From IMG/VR virus record IMGVR_UViG_3300025326_000068, positions 1 to 46,531 of that record: a stretch of DNA of 46,531 nucleotides, one strand, 5' to 3'. This document shows positions 1-46,531 of the stretch, in pieces. Positions within the stretch are counted from its first letter, which is position 1; every line of letters starts with the position of its first letter. Origin of the DNA: a virus. The position numbers were made by a program, and so were the translations under genes. The notes below the pieces were generated by a model. That model ran no database searches. It worked only from the letters and a program-made list of their open reading frames with translations, and was not told the origin of the DNA.

Positions 1-159
1 GTCCAATCTGAAGAGCAGCGTCCCCGCCTGGCTGACGACGAACAGGCCGCTGCCCGTGCGGTGCTGCAAGAGCCAGCCTTGAGCTGCGTACGCGGTCGAA
101 GGGGGGCGCGGCGGAGAGACGACGAGTGGCGCGGCGGGGAACGTCGAAAGAGTCACCAC
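1..159 (-). CDS. virion-region protein, 3' part cut by window edge
   Basis: A leftward frame is open from the stop of the preceding gene (199) to the window edge. I place a possible GTG start at 159, which gives 53 residues and no stop before base 1. The last visible residues (LLQHRTGSGLFVVSQAGTLL) read like a genuine beta-rich protein end, much better than the two other frames. No strong Shine-Dalgarno is visible, so the start is uncertain. It lies just after the Mu-F-like head protein and its small zinc neighbour, so it is probably a small virion or head protein. Function unknown. Confidence 0.5.
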   Translation of the reverse strand, partial: MVTLSTFPAAPLVVSPPRPPSTAYAAQGWLLQHRTGSGLFVVSQAGTLLFRLD

Positions 160-198
160 TTTTTTCTCGTCAAACGACGGCCTTGTAAGTATAGATTT

Positions 199-450
199 TC
201 AACGTCCGCCGTCGCTAAATGTCCCATCGCACGAACACCAGGCCTCCGGGTCATCCGTCACCGCGTGGATGGCGATGACAATCATCGTATCCGGCGCAGT
301 CAGATGCAGGCGGATAGGCCGTTGACAGGTCCGGCATAGGTCATTCGGGATAGCGAATTCATGGCCTACTTTGACGGGCAAGGTATCTTCTGTCTCAAAA
401 GCAATACCGCCGCAGGCCGGATGGCCGTAATGATAGACAGGTAGTTTCAT
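199..450 (-). CDS. small Cys-rich phage protein (83 aa)
   Basis: The start ATG at 450 is chosen because AGGAG lies 9 nt upstream, in the recurring initiation motif AGGAG..AGAGCC-ATG. The frame is open further upstream but that part overlaps the head protein gene and lacks a ribosome site. The protein has scattered cysteines (ACGG, CRTCQ, WCSCDG) that could bind zinc. It directly follows the head morphogenesis gene (stop at 455), so it is in the structural operon. Function unknown. Confidence 0.7.
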   Translation of the reverse strand: MKLPVYHYGHPACGGIAFETEDTLPVKVGHEFAIPNDLCRTCQRPIRLHLTAPDTMIVIAIHAVTDDPEAWCSCDGTFSDGGR

Positions 451-454
451 GGCT

Positions 455-1525
455 CTAGGCTCCTCTCGGATACAAATGCGGCGCGGTTTTGGCCGCCCCC
501 GCGCTCGGTGATTTAGGCGGCGGCGTGGAACGGAAATACAATACCCCGCCATCCTGCGCGATCGTGATCCCGCGCGCGGCTGCCCATTCGCGGTAGGTCT
601 GCCGTGCGCCGACGATGCGCTCTTCCAGCGCGGAATTGATCAAGACCGGCGTCGGCGTGCAGCGGCAGCGCGGATGGCTGCCGGTCGGCGGCGGCAGGTG
701 CTGGCTGCCGAAACGGAAGATCTGCCCGTCCAGCGCGCCGCAGATCGGGCAGGTGCGCTCGTCCTTTGTCGCCGTCCACTGCCAGCCGCGCAGCACATCC
801 TGGTTGCGCTCATAGATCGCCAGCGCGCCGTTGTTGCTGGCGCGCAGTATCTCCGTGCGGGCGATCAACTCGGTGCGATAGAAATAAGCCTGGTTCGCCG
901 CGCGCGCTGCCGCCGTGCGCCGGGAGATGTCTACGCCCAGCGCGCGCGCCAAGCGAACCTGCGCCTGGTAAATGGACTCGCCTTCAATTTGACTTTCAAC
1001 CATGGCGCGGCGGACGATCCGCTCGAACTCACCGCGCGCGTCCAGGAAGCGGTCTACGAACGTCAGGCCAATATACGGTTCGAGAATGGCGGCGCGGATG
1101 GCGTCCGTCGGCAGGATCGGAATTTCTAGCGGCAGGCCGGTGCGCAAACCTTCTTCCAACTGCCATGCGCCGCCGTAATAACCGGCCTGGTAGCCGCGCA
1201 CACTGGCGCGCAACGCCGCATCCATCGCCGCGCTGTTGAGCGATTCCAGTTCCGAACCGATCTGCGCCAGAACCGCCTCGGTGCGCGTGCGGAAGGCCAG
1301 ATCGGACGCGCTCCAGGTCTCGCCCGCGCCGTACTGCGCCGCCACGCTGCGCAGCCGCGAGGCCATGCGCTCGAACGCCTCGCGGTAAATGGCGTAAAGT
1401 TCATTGACCGCCAACTCTTCCAGCGCCCACAGCCGGGAGCGGATATAGGCCTCCGCCTCCTGGATCGTGCGGGCGCGGATGGCTGAATTGCGCGCGATGA
1501 CGGTAACTAAATCGGGCAGGGCCAT
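455..1525 (-). CDS. minor head / head morphogenesis protein, Mu gpF-like
   Basis: 356 aa. The C-terminal third carries the family signature of phage minor head proteins: KDERTCPICGALDGQ followed by a HPRCRC element, which in this family form a Cys/His-rich head-morphogenesis domain. The N-terminal two thirds are helical and rich in Ala and Arg. In Mu and SPP1-type phages such proteins enter the procapsid with the portal. The ATG at 1525 overlaps the stop of the upstream gene by one base (TAATG), indicating translational coupling. Gene order portal, accessory virion genes, then this gene supports the call; the expected next genes (protease, capsid) are found at the other end of the window. Confidence 0.9.
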   Translation of the reverse strand: MALPDLVTVIARNSAIRARTIQEAEAYIRSRLWALEELAVNELYAIYREAFERMASRLRSVAAQYGAGETWSASDLAFRTRTEAVLAQIGSELESLNSAAMDAALRASVRGYQAGYYGGAWQLEEGLRTGLPLEIPILPTDAIRAAILEPYIGLTFVDRFLDARGEFERIVRRAMVESQIEGESIYQAQVRLARALGVDISRRTAAARAANQAYFYRTELIARTEILRASNNGALAIYERNQDVLRGWQWTATKDERTCPICGALDGQIFRFGSQHLPPPTGSHPRCRCTPTPVLINSALEERIVGARQTYREWAAARGITIAQDGGVLYFRSTPPPKSPSAGAAKTAPHLYPRGA

Positions 1526-1746
1526 TATGAAAGTAATTCAATCTCATGATCCGTGATCTGGGTCAACGGCTTGACCCGGTTGCAGCCGACGCACTGATAG
1601 AGCGTCTCCAGCACCCGGAACTCGCCGTCCACGATCTCGCCGCGCGTGAACGGCCCCTGAAAGCGGGTCGCGCCGCACTCGCACATTTTGACCGTCTTGG
1701 TGCGCGTGGTCGTGGCGATTGTGTATTTGGCTTTTGGCTCACTCAT
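1525..1746 (-). CDS. small zinc-ribbon-like protein (73 aa)
   Basis: The ATG at 1746 is preceded by AGGAG at 9 nt within the repeated motif AGGAGacaAGAGCC-ATG. Two CxxC-type pairs (MCECGA and QCVGCNR) separated by about 30 residues suggest a zinc ribbon. It is coupled by a one-base overlap to the head morphogenesis gene. It is probably a small virion assembly or regulatory factor, but nothing in the sequence shows a specific function. Confidence 0.75.
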   Translation of the reverse strand: MSEPKAKYTIATTTRTKTVKMCECGATRFQGPFTRGEIVDGEFRVLETLYQCVGCNRVKPLTQITDHEIELLS

Positions 1747-1780
1747 GGCTCTTGTCTCCTATCTGAAGATAGTCTTTAGA

Positions 1781-2428
1781 CTAAGATAGATAACCGCTTC
1801 CGGTTGGCCCGGTCATGCTAAGCGCCCGCCAGCGTTCCGTCCAGACGTTGCCCTGCTCGGTCTCCGTCCATCCCTCGGCTATTTTAGCACAGTGCTCGAA
1901 TTGGAAATACTGCGCGGTGAAGGCAGGGGCTTCAGGAATGGTCGTCTTGATCTCGAAATGCACCTTGGGCACGCTGGCCCCGCTGCCGGTCGCCGGATCG
2001 GGCCGGTTGGCCGTCACCGCCTGCCGGTAAGTGAACTGGAATTCGACCGGATCGTTGCTCAAGAGTTTGTGATGATGCGGCGTATCGCGTTCTAGCACCG
2101 CCGCGACCGTGCGCGCGCTGCGGTAGGCCGCGCCCGGCAGGACAAATCCGACGAGCGCCGTGGGCGCGGCGGAGGCCGTCGTCCATCCGCCCGTCCCAGA
2201 AGCTTCTACCCAGCGCAGCGCGCCCTCCGCGAAAGTGCGGGCTTCGTACCCGGTCGCCGTGCCAGCGGCTGCCCCGGTCGTATATTCGAGTTGTATCCCC
2301 GCGACGGTAACGCGGCGGAACGCCGAGGGCGCGTATTCGATTTCCGCGTCCGCGACCGTGACGCGCCGGAACGCCGAGGGCGCGTATTCGATTTCCGCGT
2401 CCGCGACCGTGACGCGCCGGATGCTCAC
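1781..2428 (-). CDS. second major-tail-protein-like protein with N-terminal 17-residue repeats
   Basis: 215 aa. Residues 4-20, 21-37 and 38-54 are three copies of a 17-residue unit (RRVTVADAEIEYAPSAF in copies 1 and 2, a diverged third). The remainder (from about residue 62) is clearly homologous to the 157-aa tail protein at 33948-34421: both share RTFAEGALRW, GTGGW, HHHK, VHFEIK, WRALSMTGPTGSGY. So this is a tail-tube-like beta domain with a repeat extension, placed in the head module near the portal. It could form a neck, connector or decoration structure. Homology is seen directly; location in the virion is inference. Confidence 0.75.
   Translation of the reverse strand: MSIRRVTVADAEIEYAPSAFRRVTVADAEIEYAPSAFRRVTVAGIQLEYTTGAAAGTATGYEARTFAEGALRWVEASGTGGWTTASAAPTALVGFVLPGAAYRSARTVAAVLERDTPHHHKLLSNDPVEFQFTYRQAVTANRPDPATGSGASVPKVHFEIKTTIPEAPAFTAQYFQFEHCAKIAEGWTETEQGNVWTERWRALSMTGPTGSGYLS
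2267..2419 (-). repeat. 51-bp tandem repeat, two essentially identical copies plus a diverged third
   Basis: Units at 2369-2419 and 2318-2368 look identical by eye; 2267-2317 is a degenerate third copy. Each encodes one 17-residue RRVTVADAEIEYAPSAF unit, so the repeat keeps frame. Near-perfect identity of the first two copies suggests recent duplication. The same 17-residue period occurs in the protein at 4747-4986. Confidence 0.9.
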
Positions 2429-2437
2429 TATGTATTC

Positions 2438-3439
2438 TCACACGACTTCAAAGCGCGCTTGGAGCGCGTCTATCTCGGCCTGCGTCCAGGCAGCCAGCGT
2501 TTGCGGATTGGTCGCGTAATTCGTGCCCGCGTAACGCGCATAGCTCGACGTGACCGCCTGGGCGCTCCCGGCATATTCTACGCTATTGGTCTTCAGACCG
2601 ACCTTGATCGAATCTCCGGCGGCGGTCTCCTCGCGCGCGCGGCACTCGGCCCACACGCGCAGAACGGTGTTGCCGGCGATGGTGAACGTCGTCAGGTTGT
2701 ACAGGTCGTATTGCGTTGCAGTGCTGGACGAGTTATAGGTCGTGTCGGAGTCGGGCGGGATCTCGTCCACGTTCTGGTAATTGCTGCCCGCGCTGGGCGT
2801 GAGCTGCGTCACGTCGCCCGCTGCGTTGGGCGCCAGGATGACCACCTTGCCGTCGCCGGGGTAGCCATCGTCTACGCCGCCGGTAGTGTCATTGAAAGCC
2901 AGGTCATCATAGTAATTGTTGGGTCCGCCCGTACCGCCCGCTCGAAAGATAAGCGTATCAAAGGTCGTATCCGCGCCAGGCTTGGTGTCGCCGCTGAACG
3001 TAACCCAAACCGTTCCGTCTACCTTGACTTCCAGTACGCCCGTGGTGTCGTGGATATTGACGCGCCATTCCAGGTTGTACCAGGTATCTAAGGTGAGCGA
3101 ATTAGTACTAGTCGCTACGAGCGTGCCAGTGCTGGTATATAACTCAATGCGGCCCGTGGCGTTATAACGGATGGAGCCCAGATCGGTAGTTCCCTTGAAC
3201 CAGCGCATGATCGACGCGGCAATGGCGGTATTGCTGGACCGAAAACCGATCCGGCCATAACCGTCCGCCAGAGCGGTGATATTTTTTTGCAGTTGGGACG
3301 CGGCGCCAGAGCCAGAGGGAACGCGATAACTGGCTGCGCCACTGCGGAAAACCGCCGTATCGATTACTGGCGAGCCGACTGTGGTCGAAAAGAAAAGAAA
3401 GTCTTGGAATTCCGCCCCGTCGGTGAAGATCCTCGTCAT
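2438..3439 (-). CDS. virion protein with LamG-like (concanavalin fold) domain
   Basis: 333 aa. The N-terminal 180 residues have the layout of phage jelly-roll/LamG domains: GAASYRVP near 35, WYNLEWRV near 120, then EVKVDGTVW and a YYDDLAFND strand near 180. The C-terminal half ends with NYATNPQTLAAWTQAEIDAL, a pattern I associate with phage proteins that carry such domains. These domains usually bind carbohydrate or mediate contacts on the particle surface. It lies between the repeat protein and a tail-fibre-like gene in the head module; SD GATAGGAGCC upstream of ATG 3439. A second LamG-type domain occurs in the distal tail protein at 28192-30648. Confidence 0.75.
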   Translation of the reverse strand: MTRIFTDGAEFQDFLFFSTTVGSPVIDTAVFRSGAASYRVPSGSGAASQLQKNITALADGYGRIGFRSSNTAIAASIMRWFKGTTDLGSIRYNATGRIELYTSTGTLVATSTNSLTLDTWYNLEWRVNIHDTTGVLEVKVDGTVWVTFSGDTKPGADTTFDTLIFRAGGTGGPNNYYDDLAFNDTTGGVDDGYPGDGKVVILAPNAAGDVTQLTPSAGSNYQNVDEIPPDSDTTYNSSSTATQYDLYNLTTFTIAGNTVLRVWAECRAREETAAGDSIKVGLKTNSVEYAGSAQAVTSSYARYAGTNYATNPQTLAAWTQAEIDALQARFEVV

Positions 3440-3451
3440 TGTTGGCTCCTA

Positions 3452-3637
3452 TCAATGCAAAAGCAGCAGGATTTCATCGTATATTTCAAATTCCCGCTCC
3501 GCGTCCGCATGTCGCCCGCTCAACAATGCGGCCACGCCGCCCGTCGGCGCTTCGGCTTCAGCGGGCGCGCCGTCGCCGTCGCCGAACCAATAGTCGGTCG
3601 CGAAATAGTCGGCGGCAAAATAATCGCGCCCAAACAC
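3452..3637 (-). CDS. small aromatic-rich phage protein (61 aa)
   Basis: Starts MFGRDYFAADYFATDYWFGDGDG, an aromatic Y/F-W repeat start seen in small virion-associated phage proteins; the C-terminal half is acidic and helical. It is packed tightly between the neighbouring virion genes (one base after the stop of the upstream gene, 12 bases before the next). Function unknown, probably structural. Confidence 0.65.
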   Translation of the reverse strand: MFGRDYFAADYFATDYWFGDGDGAPAEAEAPTGGVAALLSGRHADAEREFEIYDEILLLLH

Positions 3638-3638
3638 A

Positions 3639-4721
3639 TTACGTCCCGTCGCGCGTCGTGATGGTCGTCCGGCTGCCCGCGCCGTCGGTCGTCACGTCCA
3701 GACGGTCTTTCGCATCCGCCACGTCGCGGTATTTGAACACGTTGCCGACTTTGCTCGATTTGCCGCTGACGGCGGCCAGGGCGATGCGCAGGACGTCGCC
3801 TGCCGTATGCGCGCCTTCCAGGACGCTGAGCCAAACTTTATCCGCCGCGCCTTGCGCGAAATCTCCCGCCGCCTGGATAGACGCATCAAGTTTGTTGGTA
3901 AGGGTAAAGGTCAGTTGGTCGGTCTTGGCTTTGATGGCTGCGACTTCCGTATCAATGTAGCCTGCTATCGCTGCGAGTTGCGTGTCCAGGTTGGCCGCCG
4001 CCAGCCCAACCGCCGTCCGTATGTCACCAGCGGCCAAATCATTGAAGCCGGTGATGTCTGTGCCTTTCGCAAGCGTGGCCTTGAGCGCCACGTCATCGCT
4101 GGCCGTGGCTGTCGCCGCCCAGAGTTTCACGTCGGCATAGCGGATCAGGGCGGCCTCGGCCAATAGGATTTCGTAAGTCGTCGTCGCGTCCGGCGCGGTC
4201 TCCCAGTTCGGCGTCACGCTCGCCACGCGGCCCGACGTATAGGCCGTGATGACGCGCGCCTGGTTGTTGAGCGAACCGGAGCCGCCGCCGCCGCCCGTCC
4301 CGCCGGTCGTGCGCACGATGCAGCCGATGAGCAGGTCGGCGACCGCCGGGGCGGGAGATACGAGCGTGATACTCCCTGCCGCGCCCGCGCTGGCCGTGCC
4401 GGAGAAGAGCGTCGCCAAGACGTGCGGATAAAGAGTCAAGAGCGTAGGCTTCGGGCCGGACGCGACTTTAGCCGCCACGCCGACGAGTGCGCCGTTCAGT
4501 TCATCGCCAGTCAGAGTGATATAGCCCATGCCGTTGCTCCCGGTCAACACGGTCAGCTCTTCGGTGCAGTCCGCGAAGGCCGCGCCGTCAATCGAGCGTT
4601 CCGTGTCCGGCGCCACAGGATCTTCGGGCTCGCCTTTGTTGTTCAGATATGGAATCAGGACCGTGAAACGGCAGCCGCGCACGGGATAGGGCAGCGCGGC
4701 GTGAGAAACGGAATTAGCCAT
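3639..4721 (-). CDS. phage structural protein, fibre/baseplate-like (360 aa)
   Basis: The N-terminal 100 residues are beta-rich with a PVAPDTERSIDGAAFADCTEEL section resembling phage immunoglobulin-like or BppU-like domains. A Gly-rich hinge at about 145-155 is followed by AALIRYADVKLW and DIRTAVGLAAANLDTQLAAI, then a helical stretch AIKAKTDQLTFTLTNKLDAS and ADKVWLSVLEGA. This kind of segmented ADVKLW/AIKAKTD architecture is common in phage fibre-like and appendage proteins. It is next to the LamG protein and in the same operon. The exact role is not determined. Confidence 0.6.
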   Translation of the reverse strand: MANSVSHAALPYPVRGCRFTVLIPYLNNKGEPEDPVAPDTERSIDGAAFADCTEELTVLTGSNGMGYITLTGDELNGALVGVAAKVASGPKPTLLTLYPHVLATLFSGTASAGAAGSITLVSPAPAVADLLIGCIVRTTGGTGGGGGSGSLNNQARVITAYTSGRVASVTPNWETAPDATTTYEILLAEAALIRYADVKLWAATATASDDVALKATLAKGTDITGFNDLAAGDIRTAVGLAAANLDTQLAAIAGYIDTEVAAIKAKTDQLTFTLTNKLDASIQAAGDFAQGAADKVWLSVLEGAHTAGDVLRIALAAVSGKSSKVGNVFKYRDVADAKDRLDVTTDGAGSRTTITTRDGT

Positions 4722-4746
4722 CGCCTCCCGACTCCGTCTGCCCCGG

Positions 4747-4986
4747 TCAGTAAATTCTTACGCCCTGGACGCCGATCATCACGGGCCTCGCATAGTCCGT
4801 CATGCCGACCCAGCGCGCGGCCGGCTGCTCCTCCACGTATTCGATCATCATTCCAATCATCGTGATACGTCTGACCTGCGGCAATACATACTCGATCTCC
4901 CCGCCGATAGTCGTAATCCGCCGTACAGGATCGGGCGCATACTCGATCTCCCCACCGATGGTCGTTACGCGGCGAATGCTCGGCAT
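4747..4986 (-). CDS. virion protein made of 17-residue tandem repeats (79 aa)
   Basis: Residues 5-21, 22-38 and 39-55 are three copies of a 17-residue unit: RRVTTIGGEIEYAPDPV, RRITTIGGEIEYVLPQV and RRITMIGMMIEYVEEQP. The first two residues of each unit are always RR, followed by a beta-like VTTIGGEIEY. The start MPSIRRVT is nearly the same as the start MSIRRVT of the protein at 1781-2428, so both share a repeat family. The gene follows the portal gene by three bases. A short beta-repeat decoration or connector protein is possible; no known family recognised. Confidence 0.75.
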   Translation of the reverse strand: MPSIRRVTTIGGEIEYAPDPVRRITTIGGEIEYVLPQVRRITMIGMMIEYVEEQPAARWVGMTDYARPVMIGVQGVRIY

Positions 4987-4989
4987 GAT

Positions 4990-7110
4990 TTATTCTTCTT
5001 CCGTATCTTCGGGCGTATACCGCGTCACCTGCTCGATCACGACGGGATGGCCCATGCGATCCTGCTGCACGACGCTGGTCGTCTTGACGCCGACCGGCAT
5101 CTCGACTTTGGCCGTGACCTCGATCGCGGGCTGCTCCTTTAGCGCGTCGGCGATAGGGGTCACGTCCAGGGGCGGGATGACCGGCGCGGGAATGTCGCGC
5201 ACCGCCCGCTCGATGGCGTCGGCGATCGGCTGAGTGTCCGGCGCCGGGGTGGTGATCTGCGGCTTGATCTCGATGCCCGGCTGCGGCAGGGAGACGTTGA
5301 GATGGATCGGCAGGGTCAGGTCAAGTTTTTGCGGCGTCGGTTCGGGGAGCGCCAATTGCGCGCGGGCGATGATCTCCTGCTCCTGGAGCACCGTCATCGC
5401 CTTTTGCACGGCGGCCAGGGAGTCGCTGAGCGCGCTCATTCGCGCGCCGTCGGCGGCCTGCGCCTGCCGATGCGACTCGCGCTCGACTTCCTGCTCCATC
5501 TCTTGCGCGCCGTTATTTCCATTGGGCGGATATTCCGCCAATCCCGGCAACCGTAGGCCGTTGGGCGGCGCGCTGCCCAGGCCGCCCGCCGCCTGCCGCT
5601 CCAGGTCAGCTTGTTCTTCGCGCCTGATCTTTTTCTGCTCTATCTGCCAATCGAAGCCCATGCGGCCCGACGAAGTTTCATTGCTCGCCCACCCATAACC
5701 CACGGCAATCTTCAAGGCCTCGGCGAGCGTCTTGGGGTCTTCTTCTTCAAGCTCGGGCGCGGCCAGGTCGAAGGCTTCAATGGCCGGGATGCGCTTCGGC
5801 GCGCTGTCCGCGTCCAAGACCGGCTCGCCCTCGGCATCCTGTTCCTCGACTTCTGCGGGCAATAATCCGGCTTCGATAGCGGTCTCTAATACGCGCTGAT
5901 AGATCGGTTGCCACACCTGCCATAGCATAATGTCCTGGAAGTGGCTGAACTTGCGCAGGGCGGGAAGCTGCTGTGCCGTGGCGCTGGCGAGATTGGCGTT
6001 GGCGCCGTCCGAGAGCATGTACTCCGGCATCTGCGCGCCGATGGCGGTCATCATTTTGATCTGCCGCCCGTCCTCGGCCACGTCCGCTGCGCTGATCTTG
6101 TTGGAGACCTCCGACCATTCTTCTTTATCATTGCTGACAATTAGTGAGCCGGGCGGCGGCGGCTGCTTGTATTGCGCGCGTTTCGTGACGACCTGCGACG
6201 GCGTGCCGCCGATGAGCTTCACCCACCACAGCAACGCGCCGCGCCAATGGTTCTGCCGGGCGCGGCCTTCGAGCCAGTCTTTGTAGGCGCGCAGCCAGGG
6301 CAGGATACGGAAGAGTTCGGGCCGCCCGCGCGTCTCGTAGGAGCATTGATTGATGGCGATGTGCAGCACGTTGGCGGCGGGGATCTCGTCGTCGATATTC
6401 TCGAAATCGCCCGGCGTGCCGTCCGTCTGGCCGCCGAGTTGGTGATAGCCGCGCGCGCGCTTGCGGAAGCCGCGCTCGGTGCGTATCCAGTCGATCTCCC
6501 AGGGCGGCAGGGGAACGATGACGACTTGCTCATCATTTTTGAAAAATCGGATAAATAATTCGCCGTCAAGTTGCAGATCATTACAAAATGATTTTTCGTA
6601 CTGTTGGACGGCGTTCTCAGGATTGAGCCGGAATTCTTCCAGGATTTTCTCGACCTGCTCGTTGCGATAGGTGACGGTCAACCCATCCCCGACCGAGAAA
6701 TAGGTCGTCAGGGCGATGGCGGCGTTCGCCAGCGGGTTGCGCTCCCAGGCCATGTGGCAGCGCGCCAGTACCGCTTTGCGCGTGACGAAATCCCACTCGC
6801 GCAGCGGATCGGCGGTCGGGAACTGGGACAGGTTTTCAGAATAGCGATAGGGGCGGTCGAACTGGAAGTGGAACGTGGATTCCGCTTCCGCGATATAGGT
6901 CTTGACGATCGCGGCTTTCTGCTCCGGCGTGGCCCATTCGGGGACGACCAACGGCATAGAATAGTCTACGCCATCATCAATGAAGGTCTGCGTATTAGGC
7001 GCGACCGCGCCGCCGGGGTCTTCGGCGGCGAAGAGCAAGAGCAGGCGAACGAATGCGCTGCGAACTCTGCGCCAGGCCGCCGACATGCTGGCGGAAAGAA
7101 ATTCAATCAC
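4990..7110 (-). CDS. portal protein with long C-terminal extension
   Basis: 706 aa, GTG start at 7110. Portal features: MAWERNPLANAAIALTTYFSVGDG near residue 120, the clip/wing region EKSFCNDLQLDGELFIRFF, PWEIDWIRTERG, and the stem-crown region ISAADVAEDGRQIKMM plus ANANLASATAQQLPALRKF. About 200 residues beyond the usual core are Pro-, Gln- and Glu-rich (LPEPTPQKLDLTLPIHLNVS) and end acidic. Portals form the dodecameric DNA channel and bind terminase. It follows TerL and a 70-aa gene as expected. No good Shine-Dalgarno is near the GTG; the strong one 16 nt further up serves an out-of-frame ATG (7126), see the leader peptide entry. Confidence 0.92.
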   Translation of the reverse strand: MIEFLSASMSAAWRRVRSAFVRLLLLFAAEDPGGAVAPNTQTFIDDGVDYSMPLVVPEWATPEQKAAIVKTYIAEAESTFHFQFDRPYRYSENLSQFPTADPLREWDFVTRKAVLARCHMAWERNPLANAAIALTTYFSVGDGLTVTYRNEQVEKILEEFRLNPENAVQQYEKSFCNDLQLDGELFIRFFKNDEQVVIVPLPPWEIDWIRTERGFRKRARGYHQLGGQTDGTPGDFENIDDEIPAANVLHIAINQCSYETRGRPELFRILPWLRAYKDWLEGRARQNHWRGALLWWVKLIGGTPSQVVTKRAQYKQPPPPGSLIVSNDKEEWSEVSNKISAADVAEDGRQIKMMTAIGAQMPEYMLSDGANANLASATAQQLPALRKFSHFQDIMLWQVWQPIYQRVLETAIEAGLLPAEVEEQDAEGEPVLDADSAPKRIPAIEAFDLAAPELEEEDPKTLAEALKIAVGYGWASNETSSGRMGFDWQIEQKKIRREEQADLERQAAGGLGSAPPNGLRLPGLAEYPPNGNNGAQEMEQEVERESHRQAQAADGARMSALSDSLAAVQKAMTVLQEQEIIARAQLALPEPTPQKLDLTLPIHLNVSLPQPGIEIKPQITTPAPDTQPIADAIERAVRDIPAPVIPPLDVTPIADALKEQPAIEVTAKVEMPVGVKTTSVVQQDRMGHPVVIEQVTRYTPEDTEEE

Positions 7111-7126
7111 GCGTCGATGGGCGCAT
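7103..7126 (-). other. possible 7-codon leader peptide ORF overlapping portal start
   Basis: AAGGAGcagagcc-ATG at 7126 is the strongest initiation signal before the portal and matches the initiation motif of three other genes, but its frame is MRPSTRD-stop. The TGA at 7103-7105 lies inside the portal start region (GTG ATT GAA). Either ribosomes terminate here and re-initiate on the GTG, or a one-base error or shift separates the true ATG from the portal frame. Confidence 0.4.
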
Positions 7127-7146
7127 GGCTCTGCTCCTTCGGCATC

Positions 7147-7359
7147 CTAATCCAGGGCCGGCCCTGTCCAGTTCTCATCATCGCGCCGCACAAAATCAGG
7201 CTTGACGCGGCCCGCGCCGTAGTAGTCGGCGCCGTCGTCGATCGTATGTGGGCGCGGCGCGATCCAGACGGACGGGAAGATCGGATCGAGCAGCGCGGCG
7301 AGCGCATCAATAGTCGCTTTGAGAAATTCTGTATTGAGCGGCTTCGACAACTTCTCCAT
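7147..7359 (-). CDS. small protein between terminase and portal (70 aa)
   Basis: Starts at ATG 7359 because a full AGGAGGTGAT Shine-Dalgarno lies 8 nt upstream; it overlaps the end of the terminase gene by 53 nt. Its middle, TIDDGADYYGAGRVKP, resembles the portal N-terminus (TFIDDGVDYSMPLVVP), so the two may share a short terminase- or portal-tail-like segment. Function unknown. The strong ribosome site suggests it is made at a high level. Confidence 0.7.
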   Translation of the reverse strand: MEKLSKPLNTEFLKATIDALAALLDPIFPSVWIAPRPHTIDDGADYYGAGRVKPDFVRRDDENWTGPALD

Positions 7360-8692
7360 ACGCATCACCTCCTGACAGGTCTAACTCCGTGATGGCCCAC
7401 ACCAACGCGTCCATCCGGTTAGGCGAATATGCCGTTCCCGGCGCCCACGAGCACATCTCGTCTTCCAGTTCGGGGAACTGGCCGACGTGATGGACGCGGC
7501 GATGCTCGTAGTGCGCCGCGACCGGCTCGGCGCGCTGCGCTTTGCCGCGCGAGGCCGTGACCAGCTTCACGCTCGGCGCGCCGGGGATAGTCTCGATCGT
7601 ACGCGCGACCATCTCGCCGCCGAAATTGGCCTCGGCCACGAGCGCGTCAGCCTTGAGCCGGTGATAGAGCGCGACGGCGGCGGCCGCCCATATGCCGGGG
7701 CTGGCCTGTATTGTACCATCCGCCAAGATAAAGCCGTGTGTTTCCGGATAGCCCAGGCAATTACACGGCCCGCAGCCTGCCGCCACGATGCCGCAGGCGT
7801 TGCCGTCCGCCGCCCCGCTCGGATCCACGCCGACGACGACGCGCGTAAGACGCGGGGCCTCGGCCACGCGCAGGGAGTCGATCAGTTCCGGCGTCCACAG
7901 CGCGCCCGGCATGGCGTCCAGGTCTTCGGCTTCGATCTCCTGCCGGTAGGCCAGAGCCGTCATATCGTCCGTGATCTCGTCCAGCGCCGAAGCCGACAGA
8001 TGCGGATTGGCGCGGCTATGGAAATGGAACGCCGCCCAGCGGCCACGTTTATCTTTTTCCGCGCGCTTGTAGAGTTTGGCCGCATGGCGCTTGTCGCGCG
8101 CCTTGCTCACGCTGCGGCTGTGCAGTGAAGGCGGCGTGTAAACGAATACCGCGTCGCCGTCATTATCCAGGAGCATCGGCGCGCCGACATTGCCCCAGGC
8201 ATCCTCCGCCATCAATTGATATTCATCCAACAGCAAAAGATCGGCATAGTCTCCCCGCAACGTGTCGGCGTTCCAGGCGCTTTTGGCGCGGATACGGTTC
8301 TCTGTGCCGACCCGCTCGATGATGTGCAGCGTCTCATTTTTATAAAGTCGGCCCGCGTCAATCGGCGCTTGCAGGGCGGCCTTGACCTCGTGCCAGAAAC
8401 GGTCGAGCTGCTCCTGCGTCGGCGTCGCGTACAGGATGCGCCGACCGGCCAGGAACTCCCGCACCGCGAGAATGGCGACGCCGACGGTCTTGCCGCCGCG
8501 CCGCCCGGCGCGGATCACCTTGCGCTTGGCGGCGCTCTCGATAAAACGCCGCTGCTCAGGATGCGGCTCGCGGAGGCGGGCCGTGACCTGCGGCGGCAGC
8601 GCCGCCCGGCGCGCCTTCTCCGCCAGCAGGAGCGCCGCCTGTTCCCGCTCCTGACGTGGAAGCGCGAGCAAAGAGTCCAGAGAGTAGATCAT
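7307..8692 (-). CDS. terL: terminase large subunit
   Basis: 461 aa ATPase-nuclease that packages DNA into the procapsid. Visible motifs: Walker A AGRRGGKT at 62-69, Walker B LLLLDE at 152-157 with catalytic Glu157, coupling motif TPP near 187, then the RNase-H-fold nuclease: Asp290 (VVGVDPSG), Glu354 (LVAEANFGG) and Asp428 (RMDALVWA). Length is normal for the family. The start ATG at 8692 has GGAAAGAG a few nt upstream, inside the terS gene, with a long out-of-frame overlap (137 nt). Stop at 7307. Confidence 0.95.
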   Translation of the reverse strand: MIYSLDSLLALPRQEREQAALLLAEKARRAALPPQVTARLREPHPEQRRFIESAAKRKVIRAGRRGGKTVGVAILAVREFLAGRRILYATPTQEQLDRFWHEVKAALQAPIDAGRLYKNETLHIIERVGTENRIRAKSAWNADTLRGDYADLLLLDEYQLMAEDAWGNVGAPMLLDNDGDAVFVYTPPSLHSRSVSKARDKRHAAKLYKRAEKDKRGRWAAFHFHSRANPHLSASALDEITDDMTALAYRQEIEAEDLDAMPGALWTPELIDSLRVAEAPRLTRVVVGVDPSGAADGNACGIVAAGCGPCNCLGYPETHGFILADGTIQASPGIWAAAAVALYHRLKADALVAEANFGGEMVARTIETIPGAPSVKLVTASRGKAQRAEPVAAHYEHRRVHHVGQFPELEDEMCSWAPGTAYSPNRMDALVWAITELDLSGGDAYGEVVEAAQYRISQSDY

Positions 8693-9098
8693 TCAATTCT
8701 CTTTCCGACATGCGCGAAAGCTGCTCGATGGTGATCGGCCCGCCGTCCGGCCCGCTGTGCTCAAAATGTTTTGTTACCGTTCCCTCGGCGCGGTCTAAAA
8801 ACGCATTGAGCAAACTTGCTTGGGGTTCAAAAAGAAGCGCCGCATAGACTCGCAACACGACGGCTTGTTTGAGTGTCACCCCTTCGCCAATGGACAAGAG
8901 TTTTCGCGCCAATTCCATTGACTCTTGCGCGGCTTCGCCAGGCGTCATCTCGCCATAGCGTTTGATGATTTCTGTCCAACTCTCGCCGCGCTTGGGCGCC
9001 CCCTTGAGATTAACACGTGGGTCATCCCGCCCTGTGAAAGGTTTTCCGCGCGGTTTTGCTTTTGCCTTAGAGTTAACTCTTGACTTCCTTTTCAGCAT
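8556..9098 (-). CDS. terS: terminase small subunit
   Basis: 180 aa. The start KPRGKPFTGRDDPRVNLKGAP followed by SWTEIIKRYG is a DUF5681-like head common in phage small terminase or terminase-associated proteins. The middle (ALLFEPQASLLNAFLDRAEGTVTKHFEHSGPDGG) matches the DNA-binding/oligomerisation region of such proteins. SD GAAGG lies 6 nt before ATG 9098. The last 45 residues are a Gly/Ala-rich reading of the terL 5' end. Position immediately before terL supports the assignment. Confidence 0.8.
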   Translation of the reverse strand: MLKRKSRVNSKAKAKPRGKPFTGRDDPRVNLKGAPKRGESWTEIIKRYGEMTPGEAAQESMELARKLLSIGEGVTLKQAVVLRVYAALLFEPQASLLNAFLDRAEGTVTKHFEHSGPDGGPITIEQLSRMSERELNDLLSGLFARASTSGAGTGGAPAGGEGAPGGAAAAGHGPPPRAAS

Positions 9099-9369
9099 TG
9101 CGAACCTTCACCCCACGGCGTGCGCCACAACCAGCACACCTCTTTGATTTGCTGTCCGTATCGGGGATTCTTCCGCAATATTCACACTCCATCGTAGAAG
9201 CGGAATCCGACGTTGATTTGTCGTTATCAACGCCTTCGATTTCGATCAACAAATCCCGTCCCGCTTTGCGGATCGTGAAATTTCCGCGCTTGCGCAGACT
9301 TATCATCGCGGGGCGGTCTAGCAATTCAGGGAACTCCACATGTTTTTCTTCGCCGGATATGAAACGCAT
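9073..9369 (-). CDS. zinc-ribbon protein with duplicated N-terminal module (98 aa)
   Basis: ATG 9369 follows GGAGATAATTGACG. The first 45 residues (MRFISGEEKHVEFPELL... RKRGNFTIRKAGRDLLIEIE) are nearly the same as the start of the protein at 21904 on the other strand. The C-terminal half is a CEYCG...RCAGCG four-cysteine zinc ribbon. The gene overlaps terS by 26 nt. A DNA- or nucleic-acid-binding or packaging accessory role is possible; no established family recognised. Confidence 0.75.
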   Translation of the reverse strand: MRFISGEEKHVEFPELLDRPAMISLRKRGNFTIRKAGRDLLIEIEGVDNDKSTSDSASTMECEYCGRIPDTDSKSKRCAGCGARRGVKVRNAEKEVKS

Positions 9370-9383
9370 CGTCAATTATCTCC
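9238..9383. repeat. inverted copy A of a duplicated 146-bp module
   Basis: Read on the minus strand from 9383, the sequence GGAGATAATTGA, the ATG, and the first approximately 43 codons closely match 21889-22036 on the plus strand, including the Shine-Dalgarno and an identical GCGCGGAAATTTCACGAT stretch. The copies are inverted and about 12.5 kb apart. Confidence 0.85.
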
Positions 9384-9395
9384 TTTAGGTGGCGG

Positions 9396-9722
9396 TCATT
9401 TCGATTCCGCGCGCCGGATGAACTCGCGCGCCTGCTGGTCGTGCATGGAAAGCATGGCATTCATGGAGTTGGTTTGCAGCGTCAGCGCCTTGATCTCCTC
9501 GGCCAGCCTGCCCATGCCCTCGCGGTACAGGCCGTTGTTGTCCTGCAGCGCGGCCAGGAACGACTCGCGCTGCTCGTCCAGGAAGCGCCGCCACTCCGTT
9601 TGGTTGGATTTCGACTCGTCGTGCGCGCGCTTGTCGCGCTCCAGGGTGAAGAAGACAAACACCGCGACGATGGCGATCTCCGGCACGAGCCGCGTGAGCG
9701 CGGCCCAGTCCAGCCCGGTCAT
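9396..9722 (-). CDS. membrane-anchored coiled-coil protein (108 aa), lysis-region candidate
   Basis: One hydrophobic segment at residues 10-27 (VPEIAIVAVFVFFTLE), followed by a long charged helix (RDKRAHDESKSNQTEWRRFLDEQ to MNAMLSMHDQQAREFIRRA) that looks like a coiled coil. This topology is shared by inner-membrane spanins and small holin-like proteins. It starts three bases after the stop of the upstream membrane protein. Role in lysis is inference from topology and neighbours; no catalytic motif is present. Confidence 0.65.
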   Translation of the reverse strand: MTGLDWAALTRLVPEIAIVAVFVFFTLERDKRAHDESKSNQTEWRRFLDEQRESFLAALQDNNGLYREGMGRLAEEIKALTLQTNSMNAMLSMHDQQAREFIRRAESK

Positions 9723-9725
9723 GGA

Positions 9726-10004
9726 TCACGCGCGCCGTTTCGTGATGAGGAATGTCGCCTGGTTGATGACCAACGCCGTGAAGAACGCCCGCAAGGCGGG
9801 CTCCGCGTTCGCGGGATAGCACGACCAGTCGGACGCGCATTGGCTGGCGACGACGCCGACCGCCGAAAGCGCGAGCAGGCCCGCCATGACCTGCCGCTTG
9901 CGCAAGCCGTCGAGCGCCGCGTACCAGCCGTCGAACTTCGGCAGGTAGGAGGCCGCCAACGAGAGCAGGAGGCCGGAAAGTGCGGAAAGATTCTCTGGTG
10001 TCAT
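9726..10004 (-). CDS. small membrane protein, holin-like (92 aa)
   Basis: ATG 10004 with AAAGGAG 6 nt upstream. Hydrophobic stretches at 5-20 (NLSALSGLLLSLAASYL), 38-56 (RQVMAGLLALSAVGVVA) and 70-85 (ALRAFFTALVINQATFLI), with a Cys pair between the last two. The pattern of a short helix, FDGWYAALDGLRKRQVM and a second helix resembles small phage membrane proteins annotated as putative holins. A GC-rich stem-loop (10024-10051) stands 9 nt before its ribosome site. Confidence 0.6.
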   Translation of the reverse strand: MTPENLSALSGLLLSLAASYLPKFDGWYAALDGLRKRQVMAGLLALSAVGVVASQCASDWSCYPANAEPALRAFFTALVINQATFLITKRRA

Positions 10005-10023
10005 GTCATGCTCCTTTGCAAAT

Positions 10024-10051
10024 GGGCGGGAAGCCCAGCCGCTCCCCGCCC
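10024..10051 (-). promoter_or_regulatory. stem-loop upstream of the holin-like gene
   Basis: GGGCGGG (10024-10030) pairs with CCCGCCC (10045-10051), with a 14-nt loop. A second pairing, CTCCCC (10042-10047) with GGGGAG (10057-10062), is mutually exclusive. The hairpin ends 9 nt before the AAAGGAG of the gene starting at 10004, so it lies in the mRNA just upstream of the ribosome site. The same stem recurs at 34444 and 41894. Confidence 0.65.
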
Positions 10052-10124
10052 GAATAGGGGAGGCGCGCTAGAGTGTAACACGAATCGGGCGGCGCGCAAA
10101 TGGGGGACTAACGAAAAGCAAACT

Positions 10125-10256
10125 CTATTGCAGATCGTCGTCTTCCCCCTCCGGCCCCCACAGCAGCGCCCACAGCAGCAGCGCATAGAGCGGCAGGGCG
10201 ATGCACAGCGGGCCGTAGGCGGCGAAGGCGAGCTTCAATGAATCCAGATACGCCAT
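10125..10256 (-). CDS. tiny single-span membrane protein (43 aa)
   Basis: ATG 10256 inside the 3' end of the preceding gene. The peptide has one hydrophobic helix (YGPLCIALPLYALLLWALLW) and an acidic end (GPEGEDDDLQ). It belongs to a run of small membrane proteins between the HTH genes and the terminase. The Shine-Dalgarno is weak; translation may depend on coupling to the overlapping upstream gene. Role unknown; could be part of a lysis set. Confidence 0.5.
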   Translation of the reverse strand: MAYLDSLKLAFAAYGPLCIALPLYALLLWALLWGPEGEDDDLQ

Positions 10257-10372
10257 ATCAGGACGCCCAGGCCGACGATGGCGAGCCAGGCCAAAAGGTC
10301 GAGCGCCATGACCGCCAGCCACATCACTACGAGCGCCGCGCCGTGGGCGCGCTCAGATTCCGGCGCGTCCAT
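10235..10372 (-). CDS. tiny single-span membrane protein (45 aa)
   Basis: ATG at 10372, one base after the stop of the upstream gene, so translation is coupled. A polar start (MDAPESERAHGA) precedes one hydrophobic helix (LVVMWLAVMALDLLAWLAIV) that ends with RIWIH. It overlaps the 43-aa gene by 22 nt. The paired small membrane genes resemble phage lysis clusters, but no holin family is recognised. Confidence 0.5.
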   Translation of the reverse strand: MDAPESERAHGAALVVMWLAVMALDLLAWLAIVGLGVLIWRIWIH

Positions 10373-10373
10373 T

Positions 10374-10568
10374 TTACTTCGCTTCAGATTGCGCGGGTTC
10401 TTTTTCATCATCTGGCGCGGCTTGCTTCGCGGCCTCGATGAAAAGCAGAATGTCATTGTAATGGCCGATGTATTCCATCCGGCGCGACTTCGGGATGGCG
10501 TTGAACATTTCTCCAATTGCCTTCACCGTCTCTTCGGCTTCTTGCTTAGTGAAACTACCTTGGGACAT
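10374..10568 (-). CDS. small soluble acidic protein (64 aa)
   Basis: Good Shine-Dalgarno (AAAGGAG before ATG 10568). The protein is predicted helical with an acidic, Ala/Glu-rich tail (AAPDDEKEPAQSEAK) and no membrane segment or metal site. It heads the subcluster of small membrane proteins and is linked to the next gene by a one-base gap. No function recognised. Confidence 0.65.
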   Translation of the reverse strand: MSQGSFTKQEAEETVKAIGEMFNAIPKSRRMEYIGHYNDILLFIEAAKQAAPDDEKEPAQSEAK

Positions 10569-10591
10569 GATCTTTTCTCCTTTGTATTATT

Positions 10592-11053
10592 TCAAAACCT
10601 CGGCGGCCTCGCGCCCGCCGGGTAGGGCAGGCCCGTGAGCGCCGCGCCGATGATGCGCCGCCCGGAGCGCCGAGTGAACGGCTCACGCCAATAGGCCCCC
10701 GCGTAGGGCACGATCTCAACCATCCCGCCCCTTTCCAGAACGTCCAGGTATTTCTGCGCCGCGCGCTTGCTCATGCCGATCCCCAGGCGCAGGGTTTCCA
10801 GCGACGGCACGCGACCCTCGGCGACCGAGCGCGCGGCGGACACGCGGTCGCAGGCGCGGACGAACTTGAGAGTCCTGGAAACCCAAAACTCGCGGTGATG
10901 TGCAGCGACTAGGGCCACCGGCGGGCGGAATTCGTACCGCATGAGCGGCACGGCGGCAAGCGGGCGCGTGGGCGCGAGCAGGCGCGGCCAGCGGCGGGCG
11001 ATGATGAATCCGAGATATATCCCGGAGATAAGGCCGACGAAGAAGTTCAACAT
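10592..11053 (-). CDS. membrane-anchored winged-helix protein (153 aa)
   Basis: An N-terminal hydrophobic helix (LNFFVGLISGIYLGFIIARRW) is followed by a winged-helix-like domain at about 78-115: VPSLETLRLGIGMSKRAAQKYLDVLERGGMVEI has the helix-turn-helix plus wing pattern. A membrane-tethered regulator is unusual for a phage. It lies three bases after the two-span protein gene. It might couple membrane state or lysis timing to transcription, but that is inference. Confidence 0.6.
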   Translation of the reverse strand: MLNFFVGLISGIYLGFIIARRWPRLLAPTRPLAAVPLMRYEFRPPVALVAAHHREFWVSRTLKFVRACDRVSAARSVAEGRVPSLETLRLGIGMSKRAAQKYLDVLERGGMVEIVPYAGAYWREPFTRRSGRRIIGAALTGLPYPAGARPPRF

Positions 11054-11056
11054 GAC

Positions 11057-11227
11057 TCATTTTATAAGCGGGATGGTCAATTCGACGACACCGACGATCA
11101 ACGCCACGAGAAAAAATATCAAGGCTGCGAAGAGTTGTTGTTCAGGAGATACCGTGATCGCGCCGATAGCAGACAGCAAAGCGGTGAGCGTCGCCTGTAT
11201 GCCCATCCCGACTAAGACAAGTTTCAT
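11057..11227 (-). CDS. two-span small membrane protein (56 aa), holin candidate
   Basis: ATG 11227 overlaps the (frameshifted) stop of the upstream HTH gene as ATGA, which fixes the start. Two hydrophobic helices, about 3-23 (LVLVGMGIQATLTALLSAIGA) and 31-52 (LFAALIFFLVALIVGVVELTI), are separated by a short polar turn (VSPEQQ). Size and topology fit class II holins, which form lesions in the inner membrane. No endolysin is recognisable nearby, so the lysis role stays tentative. Confidence 0.55.
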   Translation of the reverse strand: MKLVLVGMGIQATLTALLSAIGAITVSPEQQLFAALIFFLVALIVGVVELTIPLIK

Positions 11228-11744
11228 TTCCGTTTCGGCTTCGGCGGTCGGCCCACGCCGCATTGATTTCGATTGTCACGGTAAGCCATGACCTCTGCGC
11301 GTGAAAATACCAGAGCGAAGCCGAAATGTACACAACGTAACCGACCATTTTTGACATGCTGACGTATATTGTTCCCATTTGCACACCTAGCAATTGAGCA
11401 GCTTCTCTGGTTGGTATTTGATCTTCTAGCGTTGGCGGAAAAATAAGAGAAGAATCATCTTCCGGATTCCATTTTGATTTCAATTTCATATGACAAGAAG
11501 TACAAAGCATGATGACTGACTCTGGATCGGAATAATCCGGGTGATGGCCATGGAGCAATTTTTTCTTTCCGCAGCTCTCGCATTGTCCGTCGGCTCTGTC
11601 TTTTGCTGCCTTGAGCGCCTCAGGTGTTGGCTTTGCCAACTGTTGCGCGCGTTGTCGAGTAAATCCGAAACGCTTTGCAATCTTGGCGTAAGATAAGCCC
11701 TCCAGTTTCAAGCGGAGAACTTCTTCGCGCCTCGGATCGTTCAT
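11224..11744 (-). CDS. HNH plus HTH protein split by a frameshift at A5
   Basis: From ATG 11744 (ATGA overlap with the RHH gene) the frame encodes a sigma-region-4-like HTH (SYAKIAKRFGFTRQRAQQLA), an HNH-type zinc module (CESCGKK, HGHHPDYSDP, CTSCHMK) and a MerR/excisionase-like HTH start (IPTREAAQLLGVQMGTIYVSMSK). At the five A's (plus-strand T5 11348-11352) a -1 shift continues into NGRLRCVHFGFALVFSRAEVMAYRDN and a basic end GRPPKPKRK. That end meets the next gene as ATGA at 11224-11227. Without the shift the frame runs out of character to 11142. So about 173 aa after recoding, or a one-base assembly or natural deletion. Confidence 0.65.
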
Positions 11745-11899
11745 TTTGATTTCGCCTTGCCTCTCCGTTTCGCAAGCCATTCAATCAACAGTTCGCGTAT
11801 AACCTGTGACAACCCGCCGCGCTTATCCTTGCTGGCTTCCATCGCTTCGGACTTAAGCGCCGGTTCCAGAGCCAGAATTACCCTTTCCGTCTTTGCCAT
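11741..11899 (-). CDS. ribbon-helix-helix-like regulator (52 aa)
   Basis: First gene of the leftward operon. MAKTERVILALEPALKSEAMEASKDK followed by LSQVIRELLIEWLAKR is the strand plus two helices of a small RHH DNA-binding protein. Start 11899 has AAGG 8 nt upstream; an ATG at 11932 (adding MKSASRKKVRI) is possible but lacks a ribosome site. It lies directly under a consensus promoter with nearby palindromes, so it could autoregulate the late operon. The stop overlaps the next ATG (ATGA). Confidence 0.7.
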   Translation of the reverse strand: MAKTERVILALEPALKSEAMEASKDKRGGLSQVIRELLIEWLAKRRGKAKSK

Positions 11900-11945
11900 G
11901 ATTCTAACCTTTTTCCTGCTTGCGCTTTTCATAAACTTTCATATA

Positions 11946-11974
11946 ATTATATAAGCAATACGGACGGGCGTCAA
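11946..11974 (-). promoter_or_regulatory. consensus sigma70-type promoter of the leftward (late) operon
   Basis: On the minus strand TTGACG (11969-11974) and TATAAT (11946-11951) are separated by exactly 17 bp. It would start transcription near 11939, just before the RHH gene, and could serve the whole leftward block. It is one of only a few near-perfect promoters seen in the window. Confidence 0.8.
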
Positions 11975-12004
11975 GCCTGAAAATAGAACGGAATTAGCAC
12001 ACAT

Positions 12005-12057
12005 AGATAGCCCGGAAACGCGGTTTCCGCGCCAACTAACTCTAACCAAGGCTATCT
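12005..12057. promoter_or_regulatory. nested palindromes between the divergent operons
   Basis: CGGAAAC-GCG-GTTTCCG (12013-12029) is a perfect palindrome. It lies inside a larger inverted pair AGATAGCC (12005-12012) / GGCTATCT (12050-12057). The site is upstream of the leftward promoter and 30-80 bp before the first rightward gene, a fitting place for an operator. Confidence 0.6.
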
Positions 12058-12090
12058 CTCAAAGCCGTTGAAACATGCTATAAAAGAGAC

Positions 12091-12225
12091 ATGAACAAGA
12101 CCAACCAACAGAAACGCATCAGGATCATCCGCGAAATCGCGCGCGAACTGCGGCAGGATAGAAACCGCAACGCGGCCTACGCGATGAAGGCCGCCCGCCG
12201 CTACGCTGATTGGTTCGTGAAATAA
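12091..12225 (+). CDS. small basic protein, first gene of the rightward block (44 aa)
   Basis: ATG 12091 to TAA 12225: MNKTNQQKRIRIIREIARELR followed by a second basic helix ending RRYADWFVK. It is rich in Arg and Lys and is helical, as for a small nucleic-acid-binding protein. The spacing to the next ATG is two bases. No clear Shine-Dalgarno, only AAGAGAC. No family recognised. Confidence 0.6.
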   Translation: MNKTNQQKRIRIIREIARELRQDRNRNAAYAMKAARRYADWFVK

Positions 12226-12227
12226 CC

Positions 12228-12476
12228 ATGACCGCCCCGCGCCCCGCCCCGCTCGACTTCTCCCGCGCTGACCGCGCCGAAATCGCACGCCTGCTCTACG
12301 GGACGCGCGACCTGACCCGTCAGAAGACCGCGAAACTTTCGCTGGCCCGCGCCGAGATCGGGCGGCTGGCCGACCTGCTGGCGCAGGCGCGCACCGACTT
12401 AGCTGTAGCGAATGAGATCATCGAGCAGCAGCGCGCGGCGCTGGACGCGGTGCGCGCGGCGCTGCCGAATGAATAG
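12228..12476 (+). CDS. small coiled-coil protein (82 aa)
   Basis: ATG 12228 follows the 44-aa gene by two bases. After a Pro-rich start the protein is a single long Ala/Arg/Leu helix (residues 15-80) with heptad-like spacing, likely a coiled coil. Function unknown. Confidence 0.65.
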   Translation: MTAPRPAPLDFSRADRAEIARLLYGTRDLTRQKTAKLSLARAEIGRLADLLAQARTDLAVANEIIEQQRAALDAVRAALPNE

Positions 12477-12477
12477 A

Positions 12478-12567
12478 CCGGCCCCCGCGCCCGCGACGAA
12501 CGGCGCGCGCCAGTCTGCGGATTGGCGTAACGCGGGAAAAAGCCCCGCTCGGCGGCGCGGGAGCCGG
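12478..12567 (+). ncRNA. multi-branched structured intergenic RNA
   Basis: CCGGC-C-CCCGCGCC (12478-12491) pairs with GGCGCGGG-A-GCCGG (12554-12567), 13 bp with one mismatch. Inside are CGCCA/TGGCG (12508-12512, 12523-12527) and GCGGG/CCCGC (12532-12536, 12544-12548, loop rich in A). It lies between a stop and the AAAAAGGAG of the hairpin-rich gene. No U-tract follows, so it is not an ordinary terminator. Structure is read by eye. Confidence 0.5.
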
Positions 12568-12590
12568 ATCAACTAAAAAGGAGAATCAAA

Positions 12591-12962
12591 ATGACCCCCC
12601 TTATGAAAGAAAAAATAAAGGAAGAACTCACGGATGGTCTTCTCCGTGAGTTAGGGGACAGATGGAACAACGCGCGCATCCGATGCACGCGTTCCGTGGA
12701 AGGGGTCGAGGGGGAGACCGAGGGGGAAGCATACCGGTATTATTACCGGTATGCTTCCACCGAACAGGTGGAAGACAAATCTGATCGCCCCCTAAATGGG
12801 GGGGTGAAGATAGTCGTGAACCGGCAGGGGGCGTATCGGATGAATCTTTCCACTGGGAAGGTGGAAAGATTGGGGGATTTCGGTAAGAAGAATGTTTACC
12901 CCGGTGATGGAAGCACCATCACCGTGTGGGTATTCAAATATTATCCGGAGATTGCCCCATGA
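12591..12962 (+). CDS. hairpin-studded small gene (123 aa), function unknown
   Basis: ATG 12591 has AAGGAG upstream, and the stop overlaps the next ATG (ATGA). The protein is polar with aromatic clusters (EAYRYYYRYAS) and a C-terminal beta-like half ending VWVFKYYPEIAP. No family is recognised. The striking point is at nucleotide level: the gene contains at least six short-loop perfect inverted repeats with arms of 8 to 15 bp (see the repeat entry). Its base composition is less GC-rich than its neighbours. Codon choice seems constrained by the foldbacks. Confidence 0.7.
   Translation: MTPLMKEKIKEELTDGLLRELGDRWNNARIRCTRSVEGVEGETEGEAYRYYYRYASTEQVEDKSDRPLNGGVKIVVNRQGAYRMNLSTGKVERLGDFGKKNVYPGDGSTITVWVFKYYPEIAP
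12625..12924 (+). repeat. series of perfect inverted repeats within one gene
   Basis: Perfect arms: AACTCACGGA (12625-12634/12643-12652); AACGCG with inner GCATC/GATGC (12669-12693); GGAAGCATACCGGTA (12725-12739/12744-12758, loop TTAT); CTTCCACC (12754-12761/12767-12774); CCCCC (12788-12792/12798-12802); AATCTTTCCAC (12843-12853/12861-12871); CGGTGATGG (12902-12910/12916-12924). The third and fourth share bases and exclude each other. Confidence 0.9.
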
Positions 12963-13288
12963 CCCCCGGAGTTGGTAAATCCTTCATCGATCCCGAAATG
13001 GCCGAGCAAATCCGCGCGCGCGGCCTGCCCGTCGCGGCGCACCTGTCGCCCGCGACCCAGCCGGAAGACGACGGTCGGCGCGCCGACCTGACGAATTGGG
13101 AAGCCGCTTACCTGGAAACGATGAACAAGTTGCGCGCCTGCCGCTGGTCGCATCGCGTCCAGGCCGAGGCCGCTGACCGCGCCGAGTTGGAAGTGAAACG
13201 CCTGCGGACGGAGAATACCCTGTTGCGCGCGGCGCTGGCTGAGTGGCATCGCTCCGACCGCAAGGCGAGCGCGCCGCCACGACCTTGA
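12959..13288 (+). CDS. coiled-coil protein (109 aa)
   Basis: ATG 12959 overlaps the previous stop (ATGA). A disordered, Pro-containing N-terminal half is followed by a helix with heptads (WEAAYLETMNKLRACRW to LEVKRLRTENTLLRAALAEW). It resembles small phage coiled-coil proteins of unknown role in early operons. Confidence 0.65.
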   Translation: MTPGVGKSFIDPEMAEQIRARGLPVAAHLSPATQPEDDGRRADLTNWEAAYLETMNKLRACRWSHRVQAEAADRAELEVKRLRTENTLLRAALAEWHRSDRKASAPPRP

Positions 13289-13306
13289 GCAAAAGGAGAG
13301 ACAAGC

Positions 13307-13621
13307 ATGACCGGCGTCACATTTGTTACACTCGGCAACGGCCAGGTCGCCGTCGTCACAGCAGCGGGCTACGAGACGTTTGATGACTTCCGCGCGGCGG
13401 CGGACTATGCCGCCCGCCCTGAGCCTGACGAAAGCCCGCCGGAGCCTAAGCCGCGCAAGGCCCCGACCGACAGCGCGCGCGTCAGCCTGGCGTGCGGGCA
13501 CGTCCAGGAATTCAAGGATTATCATTATCTGTTACTGCCGCGCGTCGGCGACCTGCTCTGGTGCTACCAGTGCGCGCCGGGCGACGAGCGCGCGGTGACG
13601 CAGGTCGAGATGCTGGATTGA
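13307..13621 (+). CDS. small early protein with Cys/His motif (104 aa)
   Basis: ATG 13307 with AAAGGAG 9 nt upstream. The N-terminal 40 residues are beta-like (VTFVTLGNGQVAVVT), then a Pro-rich linker, then VSLACGHVQEFKDYHY and LLWCYQC, a possible CxH-CxxC metal site of the kind seen in phage zinc proteins. Function unknown. Confidence 0.65.
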   Translation: MTGVTFVTLGNGQVAVVTAAGYETFDDFRAAADYAARPEPDESPPEPKPRKAPTDSARVSLACGHVQEFKDYHYLLLPRVGDLLWCYQCAPGDERAVTQVEMLD

Positions 13622-13628
13622 GCGACAC

Positions 13629-13705
13629 GGCCCCGCCAGCCCGACAGGGCGGCCAGGAGGCAGGCTAACAAGCCGGGGCGCGGGCGTCAAAGCCCGCCGG
13701 GGCCA
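13629..13705 (+). ncRNA. cloverleaf-like structured intergenic RNA (76-nt paired core)
   Basis: GGCCCCG (13629-13635) pairs with CGGGGCC (13698-13704). Inside are three hairpins: GCCC-GACA-GGGC (13639-13650), GGCT-AACA-AGCC (13663-13674) and GCGGGC-GTCAAA-GCCCGC (13680-13697), the last abutting the closing helix. An A follows at 13705. Size and plan resemble tRNA, but T-loop, D-loop and a 5-bp anticodon stem are missing. It precedes the AGGAG of the next gene by about 23 nt. Confidence 0.5.
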
Positions 13706-13739
13706 TTGGGAACGAAATCACAAACACAGGAGATATAAA

Positions 13740-14102
13740 ATGTCCGAAACGATCAGTCTCAAGGGGTTGGACAAAACTAAAGTTCTGGCAGTCCTATACA
13801 ACGGCGCGAGAGTTCAAGGTCTAGGCTTTCTACATTACGACTCTGCGCCTATGAGCGCGGAAGATGCAAAAGAGCAACTGAAACGTGGCTCTTACTTTGA
13901 TTACCTGAGCGGACGGGTGATGAAAGTTGATCTTTCAAGCGACGAGCTTGACCCGTGGCTTTATGATCGAGACAACGGTCAGGGAGCAGCGGCGCGTATG
14001 ATCAATGCGCTCCGTGCTACGGATGACACTAACCCTGAAGAAGCCGAAATATCCCATAAGGAAGGGACACTCAAGGCGGCAGTAAAGTTTTTAGGAAAGT
14101 AA
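13740..14102 (+). CDS. conserved-type phage protein, YFDYLxGRVMKVDL family (120 aa)
   Basis: ACAGGAG 8 nt before ATG 13740. The pattern QGLGFLHYDSAPMSAEDAKE, YFDYLSGRVMKVDLSSDELD and LYDRDNGQGAAARMINALR looks like a widespread but uncharacterised phage early protein. No catalytic motif. It sits before the SSB-like gene, so a role in replication or host takeover is possible. Confidence 0.7.
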   Translation: MSETISLKGLDKTKVLAVLYNGARVQGLGFLHYDSAPMSAEDAKEQLKRGSYFDYLSGRVMKVDLSSDELDPWLYDRDNGQGAAARMINALRATDDTNPEEAEISHKEGTLKAAVKFLGK

Positions 14103-14191
14103 TGACCATGAAGAATATTTGCCTGCGCTGCTGGCTGGCCTTCTGGGGCTGGGGGCGGGGGCATTGCCGGCACTGTTTTTGTTGCAAGTAG
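14102..14191 (+). CDS. tiny Cys/Trp-rich peptide or, in another frame, small membrane protein
   Basis: ATG 14102 overlaps the previous TAA and gives 29 residues with a possible zinc knuckle (ICLRCW, HCRHCFCCK). The frame two bases on, with only a TTG start near 14116, instead encodes a membrane helix (PALLAGLLGLGAGALPALFL) and a basic tail to 14283. Both read plausibly and only one is likely real. Nothing else is visible between here and 14335. Confidence 0.35.
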   Translation: MTMKNICLRCWLAFWGWGRGHCRHCFCCK

Positions 14192-14335
14192 GAAACCGTT
14201 ACCGCCCCCGACGCGGCCTTACCCGCACTACAGCGGCGCGCAAGCGCGCCGGGCGGCAGAAAGAGATCAAGGCCATAATCTGATTGGCGATCAGACTCTA
14301 TCCCGAAGGTGACGATCACACAAAGGACAAAGGAA

Positions 14336-15013
14336 ATGAACACCGACATGGAATTGACTTACGAAGACATTGAGCAGCCGCCAGAAGATGAAACTCCTCC
14401 CCCCGACGCGCCCGCTGGCGCGGCGATTGCGCCGGTGATCGACACGACCGCCATCGCGCCGCAGGTGGTGGACCCGGAGACGCTGCCCGACCTGGAGGCC
14501 GCCGAGCCGGGCATCTCGCTGAACCCGAAGTACCGCGAGTTCAACGAAGAAGGCGAGAGCGTGCGCGCCGTGTTCTGCGGCTTCACGACGATGCAGAGCC
14601 AGAACCAGGCGAAAGCCATCCCCGTCGCTATCTTCCAGACGCGGACGGAAGTTTTCGTCAATGCTGGCGCGAACCTGGTGCAACAGGTAAAGGCGCTCAA
14701 GCCTCAGACCGCGGTGCAGATTACCTACAACGGCAAGGAGAAGACCAAGAGCGGGAACTACGTCAAGACCTTCGACGTGCGCCTGCTGGTCTTCCCCAAG
14801 CCGGGCGCGCGTAGGGACGGGGTGTCCCCGTCCGCCGCCGCGAACGGCGACCGCGAACGGTGGGAGAAGTTCCTGAAAGCGCAGGAGGCCAAGGAGTCGG
14901 ACATGCGTCAGGCCCTGGGCACGCTGCGGGTGAGCGAATGGCTCAAGGCGAAGCCGGGCCGCACTTTGGCCCAGGCGGAGAAGATCGTCATCGAAACGAT
15001 GAATCCGTTCTAA
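14336..15013 (+). CDS. SSB-like / OB-fold single-strand-binding candidate (225 aa)
   Basis: Start at ATG 14336 after AAAGGAA. After an acidic, Pro-rich start the core (about 65-165) NPKYREFNEEGESVRAVFCGF, VFVNAGANLVQQVKAL and VQITYNGKEKTKSGNYVKTF has the strand pattern and conserved basic/aromatic residues of phage OB-fold ssDNA-binding proteins. The C-terminal helix region is Lys/Glu-rich. It lies two kilobases before the primase-helicase, consistent with replication. Binding is inferred from pattern only. Confidence 0.55.
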   Translation: MNTDMELTYEDIEQPPEDETPPPDAPAGAAIAPVIDTTAIAPQVVDPETLPDLEAAEPGISLNPKYREFNEEGESVRAVFCGFTTMQSQNQAKAIPVAIFQTRTEVFVNAGANLVQQVKALKPQTAVQITYNGKEKTKSGNYVKTFDVRLLVFPKPGARRDGVSPSAAANGDRERWEKFLKAQEAKESDMRQALGTLRVSEWLKAKPGRTLAQAEKIVIETMNPF

Positions 15014-15036
15014 GTGACCTATTGGGTGTTGGCTCA

Positions 15037-15068
15037 GCCCGGCGCGGCGCGCGTTGACCGCGCCGGGC
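15037..15068 (+). promoter_or_regulatory. perfect 11-bp stem-loop before a ribosome site
   Basis: GCCCGGCGCGG (15037-15047) pairs perfectly with CCGCGCCGGGC (15058-15068), loop 10 nt. It is followed by a pyrimidine-rich spacer and AAGGAG of the gene at 15093. No U-tract follows, so termination is unlikely; it matches the hairpin-before-SD pattern seen elsewhere. Confidence 0.7.
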
Positions 15069-15092
15069 ACATCCCCCTAAGGAGAAATGACC

Positions 15093-15575
15093 ATGAGCAA
15101 AGAAAGCGAATGCGAATTCAAGGCGCGCTACCTGCAATCCGAACTGGACGACTACCGCGCCGCCGACGAGCGCCGCGCCGAGCAGGAAGAGCGGGCGCGC
15201 CGCGAGCGCAGGCGGGAGCGTGAAGAAGAGTTCCGCGCCGCCGCGCGCCAGGCCGACGACTGGCCCGAGGCGCTGCGCAAAGGCGCGGCGCTGTATCGGC
15301 GCAAAGGCGCTTCCACCGAAATTGGGGATGACGATGCGCCTTTCTGGGAGAACAGTGCCCGCGCCTGCGAGCGCGCCCTGGAAATCTGGAAGGCGGTTGA
15401 GCGGGATGGGGCCACCGAGATTGCGGATCTCGAAGCGCGCATCCTCGCGCTGCGGGACGTGATGCGACAGGAGACGGCGCGGCGGCTGCGGCTGGCCGAG
15501 CCGCTCATCGAAGAGTACGCGCAGACGGCGCACGCGCTTCTGACGCTGACGCCCGAAGGTTTCCTGGACTGGTAA
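15093..15575 (+). CDS. long-helix early protein (160 aa)
   Basis: ATG 15093 is preferred over 15087 because AAGGAG then lies 8 nt upstream. Residues 10-55 are an uninterrupted charged helix (YRAADERRAEQEERARRERR), probably a coiled coil, followed by a second helical domain with W/E/A-rich repeats. No known family. It may be a structural or regulatory early protein. Confidence 0.6.
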   Translation: MSKESECEFKARYLQSELDDYRAADERRAEQEERARRERRREREEEFRAAARQADDWPEALRKGAALYRRKGASTEIGDDDAPFWENSARACERALEIWKAVERDGATEIADLEARILALRDVMRQETARRLRLAEPLIEEYAQTAHALLTLTPEGFLDW

Positions 15576-15586
15576 AGGAGATGACC

Positions 15587-16009
15587 ATGACGAAGTTACG
15601 AGAAGCGGCGCTGGCCGCATGGGAGCAGCGCAAGCAGCAAATGGCGGAAAGCGACGCTGAAAAGAAAATCGAGTTGGGGCTGCGTACCCGCGCCGCGCTC
15701 ACCAAAATCGGAGTCCACGCCGATCTCGTGGACGGGACCAGCGCCCTTGTGGACGGCGTGCACCTGCGCCGGAGCACGGACGGCGATTGGCAGGTGGCCG
15801 GGACGTGCCCGGACTGCGGCGCGGCGGGCTGGTCGCCGCCAGTGAGCGACCTGGCCGGGATCGGGCAATACCTGGACGAGTTCCGGCTGGACTACGGCCA
15901 TGTCTGCCGTGGTTATGGTTATTCCGATCACGACTTGCCGAACGCGTCCGACCGTCTGCTGGCCGCGCTCGCCTACTGGCTGGCCGAGCAGCAGGGCGGG
16001 CAACCATGA
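15587..16009 (+). CDS. early protein with zinc-like CxxC..HxC motif (140 aa)
   Basis: AAAGGAG lies 6-8 nt upstream of ATG 15587. N-terminal helix, then beta-rich (SALVDGVHLRRSTDGDWQV), a GTCPDCGAAGW metal pair with YGHVCRG, and a helical end. The stop overlaps the next ATG (ATGA). Function unknown. Confidence 0.6.
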   Translation: MTKLREAALAAWEQRKQQMAESDAEKKIELGLRTRAALTKIGVHADLVDGTSALVDGVHLRRSTDGDWQVAGTCPDCGAAGWSPPVSDLAGIGQYLDEFRLDYGHVCRGYGYSDHDLPNASDRLLAALAYWLAEQQGGQP

Positions 16010-16335
16010 TCCACACCGTAGCGCCATCCCCGGAACAGGTCGCACGCAATATCTACTGCGCGACCAACCTGAGCCAACGTAATGATGCCTATGCCAAATC
16101 GCAGGAGCGGCAATTCATTGACCTGGCCGCGCCGCACATTGAAACGGCACTGCATGAAGAAGCCGCCGCCGAGCGCGCCGCCTGCGCCCGCGACGTGTGC
16201 CCGCGCTGCGCGGCGGGGCAGATGCAGGCCCGTAAAAATCCGCTGGGCGAATGGGTGCATGCCGAGCCGGACGGAGTCACGCTCTGCCGCGCCGCCGGCA
16301 TCTGGGAGCGCGGGCTCCTTGAGCAGGCGAAATGA
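16006..16335 (+). CDS. small early protein with CPRC motif (109 aa)
   Basis: ATG 16006 overlaps the previous stop (ATGA). The first half contains ATNLSQRNDAYAKSQERQFIDLAAPHIETAL; the second holds DVCPRCAAGQM and a conserved-looking GEWVHAEPDGVTLCRAAGIWE. Cys/His spacing suggests one bound zinc. It is coupled to the next gene (ATGA at 16332). Unknown function. Confidence 0.6.
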   Translation: MIHTVAPSPEQVARNIYCATNLSQRNDAYAKSQERQFIDLAAPHIETALHEEAAAERAACARDVCPRCAAGQMQARKNPLGEWVHAEPDGVTLCRAAGIWERGLLEQAK

Positions 16336-16574
16336 GCGGCGGAAGCCACACTCACGAAATCGCCGCCGCCAATGTATGGCTTATCTGGTGGTCGGAGGGC
16401 GGCATCGTCCAGGACATTGCCGCGCTCTTCGATTACGAGGACGCGCGCAAGACCGTGACCGCTATGAAGGCCCTGCACGGGCGCAGATCTGTACAGCGCA
16501 GACTCATCACGCTGGACAGCCTGCCGCTGGACGTGGTCGAATGGCGGCGGAAGAATATCATCCCCCCCGCCTAG
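16332..16574 (+). CDS. small early protein (80 aa)
   Basis: ATGA overlap at both the start with the upstream gene and a short gap to the next. Contains VWLIWWSEGGIVQDIAALFDYEDARKT and a basic helix ending VVEWRRKNIIPP. No family recognised. Confidence 0.6.
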   Translation: MSGGSHTHEIAAANVWLIWWSEGGIVQDIAALFDYEDARKTVTAMKALHGRRSVQRRLITLDSLPLDVVEWRRKNIIPPA

Positions 16575-16585
16575 GAGGAACAAAC

Positions 16586-16945
16586 ATGAAAATCACCATC
16601 CGCCCCGCCGCCTTCCCCTGCCCGCTAGGAGCTTGCCCGCCTGGGCTGTTCCTATGCGGGACGACGACCCTGGGATTCAAGGACGCGCAGGGGGAAATGC
16701 ACAACGTCATTTCCGGAGAGCTCTTCACGGGCGGCGAGGACGACGAGGCCGCGCGCGCGCGGCTCACGGCGACGCCGTGCGAAATGCTGACGGAGTTGCA
16801 ACAGGCCGTCAGCGCCGCGCGCGCCGCGCCTGTAGTCGGGCGCAAACCAGTGCGCCAACGAACCACGCAGGCTGAAGGCGGCGGGCGGGCGGCAAAATTC
16901 CAATTGACTCGCCGTCGCATCCGCGTTATAATGCGGTTATCTTAG
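16586..16945 (+). CDS. conserved-type small phage protein, PPGLF..GFK family (119 aa)
   Basis: Perfect SD AGGAGG 7 nt before ATG 16586. FPCPLGACPPGLFLCGTTTLGFK and VISGELFTGG followed by EDDEAARARLTATPCE form a pattern I recognise in many phage early genes of unknown function. Its last 14 codons contain the promoter at 16904-16932, so the gene end and promoter overlap. Confidence 0.65.
   Translation: MKITIRPAAFPCPLGACPPGLFLCGTTTLGFKDAQGEMHNVISGELFTGGEDDEAARARLTATPCEMLTELQQAVSAARAAPVVGRKPVRQRTTQAEGGGRAAKFQLTRRRIRVIMRLS
16904..16932 (+). promoter_or_regulatory. consensus sigma70-type promoter before the replication gene
   Basis: TTGACT (16904-16909) and TATAAT (16927-16932), spacer exactly 17 bp. 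Transcription would start near 16939, about 200 nt before the primase-helicase ATG at 17140, creating a long untranslated leader. Confidence 0.85.
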
Positions 16946-17139
16946 TCGCCGTCGTCAGGCTGCAAGGCCAGGCGGCGGCGCGGAGAGCGCGGCTGGCGTG
17001 GCAGCCAGACCGCTGACAACCCGGAGCAAAGACCTTTACGGTCGTAAGACGCTGGCTTGGTATCTGCCTTTTTCCGGGTTCGGGCAGGTGGCCGCCAAGC
17101 CGCCGGGCCAGCGTCCTATGTCCGCAAGGGTCTTTTTCT
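16940..17139 (+). ncRNA. structured approximately 200-nt leader RNA with crossing helices
   Basis: No ORF fits. Helices seen: GTCAG/CTGAC (16954-16958, 17013-17017) closing GGCTG/CAGCC (16991-16995, 17002-17006); AACCCGGA/TCCGGGTT (17018-17025, 17073-17080); GACGCTGGC/GCCAGCGTC (17048-17056, 17107-17115), which crosses the previous helix as a pseudoknot; AAAGACC/GGTCTTT (17028-17034, 17129-17135), which competes with local GACC/GGTC (17031-17034, 17040-17043). The last pairing touches the segment just before the ATG. A riboswitch-like, attenuator or replication-RNA role is possible; no known family is recognised. Confidence 0.65.
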
Positions 17140-18657
17140 ATGTCTGAGTTAGGCCAACAGGCTGAAGAGTACGCCAAAGCGGGATGGTACGTCTTCCCGA
17201 TCAAACCGCGTGATAAGACACCGCTCACGCCGCACGGGTTGAACGATGCGACGATACGAATCGACATCATCCGCCGCTGGTGGGAGAAGGCGCCGCAGGC
17301 CAACATCGGACTCAACTGCGGCAAGTCCGGCCTGATCGCCATTGATCTTGACAAGCACGGCGAGCAAGACGGCTTGACGCAGTGGGAAACACTCACGCAA
17401 AGATATGGTTTGAATCCGATGACCGCCATCTCTCTGACCGGCGGCGGCGGCCGCCATCTCCTTTTCAGAATTCCCCAGGATTGCAAAATCAAAAACAGCG
17501 CCGGCAAGCTCGCGCCCGGCATTGATGTGCGCGGCGCGGGCGGCTACGTGGTTCTGCCCCCTAGTATTCACCCAAACGGAAAACCTTATGCCTGGTCGGA
17601 CGACGTGGCGATTGAGCCGCTGCCCCTGCCCATCCTAGACCTGCTCACCCGCGAGCCTGATCCCTGGCAGGTGTTCACGCTCAAGGACGCCTTCGCGCCC
17701 CGAGACCCGCTCATATGGATCGTAGAGGGGATCATCTCCGAGGGCAGCCTATCCATCTGGTACGGCGCGCCGGGCACGCTCAAAAGCATGTTTCTTTCGG
17801 ATATGGCCGTGAGCGTGGCTGCCGGCTATCGCTGGTTGACGCAGCCCGACAATCCGATGACCGGCCTCGTCACTGCGCCGGGCGCAGTCCTGTGGCTTGA
17901 CTTTGACAATGGCCAGCGAAGAACGCACGAACGTTTCGCGGCCCTGGCGCGGGCGCGCGGAATTTCTGATGCCGCGCCGTTTTACTATGTCAGCATGCCG
18001 GAGCCGATCCTGGCCGCCGGGGACGGCGAGTCGGTGCGCGCCCTGGCCGCGCGCATGGTAGACCGCGACGTGCGCCTGCTCGTGATTGACAATTTGAATG
18101 TCATCGCGGGCGAGGCGGACGAGAACTCCGCCGAGATGAACGGCCCCATGTCCGGGCTGCGCTGGCTGGCAGAAACCGGCGCGGCGGTCGTCGTCATCCA
18201 TCACCAGCGCAAGAGCAACGGCCTGGCGACGCGCGCAGGCGAGACCCTTCGCGGCCACGGCACCATCGAGGCCAAGCTCGACCTGGCCCTGCTCATCACG
18301 CGCGAGGAAGAGACCGTGACAGTCACGCCGACCAAGACGCGCGGGCCGATGATAAAAGCCTTCTCCGCCAAGTTCGCTTTCGAGAACGACCCATCGCACG
18401 AACTGGTCACCGCGCGTTTCTGGCCGTCCGAAACTGCCGCCGCCGACGCGGACGCGGACTTGCCCGACTCTGAGCTGCAAACCTTGATCCTGGGGGAGCT
18501 CCAAAAGTTCGGGGAGATGTCGGCAAACCAGATTTACGAGCGCATCGGCGGCAACCGGAACAAGGTGCTTGACATGATCCGGCACATGAGGGGAGGCAAG
18601 CAGTTGGGGGAGAAGAAAGGCAATCGCGGCGGTTTCCTGCTCTACCCGCTCGATTGA
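17140..18657 (+). CDS. primase-polymerase / RepA-like helicase fusion
   Basis: 505 aa. Residues 1-160 are a bifunctional primase-polymerase (AEP-type) domain: YAKAGWYVFPIKP, metal residues Asp69/Asp71 (LIAIDLDKHG), His106 (GGGGRHLLF), and GIDVRGAGGYVVLPPS near 130-142. Residues 195-410 are a RecA-like AAA ATPase: Walker A GAPGTLKS at 209-216, Walker B LLVID at 313-317 and VIHHQRK near 354. The end (about 445-500) looks like a winged helix (NQIYERIGGNRNKVLDMIRH). Such proteins prime and unwind phage or plasmid DNA. It follows a long structured leader and precedes an iteron region. Confidence 0.9.
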   Translation: MSELGQQAEEYAKAGWYVFPIKPRDKTPLTPHGLNDATIRIDIIRRWWEKAPQANIGLNCGKSGLIAIDLDKHGEQDGLTQWETLTQRYGLNPMTAISLTGGGGRHLLFRIPQDCKIKNSAGKLAPGIDVRGAGGYVVLPPSIHPNGKPYAWSDDVAIEPLPLPILDLLTREPDPWQVFTLKDAFAPRDPLIWIVEGIISEGSLSIWYGAPGTLKSMFLSDMAVSVAAGYRWLTQPDNPMTGLVTAPGAVLWLDFDNGQRRTHERFAALARARGISDAAPFYYVSMPEPILAAGDGESVRALAARMVDRDVRLLVIDNLNVIAGEADENSAEMNGPMSGLRWLAETGAAVVVIHHQRKSNGLATRAGETLRGHGTIEAKLDLALLITREEETVTVTPTKTRGPMIKAFSAKFAFENDPSHELVTARFWPSETAAADADADLPDSELQTLILGELQKFGEMSANQIYERIGGNRNKVLDMIRHMRGGKQLGEKKGNRGGFLLYPLD

Positions 18658-18684
18658 CGATCTTGGCTGAGCCAAAAAAGAAGG

Positions 18685-18784
18685 GATACCAGGCATACTG
18701 GTATCAACTGGTATCAACTGTGATGATACCGGTCAAACTGCATACAGTCGCATTATTTCTGGTATATGGTATCAAGTGGTACCA
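18685..18784. repeat. iteron-like cluster of TGGTATCA repeats, putative origin
   Basis: Copies of TGGTATCA or its complement: 18685-18691 (reverse), 18699-18706, 18709-18716 (the last two form tandem ACTGGTATCA units), 18724-18730 (reverse), 18760-18765 (partial), 18767-18774, and the palindromic TGGTACCA 18777-18784. Seven sites in 100 bp directly after the primase-helicase gene are typical for initiator-binding iterons or an operator. No gene in 18658-18869. Confidence 0.7.
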
Positions 18785-18790
18785 ACCCGG

Positions 18791-18829
18791 CTTTTTCCCC
18801 GTCTCTCTCTAAGAGAGACGGGGAAAAAG
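18791..18829. repeat. 39-bp perfect palindrome next to the iterons
   Basis: CTTTTTCCCCGTCTCTCT (18791-18808), loop CTA, and its exact complement (18812-18829). The stem includes the T5 and A5 runs, so no U-tract follows the stem as a standard terminator needs. It could extrude as a cruciform at the origin, or act as an unusual transcription stop. Confidence 0.75.
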
Positions 18830-18869
18830 TCAAAAAGCGGGCGGAATGTGAGAACTGTTTGATTGGCTT

Positions 18870-19331
18870 ATGATGGAACTTTATTCGAGGATGTTGGCTT
18901 ACTTAGAAAAGCTTCCGGCGGCCATCTCAGGCTCCGGCGGCCACAACGCGACCCTGCGCGTGGCCTGCGAATGCTTCCGCTTCGGCCTGGAGCGCGTCGA
19001 GGCTTGGGACGCGCTCCAATGGTACAACGCCAATCGTTGCAGCCCGGCGTGGAATGAGAAGGAATTGCGCCACAAACTGGACGACGCGGAAAAGATCGTC
19101 TGCCGCACGGGGGAACAGGGCGCGCGCGTCCACATCGCCGCAGGCCGCCGCGCCCTGCGCGCCTTCGTCCCGCCGCCGCCTCCCGAACGCTACCGCGGGC
19201 GCATGGTCGCGCCGACGATCCCGGTATGCCAGCGTAGCGCGGCGGACGAAGAACTTTGGTGGGCGAAAGTCGCCCAGGAGCGCGGCGCGGCGCTGGAAGC
19301 TTGGGACCATCCCAAGCGGAGGCCGGAATGA
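18870..19331 (+). CDS. PriCT-like (primase C-terminal) protein (153 aa)
   Basis: The first 75 residues, YLEKLPAAISGSGGHNATLRVACECFRFGL followed by ALQWYNANRCSPAWNEKELRHKLDDAEK, match the helical PriCT-type domain that in many phages is attached to the primase. Here it stands alone after the primase-helicase and the iteron region. The C-terminal half is Pro-rich and basic. It probably works with the primase. Its stop overlaps the next ATG (ATGA). No strong ribosome site upstream. Confidence 0.6.
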   Translation: MMELYSRMLAYLEKLPAAISGSGGHNATLRVACECFRFGLERVEAWDALQWYNANRCSPAWNEKELRHKLDDAEKIVCRTGEQGARVHIAAGRRALRAFVPPPPPERYRGRMVAPTIPVCQRSAADEELWWAKVAQERGAALEAWDHPKRRPE

Positions 19332-19723
19332 ATTGTATCCGTTGCGGTCAAGGAAGCTTGACGACCTTTACCACAGTCAGGCGTATCGAGTCGGACGGCC
19401 ATCACGTCGCTTTCCGGCAATGTGACTTGTGCTTGCAGATGTGGGACGGTAAGTTCATCCCCTTGAATAAAATAAACTTCGACTCGCTGCCCTGGGCCGC
19501 CGGATCAATGGCTCCCAAATATTGCGCGCGCCGCGGCGCGCCATATGCTCAGACGCATCACTATTTTCCTGTCGTTTTGGCGCGTGAACACGGCATCAAT
19601 CCCGATGATTGGCCGACTGAAGATTTGTGCGATGATTGTCACGGCCTTTGGCATTCCATCATCACGCCGGAATTGACAAAAAGGAATTGGCAGAATGGAA
19701 AACTTACCGCAAGCAATCCTTGA
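19328..19723 (+). CDS. HNH-like zinc protein (131 aa)
   Basis: ATG 19328 in an ATGA overlap. N-terminal zinc ribbon CIRCG..FRQCDLCLQMW, then QTHHYFPVVLAREHGINPDDW and EDLCDDCHGLWHS, an HH-CxxCH arrangement typical of HNH nuclease folds. It could be a phage nuclease or homing endonuclease relative; it is within a coupled operon, which is more typical of a resident gene. Confidence 0.55.
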   Translation: MNCIRCGQGSLTTFTTVRRIESDGHHVAFRQCDLCLQMWDGKFIPLNKINFDSLPWAAGSMAPKYCARRGAPYAQTHHYFPVVLAREHGINPDDWPTEDLCDDCHGLWHSIITPELTKRNWQNGKLTASNP

Positions 19724-19913
19724 CCTGATGGAGCAAGCCCGTCTTGCCGAAGAGAGAGTCGGACGTGAAAAGCAGCTGCGCGGCTTCGTGCCTATCGGCC
19801 TGGTCGCCCGCGCCTTTCGCCTGCGCGTGGAGGCGGCGCGCGCGCAGGCCGCGTGGGAGCGCGTGCTGCGCGAAGCCGCGCCGGACGCGCTCCCGGAGGG
19901 GATGGGCGCATGA
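19695..19913 (+). CDS. small helical protein (72 aa)
   Basis: Starts inside the 3' end of the upstream gene (29-nt overlap) with AAGGAATTGGC upstream. Entirely helical, rich in Ala/Arg/Glu; ends in ATGA with the methyltransferase gene. Probably a small partner or regulator; function unknown. Confidence 0.55.
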   Translation: MENLPQAILDLMEQARLAEERVGREKQLRGFVPIGLVARAFRLRVEAARAQAAWERVLREAAPDALPEGMGA

Positions 19914-20599
19914 GATTGCTCGACCTGTTCTCCGGCGCCGGAGGGGCGGCGGTCGGTTATCATCGCGCCGGTTTCTCGGAGATCGTCGGCGTGGATCGCT
20001 ACTCCCAGCCGCGATATCCGTTCGATTTCGTCCCGGCCGATGCGCTGGAATACCTGGCTGCGCACGGGCGCGAGTTCGACGCTGTCCACGCTTCGCCCCC
20101 GTGCCAGTTCTACAGCGAAGCCACGCCCGAAGACTACCGCGCATCGCATCCCGACCTGATCGCGCCCGTCCGGGATGCATTGCGGGAGCTCGGCAGGCCC
20201 TACGTCATCGAGAACGTGGCGGGCGCGCGGGCCCTGCTCGTCAACCCGCTCATGTTGTGCGGATCGGCTTTAGGCCTGCCCATCGAGCGGCACAGGTTTT
20301 TCGAGATTTGGCCGGAGCAATTCGAGCTCACGCCGCCCTGCGCGCACCATTACGGCGCGACCTGGGCCATGATCGGCGGGCAAAGTCGCCGAGTTGAAAT
20401 CCCGGTGCTGTGCTCCGGGGGCGGGGACGGGCAGCGCGCCAAGCGGAAGAACCACAGACCGCGCTCCACGGTCGCCGAGATCGGATGGGCGATGGGGATT
20501 GATTGGATGCTCCAGCGCGAACTGACCGAGGCCATCCCGCCGGCCTATACGGAATTCATCGGCACGATTTTATTGCGCGCAATGCGGGAGGACTTATGA
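19910..20599 (+). CDS. DNA C5-cytosine methyltransferase (229 aa)
   Basis: Start ATG 19910 (ATGA with the upstream stop). Motif I LLDLFSGAGGAAVGYHRAGF at 3-22, motif IV ASPPCQ with catalytic Cys65, motif VI IENV near 101, motif VIII IERHRFFEI near 125-133, and the motif IX/X-like AMGIDWM..EAIPPAYTEFIG at the end. It is short for the family, so the target-recognition domain is small. Transfers a methyl group to cytosine, probably protecting phage DNA from host restriction. No partner nuclease is seen. Confidence 0.9.
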   Translation: MRLLDLFSGAGGAAVGYHRAGFSEIVGVDRYSQPRYPFDFVPADALEYLAAHGREFDAVHASPPCQFYSEATPEDYRASHPDLIAPVRDALRELGRPYVIENVAGARALLVNPLMLCGSALGLPIERHRFFEIWPEQFELTPPCAHHYGATWAMIGGQSRRVEIPVLCSGGGDGQRAKRKNHRPRSTVAEIGWAMGIDWMLQRELTEAIPPAYTEFIGTILLRAMREDL

Positions 20600-20868
20600 G
20601 CATCTATGTCAACACCGAGGGCGCGCTGGTCGTCGGGCGCGGCTGGACGCTGACCGCCGAAACCAATACCGCGTTGGATGAATACCACGCTGAGCCGGAC
20701 TGCGCCGGGCTGTTCAGCGTGGACGGCTGGTGCATCGTCGGGACGTACACGCGCTGGCACACGCGCCGCCGCGCCGCCGCCATTCAGCCGGGCAGGTTCG
20801 GCCTGATCCTGGGCAACTGCTTCTTCGGCTTCTGGCAGGACCCGGAAGCGGAAAGCTGCCGGCCATGA
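20596..20868 (+). CDS. small protein in the methylation operon (90 aa)
   Basis: ATG 20596 overlaps the methyltransferase stop and its own stop overlaps the next ATG. Beta-rich (IYVNTEGALVVGRGWTLTAE), with a Cys/His-containing middle and GLILGNCFFGFWQDPE. No family recognised. Confidence 0.55.
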   Translation: MSIYVNTEGALVVGRGWTLTAETNTALDEYHAEPDCAGLFSVDGWCIVGTYTRWHTRRRAAAIQPGRFGLILGNCFFGFWQDPEAESCRP

Positions 20869-21209
20869 GCAAATACGGGGCGAAGCCCGTCACGCTCGAC
20901 GGCCACCGCTTCGCGTCGCAGGCCGAGGCCGCGCGCTATGGCGAGCTGAAGCTGCTGGAGCGGGCGGGGAAAATCGCGGATCTGACTGTTCATCCGCGCT
21001 TTCCGATCACGGTCAACGGTCACAAGATTTGCGTTTACGAGGCGGATTTTTGGTATGTCAACCTTGAACAGGCCAGGAATTGCGTGGAGGATGTCAAAGG
21101 ATTTTTGACCATCGCCTACCGCCTGAAGAAAAAACTGATGCTGGCAGTCCACGGCATCGAGATCAAGGAAATTGACGCGTCCACTCTGCGCAAAAGGAGC
21201 AGGCGATGA
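20865..21209 (+). CDS. DUF1064-type PD-(D/E)XK nuclease (114 aa)
   Basis: MSKYGAKPVTLDGHRFASQAEAARYGEL is the typical start of DUF1064 phage proteins. The catalytic pattern continues as an acidic helix Glu, YEADFWYV (Asp) and VEDVKGF (ExK). These small proteins are phage nucleases that may resolve replication or recombination branches. Start fixed by ATGA overlap at 20865; stop overlaps the next ATG. Confidence 0.8.
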   Translation: MSKYGAKPVTLDGHRFASQAEAARYGELKLLERAGKIADLTVHPRFPITVNGHKICVYEADFWYVNLEQARNCVEDVKGFLTIAYRLKKKLMLAVHGIEIKEIDASTLRKRSRR

Positions 21210-21901
21210 ATGACAACGAGTTCCGACTCAAGCTCCAGGCCGCCCACCAGTCGAAGGACGACGGCGCCTGGGCACTGTGCGAGTTCTGCCTGGAAGCGCG
21301 CGAAGCCGGATACCCGCAGTGGGACGAGCGCATCGCCGCCTACGAGCGTCGCAGCCCTCGCACGGTACGCGATTGGGCAAGAGCTGCGGAATTCCGCCAG
21401 AACATAATCGGGGTGATGGGAGACTTGACCTATTCATTCTACCTGGTCGCGGCGCGCCATCTGGATCGTATCCACGTGTCCGATGTCATTCAATTGATGG
21501 AGACATGGGCCGTGACTCCCGGCGCGACGCTGGAAGCCTTCGCCGCGCAGCTGCACGACATGGCGGGCGGCGGCGCGGATGCGGACGCGGACGCGGAGCT
21601 GCTCTCAGGCAAGCTCCGCCGGTGGCACTCCGAGATTCTGGGCGAGATCGACCGCGCGCCGGCGCGGCTGCGCGACGCGCTGCACCTGGCTGCCGACGTG
21701 CTTGCGGATGCGAAGTGGGGGGCGGACGATGACTCCGGCGCGCGCGTGATGGAGATTTGGAGCGCGCGCGAAACGGCGCTCTATCTTGAGCGCCATCCTG
21801 CCGATCATCCGCGTTTCGTCGCGCTCACGGGCCGCGCCTGGGCGGGCGTGGCGCGGGTGGTGGTCAGGGCCAGCAGGGAGAACGGGAGCGGAGATAATTG
21901 A
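21206..21901 (+). CDS. helical protein following the nuclease (231 aa)
   Basis: ATGA overlap at the start. N-terminal helices include a HTH-like FCLEAREAGYPQWDERIAAYERRSPRTVRDWARAA (about 27-60). The centre has a Gly/Ala/Asp hinge (GGGADADADAELL), and the C-terminal half is helical. Replication-associated or regulatory function is possible; nothing decisive is seen. Confidence 0.55.
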   Translation: MNDNEFRLKLQAAHQSKDDGAWALCEFCLEAREAGYPQWDERIAAYERRSPRTVRDWARAAEFRQNIIGVMGDLTYSFYLVAARHLDRIHVSDVIQLMETWAVTPGATLEAFAAQLHDMAGGGADADADAELLSGKLRRWHSEILGEIDRAPARLRDALHLAADVLADAKWGADDDSGARVMEIWSARETALYLERHPADHPRFVALTGRAWAGVARVVVRASRENGSGDN

Positions 21902-22036
21902 TAATGCGTTTCATATCCGGTGAAGAAAAACACAGGCAGTTCCCAGAACTTACAGACAAGCCTGAGACAGTAAATCTGTATGAGCGCGGAAATTTCACGA
22001 TTAACAAAGCAGGACGAGATTTACTGATCGAGATCG
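21889..22036. repeat. inverted copy B of a duplicated module
   Basis: Plus-strand counterpart of 9238-9383: GGAGATAATTGA, ATG, FISGEEKH segment and the RGNFTI.KAGRDLLIEI coding block, with the same upstream ribosome site. Identity is high in 5' and central blocks and lower between. Confidence 0.85.
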
Positions 22037-22302
22037 TACAAGACGGCACACCTGCATCACCCGCCCTACGGCGGGGGACGCCAGGTGCAAGTGTCTATTA
22101 CAGCAACGACGGGCGCGGCCCAGGCATGGCGCGCATCATTTTGACCAAGAACGACATGATAAAGTTCGAGTGGAAACCGAGCGCGCAGAGCCGCAAGTGG
22201 CGCAGCGCGGCACTTCCGGCGGCATTTTGGAACTCGGAACACTGCGGATGGAAGTTGCGCAAGGTGAAGAAACCCCGGCACTTGCGCCCGGGGCAAGTGT
22301 GA
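21904..22302 (+). CDS. duplicated-module protein, possibly read through a TGA
   Basis: 132 aa from ATG 21904 (GGAG 10 nt upstream). The first 45 residues match the minus-strand gene at 9073-9369. Then a different beta-rich segment with GRGPGMARIILTKNDMIKFEW and a basic end. TGA is at 22300-22302, yet the same frame stays open to TGA 22393-22395, and that stop makes the ATGA overlap with the methyltransferase ATG (22392). This suggests the original gene ended there and the inner TGA is a nonsense change, a sequence error or a readthrough site. Role unknown. Confidence 0.65.
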   Translation: MRFISGEEKHRQFPELTDKPETVNLYERGNFTINKAGRDLLIEIVQDGTPASPALRRGTPGASVYYSNDGRGPGMARIILTKNDMIKFEWKPSAQSRKWRSAALPAAFWNSEHCGWKLRKVKKPRHLRPGQV

Positions 22303-22391
22303 ACGTTTCCGAAGCCCGCGCTCGGCCTGCCGACGCTGCCGCCGCGCGATCGCACCGAGGCGCGGCTCATGGAGCTGCTCAGGGTGAAGGC

Positions 22392-23858
22392 ATGAACGCG
22401 ATCGGCTTCGACTCATGGCATGGTTATTACAAACCCTGGCCTAAAAATATCTTGCTAGCCGAGTCGTATCGGCACCCGGCGAAGGTGAGTTTCGCCCTGG
22501 CCGAGCGCATTTACCGCCACTGCCTGGACGAGGTCTGGCTCAAGCCTGGAAATCGAGTCATTGATCCTTTCGCAGGGATCGGCGGCTTCGCCTTCCACGC
22601 GATGCAGTTCGGGATGGACTTCGTCGGCATGGAGCTTGAACCGGACTTTATCGAGCTGGCCCAGGAATCCTATACCTGCCCAGGCTTCGACCGCGACTTC
22701 TGGCGGCGCTATCAGGGCCGCCAGGAGTTCATCGGCCTGTTGCGCGAGATGCGCGCATTATGCCCGTCGTGCGAGACGGCGCTCGCGCCGAAGGCGAAGA
22801 TGAATAAACGGACGGGCAGGGTCATCGAGCGGCGCATCCCGCATCAGGCGGCGCACGTCTACCGGGGGAACATCCCGCGCTGGGAGAACCGCTTCAACGG
22901 GAGCTTCGCTCAGCGCGGGACGGCGCGCATCGTCCAGGGCGACAGCCGCCGCCTGCTGGCCGTGCTCGCCGAGTCGGGTGCGGCGGCGTGCGTGGCCTCA
23001 CCGCCTTATGTGAGCGGCGGACATCATCCTGACCAAACCGGAGCCTGGGGCGGGCAAGCGCAAAGCGTGCCGCGAAATTTGGCAGGATATGGACAGGCCG
23101 AGGGTCAGATGGGCCAGATGCCCGAAGGCCGACTCGACGCCGCCATCTCGTCGCCGCCCTACGCTGGGCCGCCTGGACATGACAGCGGCCATCCGCGCCT
23201 GGACGCTATCGAAGACGAGCGCCGCGTCCGTGAAGGCAGCAGCCGGCGAAATGGCTACGGCGCAAGCACCGGCCAGCTCGCGGCGCTGCCCGATGGCGCG
23301 CTGGACGCGGCGGTGAGCTCTCCGCCTTATGAGGCGTCCATCAATGCCGGGAATGACGCCGACGAGGCGCGGCAGCGGAAAGCGGAACGCTATGCGCGCG
23401 GGGAGTTCAAAACGCAGCGACCCGATGTATTTGTATCACCTGACAATATCGGAGCGCGGGGAATGTTCAATGGCACTTATGGAAAATCTGAATCACAAGT
23501 CGGCGCGATGCAGGGCGATACATTTTGGTCTGCGAGTCGCCTGATCCTGGAGCAGACGCGCGCCGCGCTGCGCCCAAGCGCCCATGCATGCTGGGTTTTG
23601 AAACCATTCGTCCGAAACCATGCCGTCGTGGACTTCCCCGGCTACTGGCGGCAGGTCTGCGAGTCGGTCGGCTTCCGGCTGTTGCACGTCCATGTCTGCT
23701 GGCAAGTGGAACAAAAAGGACTCAAGCAGCTCGGCCTGGACGGGACGGACAAGGCGATGGAGAAGTGGTGCGCTTCGTTCTTCCGCCGCCTGCACTCAAA
23801 GAAGTACCCGCACCTTAAGATTGACTTCGAGATCGTCCAGTGCTATGGCCGCGACTAA
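22392..23858 (+). CDS. DNA methyltransferase with three SPPY motifs (488 aa)
   Basis: Start ATG 22392 (AAGG upstream). Motif I VIDPFAGIGGFAFHAMQFGM about 57-76 and GMELEPDF. Catalytic (S/N/D)PPY occurs three times: 203-206, 254-257 and 310-313; the second and third follow a similar LPDGALDAA-type lead-in. A CPSC pair at 124-127 may bind zinc. The C-terminal part (WVLKPFVRNHAVVDFPGYWRQV) is the usual end of N4/N6 methyltransferases of this phage family. Methylates amino groups in DNA, likely anti-restriction. The repeated motif looks like internal duplication. Confidence 0.8.
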   Translation: MNAIGFDSWHGYYKPWPKNILLAESYRHPAKVSFALAERIYRHCLDEVWLKPGNRVIDPFAGIGGFAFHAMQFGMDFVGMELEPDFIELAQESYTCPGFDRDFWRRYQGRQEFIGLLREMRALCPSCETALAPKAKMNKRTGRVIERRIPHQAAHVYRGNIPRWENRFNGSFAQRGTARIVQGDSRRLLAVLAESGAAACVASPPYVSGGHHPDQTGAWGGQAQSVPRNLAGYGQAEGQMGQMPEGRLDAAISSPPYAGPPGHDSGHPRLDAIEDERRVREGSSRRNGYGASTGQLAALPDGALDAAVSSPPYEASINAGNDADEARQRKAERYARGEFKTQRPDVFVSPDNIGARGMFNGTYGKSESQVGAMQGDTFWSASRLILEQTRAALRPSAHACWVLKPFVRNHAVVDFPGYWRQVCESVGFRLLHVHVCWQVEQKGLKQLGLDGTDKAMEKWCASFFRRLHSKKYPHLKIDFEIVQCYGRD

Positions 23859-24258
23859 CGGACGCAAGCATCGGCGCAACCCCTGCGCGCTCCGCTCCGC
23901 GTGCGCCTGCGAGCGCGCCGGGAGCATCGCGCCGGAATGTATGGACGGCATCCTGCATCCGTTCGGGCGCAACGGTGACCGGGGCGACGTGTACCACGGC
24001 CTGCCGTGCAAGTTCGACGCGCTCTACAATCTGCACTGCAACGCCGACGGCACGCGCTTCCGGCGCGGCCCGCGCCCCATCTCGACCGGGGAGATGCTCA
24101 AGCGCGCGCGGGCGCGCAATTACAACCTGCGGAAGCGGTGCGCCGCGCCCGCGTGCAATACGATCATCTCGAACTCCGCCACGCATTGCCACAAGCACGC
24201 GCAGGGCGGCGGCAGGGGCAAGCTGCGGTTTTACGCGGCGGGTCGCAAGCGTGCTTGA
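23845..24258 (+). CDS. Cys-rich zinc protein (137 aa)
   Basis: Starts inside the methyltransferase end (14-nt overlap). Many cysteines: CALRSACACERAG, CMDGILHPFG, CKFDALYNLHC, CAAPACNTIISNSATHCHKH. Basic and glycine-rich. Possibly a nucleic-acid-binding or HNH-like remnant. After its stop, 24259-24416 (158 nt) contains no convincing gene. Confidence 0.55.
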   Translation: MAATNGRKHRRNPCALRSACACERAGSIAPECMDGILHPFGRNGDRGDVYHGLPCKFDALYNLHCNADGTRFRRGPRPISTGEMLKRARARNYNLRKRCAAPACNTIISNSATHCHKHAQGGGRGKLRFYAAGRKRA

Positions 24259-24416
24259 CCGGGTAGGGTGGGGCGCGCCGATGATCCCCCTGCCCCGGAA
24301 GGGCGCGCTCGGCGGGCGGCGCGGGGGCGGTGAGCGTGTTTTGTGCATAGGTGGGACACGTTGAATCGGCGCGGATACCGGCGGGACGGTTTGTGACAGG
24401 CGAGATACCCTAAAAA

Positions 24417-24494
24417 ATGGCAAAAAAGGCTCTTCCATGCAAATTCTGCCGTCAGCCCAAGACCGGCAACCATTACAAGTCTGCCGGGTCCTAA
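24417..24494 (+). CDS. short zinc-finger-like ORF, probable N-terminal piece
   Basis: 25 codons, MAKKALPCKFCRQPKTGNHY then AGS-stop. CxxC and basic start look like the beginning of a zinc protein; a -1 shift before 24494 would join it to the frame of the next entry. No convincing ribosome site. Confidence 0.35.
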   Translation: MAKKALPCKFCRQPKTGNHYKSAGS

Positions 24495-24646
24495 GAAACG
24501 TACTGGCGCTCCCGGTCTCTCCGGAGCCGGGCGAGTGTAGCTGCGGCTGTGGCAAGCCCAAGCCGACGCGCGACCGATGGGGCAGAGAGCGCGCTTACCT
24601 GCGGGGGCACGCGCCGGGCAGCAGGGGCGGGAAGCGGCGAGATTGA
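24437..24646 (+). CDS. small CSCGCGKPKP zinc protein, start unclear
   Basis: 69 aa if from ATG 24437, but the recognisable part is only the end: EPGECSCGCGKPKPTRDRWG and a basic RGHAPGSRGGKRRD tail. The first 30 residues overlap the preceding ORF out of frame and do not look coding. The two ORFs may be one gene broken or recoded by a single frame change. Promoter 24643-24671 follows directly. Confidence 0.45.
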   Translation: MQILPSAQDRQPLQVCRVLRNVLALPVSPEPGECSCGCGKPKPTRDRWGRERAYLRGHAPGSRGGKRRD

Positions 24647-24671
24647 AAAGCAGCGCGATGCATGGTAAAAT
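24643..24671 (+). promoter_or_regulatory. sigma70-type promoter before the HNH gene
   Basis: TTGAAA (24643-24648), 17-bp spacer, TAAAAT (24666-24671). Predicted start near 24678, about 115 nt upstream of the HNH gene ATG. Confidence 0.65.
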
Positions 24672-24677
24672 GAACAC

Positions 24678-24750
24678 GTCACAGAAGAGCGGGCGTTTTC
24701 ATTTTGCCAACCAAACAGCGGCCTGCGTGCGGCGTCCGTTCTTCTGTGAC
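24678..24750 (+). ncRNA. leader stem-loop, 18-bp stem
   Basis: GTCACAGAAGAGCGGGCG (24678-24695) pairs with CGTCCGTTCTTCTGTGAC (24733-24750): 16 Watson-Crick pairs and two G-U pairs, loop about 37 nt. It begins at the expected transcription start of the promoter at 24643. Confidence 0.6.
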
Positions 24751-24791
24751 AAGAGAATGGCAAAGTACGCGGGTCGCTTTTTGGTAATGAG

Positions 24792-25274
24792 ATGGCAAGG
24801 GCAAAGAAAAAGAAGCCAGTTATCGCGCTTTATGGGCGCATCGGAATTGAACGCGGTTATTGCAAAGATTGCCAAACAACTTCTTTCATCCGCGATGGGT
24901 GCTATGTATGCTGTGGAGCAATTGCAGTGAGCAAAAAACCAAAGAAGTTTGAACGGGAATCGGCCACTACTCAACGCCGAAAAATCCCAAACCGCGAAGA
25001 ACGTGAGCACATTTTGGAAAATCAGGGCTATGCCTGTTTTTATTGCGGCGTTGCCTTCAAATCAATCCGCTATCGAAACAACGATCCTATCCTTATTCAA
25101 TTGACCTGGGATCACAAGTTGCCCTATGTGATTTTCCAGAATAGCGACCCGGATAATTTCGTCGCCGCTTGTCAGGTTTGTAACGCCTTGAAGCACGATA
25201 TGGTCTTTCAGACTCTTGAAGATGCCCAGGTATTTCTAGCCATTCGGCGCAAGCAAAAAGGATTTGACTTCTGA
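24792..25274 (+). CDS. HNH endonuclease (160 aa)
   Basis: N-terminal zinc ribbon CKDCQTTSF..GCYVCCG, then the HNH fold: ACFYCGVAF, a long insertion, TWDHKLP with the histidine-metal motif, NFVAACQVCNALKHD. It is AT-richer than neighbouring genes, in keeping with later acquisition. Preceded by its own promoter and a leader hairpin. Could be a homing or packaging-associated nuclease; start at ATG 24792 is the best upstream choice though its ribosome site is weak. Confidence 0.8.
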   Translation: MARAKKKKPVIALYGRIGIERGYCKDCQTTSFIRDGCYVCCGAIAVSKKPKKFERESATTQRRKIPNREEREHILENQGYACFYCGVAFKSIRYRNNDPILIQLTWDHKLPYVIFQNSDPDNFVAACQVCNALKHDMVFQTLEDAQVFLAIRRKQKGFDF

Positions 25275-25332
25275 AATTAGAAATCCGCGCATTTGGCCGT
25301 TTCAGGATCGCGCTAGAGCAAAAAACGGTTAC

Positions 25333-25347
25333 GTGACCACAGGTCAC
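25333..25347. promoter_or_regulatory. palindromic operator-like site
   Basis: GTGACC-ACA-GGTCAC, a perfect 15-bp palindrome 15 bp upstream of the ATG at 25363, in the 88-bp gap after the HNH gene. It may be a regulator binding site; no clear promoter is seen. Confidence 0.45.
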
Positions 25348-25362
25348 AGGATGCTATTTTGA

Positions 25363-25710
25363 ATGCGACCACAAAAAACGCCCGCCAGACCGGAAATCGA
25401 ACAAAAGGCGCGTGAAGGGCTTTTAGAATTGAAAGAGCGTTTTTTTACTTGGCGTGGAGTGGCAGAACATCTCAAGGAAAAATCAGGCCTGATTTTTGAT
25501 CGGGGCTTTTTGCGCCGCGTCGCCAATAGAGACCGTGGCGCTCCCAATAAACTCCTTGTCGCTCTCGGATTGCCCCCAATTCGTCAGGCACTTGCCGATG
25601 TCTGCCCGCGCTGCGGCGTGGTACACCTTCGCAAATGCCGCGCGCGCAACATGCCGGAGTGGGTGAGCCGGGCCGCCGACTGGCTGGCGGAGCGGGAAAG
25701 GAATCTATGA
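25363..25710 (+). CDS. small DNA-binding-like protein with zinc motif (115 aa)
   Basis: Helical N-terminal part with a possible HTH (FFTWRGVAEHLKEKSGLIFD), then RDRGAPNKLLVALGLPP and CPRCGVVHLRKC, likely one zinc site. The stop overlaps the next ATG. Its position after an operator-like palindrome hints at a regulator; no family recognised. Confidence 0.55.
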   Translation: MRPQKTPARPEIEQKAREGLLELKERFFTWRGVAEHLKEKSGLIFDRGFLRRVANRDRGAPNKLLVALGLPPIRQALADVCPRCGVVHLRKCRARNMPEWVSRAADWLAERERNL

Positions 25711-25985
25711 ATGGCCCTGCAGCGTGGCACGAGATGATCTTGGACAAGGCGCACACCAGCGGCGCCGAGGAGTGGGCCTGCCCTGCCTGCGGACGGCGCT
25801 TCCTGGTCGAGTGGTCGCCATACTGCATGATCGTCGTGGAGCCCGGCGACCCGTCCGCGCGGCACCGGGGCAGCCAGGTGGACGAGGCGACTGTGGCGGC
25901 CTACGCCGAGGAGGAGGCGAGACTCGCGGATGACCCCAGGCTGGCGACCTTCGAGGCGTGGCTGGATGGAATTCAACTTGATTGA
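25707..25985 (+). CDS. conserved-type small phage protein with CPACG (92 aa)
   Basis: ATGA overlap at 25707. WACPACGRRFLVEWSPYCMIVVEPGDPSARHRGS is a zinc-binding pattern found in small phage proteins. C-terminal acidic helix (YAEEEARLADDPRLA). Function unknown. Confidence 0.65.
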   Translation: MNGPAAWHEMILDKAHTSGAEEWACPACGRRFLVEWSPYCMIVVEPGDPSARHRGSQVDEATVAAYAEEEARLADDPRLATFEAWLDGIQLD

Positions 25986-26214
25986 GATCTTGTCAATTTT
26001 CCCAGGGATAGATTTGATGAATCTTCTGATTGAGATTATCTCCCCCGATGGGCTATGGCGGCTGACCTATTCGCTTCCAGTCGACGTCGTTCGTATTATC
26101 GCGGATCCGTCACGCTCCATTTGGCGCGATAGGTGGGTATGGGGATTCAACGCAAATGCTGAACAGATCGAGGCGCACCTGATTTCAGTTGAAGAAAATA
26201 TCTCATTAGGTTAG
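25966..26214 (+). CDS. last rightward gene, small protein (82 aa)
   Basis: ATG 25966 overlaps the previous gene by 20 nt; ATG 26017 is an alternative. Hydrophobic N-terminus (FNLIEILSIFPGIDLMNLLI), beta-rich middle (WRLTYSLPVDVVRIIADP). Its stop overlaps the stop of the leftward gene at 26211-26213, so the two blocks converge with no spacer or terminator hairpin. Confidence 0.55.
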   Translation: MEFNLIEILSIFPGIDLMNLLIEIISPDGLWRLTYSLPVDVVRIIADPSRSIWRDRWVWGFNANAEQIEAHLISVEENISLG

Positions 26215-26603
26215 ATCACCGCCAATTTCTTCGGGTCAGCCCGCGTCCACAACTCCGGCGTCCCGGTCTCCGCATTGGCCCGGCTGACCTGTAGCCAGTC
26301 CCCCACGATCTGCCACACGTCCATCGGGTAGCTCAGCGGCACGACGCCGCCGGGCCGCGCCGGCCAGGGCGTTACCAGGTCGTCCAGTAAAATCACCACG
26401 TCAGCGGTAGTCGTCCGAATCTTGAACGGCGGCGCGGGCCAGGACGATCCTTCGGCTTCGCTCAGGAGCGGCGGCGCTTCACCCGAAACGTAGAGCCACT
26501 TTTCCACGCGCACGTCGATCCAGCCGCGCTGTCGCGCGAACTCCGCCGCCCAGGCGACGGCAGCGGGGTCGTCGGCCTTCACGCCGATATACATGCGGCT
26601 CAT
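26211..26603 (-). CDS. distal tail region protein (130 aa)
   Basis: The real start is ATG 26603, overlapping the upstream stop as ATGA; the open frame above it is out of character. YIGVKADDPAAVAWAAEFA and TTTADVVILLDDLVTPWP suggest an alpha/beta domain; end is ELWTRADPKKLAVI. Last gene of the tail module. Function unknown, perhaps a tail accessory or receptor-related protein. Confidence 0.65.
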   Translation of the reverse strand: MSRMYIGVKADDPAAVAWAAEFARQRGWIDVRVEKWLYVSGEAPPLLSEAEGSSWPAPPFKIRTTTADVVILLDDLVTPWPARPGGVVPLSYPMDVWQIVGDWLQVSRANAETGTPELWTRADPKKLAVI

Positions 26604-28195
26604 ATCAAAGCGTCCTGTCCGCGCGCCAATTGCGCGATCATCGTCGCCAGATCGTCCGAAACGCCGCACTCCAGCGTGCACGTCTCGGCGGCATCCTGGT
26701 AACTCGTGCGCGTGACGATGAAGGTCAATCCGGCGGCGCTCACGCCGACCTCGTCTGTCAGGTAATTCTCGATCTTGACCCGTTTCCCGGCGCGCAGCTG
26801 CGAGGCCGGGATGACCTGCCCCTGCTTGCCGCGCAGCCAGCCCACGACCGGGATGCCGCCCGAAACATAGAATTTCTCGTCCTTGTTGCTCGCCAGAAAG
26901 CGCCGCGCGAAATTCGTGGCGACCGCGCTCGACGTGAAACTGGAAGATAAGATTTTCTCGCGCTGACCGTAGGTCGTGACGCTGGTCGTGTCCTCGAGAT
27001 TGGCGTCGTCGTCCGGCGTCAGCCACTGCGTGCGCCCCTCGCCGTCGCGATAGGAGACCACGATCCAGTTCCAGACTTCCGTCTTACGCAGTTCCAGCCC
27101 GGCCAGCGCCGCGTCGTCGATGCGCAGCGCATAATCGTAATCAGTGAGCGCGCTCTGCTGCTTGAACGCCAGCACCGGCTCGCCGTTGGGCGTCGCGGCG
27201 GCCTCGCTTTCCAGCAGATAGGCCGCCCAGGGGTTGAATGAGGCGTCGCCCAGCGCCGCCAAGCGCGCCAGGTTGTCGGCGGCCATCTCATAGTCCACGT
27301 CGCCCCCCGTGACCCAGGGTTCGAGCGTGAGCGTGTTGCTGTCGATCTGCGTCTCGTCCGAGTTCACTTCCGCGATCGCCGCGCGCCAGTCCTTTGCGAT
27401 CTCAGTCGGCGTGATCGAGCCGGTCTCGGTATACATTTTGACGTTCGTGATCTGCCCGTAAACGCTCCCATCTTCAACCGGCGTCTGCGTCGCGTCCGAC
27501 ATGAGCTCCAGGTCGAGCGTCTGGCGCGGCGTGCCGAGGGTCACATCCTGGCTGCCCGTACTGCTCCCGGCGGCCACGCGGCTTACGCTCCACACATCTG
27601 CCGCGCCCGTGTTGTCGCGCAGGCGCAGCGTCCAGGAGGCCGCCGCTGCGCTGGTGGTCAGGTCGTAGTCCATCGTCACGCGCTTGATCGTCTGGCCCGT
27701 CGGGACGCTGTAGCGCACGCGGTAGAGTTCAGTGGCGACCCAGGCCACGCCCTTCGGCGTGATGCGGATGCGCGCGCGCCGGTCGTCTCCCGCCTGCGGC
27801 TCGTCCGTGACCGTCTGGCTGATCCAGGCATCCGTATCAATACGCGTGTCGCACCAGGGCTTTCTCAGGCCGCGCACGCCGAGCAGCTGCCCCCAGTAGC
27901 CCGCCGCCACGAGCCAGCGCCCGCCGCGCTCGCGCTGCGCGCTATACCCCGGCGAGATGAGCACGCCTTCGTAGACGATGCTCAGGCCATTGCGCACGAC
28001 CAGCCGCTGCCCGGCCTTGAACGGCCACGCCGCGCTGGGATCGCGCGGGATGAAACAGGCGAAGGTCCCGAACAGGCCGCCGGGATAGAAGGTGTCAAAG
28101 GCCAGCTGTTCAGCGCGCCGCAGATCATTCACCATATCGGAGGCGCGCGTCGTCCCGCTGCTGTAAATTTCGAGCGCTAGATCGTTCAGATTCAT
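26600..28195 (-). CDS. tail hub / baseplate-like protein (531 aa)
   Basis: The N-terminal half starts like phage tail hub proteins: FIPRDPSAAWPFKAGQRLVVRNGLSIVYEG, and GYWGQLLGVRGLRKPWCDTR resembles a beta-barrel-rich hub domain. The middle (ASWTLRLRDNTGAADVWSVS) is a jelly-roll-like insertion. The C-terminal third carries a long conserved-looking region (KVKMYTETGSITPTEIAKDW, then ASQLRAGKRVKIENYL and TLECG). Coupled by ATGA to the upstream distal tail gene. Position after the tape measure supports a distal-tail/hub assignment. Confidence 0.65.
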   Translation of the reverse strand: MNLNDLALEIYSSGTTRASDMVNDLRRAEQLAFDTFYPGGLFGTFACFIPRDPSAAWPFKAGQRLVVRNGLSIVYEGVLISPGYSAQRERGGRWLVAAGYWGQLLGVRGLRKPWCDTRIDTDAWISQTVTDEPQAGDDRRARIRITPKGVAWVATELYRVRYSVPTGQTIKRVTMDYDLTTSAAAASWTLRLRDNTGAADVWSVSRVAAGSSTGSQDVTLGTPRQTLDLELMSDATQTPVEDGSVYGQITNVKMYTETGSITPTEIAKDWRAAIAEVNSDETQIDSNTLTLEPWVTGGDVDYEMAADNLARLAALGDASFNPWAAYLLESEAAATPNGEPVLAFKQQSALTDYDYALRIDDAALAGLELRKTEVWNWIVVSYRDGEGRTQWLTPDDDANLEDTTSVTTYGQREKILSSSFTSSAVATNFARRFLASNKDEKFYVSGGIPVVGWLRGKQGQVIPASQLRAGKRVKIENYLTDEVGVSAAGLTFIVTRTSYQDAAETCTLECGVSDDLATMIAQLARGQDALI

Positions 28196-30648
28196 AACAG
28201 AGCATAACGCGGGGTAATAAGAATGCGGTTGAAGGTGAGCGTATTCGTGATGGTCGGGTTGGCGTCCGTATCTCCGTTGAAACAGATCAACAGATTGAGC
28301 TTGCCCGGTACGAGTTCCAGAACATCCCCGATCATTTGCAGATCTTTATCCACAGCCAATCCGCTAGTGATTTGAACAGCGCCCGCCGCATCCAGAACAA
28401 AACGCGTTCCCGTGGTAATGGTCGAAACTTTTACGATGGGGCGCGGCAGGACCGCGAAATAATCTACGCTGACATTCGCCGCTCCGGCCACACTTCGTTT
28501 AGCGCGCAGCGTCCAATTCGAGCTCCCGCCGGTGATAAAAACGCCCAGGTAATCTTTGAACCAGCGCATCGTAGGCAGGACGATCGGCGGCGTCCGCATC
28601 AGGCGCATGGCGGCCCCCAGCGTGACGCTCAAAAATTCGGTGACGGTCTCGGAATTCCCGAAATCGAACGCGGCGGCGATCTGCAAATTCGCCCCGGCGT
28701 CCATCATGCGCGCAAAGAAGATCACTTCGCGTCCTGCCAGCAGATCGTAAACTCCCGCCGTCAGGAAGCCTGACGGCGTAATTCCCACGGGGACGCTGCC
28801 CGTATTGACGCTCGTATCCAGGTATTCACCGCCGCTCGAATTGGCGTCCACCACGCCGCTCTGCTCGACGTATAGAAAGCTCGTGGGCAACAAAAACTTG
28901 CCGTAATCTATGTCGCACAGGCTGATCCAGACTGAGCCTAAACTGCTCAAAAGAACTTCTAGCGCCGTTTCCGCCTGAAGGCTGCCGGGCAGGCCGCCCG
29001 CGGCGAGCCAATTATCCCGCGTCGAATCATCACAGTTATCGACTATCGAGTCGCCGTCCTTCGTCCACAACCAGGGCAGCGCCCCCACGCGCTCCACGTC
29101 GGCGGCGACCTGCGTCAGGTTGGTGTAGTCGTCGCTGACCTGCGCCGCGGTCAATTCCACGCCGAAGACGGTGAAGTCCATCGCCGTGCAGACCGCCTGC
29201 TGCGCGCTGGAACTGTTGCACAGCAGGTAGAGCGTCGCCGCCGCCACCGGGTCGAAGCTGGCGCTGGAGGCCGCGCTGGCGCCGTCCTTGTAGATCGCGA
29301 TCCCGCTTGGCCCCCACACGAAATGCAGGAACAGGATATTGAACGCGCCGAACGTCTGCGCCGCAGTGCTGATCGTCGTCGTCCCGTCGGTGAAATAGAA
29401 CTTGTCGTCGCTGGCCTGGTAGTAGGCGTTCAAGCCGGACGCGCCGCTGGAGAACAGATACTGCGTCGCGAGCGAGGCCGAGACCGTGTTCGCCAGGTGC
29501 GGACGCCAGACGATGCGTATGCAGCCCTGCGCTTCGCGGAGCGTGTCATCCGTGGCGGTGATGGTGAGCACCGTCGCCGTCTGCGTGCTCGTGCTGGCGT
29601 GCGCCGTTCCAGACCAGGCGCAGCCGAGCTGGTCGCCGTAGAAGAAGGGCCGCTGGTCGATGGCGGCCAGCGCCTGGAAACCGTCCACGTAGACCTGGCG
29701 CGGATACTGGACGGAAACGCCCGTCGCCGCCGCGATGCCCAGGCCGGTGACGCTGGCCTGCAGGAGATACCAGCCGTCGCCGACGGAAATGAAAGTCGTG
29801 GTCTGCTCGACAGTGTCGTAAATGATCTTAAGGTCACTGGCCGTCACCGCCGCGCCGTCCTCGCGTTTGGCATAGCACGAGAGAACGTGTGTTTCCACCG
29901 CCAGCGTCAGGCTCTGCGTGAATGCGCCCGTGGCCGTCGTGATGCAGTACAACCGCGCCGAGGCCGAGCCGAACAAGGTAAAATTCTCGTCGGTGTTCTT
30001 TTCGCTGACCAGCGCCGCCGCCGTCGTCCAACCCGTGTCGTAGGTCGTGTTTCCGAACACCGGATTGGTGAATAGATTCGTCAGCGGGCCGGCCTGGACG
30101 ACCAGGCCGCGCGAGAAGTTCTTGCCGATGTCGTCCTCGCGCGCCGCGCCTTTGGCCGAGCACAGCCGCTGCTTGCGCCCGACGGCAACGCCCTTGACGA
30201 TCAGCCGCGCGGCGCACTGCGGCAGGGCCGCGTCGCGCGTCTGCGCGTAGAGTTCCGATACGCCCGCCCAGCCGTGCAGAATTTCGTAGAAGAGCGTCCC
30301 GTCCTGCCCCCACAGCGGCGCGGGCGTATCGCTGTTCGGTTTGAATTCCAGATAGAGCGGTTCGGATTCGTCCCCGGCCAGCGAGAGGAACGCTTGCACG
30401 TCGGCGATCCCGCGCCGGTTCTCCCATTCGCTCGCGCCCAGGACGTGCAGCCCGAAGGTGAAATCGCGCTCGTCCACGTTCACGCCGACGACGCGCGTCG
30501 CGCCGCTCCGGTTGGCGCTCGATCCGCGCGCCAGCGTGGGCCGCGTGGCCGGGGCGGGCGGCACGAAATCTTCTGCGACCAAGTAGCGCCCGGCCATCAG
30601 GTCGAGCGACTTCACACCTTTCACGAGCTTGAAAACAGCCGTGGTCAT
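28192..30648 (-). CDS. distal tail protein with LamG-like domain (818 aa)
   Basis: Start ATG 30648 overlaps the tape measure stop (TAATG). N-terminal part resembles siphovirus distal tail proteins: FTFGLHVLGASEWENRRGIADVQ and LYLEFKPNSDTPAPLW. Central region holds a LamG/jelly-roll domain (RIVWRPHLANTVSASLATQY, QASDDKFYFTDG, LHFVWGPSGIAIYKDG). The C-terminal third is beta-rich with a second carbohydrate-binding-like section. It likely sits at the tail tip and contacts host glycans. A Cys/His metal site is not evident. Confidence 0.75.
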   Translation of the reverse strand: MTTAVFKLVKGVKSLDLMAGRYLVAEDFVPPAPATRPTLARGSSANRSGATRVVGVNVDERDFTFGLHVLGASEWENRRGIADVQAFLSLAGDESEPLYLEFKPNSDTPAPLWGQDGTLFYEILHGWAGVSELYAQTRDAALPQCAARLIVKGVAVGRKQRLCSAKGAAREDDIGKNFSRGLVVQAGPLTNLFTNPVFGNTTYDTGWTTAAALVSEKNTDENFTLFGSASARLYCITTATGAFTQSLTLAVETHVLSCYAKREDGAAVTASDLKIIYDTVEQTTTFISVGDGWYLLQASVTGLGIAAATGVSVQYPRQVYVDGFQALAAIDQRPFFYGDQLGCAWSGTAHASTSTQTATVLTITATDDTLREAQGCIRIVWRPHLANTVSASLATQYLFSSGASGLNAYYQASDDKFYFTDGTTTISTAAQTFGAFNILFLHFVWGPSGIAIYKDGASAASSASFDPVAAATLYLLCNSSSAQQAVCTAMDFTVFGVELTAAQVSDDYTNLTQVAADVERVGALPWLWTKDGDSIVDNCDDSTRDNWLAAGGLPGSLQAETALEVLLSSLGSVWISLCDIDYGKFLLPTSFLYVEQSGVVDANSSGGEYLDTSVNTGSVPVGITPSGFLTAGVYDLLAGREVIFFARMMDAGANLQIAAAFDFGNSETVTEFLSVTLGAAMRLMRTPPIVLPTMRWFKDYLGVFITGGSSNWTLRAKRSVAGAANVSVDYFAVLPRPIVKVSTITTGTRFVLDAAGAVQITSGLAVDKDLQMIGDVLELVPGKLNLLICFNGDTDANPTITNTLTFNRILITPRYALL

Positions 30649-32795
30649 TATTGCGTCCCTGCGCCGTTGCGCAGCGCGGCGCGCAGTTCGCGGCCCAGGA
30701 GCGTCACGGCGGCGCGCGCGACTTCGCCCGCGTCCTGCCCCGGCGCGGCGTTGACCACGACGGCGCCGGGCATGATCGTGACGCTGCCCGCGCTGGCGAG
30801 CGCCGCCATGGCGTCCTGGCGCGTCAGGACGTATCCGCCCGTCTGCGGCGTCACCACGACCTCGGGCCGCGTCGCCCACGATTCGTTCACGCCGATCATC
30901 TGCCCGGCCATGAAGCTGCCGCCGTGCTGCCGCATTCCGCCGATCTCAATTTCCGGCTCGCTAGGGACAATCACGACGCCGCCCGCCTGCGCGCCGCCGC
31001 CTCCGCCCCCACCCAGATCGGAATGACCTTCGTCCGGCGGGATGCCCGCATCGGGTACTGGCCCCCCGCCTGGGACATTGCTCTGGATGCGGACGCTGAC
31101 CCGAACTTCAGTCGGGATTTCTAGGATGGCGTTCGTGATGAGGTCGATCTGCTCCAGCCAATCATCCCAATTCCCGGATTCAGCGACATCCCCCACCGCG
31201 CCGATAACAGCCTGCGTCGCGTCAGCAGTCTTTTCGTCGATCAATCCCCACTGCCGGGCGAGCTCGGTCAGATGCCCCGCGCCCTCCTGCGTCAGATCGG
31301 CGTTCGCCAGCTGCTGCGCAACGATGTTGAAGATGATCTTGCGCGTGGCCTCGGTGTGCGCGGCTTCGTTCTCGGCGTATTTCGTTTCGAGCTCCCCCAG
31401 GCTCTCCATTTCCCGCGCCGCCGTTTCGCTCTGCACGCCCGCCAACTCGTTTAAACGCTCTTTCGTCTGGTCGATCTCGTCCTGGATGCGGTCGCGCCGC
31501 TCGATATAGTTCTCGTCTTCCTCGCGGATCGGCCCGGCGATCAGAAAGTTCAGATCCTTCAAGGCTTCGTTGTAATCTTTGAGCGATTCTTTGGCCGCCT
31601 GCTCTGCAACTTCCTGATCTTGCAGCGTCGGGCGCAAGTCCAACAGCGCCTGGTTATTCGCTTCCAGCAGCCCGATGCTTTCGCGGCGCTGGTCGCCGAC
31701 GTTGATGAGCGCGCGCGCCTGGTTGTATTCGGCCTCGGTCAGGATATTGGTCGTGTCTGCCACGAGCCGACCGGTCGGAACGCCTTCCTCCCAGAGTTCG
31801 ATGGCGCGTCCGGCGATGATGTTCGTGCGCTCCATTTCGGCGCGGTAATCGGCGTAACTGCGCGACGTGCCGACGATCGTCTGTTGGTGCGCGTCGATCT
31901 CCTTTGTGACACTCGTCCAGAAACCTGGACCCGCGATGGAGATGAACGTGTCCAAACCTTGCGTCAATTCGGTGAGCGCGACGAATGTATCGCGCAATGC
32001 CGGGTTTAAATCTTCCCCCAACTTGGTCCCCGTCGCTTCCAGCGCGTCCACCAGGTTGGAGAGCGCCCCGCCAGCCGTCTGCGCCTGCTGCGCCATCAAG
32101 CCGCCGAAGTCGGCGCGCATCCCGGCCAGGATGGCCTGGATGCCCTGCTCGGCGGGGATCAGGCCCTTCTCGACCATCTTCTGCACTTCGGCGGTCGTGA
32201 CGCCCATGCTCTCGGCCAGCAAGCGCCAGGCGGGAATGCCGGCTTCGGTGAGCTGCAGCATCTCCTGACTAGCGATCTTGCCGCGCGTCTGCATCTGGCC
32301 CAGCGCGCGCGTGATGCGGTCAATGCCGAATGATCCCGTGCCGAGGGCGGCGGTGGCGTCGCCCACGTCGCGCAGGATGGGGATGATCTCCGAGGCGGTG
32401 AAGCCGTAAGCCATCAGGCGCTTGCTGGCTTCGGTCAAATCGGTGAATTGAAACGGGGTCTTGGCGGCGAAGGCGCGCAGCTCTTCCAGGTGCCGCTGCG
32501 CTTCGGCGGACGAGCCGGTGAGCGTCGTGAAGGCGATGCGCGTCTGCTCCATATTCATCCCCAAGCGGACGATCTCTTTGCCCAGGCCCACCACGCCGGC
32601 CGTGATGGCCGTCACGGAGATGTAGCCCCCCAGAGTCTTGAGCAGGTCCCCGGATTGGGTCTGCGCCGCCCGCGTGCTGTTCCCCAGGCTTTTTACGCCC
32701 CTCTCGCCTTCGTCTATAGCGCGGGCGAAGGCGCGCAGCTGCGCGGAGAAGTTGTCGGCGACCGAGAGCCGGATGGTGGTTTCGCGCGTCGCCAT
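30648..32795 (-). CDS. tape measure protein (715 aa)
   Basis: Start SVADNFSAQLRAFARAIDEG, then tape-measure signatures: VTAITAGVVGLGKEIVRLGM, MEQTRIAFTTLTGSSAEAQ, FQFTDLTEASKRLMAYGF and GKIASQEMLQLTEAGIPAW. Middle helices (ETTARERLNELAG-type heptads), a Gly-rich hinge and a beta-like C-terminus. Length 715 residues at about 1.5 angstrom each predicts a tail of about 105 nm. Follows the tail assembly chaperone pair, as usual. Confidence 0.9.
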   Translation of the reverse strand: MATRETTIRLSVADNFSAQLRAFARAIDEGERGVKSLGNSTRAAQTQSGDLLKTLGGYISVTAITAGVVGLGKEIVRLGMNMEQTRIAFTTLTGSSAEAQRHLEELRAFAAKTPFQFTDLTEASKRLMAYGFTASEIIPILRDVGDATAALGTGSFGIDRITRALGQMQTRGKIASQEMLQLTEAGIPAWRLLAESMGVTTAEVQKMVEKGLIPAEQGIQAILAGMRADFGGLMAQQAQTAGGALSNLVDALEATGTKLGEDLNPALRDTFVALTELTQGLDTFISIAGPGFWTSVTKEIDAHQQTIVGTSRSYADYRAEMERTNIIAGRAIELWEEGVPTGRLVADTTNILTEAEYNQARALINVGDQRRESIGLLEANNQALLDLRPTLQDQEVAEQAAKESLKDYNEALKDLNFLIAGPIREEDENYIERRDRIQDEIDQTKERLNELAGVQSETAAREMESLGELETKYAENEAAHTEATRKIIFNIVAQQLANADLTQEGAGHLTELARQWGLIDEKTADATQAVIGAVGDVAESGNWDDWLEQIDLITNAILEIPTEVRVSVRIQSNVPGGGPVPDAGIPPDEGHSDLGGGGGGGAQAGGVVIVPSEPEIEIGGMRQHGGSFMAGQMIGVNESWATRPEVVVTPQTGGYVLTRQDAMAALASAGSVTIMPGAVVVNAAPGQDAGEVARAAVTLLGRELRAALRNGAGTQ

Positions 32796-32999
32796 TTAAT
32801 CGCCTAGCAGGATCAGGAATTGCGCCAGAAGTCCGGCTTCATTTCCAAGCCGGACGGCCTGCTCCAGGAGCGCAGCGCGCTCCATTTCACGCCAGCGTTC
32901 ATAGGCCAGCATTTCGGCCCGTTCAAGGCGCGGCAATCTCCGCCATTGGCTCGGCGTCAGCCCCCGGCGGATCATCGTCTTGTGGGAGAGCAGCATCAA
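32796..32999 (-). CDS. tail assembly chaperone, downstream (T-like) frame (67 aa)
   Basis: Overlaps the end of the upstream chaperone by 77 nt in the +1 frame and abuts the tape measure start. TTG/ATG starts exist at 32999/32996 but no good ribosome site, so it is probably made only as the tail of a frameshift product. GLTPSQWRRLPRLERAEMLA followed by YERWREMERAAL fits a T-like domain that binds tape measure protein. Confidence 0.75.
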   Translation of the reverse strand: MMLLSHKTMIRRGLTPSQWRRLPRLERAEMLAYERWREMERAALLEQAVRLGNEAGLLAQFLILLGD

Positions 33000-33450
33000 C
33001 GGATCGAAAGGAGCGCAGGATGTTTCCCATCTCCTCCTCCGTCACCGCGTTCAGGCGGTTGGAGACGGTCAGCAGCGCGCGCCAGGCCCATCCGCCCATG
33101 CGATTCTTGAGCGCGTCAATTTTTTCAGTTTCAGTTTCGCCGGGGATTTCGATCTGCACCGCCGCCAGAAGCACGCGGTGGGCCAGCAGTTGGTCAGCCT
33201 CTTCGACGCCGCGCACGTAGTCCGGATGGTCGTAGTCCAGGATCTCCGTCACGCGCCCGTTGACCTTCTGAAAATCTTTGACCGGCGGTTTGGGCCTGCT
33301 TATCGTGCGCCGCAGCTGCCACAAGGCCTCTTCCGAAAGCGGCTTGACGGGGACCAGGATCAACTTTCCGTCCGGGCGCGTCAACGTCACAAGCACCGGG
33401 GTTGTGCCCAAATCGTCCAATGTTGTAGCCAGCATCGGCTCATTAAGCAT
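32923..33450 (-). CDS. tail assembly chaperone, upstream (G-like) frame (175 aa)
   Basis: ATG 33450 has AGGGA 8-9 nt upstream; a GTG at 33477 is possible. Typical G-protein layout: small beta start (TTPVLVTLTRPDGKLILVPV), ISRPKPPVKDFQKVNGR, helical rest and a Pro/Asp/Glu tail. It precedes the tape measure and overlaps the T-like frame, so it likely coats the tape measure during tail assembly. Frameshift site: G5 at 32961-32965. Confidence 0.8.
   Translation of the reverse strand: MLNEPMLATTLDDLGTTPVLVTLTRPDGKLILVPVKPLSEEALWQLRRTISRPKPPVKDFQKVNGRVTEILDYDHPDYVRGVEEADQLLAHRVLLAAVQIEIPGETETEKIDALKNRMGGWAWRALLTVSNRLNAVTEEEMGNILRSFRSVDAALPQDDDPPGADAEPMAEIAAP
32961..32965 (-). other. candidate +1 frameshift site (CCG GGG GCT)
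   Basis: In frame 0 of the G-like gene the codons are CCG-GGG-GCT-GAC. A shift of P-site GGG by +1 re-pairs perfectly (GGG) and then reads CTG ACG in the T-like frame. The five-G run lies 35 nt into the 77-nt overlap. Lambda-like phages use -1; a +1/-2 shift would be an unusual variant. Confidence 0.6.
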
Positions 33451-33480
33451 GGGTAATTTCCCTGAAGGTGATCTCACCTG

Positions 33481-33502
33481 CCCTGGCGGGCATGCGCCAG
33501 GG
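33481..33502 (-). promoter_or_regulatory. stem-loop before the tail chaperone gene
   Basis: CCCTGGCG (33481-33488) pairs with CGCCAGGG (33495-33502), loop 6 nt, between the tail tube-like gene stop (33516) and the chaperone start (33450). Confidence 0.6.
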
Positions 33503-33515
33503 TTAGATCATCCGC

Positions 33516-33944
33516 CTAGTTCCCGAAGGCGCTCCAGGCGTTGGCGGCCATCGCGTAGCGCCCGCGCATCAGGTCCCCGCCAGCCTGCTGGAAATTGGCT
33601 TCCGAGACCGCGCCGGAATACAGCACGAATTGCGCGCTTTGCGTTACGCCGCTGGAAATCAAACCTTCAAATTTCGCGTTGACGGCGGCGGAAGCATTGG
33701 CGAGCCGGAAAAGAGTCAGGTCGGCCAGGAGCGTTTCGATCGCCAGCTCTGCACGCCGCCCGGTCAGAACGCGCCGATAGACCTGCCCGAAACCGCGAAA
33801 TTCCTGCCAGCCGTAGACGAAACGCAGGCTGGCATTCTGCGCGAAGCCGATCCCGCTGCCGCTCGTGCTCCCCGACGCGCTGGCATATAAGTAGAGTTTG
33901 CCCTCAGCGAAGGCATAGACCTCGCCCGTTCCCGGCCCTGGCAT
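33516..33944 (-). CDS. tail tube-associated protein (142 aa)
   Basis: EVYAFAEGKLYLYASASGSTSG followed by a beta/alpha pattern (SLRFVYGWQEFRGFGQVY, YRRVLTGRRAELAIETLLAD) resembles phage tail tube/completion proteins. Follows the tail protein (33948) by three bases. Either the tube or a minor tube protein; the paralogous pair nearby makes the identity of the true tube uncertain. Confidence 0.55.
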   Translation of the reverse strand: MPGPGTGEVYAFAEGKLYLYASASGSTSGSGIGFAQNASLRFVYGWQEFRGFGQVYRRVLTGRRAELAIETLLADLTLFRLANASAAVNAKFEGLISSGVTQSAQFVLYSGAVSEANFQQAGGDLMRGRYAMAANAWSAFGN

Positions 33945-33947
33945 GGC

Positions 33948-34421
33948 TCAGGCGATATAGCCGCTGCCGGTGGGCCCGGTCATGGAAAGCGCGCGCCAGG
34001 TCTCCTGCCACTGGTTGCCGTTTTCGCCTTCCGTCCAGCCCTCCGTGACCTTGACGCAGTTGTGAAACTGATAATACTGCGCCGTGACGCTCGGCAGCTC
34101 TGTGTCCGTGCCCTTGATCTCAAAATGGACTTGGGGGGTCGAAGCGCCCGAGGCGGTCGCAGGCGCGGCCTTGTTGCCGGTCACAGCTTGCAGGTAGGTG
34201 AATTGCAGTTCCTGCGCATTAACGGTCGTGACCTTGTGATGATGGGCCGTGCCGCGCTCCATGACCGTCGCCACGCCGCGCGCCGAGTTGTAGGTCGTTC
34301 CGGCCTGGACGAACCCGATGAGCGCCGTCAATGCGCCCGAGGCCGTGGCCCAGCCGCCGGTGCCCGAGGCCTGCGCCCAGCGCAGCGCTCCTTCAGCAAA
34401 CGTCCTGACTTCTCTTGACAT
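33948..34421 (-). CDS. major tail protein-like (157 aa)
   Basis: ATG 34421 with AGGAG 7 nt upstream and a stem-loop in front. Beta-rich: RTFAEGALRWAQASGTGGWA, GVATVMERGTAHHHK, VHFEIKGTDTELPSVTAQYY and WRALSMTGPTGSGYIA. It has a clear homologue in the head module (1781-2428). In the tail-module position after the completion proteins, so likely the major tail (tube) protein or a neck protein. Confidence 0.65.
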   Translation of the reverse strand: MSREVRTFAEGALRWAQASGTGGWATASGALTALIGFVQAGTTYNSARGVATVMERGTAHHHKVTTVNAQELQFTYLQAVTGNKAAPATASGASTPQVHFEIKGTDTELPSVTAQYYQFHNCVKVTEGWTEGENGNQWQETWRALSMTGPTGSGYIA

Positions 34422-34443
34422 AGCCTGACTCCTTTGTTAGTAA

Positions 34444-34467
34444 GGGCGGGACGCTACGCGCCCGCCC
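34444..34467 (-). promoter_or_regulatory. stem-loop upstream of the tail-protein ribosome site
   Basis: GGGCGGG (34444-34450) pairs with CCCGCCC (34461-34467), 10-nt loop, about 10 nt before the AGGAG of the gene at 34421. The same stem is at 10024 and 41894. Confidence 0.7.
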
Positions 34468-34495
34468 CTTCAGGCTCTCAGGCTCTTGGGATCGT

Positions 34496-35023
34496 TTATC
34501 CAGCTGTCACTCGCTCCAGCCAGCGGTATTGTACCACCAGCCGGACGCGCATCACATCCGGGTTTGGGTCGGGCGCGACCGGCGTCTCGCGCGCGGGATT
34601 GGCGCGGATGATCGTACCGTTCGCGGTCGGGCTGGCGGTTGTACCGTATATGTCCAGAATAGAGATGCCTGCGCCGGTGGCGAACACGCGCGCGGCCATG
34701 TCGCGCATCTGGCGCAGATTGCGCACGTGCAGCCCGCTGGCGCGCGCGTAGGATTCCCAGCAAGAGACTTCCGCCAAGCCGATCTGCTCCGCGCCGCGCC
34801 AGCCGTCGTCCAGCGCGCGGCCTTGCGCCATTTCGCGCGTCTCCGTTCCCAGGTGTGCGACGCTGAAGCTGGGGAATGTCAGCGGCTGCTGCGGCATGTC
34901 AAAATTCACGACGGCGCTCGTCATCCATGACGGCAGCCCTTTGGCCGTGATCTGCGTCTCGAAAAAGTCATTGAAAGAACCGGCTACATTGAAGAACGCG
35001 CCGGGGTGGGCGGTGAAGGGCAT
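34496..35023 (-). CDS. tail terminator / minor tail protein (175 aa)
   Basis: Alpha/beta: FNVAGSFNDFFETQITAKGLPSW, VVNFDMPQQPLTFPSFSVAHLG, RVRLVVQYRWLERVT. This is the shape of phage tail terminator or minor tail proteins that follow gp10-like genes. It shares a boundary base with the upstream gene (35023). Function assigned by position and secondary-structure pattern. Confidence 0.6.
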   Translation of the reverse strand: MPFTAHPGAFFNVAGSFNDFFETQITAKGLPSWMTSAVVNFDMPQQPLTFPSFSVAHLGTETREMAQGRALDDGWRGAEQIGLAEVSCWESYARASGLHVRNLRQMRDMAARVFATGAGISILDIYGTTASPTANGTIIRANPARETPVAPDPNPDVMRVRLVVQYRWLERVTAG

Positions 35024-35235
35024 CAGTTTTTATCCGCCCCTTTGTCGGCTTGCATGGCTTCTTCGAGAAACGCCTTAAGCGTTTGGATGCCACCCGCATC
35101 AGTCTGATACATCAGATTATAAGCCCCGCATTCTTCGCCGTCGTCATAACGCCAATAGATATACGTTTTGTCTTCGGGCTTTTCAAAAACGGCTACAATC
35201 TTCTTTTTTCGTGAAAAGGGATAGTTTTTTTGCAT
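35023..35235 (-). CDS. small connector-region protein (70 aa)
   Basis: Very basic start (MQKNYPFSRKKKIVAVFEKP), YIYWRYDDGEECGAYNLMY and an acidic helix end. Coupled to both neighbours by one-base overlaps (35023 and 35235). No family recognised. Confidence 0.55.
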   Translation of the reverse strand: MQKNYPFSRKKKIVAVFEKPEDKTYIYWRYDDGEECGAYNLMYQTDAGGIQTLKAFLEEAMQADKGADKN

Positions 35236-35669
35236 TACAACTCCAGCCAGCGCAGGTTAGGGTCGAGCGGGTCGATCAATCCCAACTCTTTTTCAAGTTC
35301 TACCTGCCCCGTGAGTTGGGCGGTGTCCAAAAATCCGGCGGGGGCCTGGCGCGAATGGCCCTGATTGAGCTGCTCAATGTAGCCGACGTTGCTACCCTGC
35401 GTGATCGTCAGCCCGCCGTCTTCGCTCCGCCAAGTCGCATCGGCGGCGCTGGCCTCGTTGCCCGGCTTGCCGATATCGCTCGGCGTCCAGTGCCCCCAGG
35501 AGGCGCGCGCCCGGCCCGTGTCCACGGGCATCTCGATTTTGACGCGCTTCTCGACCGCGAAGCTGGCGCTCTTCACCGCCTGGCGCGCGGCGCGGGCCGT
35601 GGCGCGCTCGGCCTGGCTCGCCTGGCGCGCGAGTTTGCGGTAGTCGCTGGCGTCAATCGTGATTTGCAT
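35235..35669 (-). CDS. HK97 gp10-like tail completion protein (144 aa)
   Basis: ATG 35669 overlaps the radical SAM stop (TAATG); the long open frame above it is spurious. MQITIDASDYRKLARQASQA and VDTGRARASWGHWTPSDIGK with GSNVGYIEQLNQGHSRQAP are the standard signature of HK97 gp10-like proteins, which close the head-tail junction. The gene normally follows the head closure gene; here a 6-kb cassette separates them. Confidence 0.85.
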   Translation of the reverse strand: MQITIDASDYRKLARQASQAERATARAARQAVKSASFAVEKRVKIEMPVDTGRARASWGHWTPSDIGKPGNEASAADATWRSEDGGLTITQGSNVGYIEQLNQGHSRQAPAGFLDTAQLTGQVELEKELGLIDPLDPNLRWLEL

Positions 35670-36949
35670 TAATAAGGTATCCCTTCCCGTTCGATGTCTT
35701 GCATCAACCGGTCGCGGAACTCCGTGATCTCCTGGCGCGTCAGGTGCGAGGTGGAGACGATAGACTCGTTGTGCTCGCGCGCTCCCTTGAACCAAAATTC
35801 CTCGGGCAGTTCTTCTTCCCATTTCACATCGTATTTTACACCCAAATAATCTTCCGCGCGCCGCGTCATAGGCGTGCCAGGGAACGGGATGAGCGTGTTC
35901 ACGTCCACCCGGTCGGGGCGGTGCGTAAGAATCCAATCGCGTGTGCGCTCCATGCTCTCGCGGTCTTCTCCCGGCAGGCCCAGGATGAAGGACGCTTTGA
36001 ACTTAATGCCCAACTGCTTACACCAGCCTAAGACTTGCGTATCCTGCTCGATGGTCGTGCCTTTATGGACGTTGGCTTTGATGCGATTGTCGGCGCTCTC
36101 CACTCCGGCCAGCACTTGGACCAGGCCGCCCTCGGCCATCTGCCGCAGGTAGTCCAGGCCGCCCTGGTGCGAGATCACGTCCGTGCGCAGGAAGCAGCGC
36201 CATACGACGCTGTACCTTTTCATCACTTCCAGGAGGGAGAGCATGCGCGGCTTGTTGAGCGGCAGGATGTCGTCGTAGTACATCAGCCCCGTGTGTCCGC
36301 GCTCGACCGCTTCGCGGATTTGCGCCTCGACGATGGAGAGGGGTTCGTAGCGCACGGAACGGTCCCAGATCACGCCGTTCCTGCCCGACTCGCAGAAGGC
36401 GCACGCCATCGGACATCCGCGCGAAGTGAAGAGCGTGGTCGTGCGATGAGGACGCCCCTCGCGATCGTGGAGCGTCGCGTGATATTTGTCGTCCCATCTC
36501 CTGACGGGCGGCAAGGCCCAATCCAGCGGGCCGGGCGTGATCGGCGGCGCAAAGGAAAGCGTCGTTGCGCGCCGCGCGGCCCCGGATACGATCCGACTGA
36601 CCGTCTGCGGATGGTCGCTCTCGCCCGACACGATCACATCGAAGCCCAAAGCGCGGCAAGAATCGGGGTTCGTCCAGGGCGCAGCCCCGCCGAGGACGAC
36701 CGCGCTTTTCTCCCAGGCGCGCGTGAGTCCGGCCAGCCGCCTGACCTCGTGCATCTGCGGGCTGGTGGCGCTGATCCAGACCTGCTCGAATTCACCGTCC
36801 TGGGGAAACGGGTCGCAAGTCAGGTCGCGGAAATCGGTCGCGTATCCCTGCGCTTCCAACTGCGCGGCCAGATACCAAACGCCCAAAGGTGGATATACCA
36901 GCGGGTCTATGAGAAAAGTTGAACGAGGAAATACTAGACAGATATTCAT
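35669..36949 (-). CDS. B12-type radical SAM enzyme (426 aa)
   Basis: Radical SAM Cys motif CPMACAFC (Cys179, Cys183, Cys186). N-terminal 120 residues form a Rossmann-like domain with PPLGVWYLAAQLEAQGY and VIVSGE, the layout of B12-binding radical SAM proteins, although no DxHxxG motif is seen. C-terminal half has VQVLAGVESADNRIKANVHKG, KASFILGLPGE and NTLIPFPGTPMTR, typical of the family. Such enzymes methylate or rearrange inert carbons. In this cassette it probably modifies a sugar or glycan. Stop overlaps the gp10-like ATG. Confidence 0.85.
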   Translation of the reverse strand: MNICLVFPRSTFLIDPLVYPPLGVWYLAAQLEAQGYATDFRDLTCDPFPQDGEFEQVWISATSPQMHEVRRLAGLTRAWEKSAVVLGGAAPWTNPDSCRALGFDVIVSGESDHPQTVSRIVSGAARRATTLSFAPPITPGPLDWALPPVRRWDDKYHATLHDREGRPHRTTTLFTSRGCPMACAFCESGRNGVIWDRSVRYEPLSIVEAQIREAVERGHTGLMYYDDILPLNKPRMLSLLEVMKRYSVVWRCFLRTDVISHQGGLDYLRQMAEGGLVQVLAGVESADNRIKANVHKGTTIEQDTQVLGWCKQLGIKFKASFILGLPGEDRESMERTRDWILTHRPDRVDVNTLIPFPGTPMTRRAEDYLGVKYDVKWEEELPEEFWFKGAREHNESIVSTSHLTRQEITEFRDRLMQDIEREGIPY

Positions 36950-37383
36950 CTAGGTTCCCAATGATATGATTGTCCTCGAAGTGTCTTCATTTTTTCACAG
37001 ATCCAGCTCCGCAATTTCCATTCTTCGGCTCGTATATCTGGATGACCGCGCATAAGGCGCAAATCAGGACGAGATACCAATTGTAATCCCAGGGCTGCTT
37101 GGGAATGTTTAATCACAAGATATGGCAAAATCTCTTTAAGGAATATCCCTGCCTGTTGTGAGTAAATATGCCATTGATAGAATGGGCGTTCATTTGGCTT
37201 CGGTATGATATTATTGCGGGTAATCTTTCCTCCCCACAAATTTTCAAAAGGCAACAACATTTTCGGATCTGTATTTCCGACACTACAATGGAGCTGCATA
37301 TTCTGCTGTCCCCCTGCCGTTGAGACACAACCTTCACCGTCAAAAATGCCGGCCAAATAAGACAATTCTATTTCCGTTATCAT
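36946..37383 (-). CDS. LAGLIDADG homing endonuclease (145 aa)
   Basis: A single LAGLIDADG motif LSYLAGIFDGEGCVS at about 8-22, then the beta/alpha pattern of these enzymes (YQWHIYSQQAGIFLKEILPYL, RSWICEKMKTLRG). One motif implies a homodimer. AT-richer than neighbours. Start and stop both lie in ATGA overlaps: with the upstream methyltransferase stop (37380-37383) and with the radical SAM start (36946-36949), so the gene fills the junction precisely. Likely a free-standing homing endonuclease. Confidence 0.9.
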   Translation of the reverse strand: MITEIELSYLAGIFDGEGCVSTAGGQQNMQLHCSVGNTDPKMLLPFENLWGGKITRNNIIPKPNERPFYQWHIYSQQAGIFLKEILPYLVIKHSQAALGLQLVSRPDLRLMRGHPDIRAEEWKLRSWICEKMKTLRGQSYHWEPR

Positions 37384-38072
37384 GACTCTTCTCCCTTCAC
37401 CGCCCGCAGCACGATGCGGATCTCATCGGCCACGTTGAAATAGCGGTAGACCATCTTCTCGGCCAGCGCGTGCGGCATGGCCTGGATGATCTCGGCGTTG
37501 CCCTCGGTGAAACGCAGCAGCACCGGCTCGGCCTGCTCGAACTTGAGCGGCGCATGGTAGTCGAACGGCGCGTCGGGATTGTCGCCGGTCAGATAGGAGA
37601 ACGTTCCGGGCGTGACGTATCGCGTGTGCGTCGGGTCGGAAAGCGCCGCGTTGCTCGTGGCGAATGGCGCGCGCACGTACAACAGGCCGTCCGGCTTGAG
37701 AATGCGCCAGCATTCCGCGAAAAACACGAACCAGCCGTCCAGATTTTCCACTCTTTCGTTATAGATCCTATGCCAGATCGCTGGCAGCGCGCGCACGAGT
37801 TTCACCTGGTGCGGAACGTGCTCGACCAGATGGCTGCAATAGATCGCGTCGGCAGAGTTGTCATTCCAGGGACTGCCGGTGGACGAGCGCAGCCAGGGGA
37901 AGGCGAACAGGTCGATTTGTTCGTTCACGCCCGGCATAAGGAATTTGTCCACGTTGACCCAGCCCGGCTCGTAGCAAATATCCGGCAGCGGGTCCAGATG
38001 CGCGGGATAGGGCGAAGGCGCGCCGCGCTCCAACGGGAAGATCACGCGTCCGCAGCCGAGATTTAGCTTCAT
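37380..38072 (-). CDS. SAM-dependent methyltransferase, class I (230 aa)
   Basis: Motif I MKLNLGCGRVIFPLERGA at the start, then NVDKFLMPGV, a characteristic post-I Asp region with DAIYCSHLVEHVPH, and WRILKPDGLLYVRAPF. Class I Rossmann fold. In a glycan cassette it probably methylates a sugar or glycan precursor. Coupled by ATGA to the CgeB-like gene (38069-38072). Confidence 0.8.
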   Translation of the reverse strand: MKLNLGCGRVIFPLERGAPSPYPAHLDPLPDICYEPGWVNVDKFLMPGVNEQIDLFAFPWLRSSTGSPWNDNSADAIYCSHLVEHVPHQVKLVRALPAIWHRIYNERVENLDGWFVFFAECWRILKPDGLLYVRAPFATSNAALSDPTHTRYVTPGTFSYLTGDNPDAPFDYHAPLKFEQAEPVLLRFTEGNAEIIQAMPHALAEKMVYRYFNVADEIRIVLRAVKGEES

Positions 38073-38950
38073 GCTATTTTTAACTCTCGGACGCGCCGCA
38101 GGAGTTCCAACGCGCGCGCGTCCCAGGTGTACGATTTGACCTTTTCCTTGCCCGCCGCCGCCAGCGAGCGCCAGCGGTCATTCACCAGGAGCGCGTGCGC
38201 CGCTTCGACGGCCTCGGGCGCGGAAGCATAGGGCCAGAAGTCCGTCCCGGCGATGAAGCCCAGCCGGTCAATGTCCGGCGCGGTATCGGCCAGGACGCAG
38301 CATCCCTGCGCCATGTTCTCGAAAAAGCGCGTCGTCAGATCGCCGTAGGAGCTCCGTACCAACGCGATCTTGGCGCGGTTGTAGAGCGCGTTGTACTCGT
38401 CGAAGAGTGGGCCCAGCATGCCCACCGTATTTTTTAGTCCGCTGGCATCCATCGCAGCCAGGATCTCCACCCGTTCGCTGTAGGGATAGCCAATTATCAG
38501 CACGTCAATGTCGCGCTCCCTGCCCAAGTCGGTATGCATTTCTGGATCATAACCCGGCGGCAGCCAGTAGGCGTTCGGCTCGGAAGAGCGCGCGCCCCAG
38601 GAGTGGGCGAAGAACATAGCGTCGTAATCCGCGCTAGCATAATCGCGCACGTGGTTATCCATGCCCCACAGGATGAGCGGAACGCCATTGATCCGATGGC
38701 CGGCATAGGCAGATTCGGCGTGAATGACTAAATCGGGATGGAATGTTCGGCGCGTTCCGGGAGCAAAGCCATCTTCCCAATCGGGCTTCCAGACGTATCG
38801 TTCGTCCACTTCCATCCCCCAGATTTTTGTCCCGGTTGAATGGCCCGCCGTCTGCACGTCGTGGCCGAGCCGCCGGAAGGCGCGCGCCATGTAGCGGCCC
38901 GAGGCGACGGGATAGTGGATGCAGGTGATGAGGATGCGGAGCGAAGTCAT
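38069..38950 (-). CDS. CgeB-like glycosyltransferase (293 aa)
   Basis: Start 38950 fixed by ATGA overlap with the HNH stop. GT-B-like: LRILITCIHYPVASGRYMARAF, HPDLVIHAESAYAG, and the C-terminal RSSYGDLTTRFFENMAQGC (glycosyltransferase E-type acceptor region with FFENMA) plus LGFIAGTDFWPYASA. This matches CgeB/GT1-type proteins common in phage and spore-coat glycan operons. Transfers an unknown sugar. Confidence 0.75.
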   Translation of the reverse strand: MTSLRILITCIHYPVASGRYMARAFRRLGHDVQTAGHSTGTKIWGMEVDERYVWKPDWEDGFAPGTRRTFHPDLVIHAESAYAGHRINGVPLILWGMDNHVRDYASADYDAMFFAHSWGARSSEPNAYWLPPGYDPEMHTDLGRERDIDVLIIGYPYSERVEILAAMDASGLKNTVGMLGPLFDEYNALYNRAKIALVRSSYGDLTTRFFENMAQGCCVLADTAPDIDRLGFIAGTDFWPYASAPEAVEAAHALLVNDRWRSLAAAGKEKVKSYTWDARALELLRRVRELKIA

Positions 38951-39660
38951 AAAAGCCGTCCGTTCCATTCGTGAGGCAGTTTGTCTCGTCTTGAAGTATT
39001 ACAGGACGGGCAGCTGATCACAATGTTTTCCGGGCCATTGCTGCCACCCCGCGCTAACGGTATGCGATGGTCAACATGGTACTGCTGCCCCAATTCGTAA
39101 CTACACCACCAGCATAAACCCTTTTGCATTGTGTATTGTTTCTTGGTATCTGCTGCTGTATGTGTGCCAGCCGCCTCGCGCTTGCGTGCGCGGTAGTTCC
39201 TTGTACGGGCCAGATAGGTATCACGGTTTCGCTGATACCGGAGTCGGGATAATTCTTTGGCCCTTTCCGGGTTATTAGCCTTGCGATTTTTATCAGCCTC
39301 TTTCTTTTGCTCCCGATGATTTCTGGCATACTCACGCGAATAAGCACGGCTTCTTTCGATATGCTTCCACTTGCATTTCAAAGTAATGGCACGAACCTTA
39401 TCTACGTTGGCCGCTGCCCAACGTCTTGCGTTCGCTCGATGCTGCTCTTTATTTTCCTGATACCACTGATTTGCTCTTGCCTTAGATCGCTCAGGGTTAT
39501 TTGCATTCCAAATTCTTGTCCGAGCGGCTGTACATGGCTTGCAATATGATGCAAGCCATACTTTGTCACCCTTCCGGCATGGTGAAAAGTATTCGGTTGT
39601 AGCAGGAAGTGATCGGGAACAGTCCTTGCAGGTTTTGTAATGCGGGATAGAATCAATCAT
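38947..39660 (-). CDS. HNH endonuclease inserted in the glycan cassette (237 aa)
   Basis: Zn motif CKDCSRSLP..YCKPC at the start, a long helical Arg/Asn/Lys-rich spacer, and HNH core LCWWCSYELG, VDHRIPLARGGSNGPENIV, CPSCNTSRRDKLP. Typical of the T4 endonuclease VII-like/homing HNH group. Less GC-rich than its neighbours. ATG 39660 is preferred; longer starts exist. The 91 bp between it and the GT2 stop contain no other gene. Overlaps the CgeB ATG (ATGA). Confidence 0.85.
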   Translation of the reverse strand: MIDSIPHYKTCKDCSRSLPATTEYFSPCRKGDKVWLASYCKPCTAARTRIWNANNPERSKARANQWYQENKEQHRANARRWAAANVDKVRAITLKCKWKHIERSRAYSREYARNHREQKKEADKNRKANNPERAKELSRLRYQRNRDTYLARTRNYRARKREAAGTHTAADTKKQYTMQKGLCWWCSYELGQQYHVDHRIPLARGGSNGPENIVISCPSCNTSRRDKLPHEWNGRLL

Positions 39661-39751
39661 GCTGGACTTCTCGTGTAGGTTCAGCCACGCTCCGGGATGT
39701 TTCCGCATCGCCGGAGCACTTCCTATAGTATAGAACATTATGGCGCTCACA

Positions 39752-40657
39752 TCAATATGCCACATGGATTATCGAGGTGTCCGGCGTAATGCGCCGATCC
39801 CATTTTTCGTGGAAGCGTAATGAGTTGGCGCGGAAACTTTCCGCCGTCGCCGCGTTGGATGCGCCGACTCGATGCGTGAAGACGGCTTCCGGGCAGTACC
39901 AGACTTCAAAGCCGCGCAGTTTCACGCGCTCGCACAAATCCACGTCTTCAAAATAGCCGCGTCCGTAACCAATATCAAACAGACCCGCTGAAGCAAACAG
40001 ATTATTTCGGATCGCCAGCGCCGCGCCGGTCGTCCAGGAGACGCGCTCGGCAATATTCACGCGCCAATCGTCGGCGGCGAAACCAATATAGCGATGGAAC
40101 GGGCCTTTGCCGCCGTCGTAGAGTCCGCCGCAGGATTGGATGGAATACGCGGGCGGGCGCGGCGCGGTCAAACCGGGTAATGCGCCCGTCCCATTCGGGC
40201 CGAGCGGGAAAACGAGTTTCGGCCCGACGATGCCCACGTAGGCGCGTTCGTCGAACATCCCCATAAGCGGCCCGAACCAGCCGGGCTGCGCCTGCGTGTC
40301 CTGGTTCAGAAAGAACAGCACGTCGCCCCCGGCGCGCGCCGCGCCTGCATTGCAATTGCCGGCAAAGCCCAGGTTGCGCGGATTGCGCGCCACCTGCGCC
40401 GGCGGGCCGATGATCTCGGTCAGGTCGACGTCCGGGCTGGCGTCATCCTGCACCAGGATTTCCATCCGGCCGGCCATCCCCTCCGCGCCCGCCGTCGCTA
40501 CCAGCGATTTCAGGCACAAGATGAGAGCCTTCAGGTCGTTGTAGGCCGGGATCACGATTGACAATCTCAGGCTCGCGCCCATCACCGGGGCGGCTCGCGG
40601 GGCCGCGTGTATCGCTAAGTTGGTTGGCGTCAGGGGCAGGGCTTGGGGCAGGCTCAT
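39752..40657 (-). CDS. GT2-family glycosyltransferase (301 aa)
   Basis: GT-A start LRLSIVIPAYNDLKALILCL, QDDASPDV, VARNPRNLGFAGNCNAGAARAGGDVLFFLNQDTQ (the DxD-like NQD), and FEDVDLCERVKLRG with an acceptor-side EVWYCPEAVFTH. Closest in style to rhamnosyl- or glucosyltransferases of surface glycans. Start 40657 overlaps the GT4 end by 215 nt; ATG 40582, nearer to the fold, is an alternative. Confidence 0.85.
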   Translation of the reverse strand: MSLPQALPLTPTNLAIHAAPRAAPVMGASLRLSIVIPAYNDLKALILCLKSLVATAGAEGMAGRMEILVQDDASPDVDLTEIIGPPAQVARNPRNLGFAGNCNAGAARAGGDVLFFLNQDTQAQPGWFGPLMGMFDERAYVGIVGPKLVFPLGPNGTGALPGLTAPRPPAYSIQSCGGLYDGGKGPFHRYIGFAADDWRVNIAERVSWTTGAALAIRNNLFASAGLFDIGYGRGYFEDVDLCERVKLRGFEVWYCPEAVFTHRVGASNAATAESFRANSLRFHEKWDRRITPDTSIIHVAY

Positions 40658-41876
40658 GGCTCGGTTTGTCCTTTCGTTCGCGCTTCAACGCCGATTGTAG
40701 CACAGTTTCTACCTGGTCGGCGGTCACGTCCCATGTCTGCCGGATCGCCCACTCGTAGCCGCGCTCGGCCGTGTACGCCGCCAATGCGCGATCGGCGTAG
40801 AGCATTTCCATTTTTTCGATCAGATCGGACACGTCCGGGAAGGCGTCGCGCGCGCCGCCCCAGGTGCCATGCTCCATGTAGGCCAGCCGTTTGACGAGCA
40901 TTCCCCGCCCCTCGCCGACGATCTCCGGGCCGCTGCACCAGTCCAGCGCCAGCGTCGGCACGCGGCAGGCCATCGATTCCACCAGCGGCAGGCCGAAGCC
41001 CTCACGGTGGCTGATGACCATGTGCGCATCCATCAGCGCGTAGCGAGAGCGCAGCGGGTGGAAGGGCGACGCGCCGCTGGCCGCGTCGGTCGTGCGCTCG
41101 AACAAATCCTGGCGGTAATCTGCGCGCTTCTGTTCGGCTTCCGTCCAGCCGGTTTGTTTCAGCAGCGTAGGAACGTCCCAACCCGCCGGACTCACCTTGT
41201 CCATGTCCAGGAACAGGCGCGCTTCGGGTTTGGCGCGCGCAAATTCGTGGAAGGCTTCGAGCATGGGCGGGATGGCCTTGCGGCCCTGGTTCATGCACAC
41301 GACGCCGACGACGTAATCGCCCGCGTCGTAACCGGCCTTCTCACGCAGCGTCTTTTTTTCGTCGTCCGCCGCCGGATAGAACTCCTGCAAGTTCACGCCC
41401 GGATGACAGAGCGCGGCGCGCTTCCCAGACTGGCGCAGGGCTTCGACGCCGAAGCGCGAGATGACCATCCCGCCGTCGGCGTAATCGGCCATTTTCAACC
41501 AGTCGGGATGAACGGGCGTCCCGTCGATGGGCGTAATCCAGACCCATTTGACGCGGGAAAAATCGATCCGGCAGGCGTTCCATAGCGTCTGATGATAGGG
41601 GAAGTCCTGGCAGGAAATGAGCAGGTCGGGCCGGGTCGTGTTGACGATCGTAACCAGGGAGTTCCAAATATCCTGCCCGCCGAGCGGCCAGACGTGAAAG
41701 GGGAAATCGTGCGGCCAGCCGGTGTAATTAAGCGCCGCGGCCTGGATGCTGTAGCCGCGCTGGTGCAGGCGGCGCAGGACCTCGTTGCCGATGCGCCCGA
41801 AGCCGCTTGGGGCCACCAGGTCGCCGAACCACAGGATTTTATAGGGCTGTTGTGTTTGGGGATTCAGATTTTTCAT
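40443..41876 (-). CDS. GT4-family glycosyltransferase (477 aa)
   Basis: ATG 41876 after AGGAG in the motif AGGAGccaAGAGCC-ATG. GT-B fold: ILWFGDLVAPSGFGRIGNEVL near the start, KAIPPMLEAFHEFARAKPEARL in the middle, and the EX7E-type HREGFGLPLVESMACRVPTLALDW. The last 90 residues are a Pro/Asp/Gly-rich reading that overlaps the next gene out of frame, so the functional protein probably ends earlier, or the overlap is a frame error. Transfers an unknown sugar. Confidence 0.85.
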   Translation of the reverse strand: MKNLNPQTQQPYKILWFGDLVAPSGFGRIGNEVLRRLHQRGYSIQAAALNYTGWPHDFPFHVWPLGGQDIWNSLVTIVNTTRPDLLISCQDFPYHQTLWNACRIDFSRVKWVWITPIDGTPVHPDWLKMADYADGGMVISRFGVEALRQSGKRAALCHPGVNLQEFYPAADDEKKTLREKAGYDAGDYVVGVVCMNQGRKAIPPMLEAFHEFARAKPEARLFLDMDKVSPAGWDVPTLLKQTGWTEAEQKRADYRQDLFERTTDAASGASPFHPLRSRYALMDAHMVISHREGFGLPLVESMACRVPTLALDWCSGPEIVGEGRGMLVKRLAYMEHGTWGGARDAFPDVSDLIEKMEMLYADRALAAYTAERGYEWAIRQTWDVTADQVETVLQSALKRERKDKPSHEPAPSPAPDANQLSDTRGPASRPGDGREPEIVNRDPGLQRPEGSHLVPEIAGSDGGRGGDGRPDGNPGAG

Positions 41877-41893
41877 GGCTCTTTGGCTCCTAG

Positions 41894-41914
41894 CGGGCGG
41901 GGTCATCCCGCCCG
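41894..41914 (-). promoter_or_regulatory. stem-loop upstream of the GT4 ribosome site
   Basis: CGGGCGGG (41894-41901) pairs with CCCGCCCG (41907-41914), loop GTCAT, and ends two nt before the AGGAG of the GT4 gene. It marks the upstream edge of the cassette. Confidence 0.7.
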
Positions 41915-41917
41915 TAC

Positions 41918-42310
41918 TTACCCGGTTTTGCTCGCCAGCCGCAGCGGTTGGCGGAACAACACGCGCCCGCCCAGATTTTCAGGCATGGCCGCGCCCGCGA
42001 CGCGGTAGGCCGTGCCGCGCCAAACGATCTCGTCCTGCGCGCCGAGCGCGCTCAGCGTGGTAAATAGCATGTCGGCGTTCTGCGCCTGCCCGCCTGCCAG
42101 GTCGCGCTCGTTCGGGCGCGGCGCTCCGAAGAGCGTGCTGGCGAAAAGCCCGGTGACGGTGCGCTCGACGTAGTTGAACGTCGTCGCCGCGCCGAATTTT
42201 GGCGTGCCGGTCACGCCGCTGATGTACTGGCGCACGGTCGCCGTCTCGCCGGCGTTGCCGATCACGTCCAGCGCGTTGCGCTGGATGCGCGCCGGGTCAG
42301 GACGGCTCAT
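41918..42310 (-). CDS. head closure / head-tail joining protein (130 aa)
   Basis: ATVRQYISGVTGTPKFGAATTF and ARLASKTG-end resemble phage head closure proteins; VDVIGNAGETATVRQYI has the beta pattern of the SPP1 gp16 / HK97 gp7 group. Coupled to the upstream connector by ATGA (42307-42310). It is the last normal head gene before the glycan cassette. Confidence 0.7.
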   Translation of the reverse strand: MSRPDPARIQRNALDVIGNAGETATVRQYISGVTGTPKFGAATTFNYVERTVTGLFASTLFGAPRPNERDLAGGQAQNADMLFTTLSALGAQDEIVWRGTAYRVAGAAMPENLGGRVLFRQPLRLASKTG

Positions 42311-42855
42311 CCGCTATATTCCGACGACCAGTATTGCTGCTGCTCGGCCCAGCTCTCGATCCCGCCCTGCGCGCCGTCGTCGCGGGTCGACTCGTCCAGG
42401 AGCAGCGCGTGCATGGCGCGCAACTGCGCCATGGCCGCCGTGTCGTCGTATTCCGTGCCGTCCGGCGCGGCCCACTTCGCCCGCCGCAGTGAGTCGAACA
42501 TGAGCGTTCGCACGGCCTCCAGCGCCGCGCCCGCGATGGTCGCGCCGGCGGCGGTGAACTGGCCGATCTCCTCGTCGCTGAACACGGCCCACTGATACTC
42601 CGCGCGCCAGGCGGAATTGGCGCTGACCAGGCCGGAGAATTCCACCAGGCCCAAGCCGGTGTCGAACGTTCCGCCGGTCGCGCTCCAGCCCGCCGCGACC
42701 GGCACGAAGGCCGAAAGCGCCGACAGATTGCTAAACGGCGCGCCCTGGCCGAGCTTGAACTTCAGTGCCGTCCCGTCGCCGCCGCGATATTCCTCCGCCC
42801 AACGCCAACGGTCGGAAATTCTCAGCCGCACCTGCTGCGCGGTCGTGAGCGCCAT
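42307..42855 (-). CDS. head-tail adaptor, gp6-like (182 aa)
   Basis: Starts VRLRISDRWRWAEEYRGGDG and has conserved helices (YQWAVFSDEEIGQFTAAGAT, LFMFDSLRRAKW). Typical of the first head-tail connector after the capsid gene. Overlap/adjacency with both neighbours: stop at 42307 in ATGA with head closure. Assigned by position and pattern. Confidence 0.7.
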   Translation of the reverse strand: MALTTAQQVRLRISDRWRWAEEYRGGDGTALKFKLGQGAPFSNLSALSAFVPVAAGWSATGGTFDTGLGLVEFSGLVSANSAWRAEYQWAVFSDEEIGQFTAAGATIAGAALEAVRTLMFDSLRRAKWAAPDGTEYDDTAAMAQLRAMHALLLDESTRDDGAQGGIESWAEQQQYWSSEYSG

Positions 42856-43206
42856 TTAGCCCTTGAGATACCAGACGAAATTCCGGTCAGCGGCCTGGTT
42901 CGCATTGGCCGAGACGCGCACCTGTCCCGGATAGCCTTCCAGGAAAGACAAGCCTTCCGCGCCCAGGAGCATCCCGCCCGTGCCGCCGGGCGTGGCGGCG
43001 CTGTACTGCGCTCCGGCAGTATTGCGAAAGAGTGTCCAACTGCCGCCGGTGTTCTCACCTAGCCAGCCAACCGCGGCGCTGGTCAGCACCGGGATGAGCA
43101 GGCCGAAAGCGCGGTATCCGCCCAGGAAGAACGCGCTGGAAGTCGGCGCGCCGCTGGCGATGGTCGCGGTGAAATGTTTGATCTCACCCACCGTCGCTTG
43201 TGTCAT
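42856..43206 (-). CDS. small virion protein (116 aa)
   Basis: Beta-rich: VGEIKHFTATIASGAPTSSA, GGSWTLFRNTAGAQYSAATP, VRVSANANQAADRNFVWYLKG. Directly precedes the connector gene (stop 42856, next start 42855). Likely a capsid-associated or connector protein. Overlaps the upstream gene by 23 nt. Confidence 0.6.
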   Translation of the reverse strand: MTQATVGEIKHFTATIASGAPTSSAFFLGGYRAFGLLIPVLTSAAVGWLGENTGGSWTLFRNTAGAQYSAATPGGTGGMLLGAEGLSFLEGYPGQVRVSANANQAADRNFVWYLKG

Positions 43207-43573
43207 CGGCGGGAGTCTCCGGTACAGTCTCCTGAGCAGCGGGCGCGGCGGCCAGGTTTACGCGCTTTTCCAGTTCCGCGATCTTCGCCTTGAGCGCGTC
43301 AAGATCGGCCTGCGTCAAGGGAGCAGGCGCGCCGCTCTCCGGTCCTTCGGCTTCGCACAGCCGCATGACCTCGGTCAACTGCTCGGTGTATTTCGGATAC
43401 TGCGCGAACCAGTCCTCTGGTTTGAGCGAGGCCATCAGCGAGACGTTGACCGCGTAGTGCTGCAGCATGGGCGAATGCGTCAGCCCCAGGCGGTAGACCG
43501 GGTGCTGCGGGTTGCTGAGCGCCGCTTCCACGAATTTCTGTAGCTTGACGTGATCGGGGAGTTTATCGGCCAT
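43184..43573 (-). CDS. small protein after the capsid gene (129 aa)
   Basis: ATG 43573 has GGAG 9 nt upstream. Helical start (LPDHVKLQKFVEAALSNPQHPVYRL), then coiled-coil-like LTQADLDALKAKIAELEKRVN and an Ala/Pro/Glu/Asp-rich end. Possibly a scaffolding or decoration-like protein. A GC-rich stem-loop (43593-43623) separates it from the capsid gene. Confidence 0.6.
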   Translation of the reverse strand: MADKLPDHVKLQKFVEAALSNPQHPVYRLGLTHSPMLQHYAVNVSLMASLKPEDWFAQYPKYTEQLTEVMRLCEAEGPESGAPAPLTQADLDALKAKIAELEKRVNLAAAPAAQETVPETPADDTSDGG

Positions 43574-43592
43574 TCTGTTTTTCTCCAAACGG

Positions 43593-43623
43593 GGGGAGCG
43601 AGCCGGACCTACGGTCGCTCCCC
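43593..43623 (-). promoter_or_regulatory. stem-loop after the major capsid gene
   Basis: GGGGAGCGA (43593-43601) pairs with TCGCTCCCC (43615-43623), 13-nt loop. It sits 6 nt before the GGAG of the next gene and 20 nt after the capsid stop. Could slow transcription or stabilise the capsid mRNA; no strong U-tract. Confidence 0.65.
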
Positions 43624-43642
43624 GTGGTAATCCCTATTCCAG

Positions 43643-44707
43643 TTAGTCAACCGCCGGAGCAGTCGTCGAAGAACTGAAGTACGCGTATCGATCGTTCAGC
43701 ATGCCGACGCCGTACCAATCGCGCACGCGGTAGCGCACGTGGTCGTAGACGAAATACCCTTCGTGCTCGACGCGACCGGCGGATTCTTGCAGGATTTGCA
43801 GCCCTTCGACTTCCTGCAGGATTACGGCTTGCTTGGCTTCCATCAGCACCCACTGGTAGGACGAGCCGACGCGCGGGCTGACGATGATGCGGTTGACCAC
43901 GCCCCGGAAGGGGTTGGTGGTGCCGGTACCATACGTCTGCGCCGTGACGACGTCGCTCGGCCCGATCAGGAAGGGCGACAAAAGCAATTGCTTGACCGCC
44001 ATTTCCAGGCGCGGCGTGACGAGCAGCGTGTCCGGGTTGACGCCCAGATAACTCCCCGTCTTGCGGTCCTTCATGGTGCGCAGCGTGGTCAAGGCCGTGT
44101 TCAACCCGGTCGCGCTGAAAGTCGTGGCCGCCGTATTGTTGCCGATGTCGTTGTCGGCGGTCGTGCGGTTGTAGTTCCCGGCGGCCGTGGCAACCGAGTA
44201 GCAGGCCACTTCGCGCGTGCGCGCCGCCGCGCGGCCCAGCTTCTCGGCGTGCCGCTTCAGGATGTTCAGGCGGTTGAAGCGGATCATCTCTTCAGTGACG
44301 GAGATGATCAGGCCGCGTTTCTGGTTGCGGATTTCGAGCGTCCGATCCAGATCGAGCTTAGCCTCCGGGAAGGGCGTGTCTTCGTGCACTACCGGCAGCT
44401 CCCCGATGTCGTTCTCTTCGGCCCAGTTTTCGGCCTGCTTGTCGGAGGGCATGGTCATGGCCCATTCCTGCCAGGTGGTCGGGACGCGGGCATAAGAGTC
44501 GAACGTGATCGAGCGGATGCCGTCGCGCAGGATGACCGGGAATTCGTTGGTGGTCGAGGCCTCCTGGAGCGTGATCCGGTGTCCGTTGCGGCGCGCGGCG
44601 AAAAGCTGCTCGACGTCCAGCGCCGGGCCGGTGTAATGCTGCCCGATCGTTTCGCGGATCTTGCCGGCTTGCGGGTCGAGGATCTCGATGATCTTCTGTG
44701 TATTCAT
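43643..44707 (-). CDS. major capsid protein, Mu gpT-like (354 aa)
   Basis: ATG 44707 (GAGGAG upstream); the frame above is out of character. HK97-fold capsid pattern: EFPVILRDGIRSITFDSYARVPTTW near 60-85, SVTEEMIRFNRLNILKRHAE, DRKTGSYLGVNPDTLLVTPRLE, AVKQLLLSP and a conserved end VEHEGYFVYDHVRYRVRDWYGV. Looks like Mu gpT-type major head subunits, consistent with the F-like minor head protein. It follows protease and a decoration-like gene in the expected order. Confidence 0.9.
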   Translation of the reverse strand: MNTQKIIEILDPQAGKIRETIGQHYTGPALDVEQLFAARRNGHRITLQEASTTNEFPVILRDGIRSITFDSYARVPTTWQEWAMTMPSDKQAENWAEENDIGELPVVHEDTPFPEAKLDLDRTLEIRNQKRGLIISVTEEMIRFNRLNILKRHAEKLGRAAARTREVACYSVATAAGNYNRTTADNDIGNNTAATTFSATGLNTALTTLRTMKDRKTGSYLGVNPDTLLVTPRLEMAVKQLLLSPFLIGPSDVVTAQTYGTGTTNPFRGVVNRIIVSPRVGSSYQWVLMEAKQAVILQEVEGLQILQESAGRVEHEGYFVYDHVRYRVRDWYGVGMLNDRYAYFSSSTTAPAVD

Positions 44708-44724
44708 GGTCTCATCTCCTCGGC

Positions 44725-45267
44725 CTAGTAATAGTCCACCGCGAGATTGCGCGCGTCGAACAGGATGTCCCACTGCGCGGCGGTGATGTCGCCCGCGGCG
44801 ACGATCCGCACCAGCTTGGCGACGCCCGAGGCTACCGCCCCGGTCGGGTTGGCGCTGATGGCCTGGCGCGGCGCGGTCAGCCATACGCCGCCGACGCCGG
44901 TCGCGCCCGTCTGCCCGACGATGCCTGAAGCGGTCGAGGCCGGATAGACCGCCGCGCCGTATCCGGGCGCGCCGGTCAGCGAGGCCGCCGAGCCGCCGGA
45001 GACGCGCAGCACGCCGTGCGTCAGGACGGGCAGCGCGCTGTTGTTGATCGCCCGGCCCAGGTCGTCGTATTTCGGATTGTGGTCGAGCGCCACGCCGATG
45101 CCGGAGAGCCGGAAGGCGGGGCTGGCCTGGGTGTTCAGGCCGACGATGACGCCGCCCGACCATTGCACCCAGTCCCCCTTTGTGAGAATGTTCGTCCCGT
45201 TCCCGCTACCGTAGATGATCGTGTCCGTCGGGAACAGGTTGGGATTGCCTAAAATCGCAGTTGCCAT
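44725..45267 (-). CDS. capsid-associated (decoration-like) protein (180 aa)
   Basis: Beta-rich: PTDTIIYGSGNGTNILTKGD, VQWSGGVIVGLNTQASPAF, SGIGVALDHNPKYDD, GAPGYGAAVYPASTA. Resembles small head decoration or head-fibre base proteins between protease and capsid genes. AAAGGA 7 nt before ATG 45267. Assignment by position and fold style. Confidence 0.65.
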   Translation of the reverse strand: MATAILGNPNLFPTDTIIYGSGNGTNILTKGDWVQWSGGVIVGLNTQASPAFRLSGIGVALDHNPKYDDLGRAINNSALPVLTHGVLRVSGGSAASLTGAPGYGAAVYPASTASGIVGQTGATGVGGVWLTAPRQAISANPTGAVASGVAKLVRIVAAGDITAAQWDILFDARNLAVDYY

Positions 45268-45313
45268 AGCCGTATCCTTTTCTCATCGTCCGGCTCACGG
45301 CTCCGCGATGTTG

Positions 45314-45332
45314 GGGCAGGATTACCCTGCCC
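45314..45332 (-). promoter_or_regulatory. stem-loop between protease and decoration genes
   Basis: GGGCAGG (45314-45320), ATTAC, CCTGCCC (45326-45332). Immediately follows the protease stop. Similar in style to the other intercistronic hairpins of this operon. Confidence 0.65.
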
Positions 45333-46531
45333 TTACTGGCCGCGTATTTTACGCAGCCGGTACTCTTCCGCCGATTCTCCTGGTTGCGGCATTGCGCTCT
45401 CGTCTAATCCCATGAGCGCGACCGCCGGATGAACCGGTTGCGGCGCGGCGTCTGGCGGCCCGCCGGACTTCTGGCCCGCGCCGCTGACCGAAACCGGGAC
45501 GCGCGGCAGGCTGTCGTATTTCGCCTTTTCCCGCGTGAGGACTGTCTTCATCCCGGCTTCGTCGGCGCAGGTCAAGAGTTCGGGGCGCACCGCCGCCCGC
45601 AGTTTGTGGGGCAAGCCGCTCTCGGCCAGCAGCCCGTCGGCCAATTTCTCCCGGCGAAGATTCGCCAGCTCGGAGTCGTCGGCCCGGCTTGCGGCAGAAA
45701 GCTGCTCGATTTTTTGTTGGGCTTCCATCAGTTCCCGCTTGAGCGATTGCGCGGCTTCCGATTCGCGCACGGTCTTCCATTCCCCCTTGAGCTGCTCGAC
45801 AAATTCCGGGCGCGCGGCGCGCCATTCGGCAAAGGAGAGCGCAGCAAGCAGGGAATCAGTAAGTGCATCGTCGTCCCCCGCCAGAAGAGCGCCGGAATAA
45901 CCGCCGCCTGCCGCGCCCGCGGTCACGATGTCCACCCGGTTGGGGCGCTTGCCCTTCAAGATGGCCTCGACGATGACCGATTCGCGGCCCTCCACCTTGC
46001 CTAGGGACGTCTGACCCACGGCATTGATTGAAAGTTCGATCAAATCAGGCTTATGCTCGGCGGCGGCCTTGATAATCGGCCAAAGCTCGTCGCGCGTTGT
46101 ACGGCGGTTGACGAGCAGCTGGTCGCCCATGAGCGCGCCCCGCGTCTCGTCAAAGCGCACTTTCTCATACCAACCGCGCACGCCCATCGCATCGCCTTCA
46201 GGCAAGTTCTTCTCGTCATCGGCGCGCGGGTGATTGACGTGCACCACGGCGCCCTCAAAGGCCGGGACTGCCGCGCGCAAAGTTTCAGACGAGTAATAAC
46301 GCGGTCGCCCGCTGCGGTCGGTATTGGTCGAGAAGCCGGCGCGGATAAGCGTCACTCCGCGTATCGCCATCAAATCGTCGTCTACGGCGCTCTCAGCCAG
46401 CGTGATCGGCTCGTGCAGCACCATTGAGCGGACCGATTCTTCCTTCTTCGCGCCCGTCCATTTCTCCGGGAGCATGGCCGCCGCGCCCAGCGCGCGCGCG
46501 CGTTTCGTGATGTGGCGTTTGGTGGCCTCGT
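45333..46531 (-). CDS. prohead protease / scaffold fusion, 5' end at window edge
   Basis: The frame is open to base 46529, so the N-terminus may lie beyond the window (an internal ATG at 46475 is the first one inside). Protease signature: AIRGVTLIRAGFSTNTDRSG, catalytic-type His in VHVNHPRAD and Ser in LIELSINAVG. Residues beyond about 230 are a coiled-coil scaffold (SEAAQSLKRELMEAQQKIEQ), the usual self-cleaved part. Expected after the Mu-F-like gene, which is at the other end of the window. Its C-terminus is Pro/Gly-rich. Confidence 0.85.
   Translation of the reverse strand, partial: EATKRHITKRARALGAAAMLPEKWTGAKKEESVRSMVLHEPITLAESAVDDDLMAIRGVTLIRAGFSTNTDRSGRPRYYSSETLRAAVPAFEGAVVHVNHPRADDEKNLPEGDAMGVRGWYEKVRFDETRGALMGDQLLVNRRTTRDELWPIIKAAAEHKPDLIELSINAVGQTSLGKVEGRESVIVEAILKGKRPNRVDIVTAGAAGGGYSGALLAGDDDALTDSLLAALSFAEWRAARPEFVEQLKGEWKTVRESEAAQSLKRELMEAQQKIEQLSAASRADDSELANLRREKLADGLLAESGLPHKLRAAVRPELLTCADEAGMKTVLTREKAKYDSLPRVPVSVSGAGQKSGGPPDAAPQPVHPAVALMGLDESAMPQPGESAEEYRLRKIRGQ

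Follow-up and report, generated by a model that had tools for sequence, protein, structure and literature searches.

In the 46,531-nt stretch of viral DNA analysed here (the window), which is a tailed-virus genome or a fragment of one, with genes for portal, terminase, capsid protease and tape-measure, there is a short orphan open reading frame, P0001, through which small inverted repeats are tiled. The features at this locus are:

12580 to 12584, + strand: Shine-Dalgarno-like GGAG/AGGAG, seen in the sequence just 5′ of the P0001 ATG
12591 to 12962, + strand: P0001, orphan open reading frame of 372 nt and 123 amino acids; its TGA stop is shared in part with the start codon (ATG, 12959) of the following gene
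12625 to 12652: perfect hairpin, 10-bp arms, loop of 8, codon register 2-2, pair probability 0.96
12664 to 12695: imperfect hairpin, GGAAC(AAC)GCG-C-GCAT/CCG/ATGC-A-CGCGTTCC, from sequence and folds
12725 to 12758: perfect hairpin, 15-bp arms, loop of 4, register 3-3, pair probability 0.80
12754 to 12774: perfect hairpin (HP3), 8-bp arms, loop of 5, register 3-3, pair probability 0.70
12788 to 12802: perfect hairpin, 5-bp C/G arms, loop of 5, register 1-1, weak
12843 to 12871: perfect hairpin (HP5), 11-bp arms, loop of 7, register 3-3, pair probability 0.96
12902 to 12924: perfect hairpin, 9-bp arms, loop of 5, register 2-2, pair probability 1.00
12959 to 13288, + strand: downstream gene, 109 amino acids, without a PHROG match, with an ATGA overlap with the P0001 stop codon

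The six perfect arm pairs, with loops of 4–8 nt, that a sequence-only reading had picked out are all present where it placed them. The longer imperfect foldback that it gave as 12669–12693 is there too, its extent being best read as 12664–12695, with 12 pairs, a CCG loop, one C.A mismatch and a 3-nt in-frame tandem AAC duplication. P0001 thus has five perfect hairpins whose arms reach 8 bp or more, a weak one of 5 bp and an imperfect one. The hairpin with 15-bp arms encodes EAYRYYYRYAS and overlaps HP3 by 5 nt, so that the two are partly mutually exclusive, and the 5-bp hairpin is outcompeted by long-range pairing (ensemble pair probability 0.03). HP5 and HP3 (at 12755–12773) have TTCCAC-N7-GTGGAA in common. 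At none of the P0001 hairpins does a U-run follow directly, which rules them out as intrinsic terminators.

Coding status and copies of P0001

P0001 is probably a translated gene, to judge by the Shine-Dalgarno sequence, the ATGA overlap and a codon score that is the highest of all six frames, the other five having stops. That the locus should be primarily a structured non-coding RNA, with its open reading frame incidental, seems very improbable. Its folding is strong and dense and its codon use atypical (GC3 of 0.60 as against about 0.78 for most genes of the virus, which may mean that P0001 was acquired), but the run of 123 open codons with translation signals is difficult to square with such an RNA, as are the closure of every alternative frame, the restriction of the sole indel trace, the AAC duplication, to 3 nt, and the lack of any Rfam 15 match at gathering score for the locus. 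Single-sequence structure prediction for the protein was poor (mean pLDDT 42).

No diverged homologues were found in Pfam, PHROGs, NCBIfam, PADLOC, PDB or phage and plasmid records; viral contigs gave identical copies only, one scan of genome contigs gave none, and nor did about 800 genomes of two phyla, in searches that had no positive control. Within the stretch covered by its contig, a terminase relative (L009, 89% amino acid identity) lacks both P0001 and any hairpin cluster. The window's own terminase (7307–8692) is closest to that of Methanosarcina virus MetMV (58.8% identical) and also has relatives in MAGs of Methanoperedens, Chloroflexi, Acidobacteria and others, a spread over several bacterial and archaeal groups that suggests wide exchange. 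Elsewhere in the window a gene at 38947–39765, with a GC3 of 0.48 against about 0.78 for the genome, is likely a recent import, and two 147-nt segments, at approximately 9237–9383 and at 21890–22036, match at about 78% with one of them inverted.

Amplification is known to produce foldback chimeras as an artefact. However, P0001 occurs without a single difference in two further IMG/VR contigs from other metagenome assemblies; over 6 kb, one of these contigs shows 3 mismatches and a gap relative to the window, all outside the gene. As the same gene was recovered in two other assemblies, an assembly error behind the hairpins, which the sequence-only reading had named as a way in which it could be wrong, is unlikely, and an artefact of either kind can be almost entirely discounted.

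Hairpins and folding against chance

The RNA fold of P0001 (−165.8 kcal/mol) lies far below that of dinucleotide shuffles (−119.9, sd 5.9; z −7.8), 0 of 100 of which fold as well, and below that of synonymous-codon permutations in which the protein is fixed (−122.5, sd 6.3; z −6.9). When the count is of perfect hairpins whose arms have 8 bp or more and whose loops measure 3–10, the synonymous permutations have a mean of 0.16 and, in 5000, a maximum of 2, where five are observed. The earlier suspicion that such arms are not expected by chance is therefore borne out, with z about −6.8 for folding against codon-shuffled controls. Permutation of codon order gives a fold z of −8.4 and a mean of 0.04 hairpins. 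Part of the complementarity thus lies in the protein sequence itself, and the hairpins are not merely a matter of codon choice. Among the 1688 open reading frames with 90 codons or more that the window and related loci contain (1.25 Mb), 1486 have no such hairpin, 174 have one, 21 two and 6 three, and P0001 ranks first with five; the three-hairpin frames include, besides methyltransferases, spurious ones over intergenic repeats.

One way to account for this excess is that the mRNA, or a replicating single-stranded DNA, must fold into the array, with selection removing single changes; the structure could, for instance, slow or gate translation, protect against nucleases or provide binding sites for phage proteins. 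This is a substantial possibility, though on the less probable side. It would fit the concentration of hairpins in one gene, the formation of five of the six perfect hairpins with probability 0.7–1.0 while the Shine-Dalgarno region is open (12574–12590, mean unpaired probability 0.74 in the ensemble fold), and the sequence common to HP3 and HP5, as for a recognition motif. A selected mRNA fold would, though, be expected to show a larger excess in the sense direction, because G.U pairs contribute there. Measured against one set of synonymous permutations, z is −6.7 for sense and −8.1 for antisense; the 17 kcal/mol by which the two folds differ in absolute terms is compositional. With the antisense excess at least as strong, the folding excess of P0001 is not mRNA-specific: the array is strand-symmetric and Watson-Crick in nature. 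This tells against selected coding mRNA structure and is still compatible with a role as single-stranded DNA. The lack of an Rfam match and the exclusion of terminators also count against a selected fold. Of the roles that the sequence-only reading offered, a packaging signal and a dsRNA-like decoy are conceivable but drew no support from these analyses.

The codon registers of the perfect hairpins are mixed, all three being present (2-2, 3-3, 3-3, 1-1, 3-3 and 2-2). Register 3-3 leaves the protein least freedom, but codon composition by itself makes short repeats in that register common (PMC6649704), so that the register pattern is weak evidence.

Methyltransferase linkers and other hairpin loci

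As P0001 is without a diverged homologue, analogues were sought in other loci, 108 in all, which had mostly been collected through the terminase and amount to 1.19 Mb with 0.21 hairpins per kb. The scan yielded one further coding hairpin cluster, in an adenine-type DNA methyltransferase (L061). The clusters in L148, L060, L034, L021 and L098/L099 were rejected as coding analogues, since they lay between genes, resembled promoters or terminators, or fell in spurious open reading frames; that of L148 includes, at L148:449-640, an intergenic, iteron-like array in which TTTTGCAAAAGG palindromes precede a methyltransferase gene. In the window itself the intergenic 18660–18870, after the primase gene, has repeated GGTATC/GATACC palindromes and, at 18791–18829, a perfect hairpin with 18-bp arms, CTTTTTCCCCGTCTCTCT; it is possibly a replication origin or a bidirectional terminator. 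An operator or origin connection for ATACCGGTAT, which resembles the GGTATC repeats at 18690–18790, was dropped because the match excess is weak. The hairpin-bearing linkers, all after DPPYG in phage DNA methyltransferases, are:

L061:343-531: linker with three hairpins
L120:1600-1790: linker with the same three hairpins
L207:597-791: linker with one hairpin, located where L061 and L120 have their first

The L061 hairpins are perfect and in frame (12 bp with a loop of 3, 10 with 4, and 12 with 4) and lie between the DPPYG motif and GDD, a stretch of 63 amino acids as against 28 in most related methyltransferases; all but one of those lack a hairpin there. L120, a relative with 68% amino acid identity in the linker part, keeps all three, and comparison of the 34 stem pairs finds 27 unchanged, 5 changed on both arms, 2 broken (both at stem ends) and none G.U. 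The double changes (A-T>T-A, G-C>C-G, T-A>A-T, T-A>G-C and A-T>C-G) are transversions without exception, a kind of change that does not pass through G.U in a single step, and several of the five alter the amino acid. In the third methyltransferase, L207 (44%), the hairpin has 13 bp. Over the ten pairs shared by all three sequences, with arms hand-aligned around the loop, 10 of 10 are intact, four with two-sided changes and none with one-sided. Three sequences are few, and the covariation score was equalled in 8 of 500 shuffles, while slid controls gave none. As the stems were found as perfect repeats, the search itself accounts for some of the lack of G.U. In these genes the two arms change in concert, and base pairing is better preserved than the protein. 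The linker is rare, with one weak match in about 800 genomes and none in phage records.

Like P0001, the methyltransferase linkers have one or several perfect in-frame hairpins (here with arms of 9–13 bp and loops of 3–5) in a tolerant coding stretch; unlike it, they belong to a recognisable enzyme with diverged homologues, and their sequences are unrelated to P0001. For a selected structure it counts that L061, L120 and L207 retain a stem at one position despite amino acid change, and strict selection could yield the same two-armed pattern if intermediates were rare; the lack of G.U intermediates and the restriction of double changes to transversions count the other way. The broader proposition, that P0001 must fold into tandem hairpins with structure over protein as the main object of selection, and that the methyltransferase-linker tracts are a general regulatory device, strikes us as rather unlikely.

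Could the hairpins instead be mobile, repeatedly inserted in frame? The palindromic elements of Rickettsia are dispersed, related and transposable, and lie in frame inside protein genes (PMC6649704), as do the palindromes of P0001. The in-frame hairpins in the expanded L061 linker and the similarity of HP3 to HP5 would suit such an origin. However, the P0001 hairpins differ from one another in sequence and length, and related copies of them are not scattered over the genome; in the viral collection the 26-nt core of the 15-bp hairpin turns up only in copies of this virus, and once per genome. Insertion of such elements is accordingly improbable.

Template switching as a possible source of the array

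The reading that we favour, and to which we would give about an even chance, is that P0001 is a translated, sequence-tolerant orphan in which in-frame palindromes have accumulated and been upheld by template-switch conversion without a selected function. During DNA synthesis a nascent strand would fold back on a quasipalindrome and copy its own other arm; this could create short perfect hairpins, and recurrent conversion would keep both arms matched. Template switching is favoured as the putative molecular step because the perfect arms exceed synonymous permutations, show no mRNA-strand or G.U preference and stand in mixed registers that do not match wobble-position tuning, because loops are of 4–8 nt and arms near-perfect, and because the methyltransferase arms change on both sides without G.U while the protein changes. 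Two-armed change without G.U intermediates is a prediction of quasipalindrome template-switch conversion (PMC8794818, PMC8604942). If the same process made the P0001 array, as the analogue suggests, its hairpins need have no function; the genes being unrelated, transfer from the methyltransferases to P0001 is only an inference. The reading is weakened in that the dense array is in only one gene of a 46.5-kb virus: neighbouring orphan genes should tolerate changes too, and a general mutational process should be less local. It is weakened also in that P0001 is known only as identical copies, concerted change of the arms being seen in the analogue alone. The sequence-only reading had left the choice between selection and a template-switch mechanism; strand symmetry, the three registers and the two-armed transversions in methyltransferases with changing protein lean to the latter, with selection still a strong rival.

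There are precedents. In Nematomorpha mitochondria, palindromes exist within working genes, their arms evolve in concert, and template-switch conversion has been proposed (PMC6649704). As there, P0001, which is presumably translated, has perfect inverted repeats in its reading frame, in several codon registers and beyond codon-preserving chance. The nematomorph arms change together and alter amino acids, as is seen here in the L061/L120/L207 analogue. Those arms, though, are of 15–142 bp and in conserved respiratory genes of animal mitochondria, whereas in P0001 one hairpin reaches 15 bp, the rest having 5–11, with loops of 4–8, tiled through one tailed-virus orphan gene. In yeast genes template switching homogenises arms with non-synonymous changes (PMC8604942), and in RNA genes it gives multibase compensatory changes (PMC8794818); arm homogenisation, multibase or non-synonymous change and short loops are alike, but those are single events inferred on trees, whereas P0001 is an array without homologues in which the event itself is unseen. 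Perfect inverted repeats in 118,019 genomes are concentrated intergenically and around gene ends (PMC13155455). No report of hairpin arrays of the P0001 kind in phage genes was found in the open-access full-text literature, a silence that is not proof of novelty.

It is suggested that palindromes within working genes owe their origin and repair to copying errors (or selection) and not to codon tuning. A caution follows: in coding DNA, compensatory changes that come in pairs are not necessarily a sign of functional RNA. Tailed-virus arrays, whose stems persist as the protein changes, offer a compact system in which to measure template-switch conversion against selection, for which comparative data and simple recoding would suffice.
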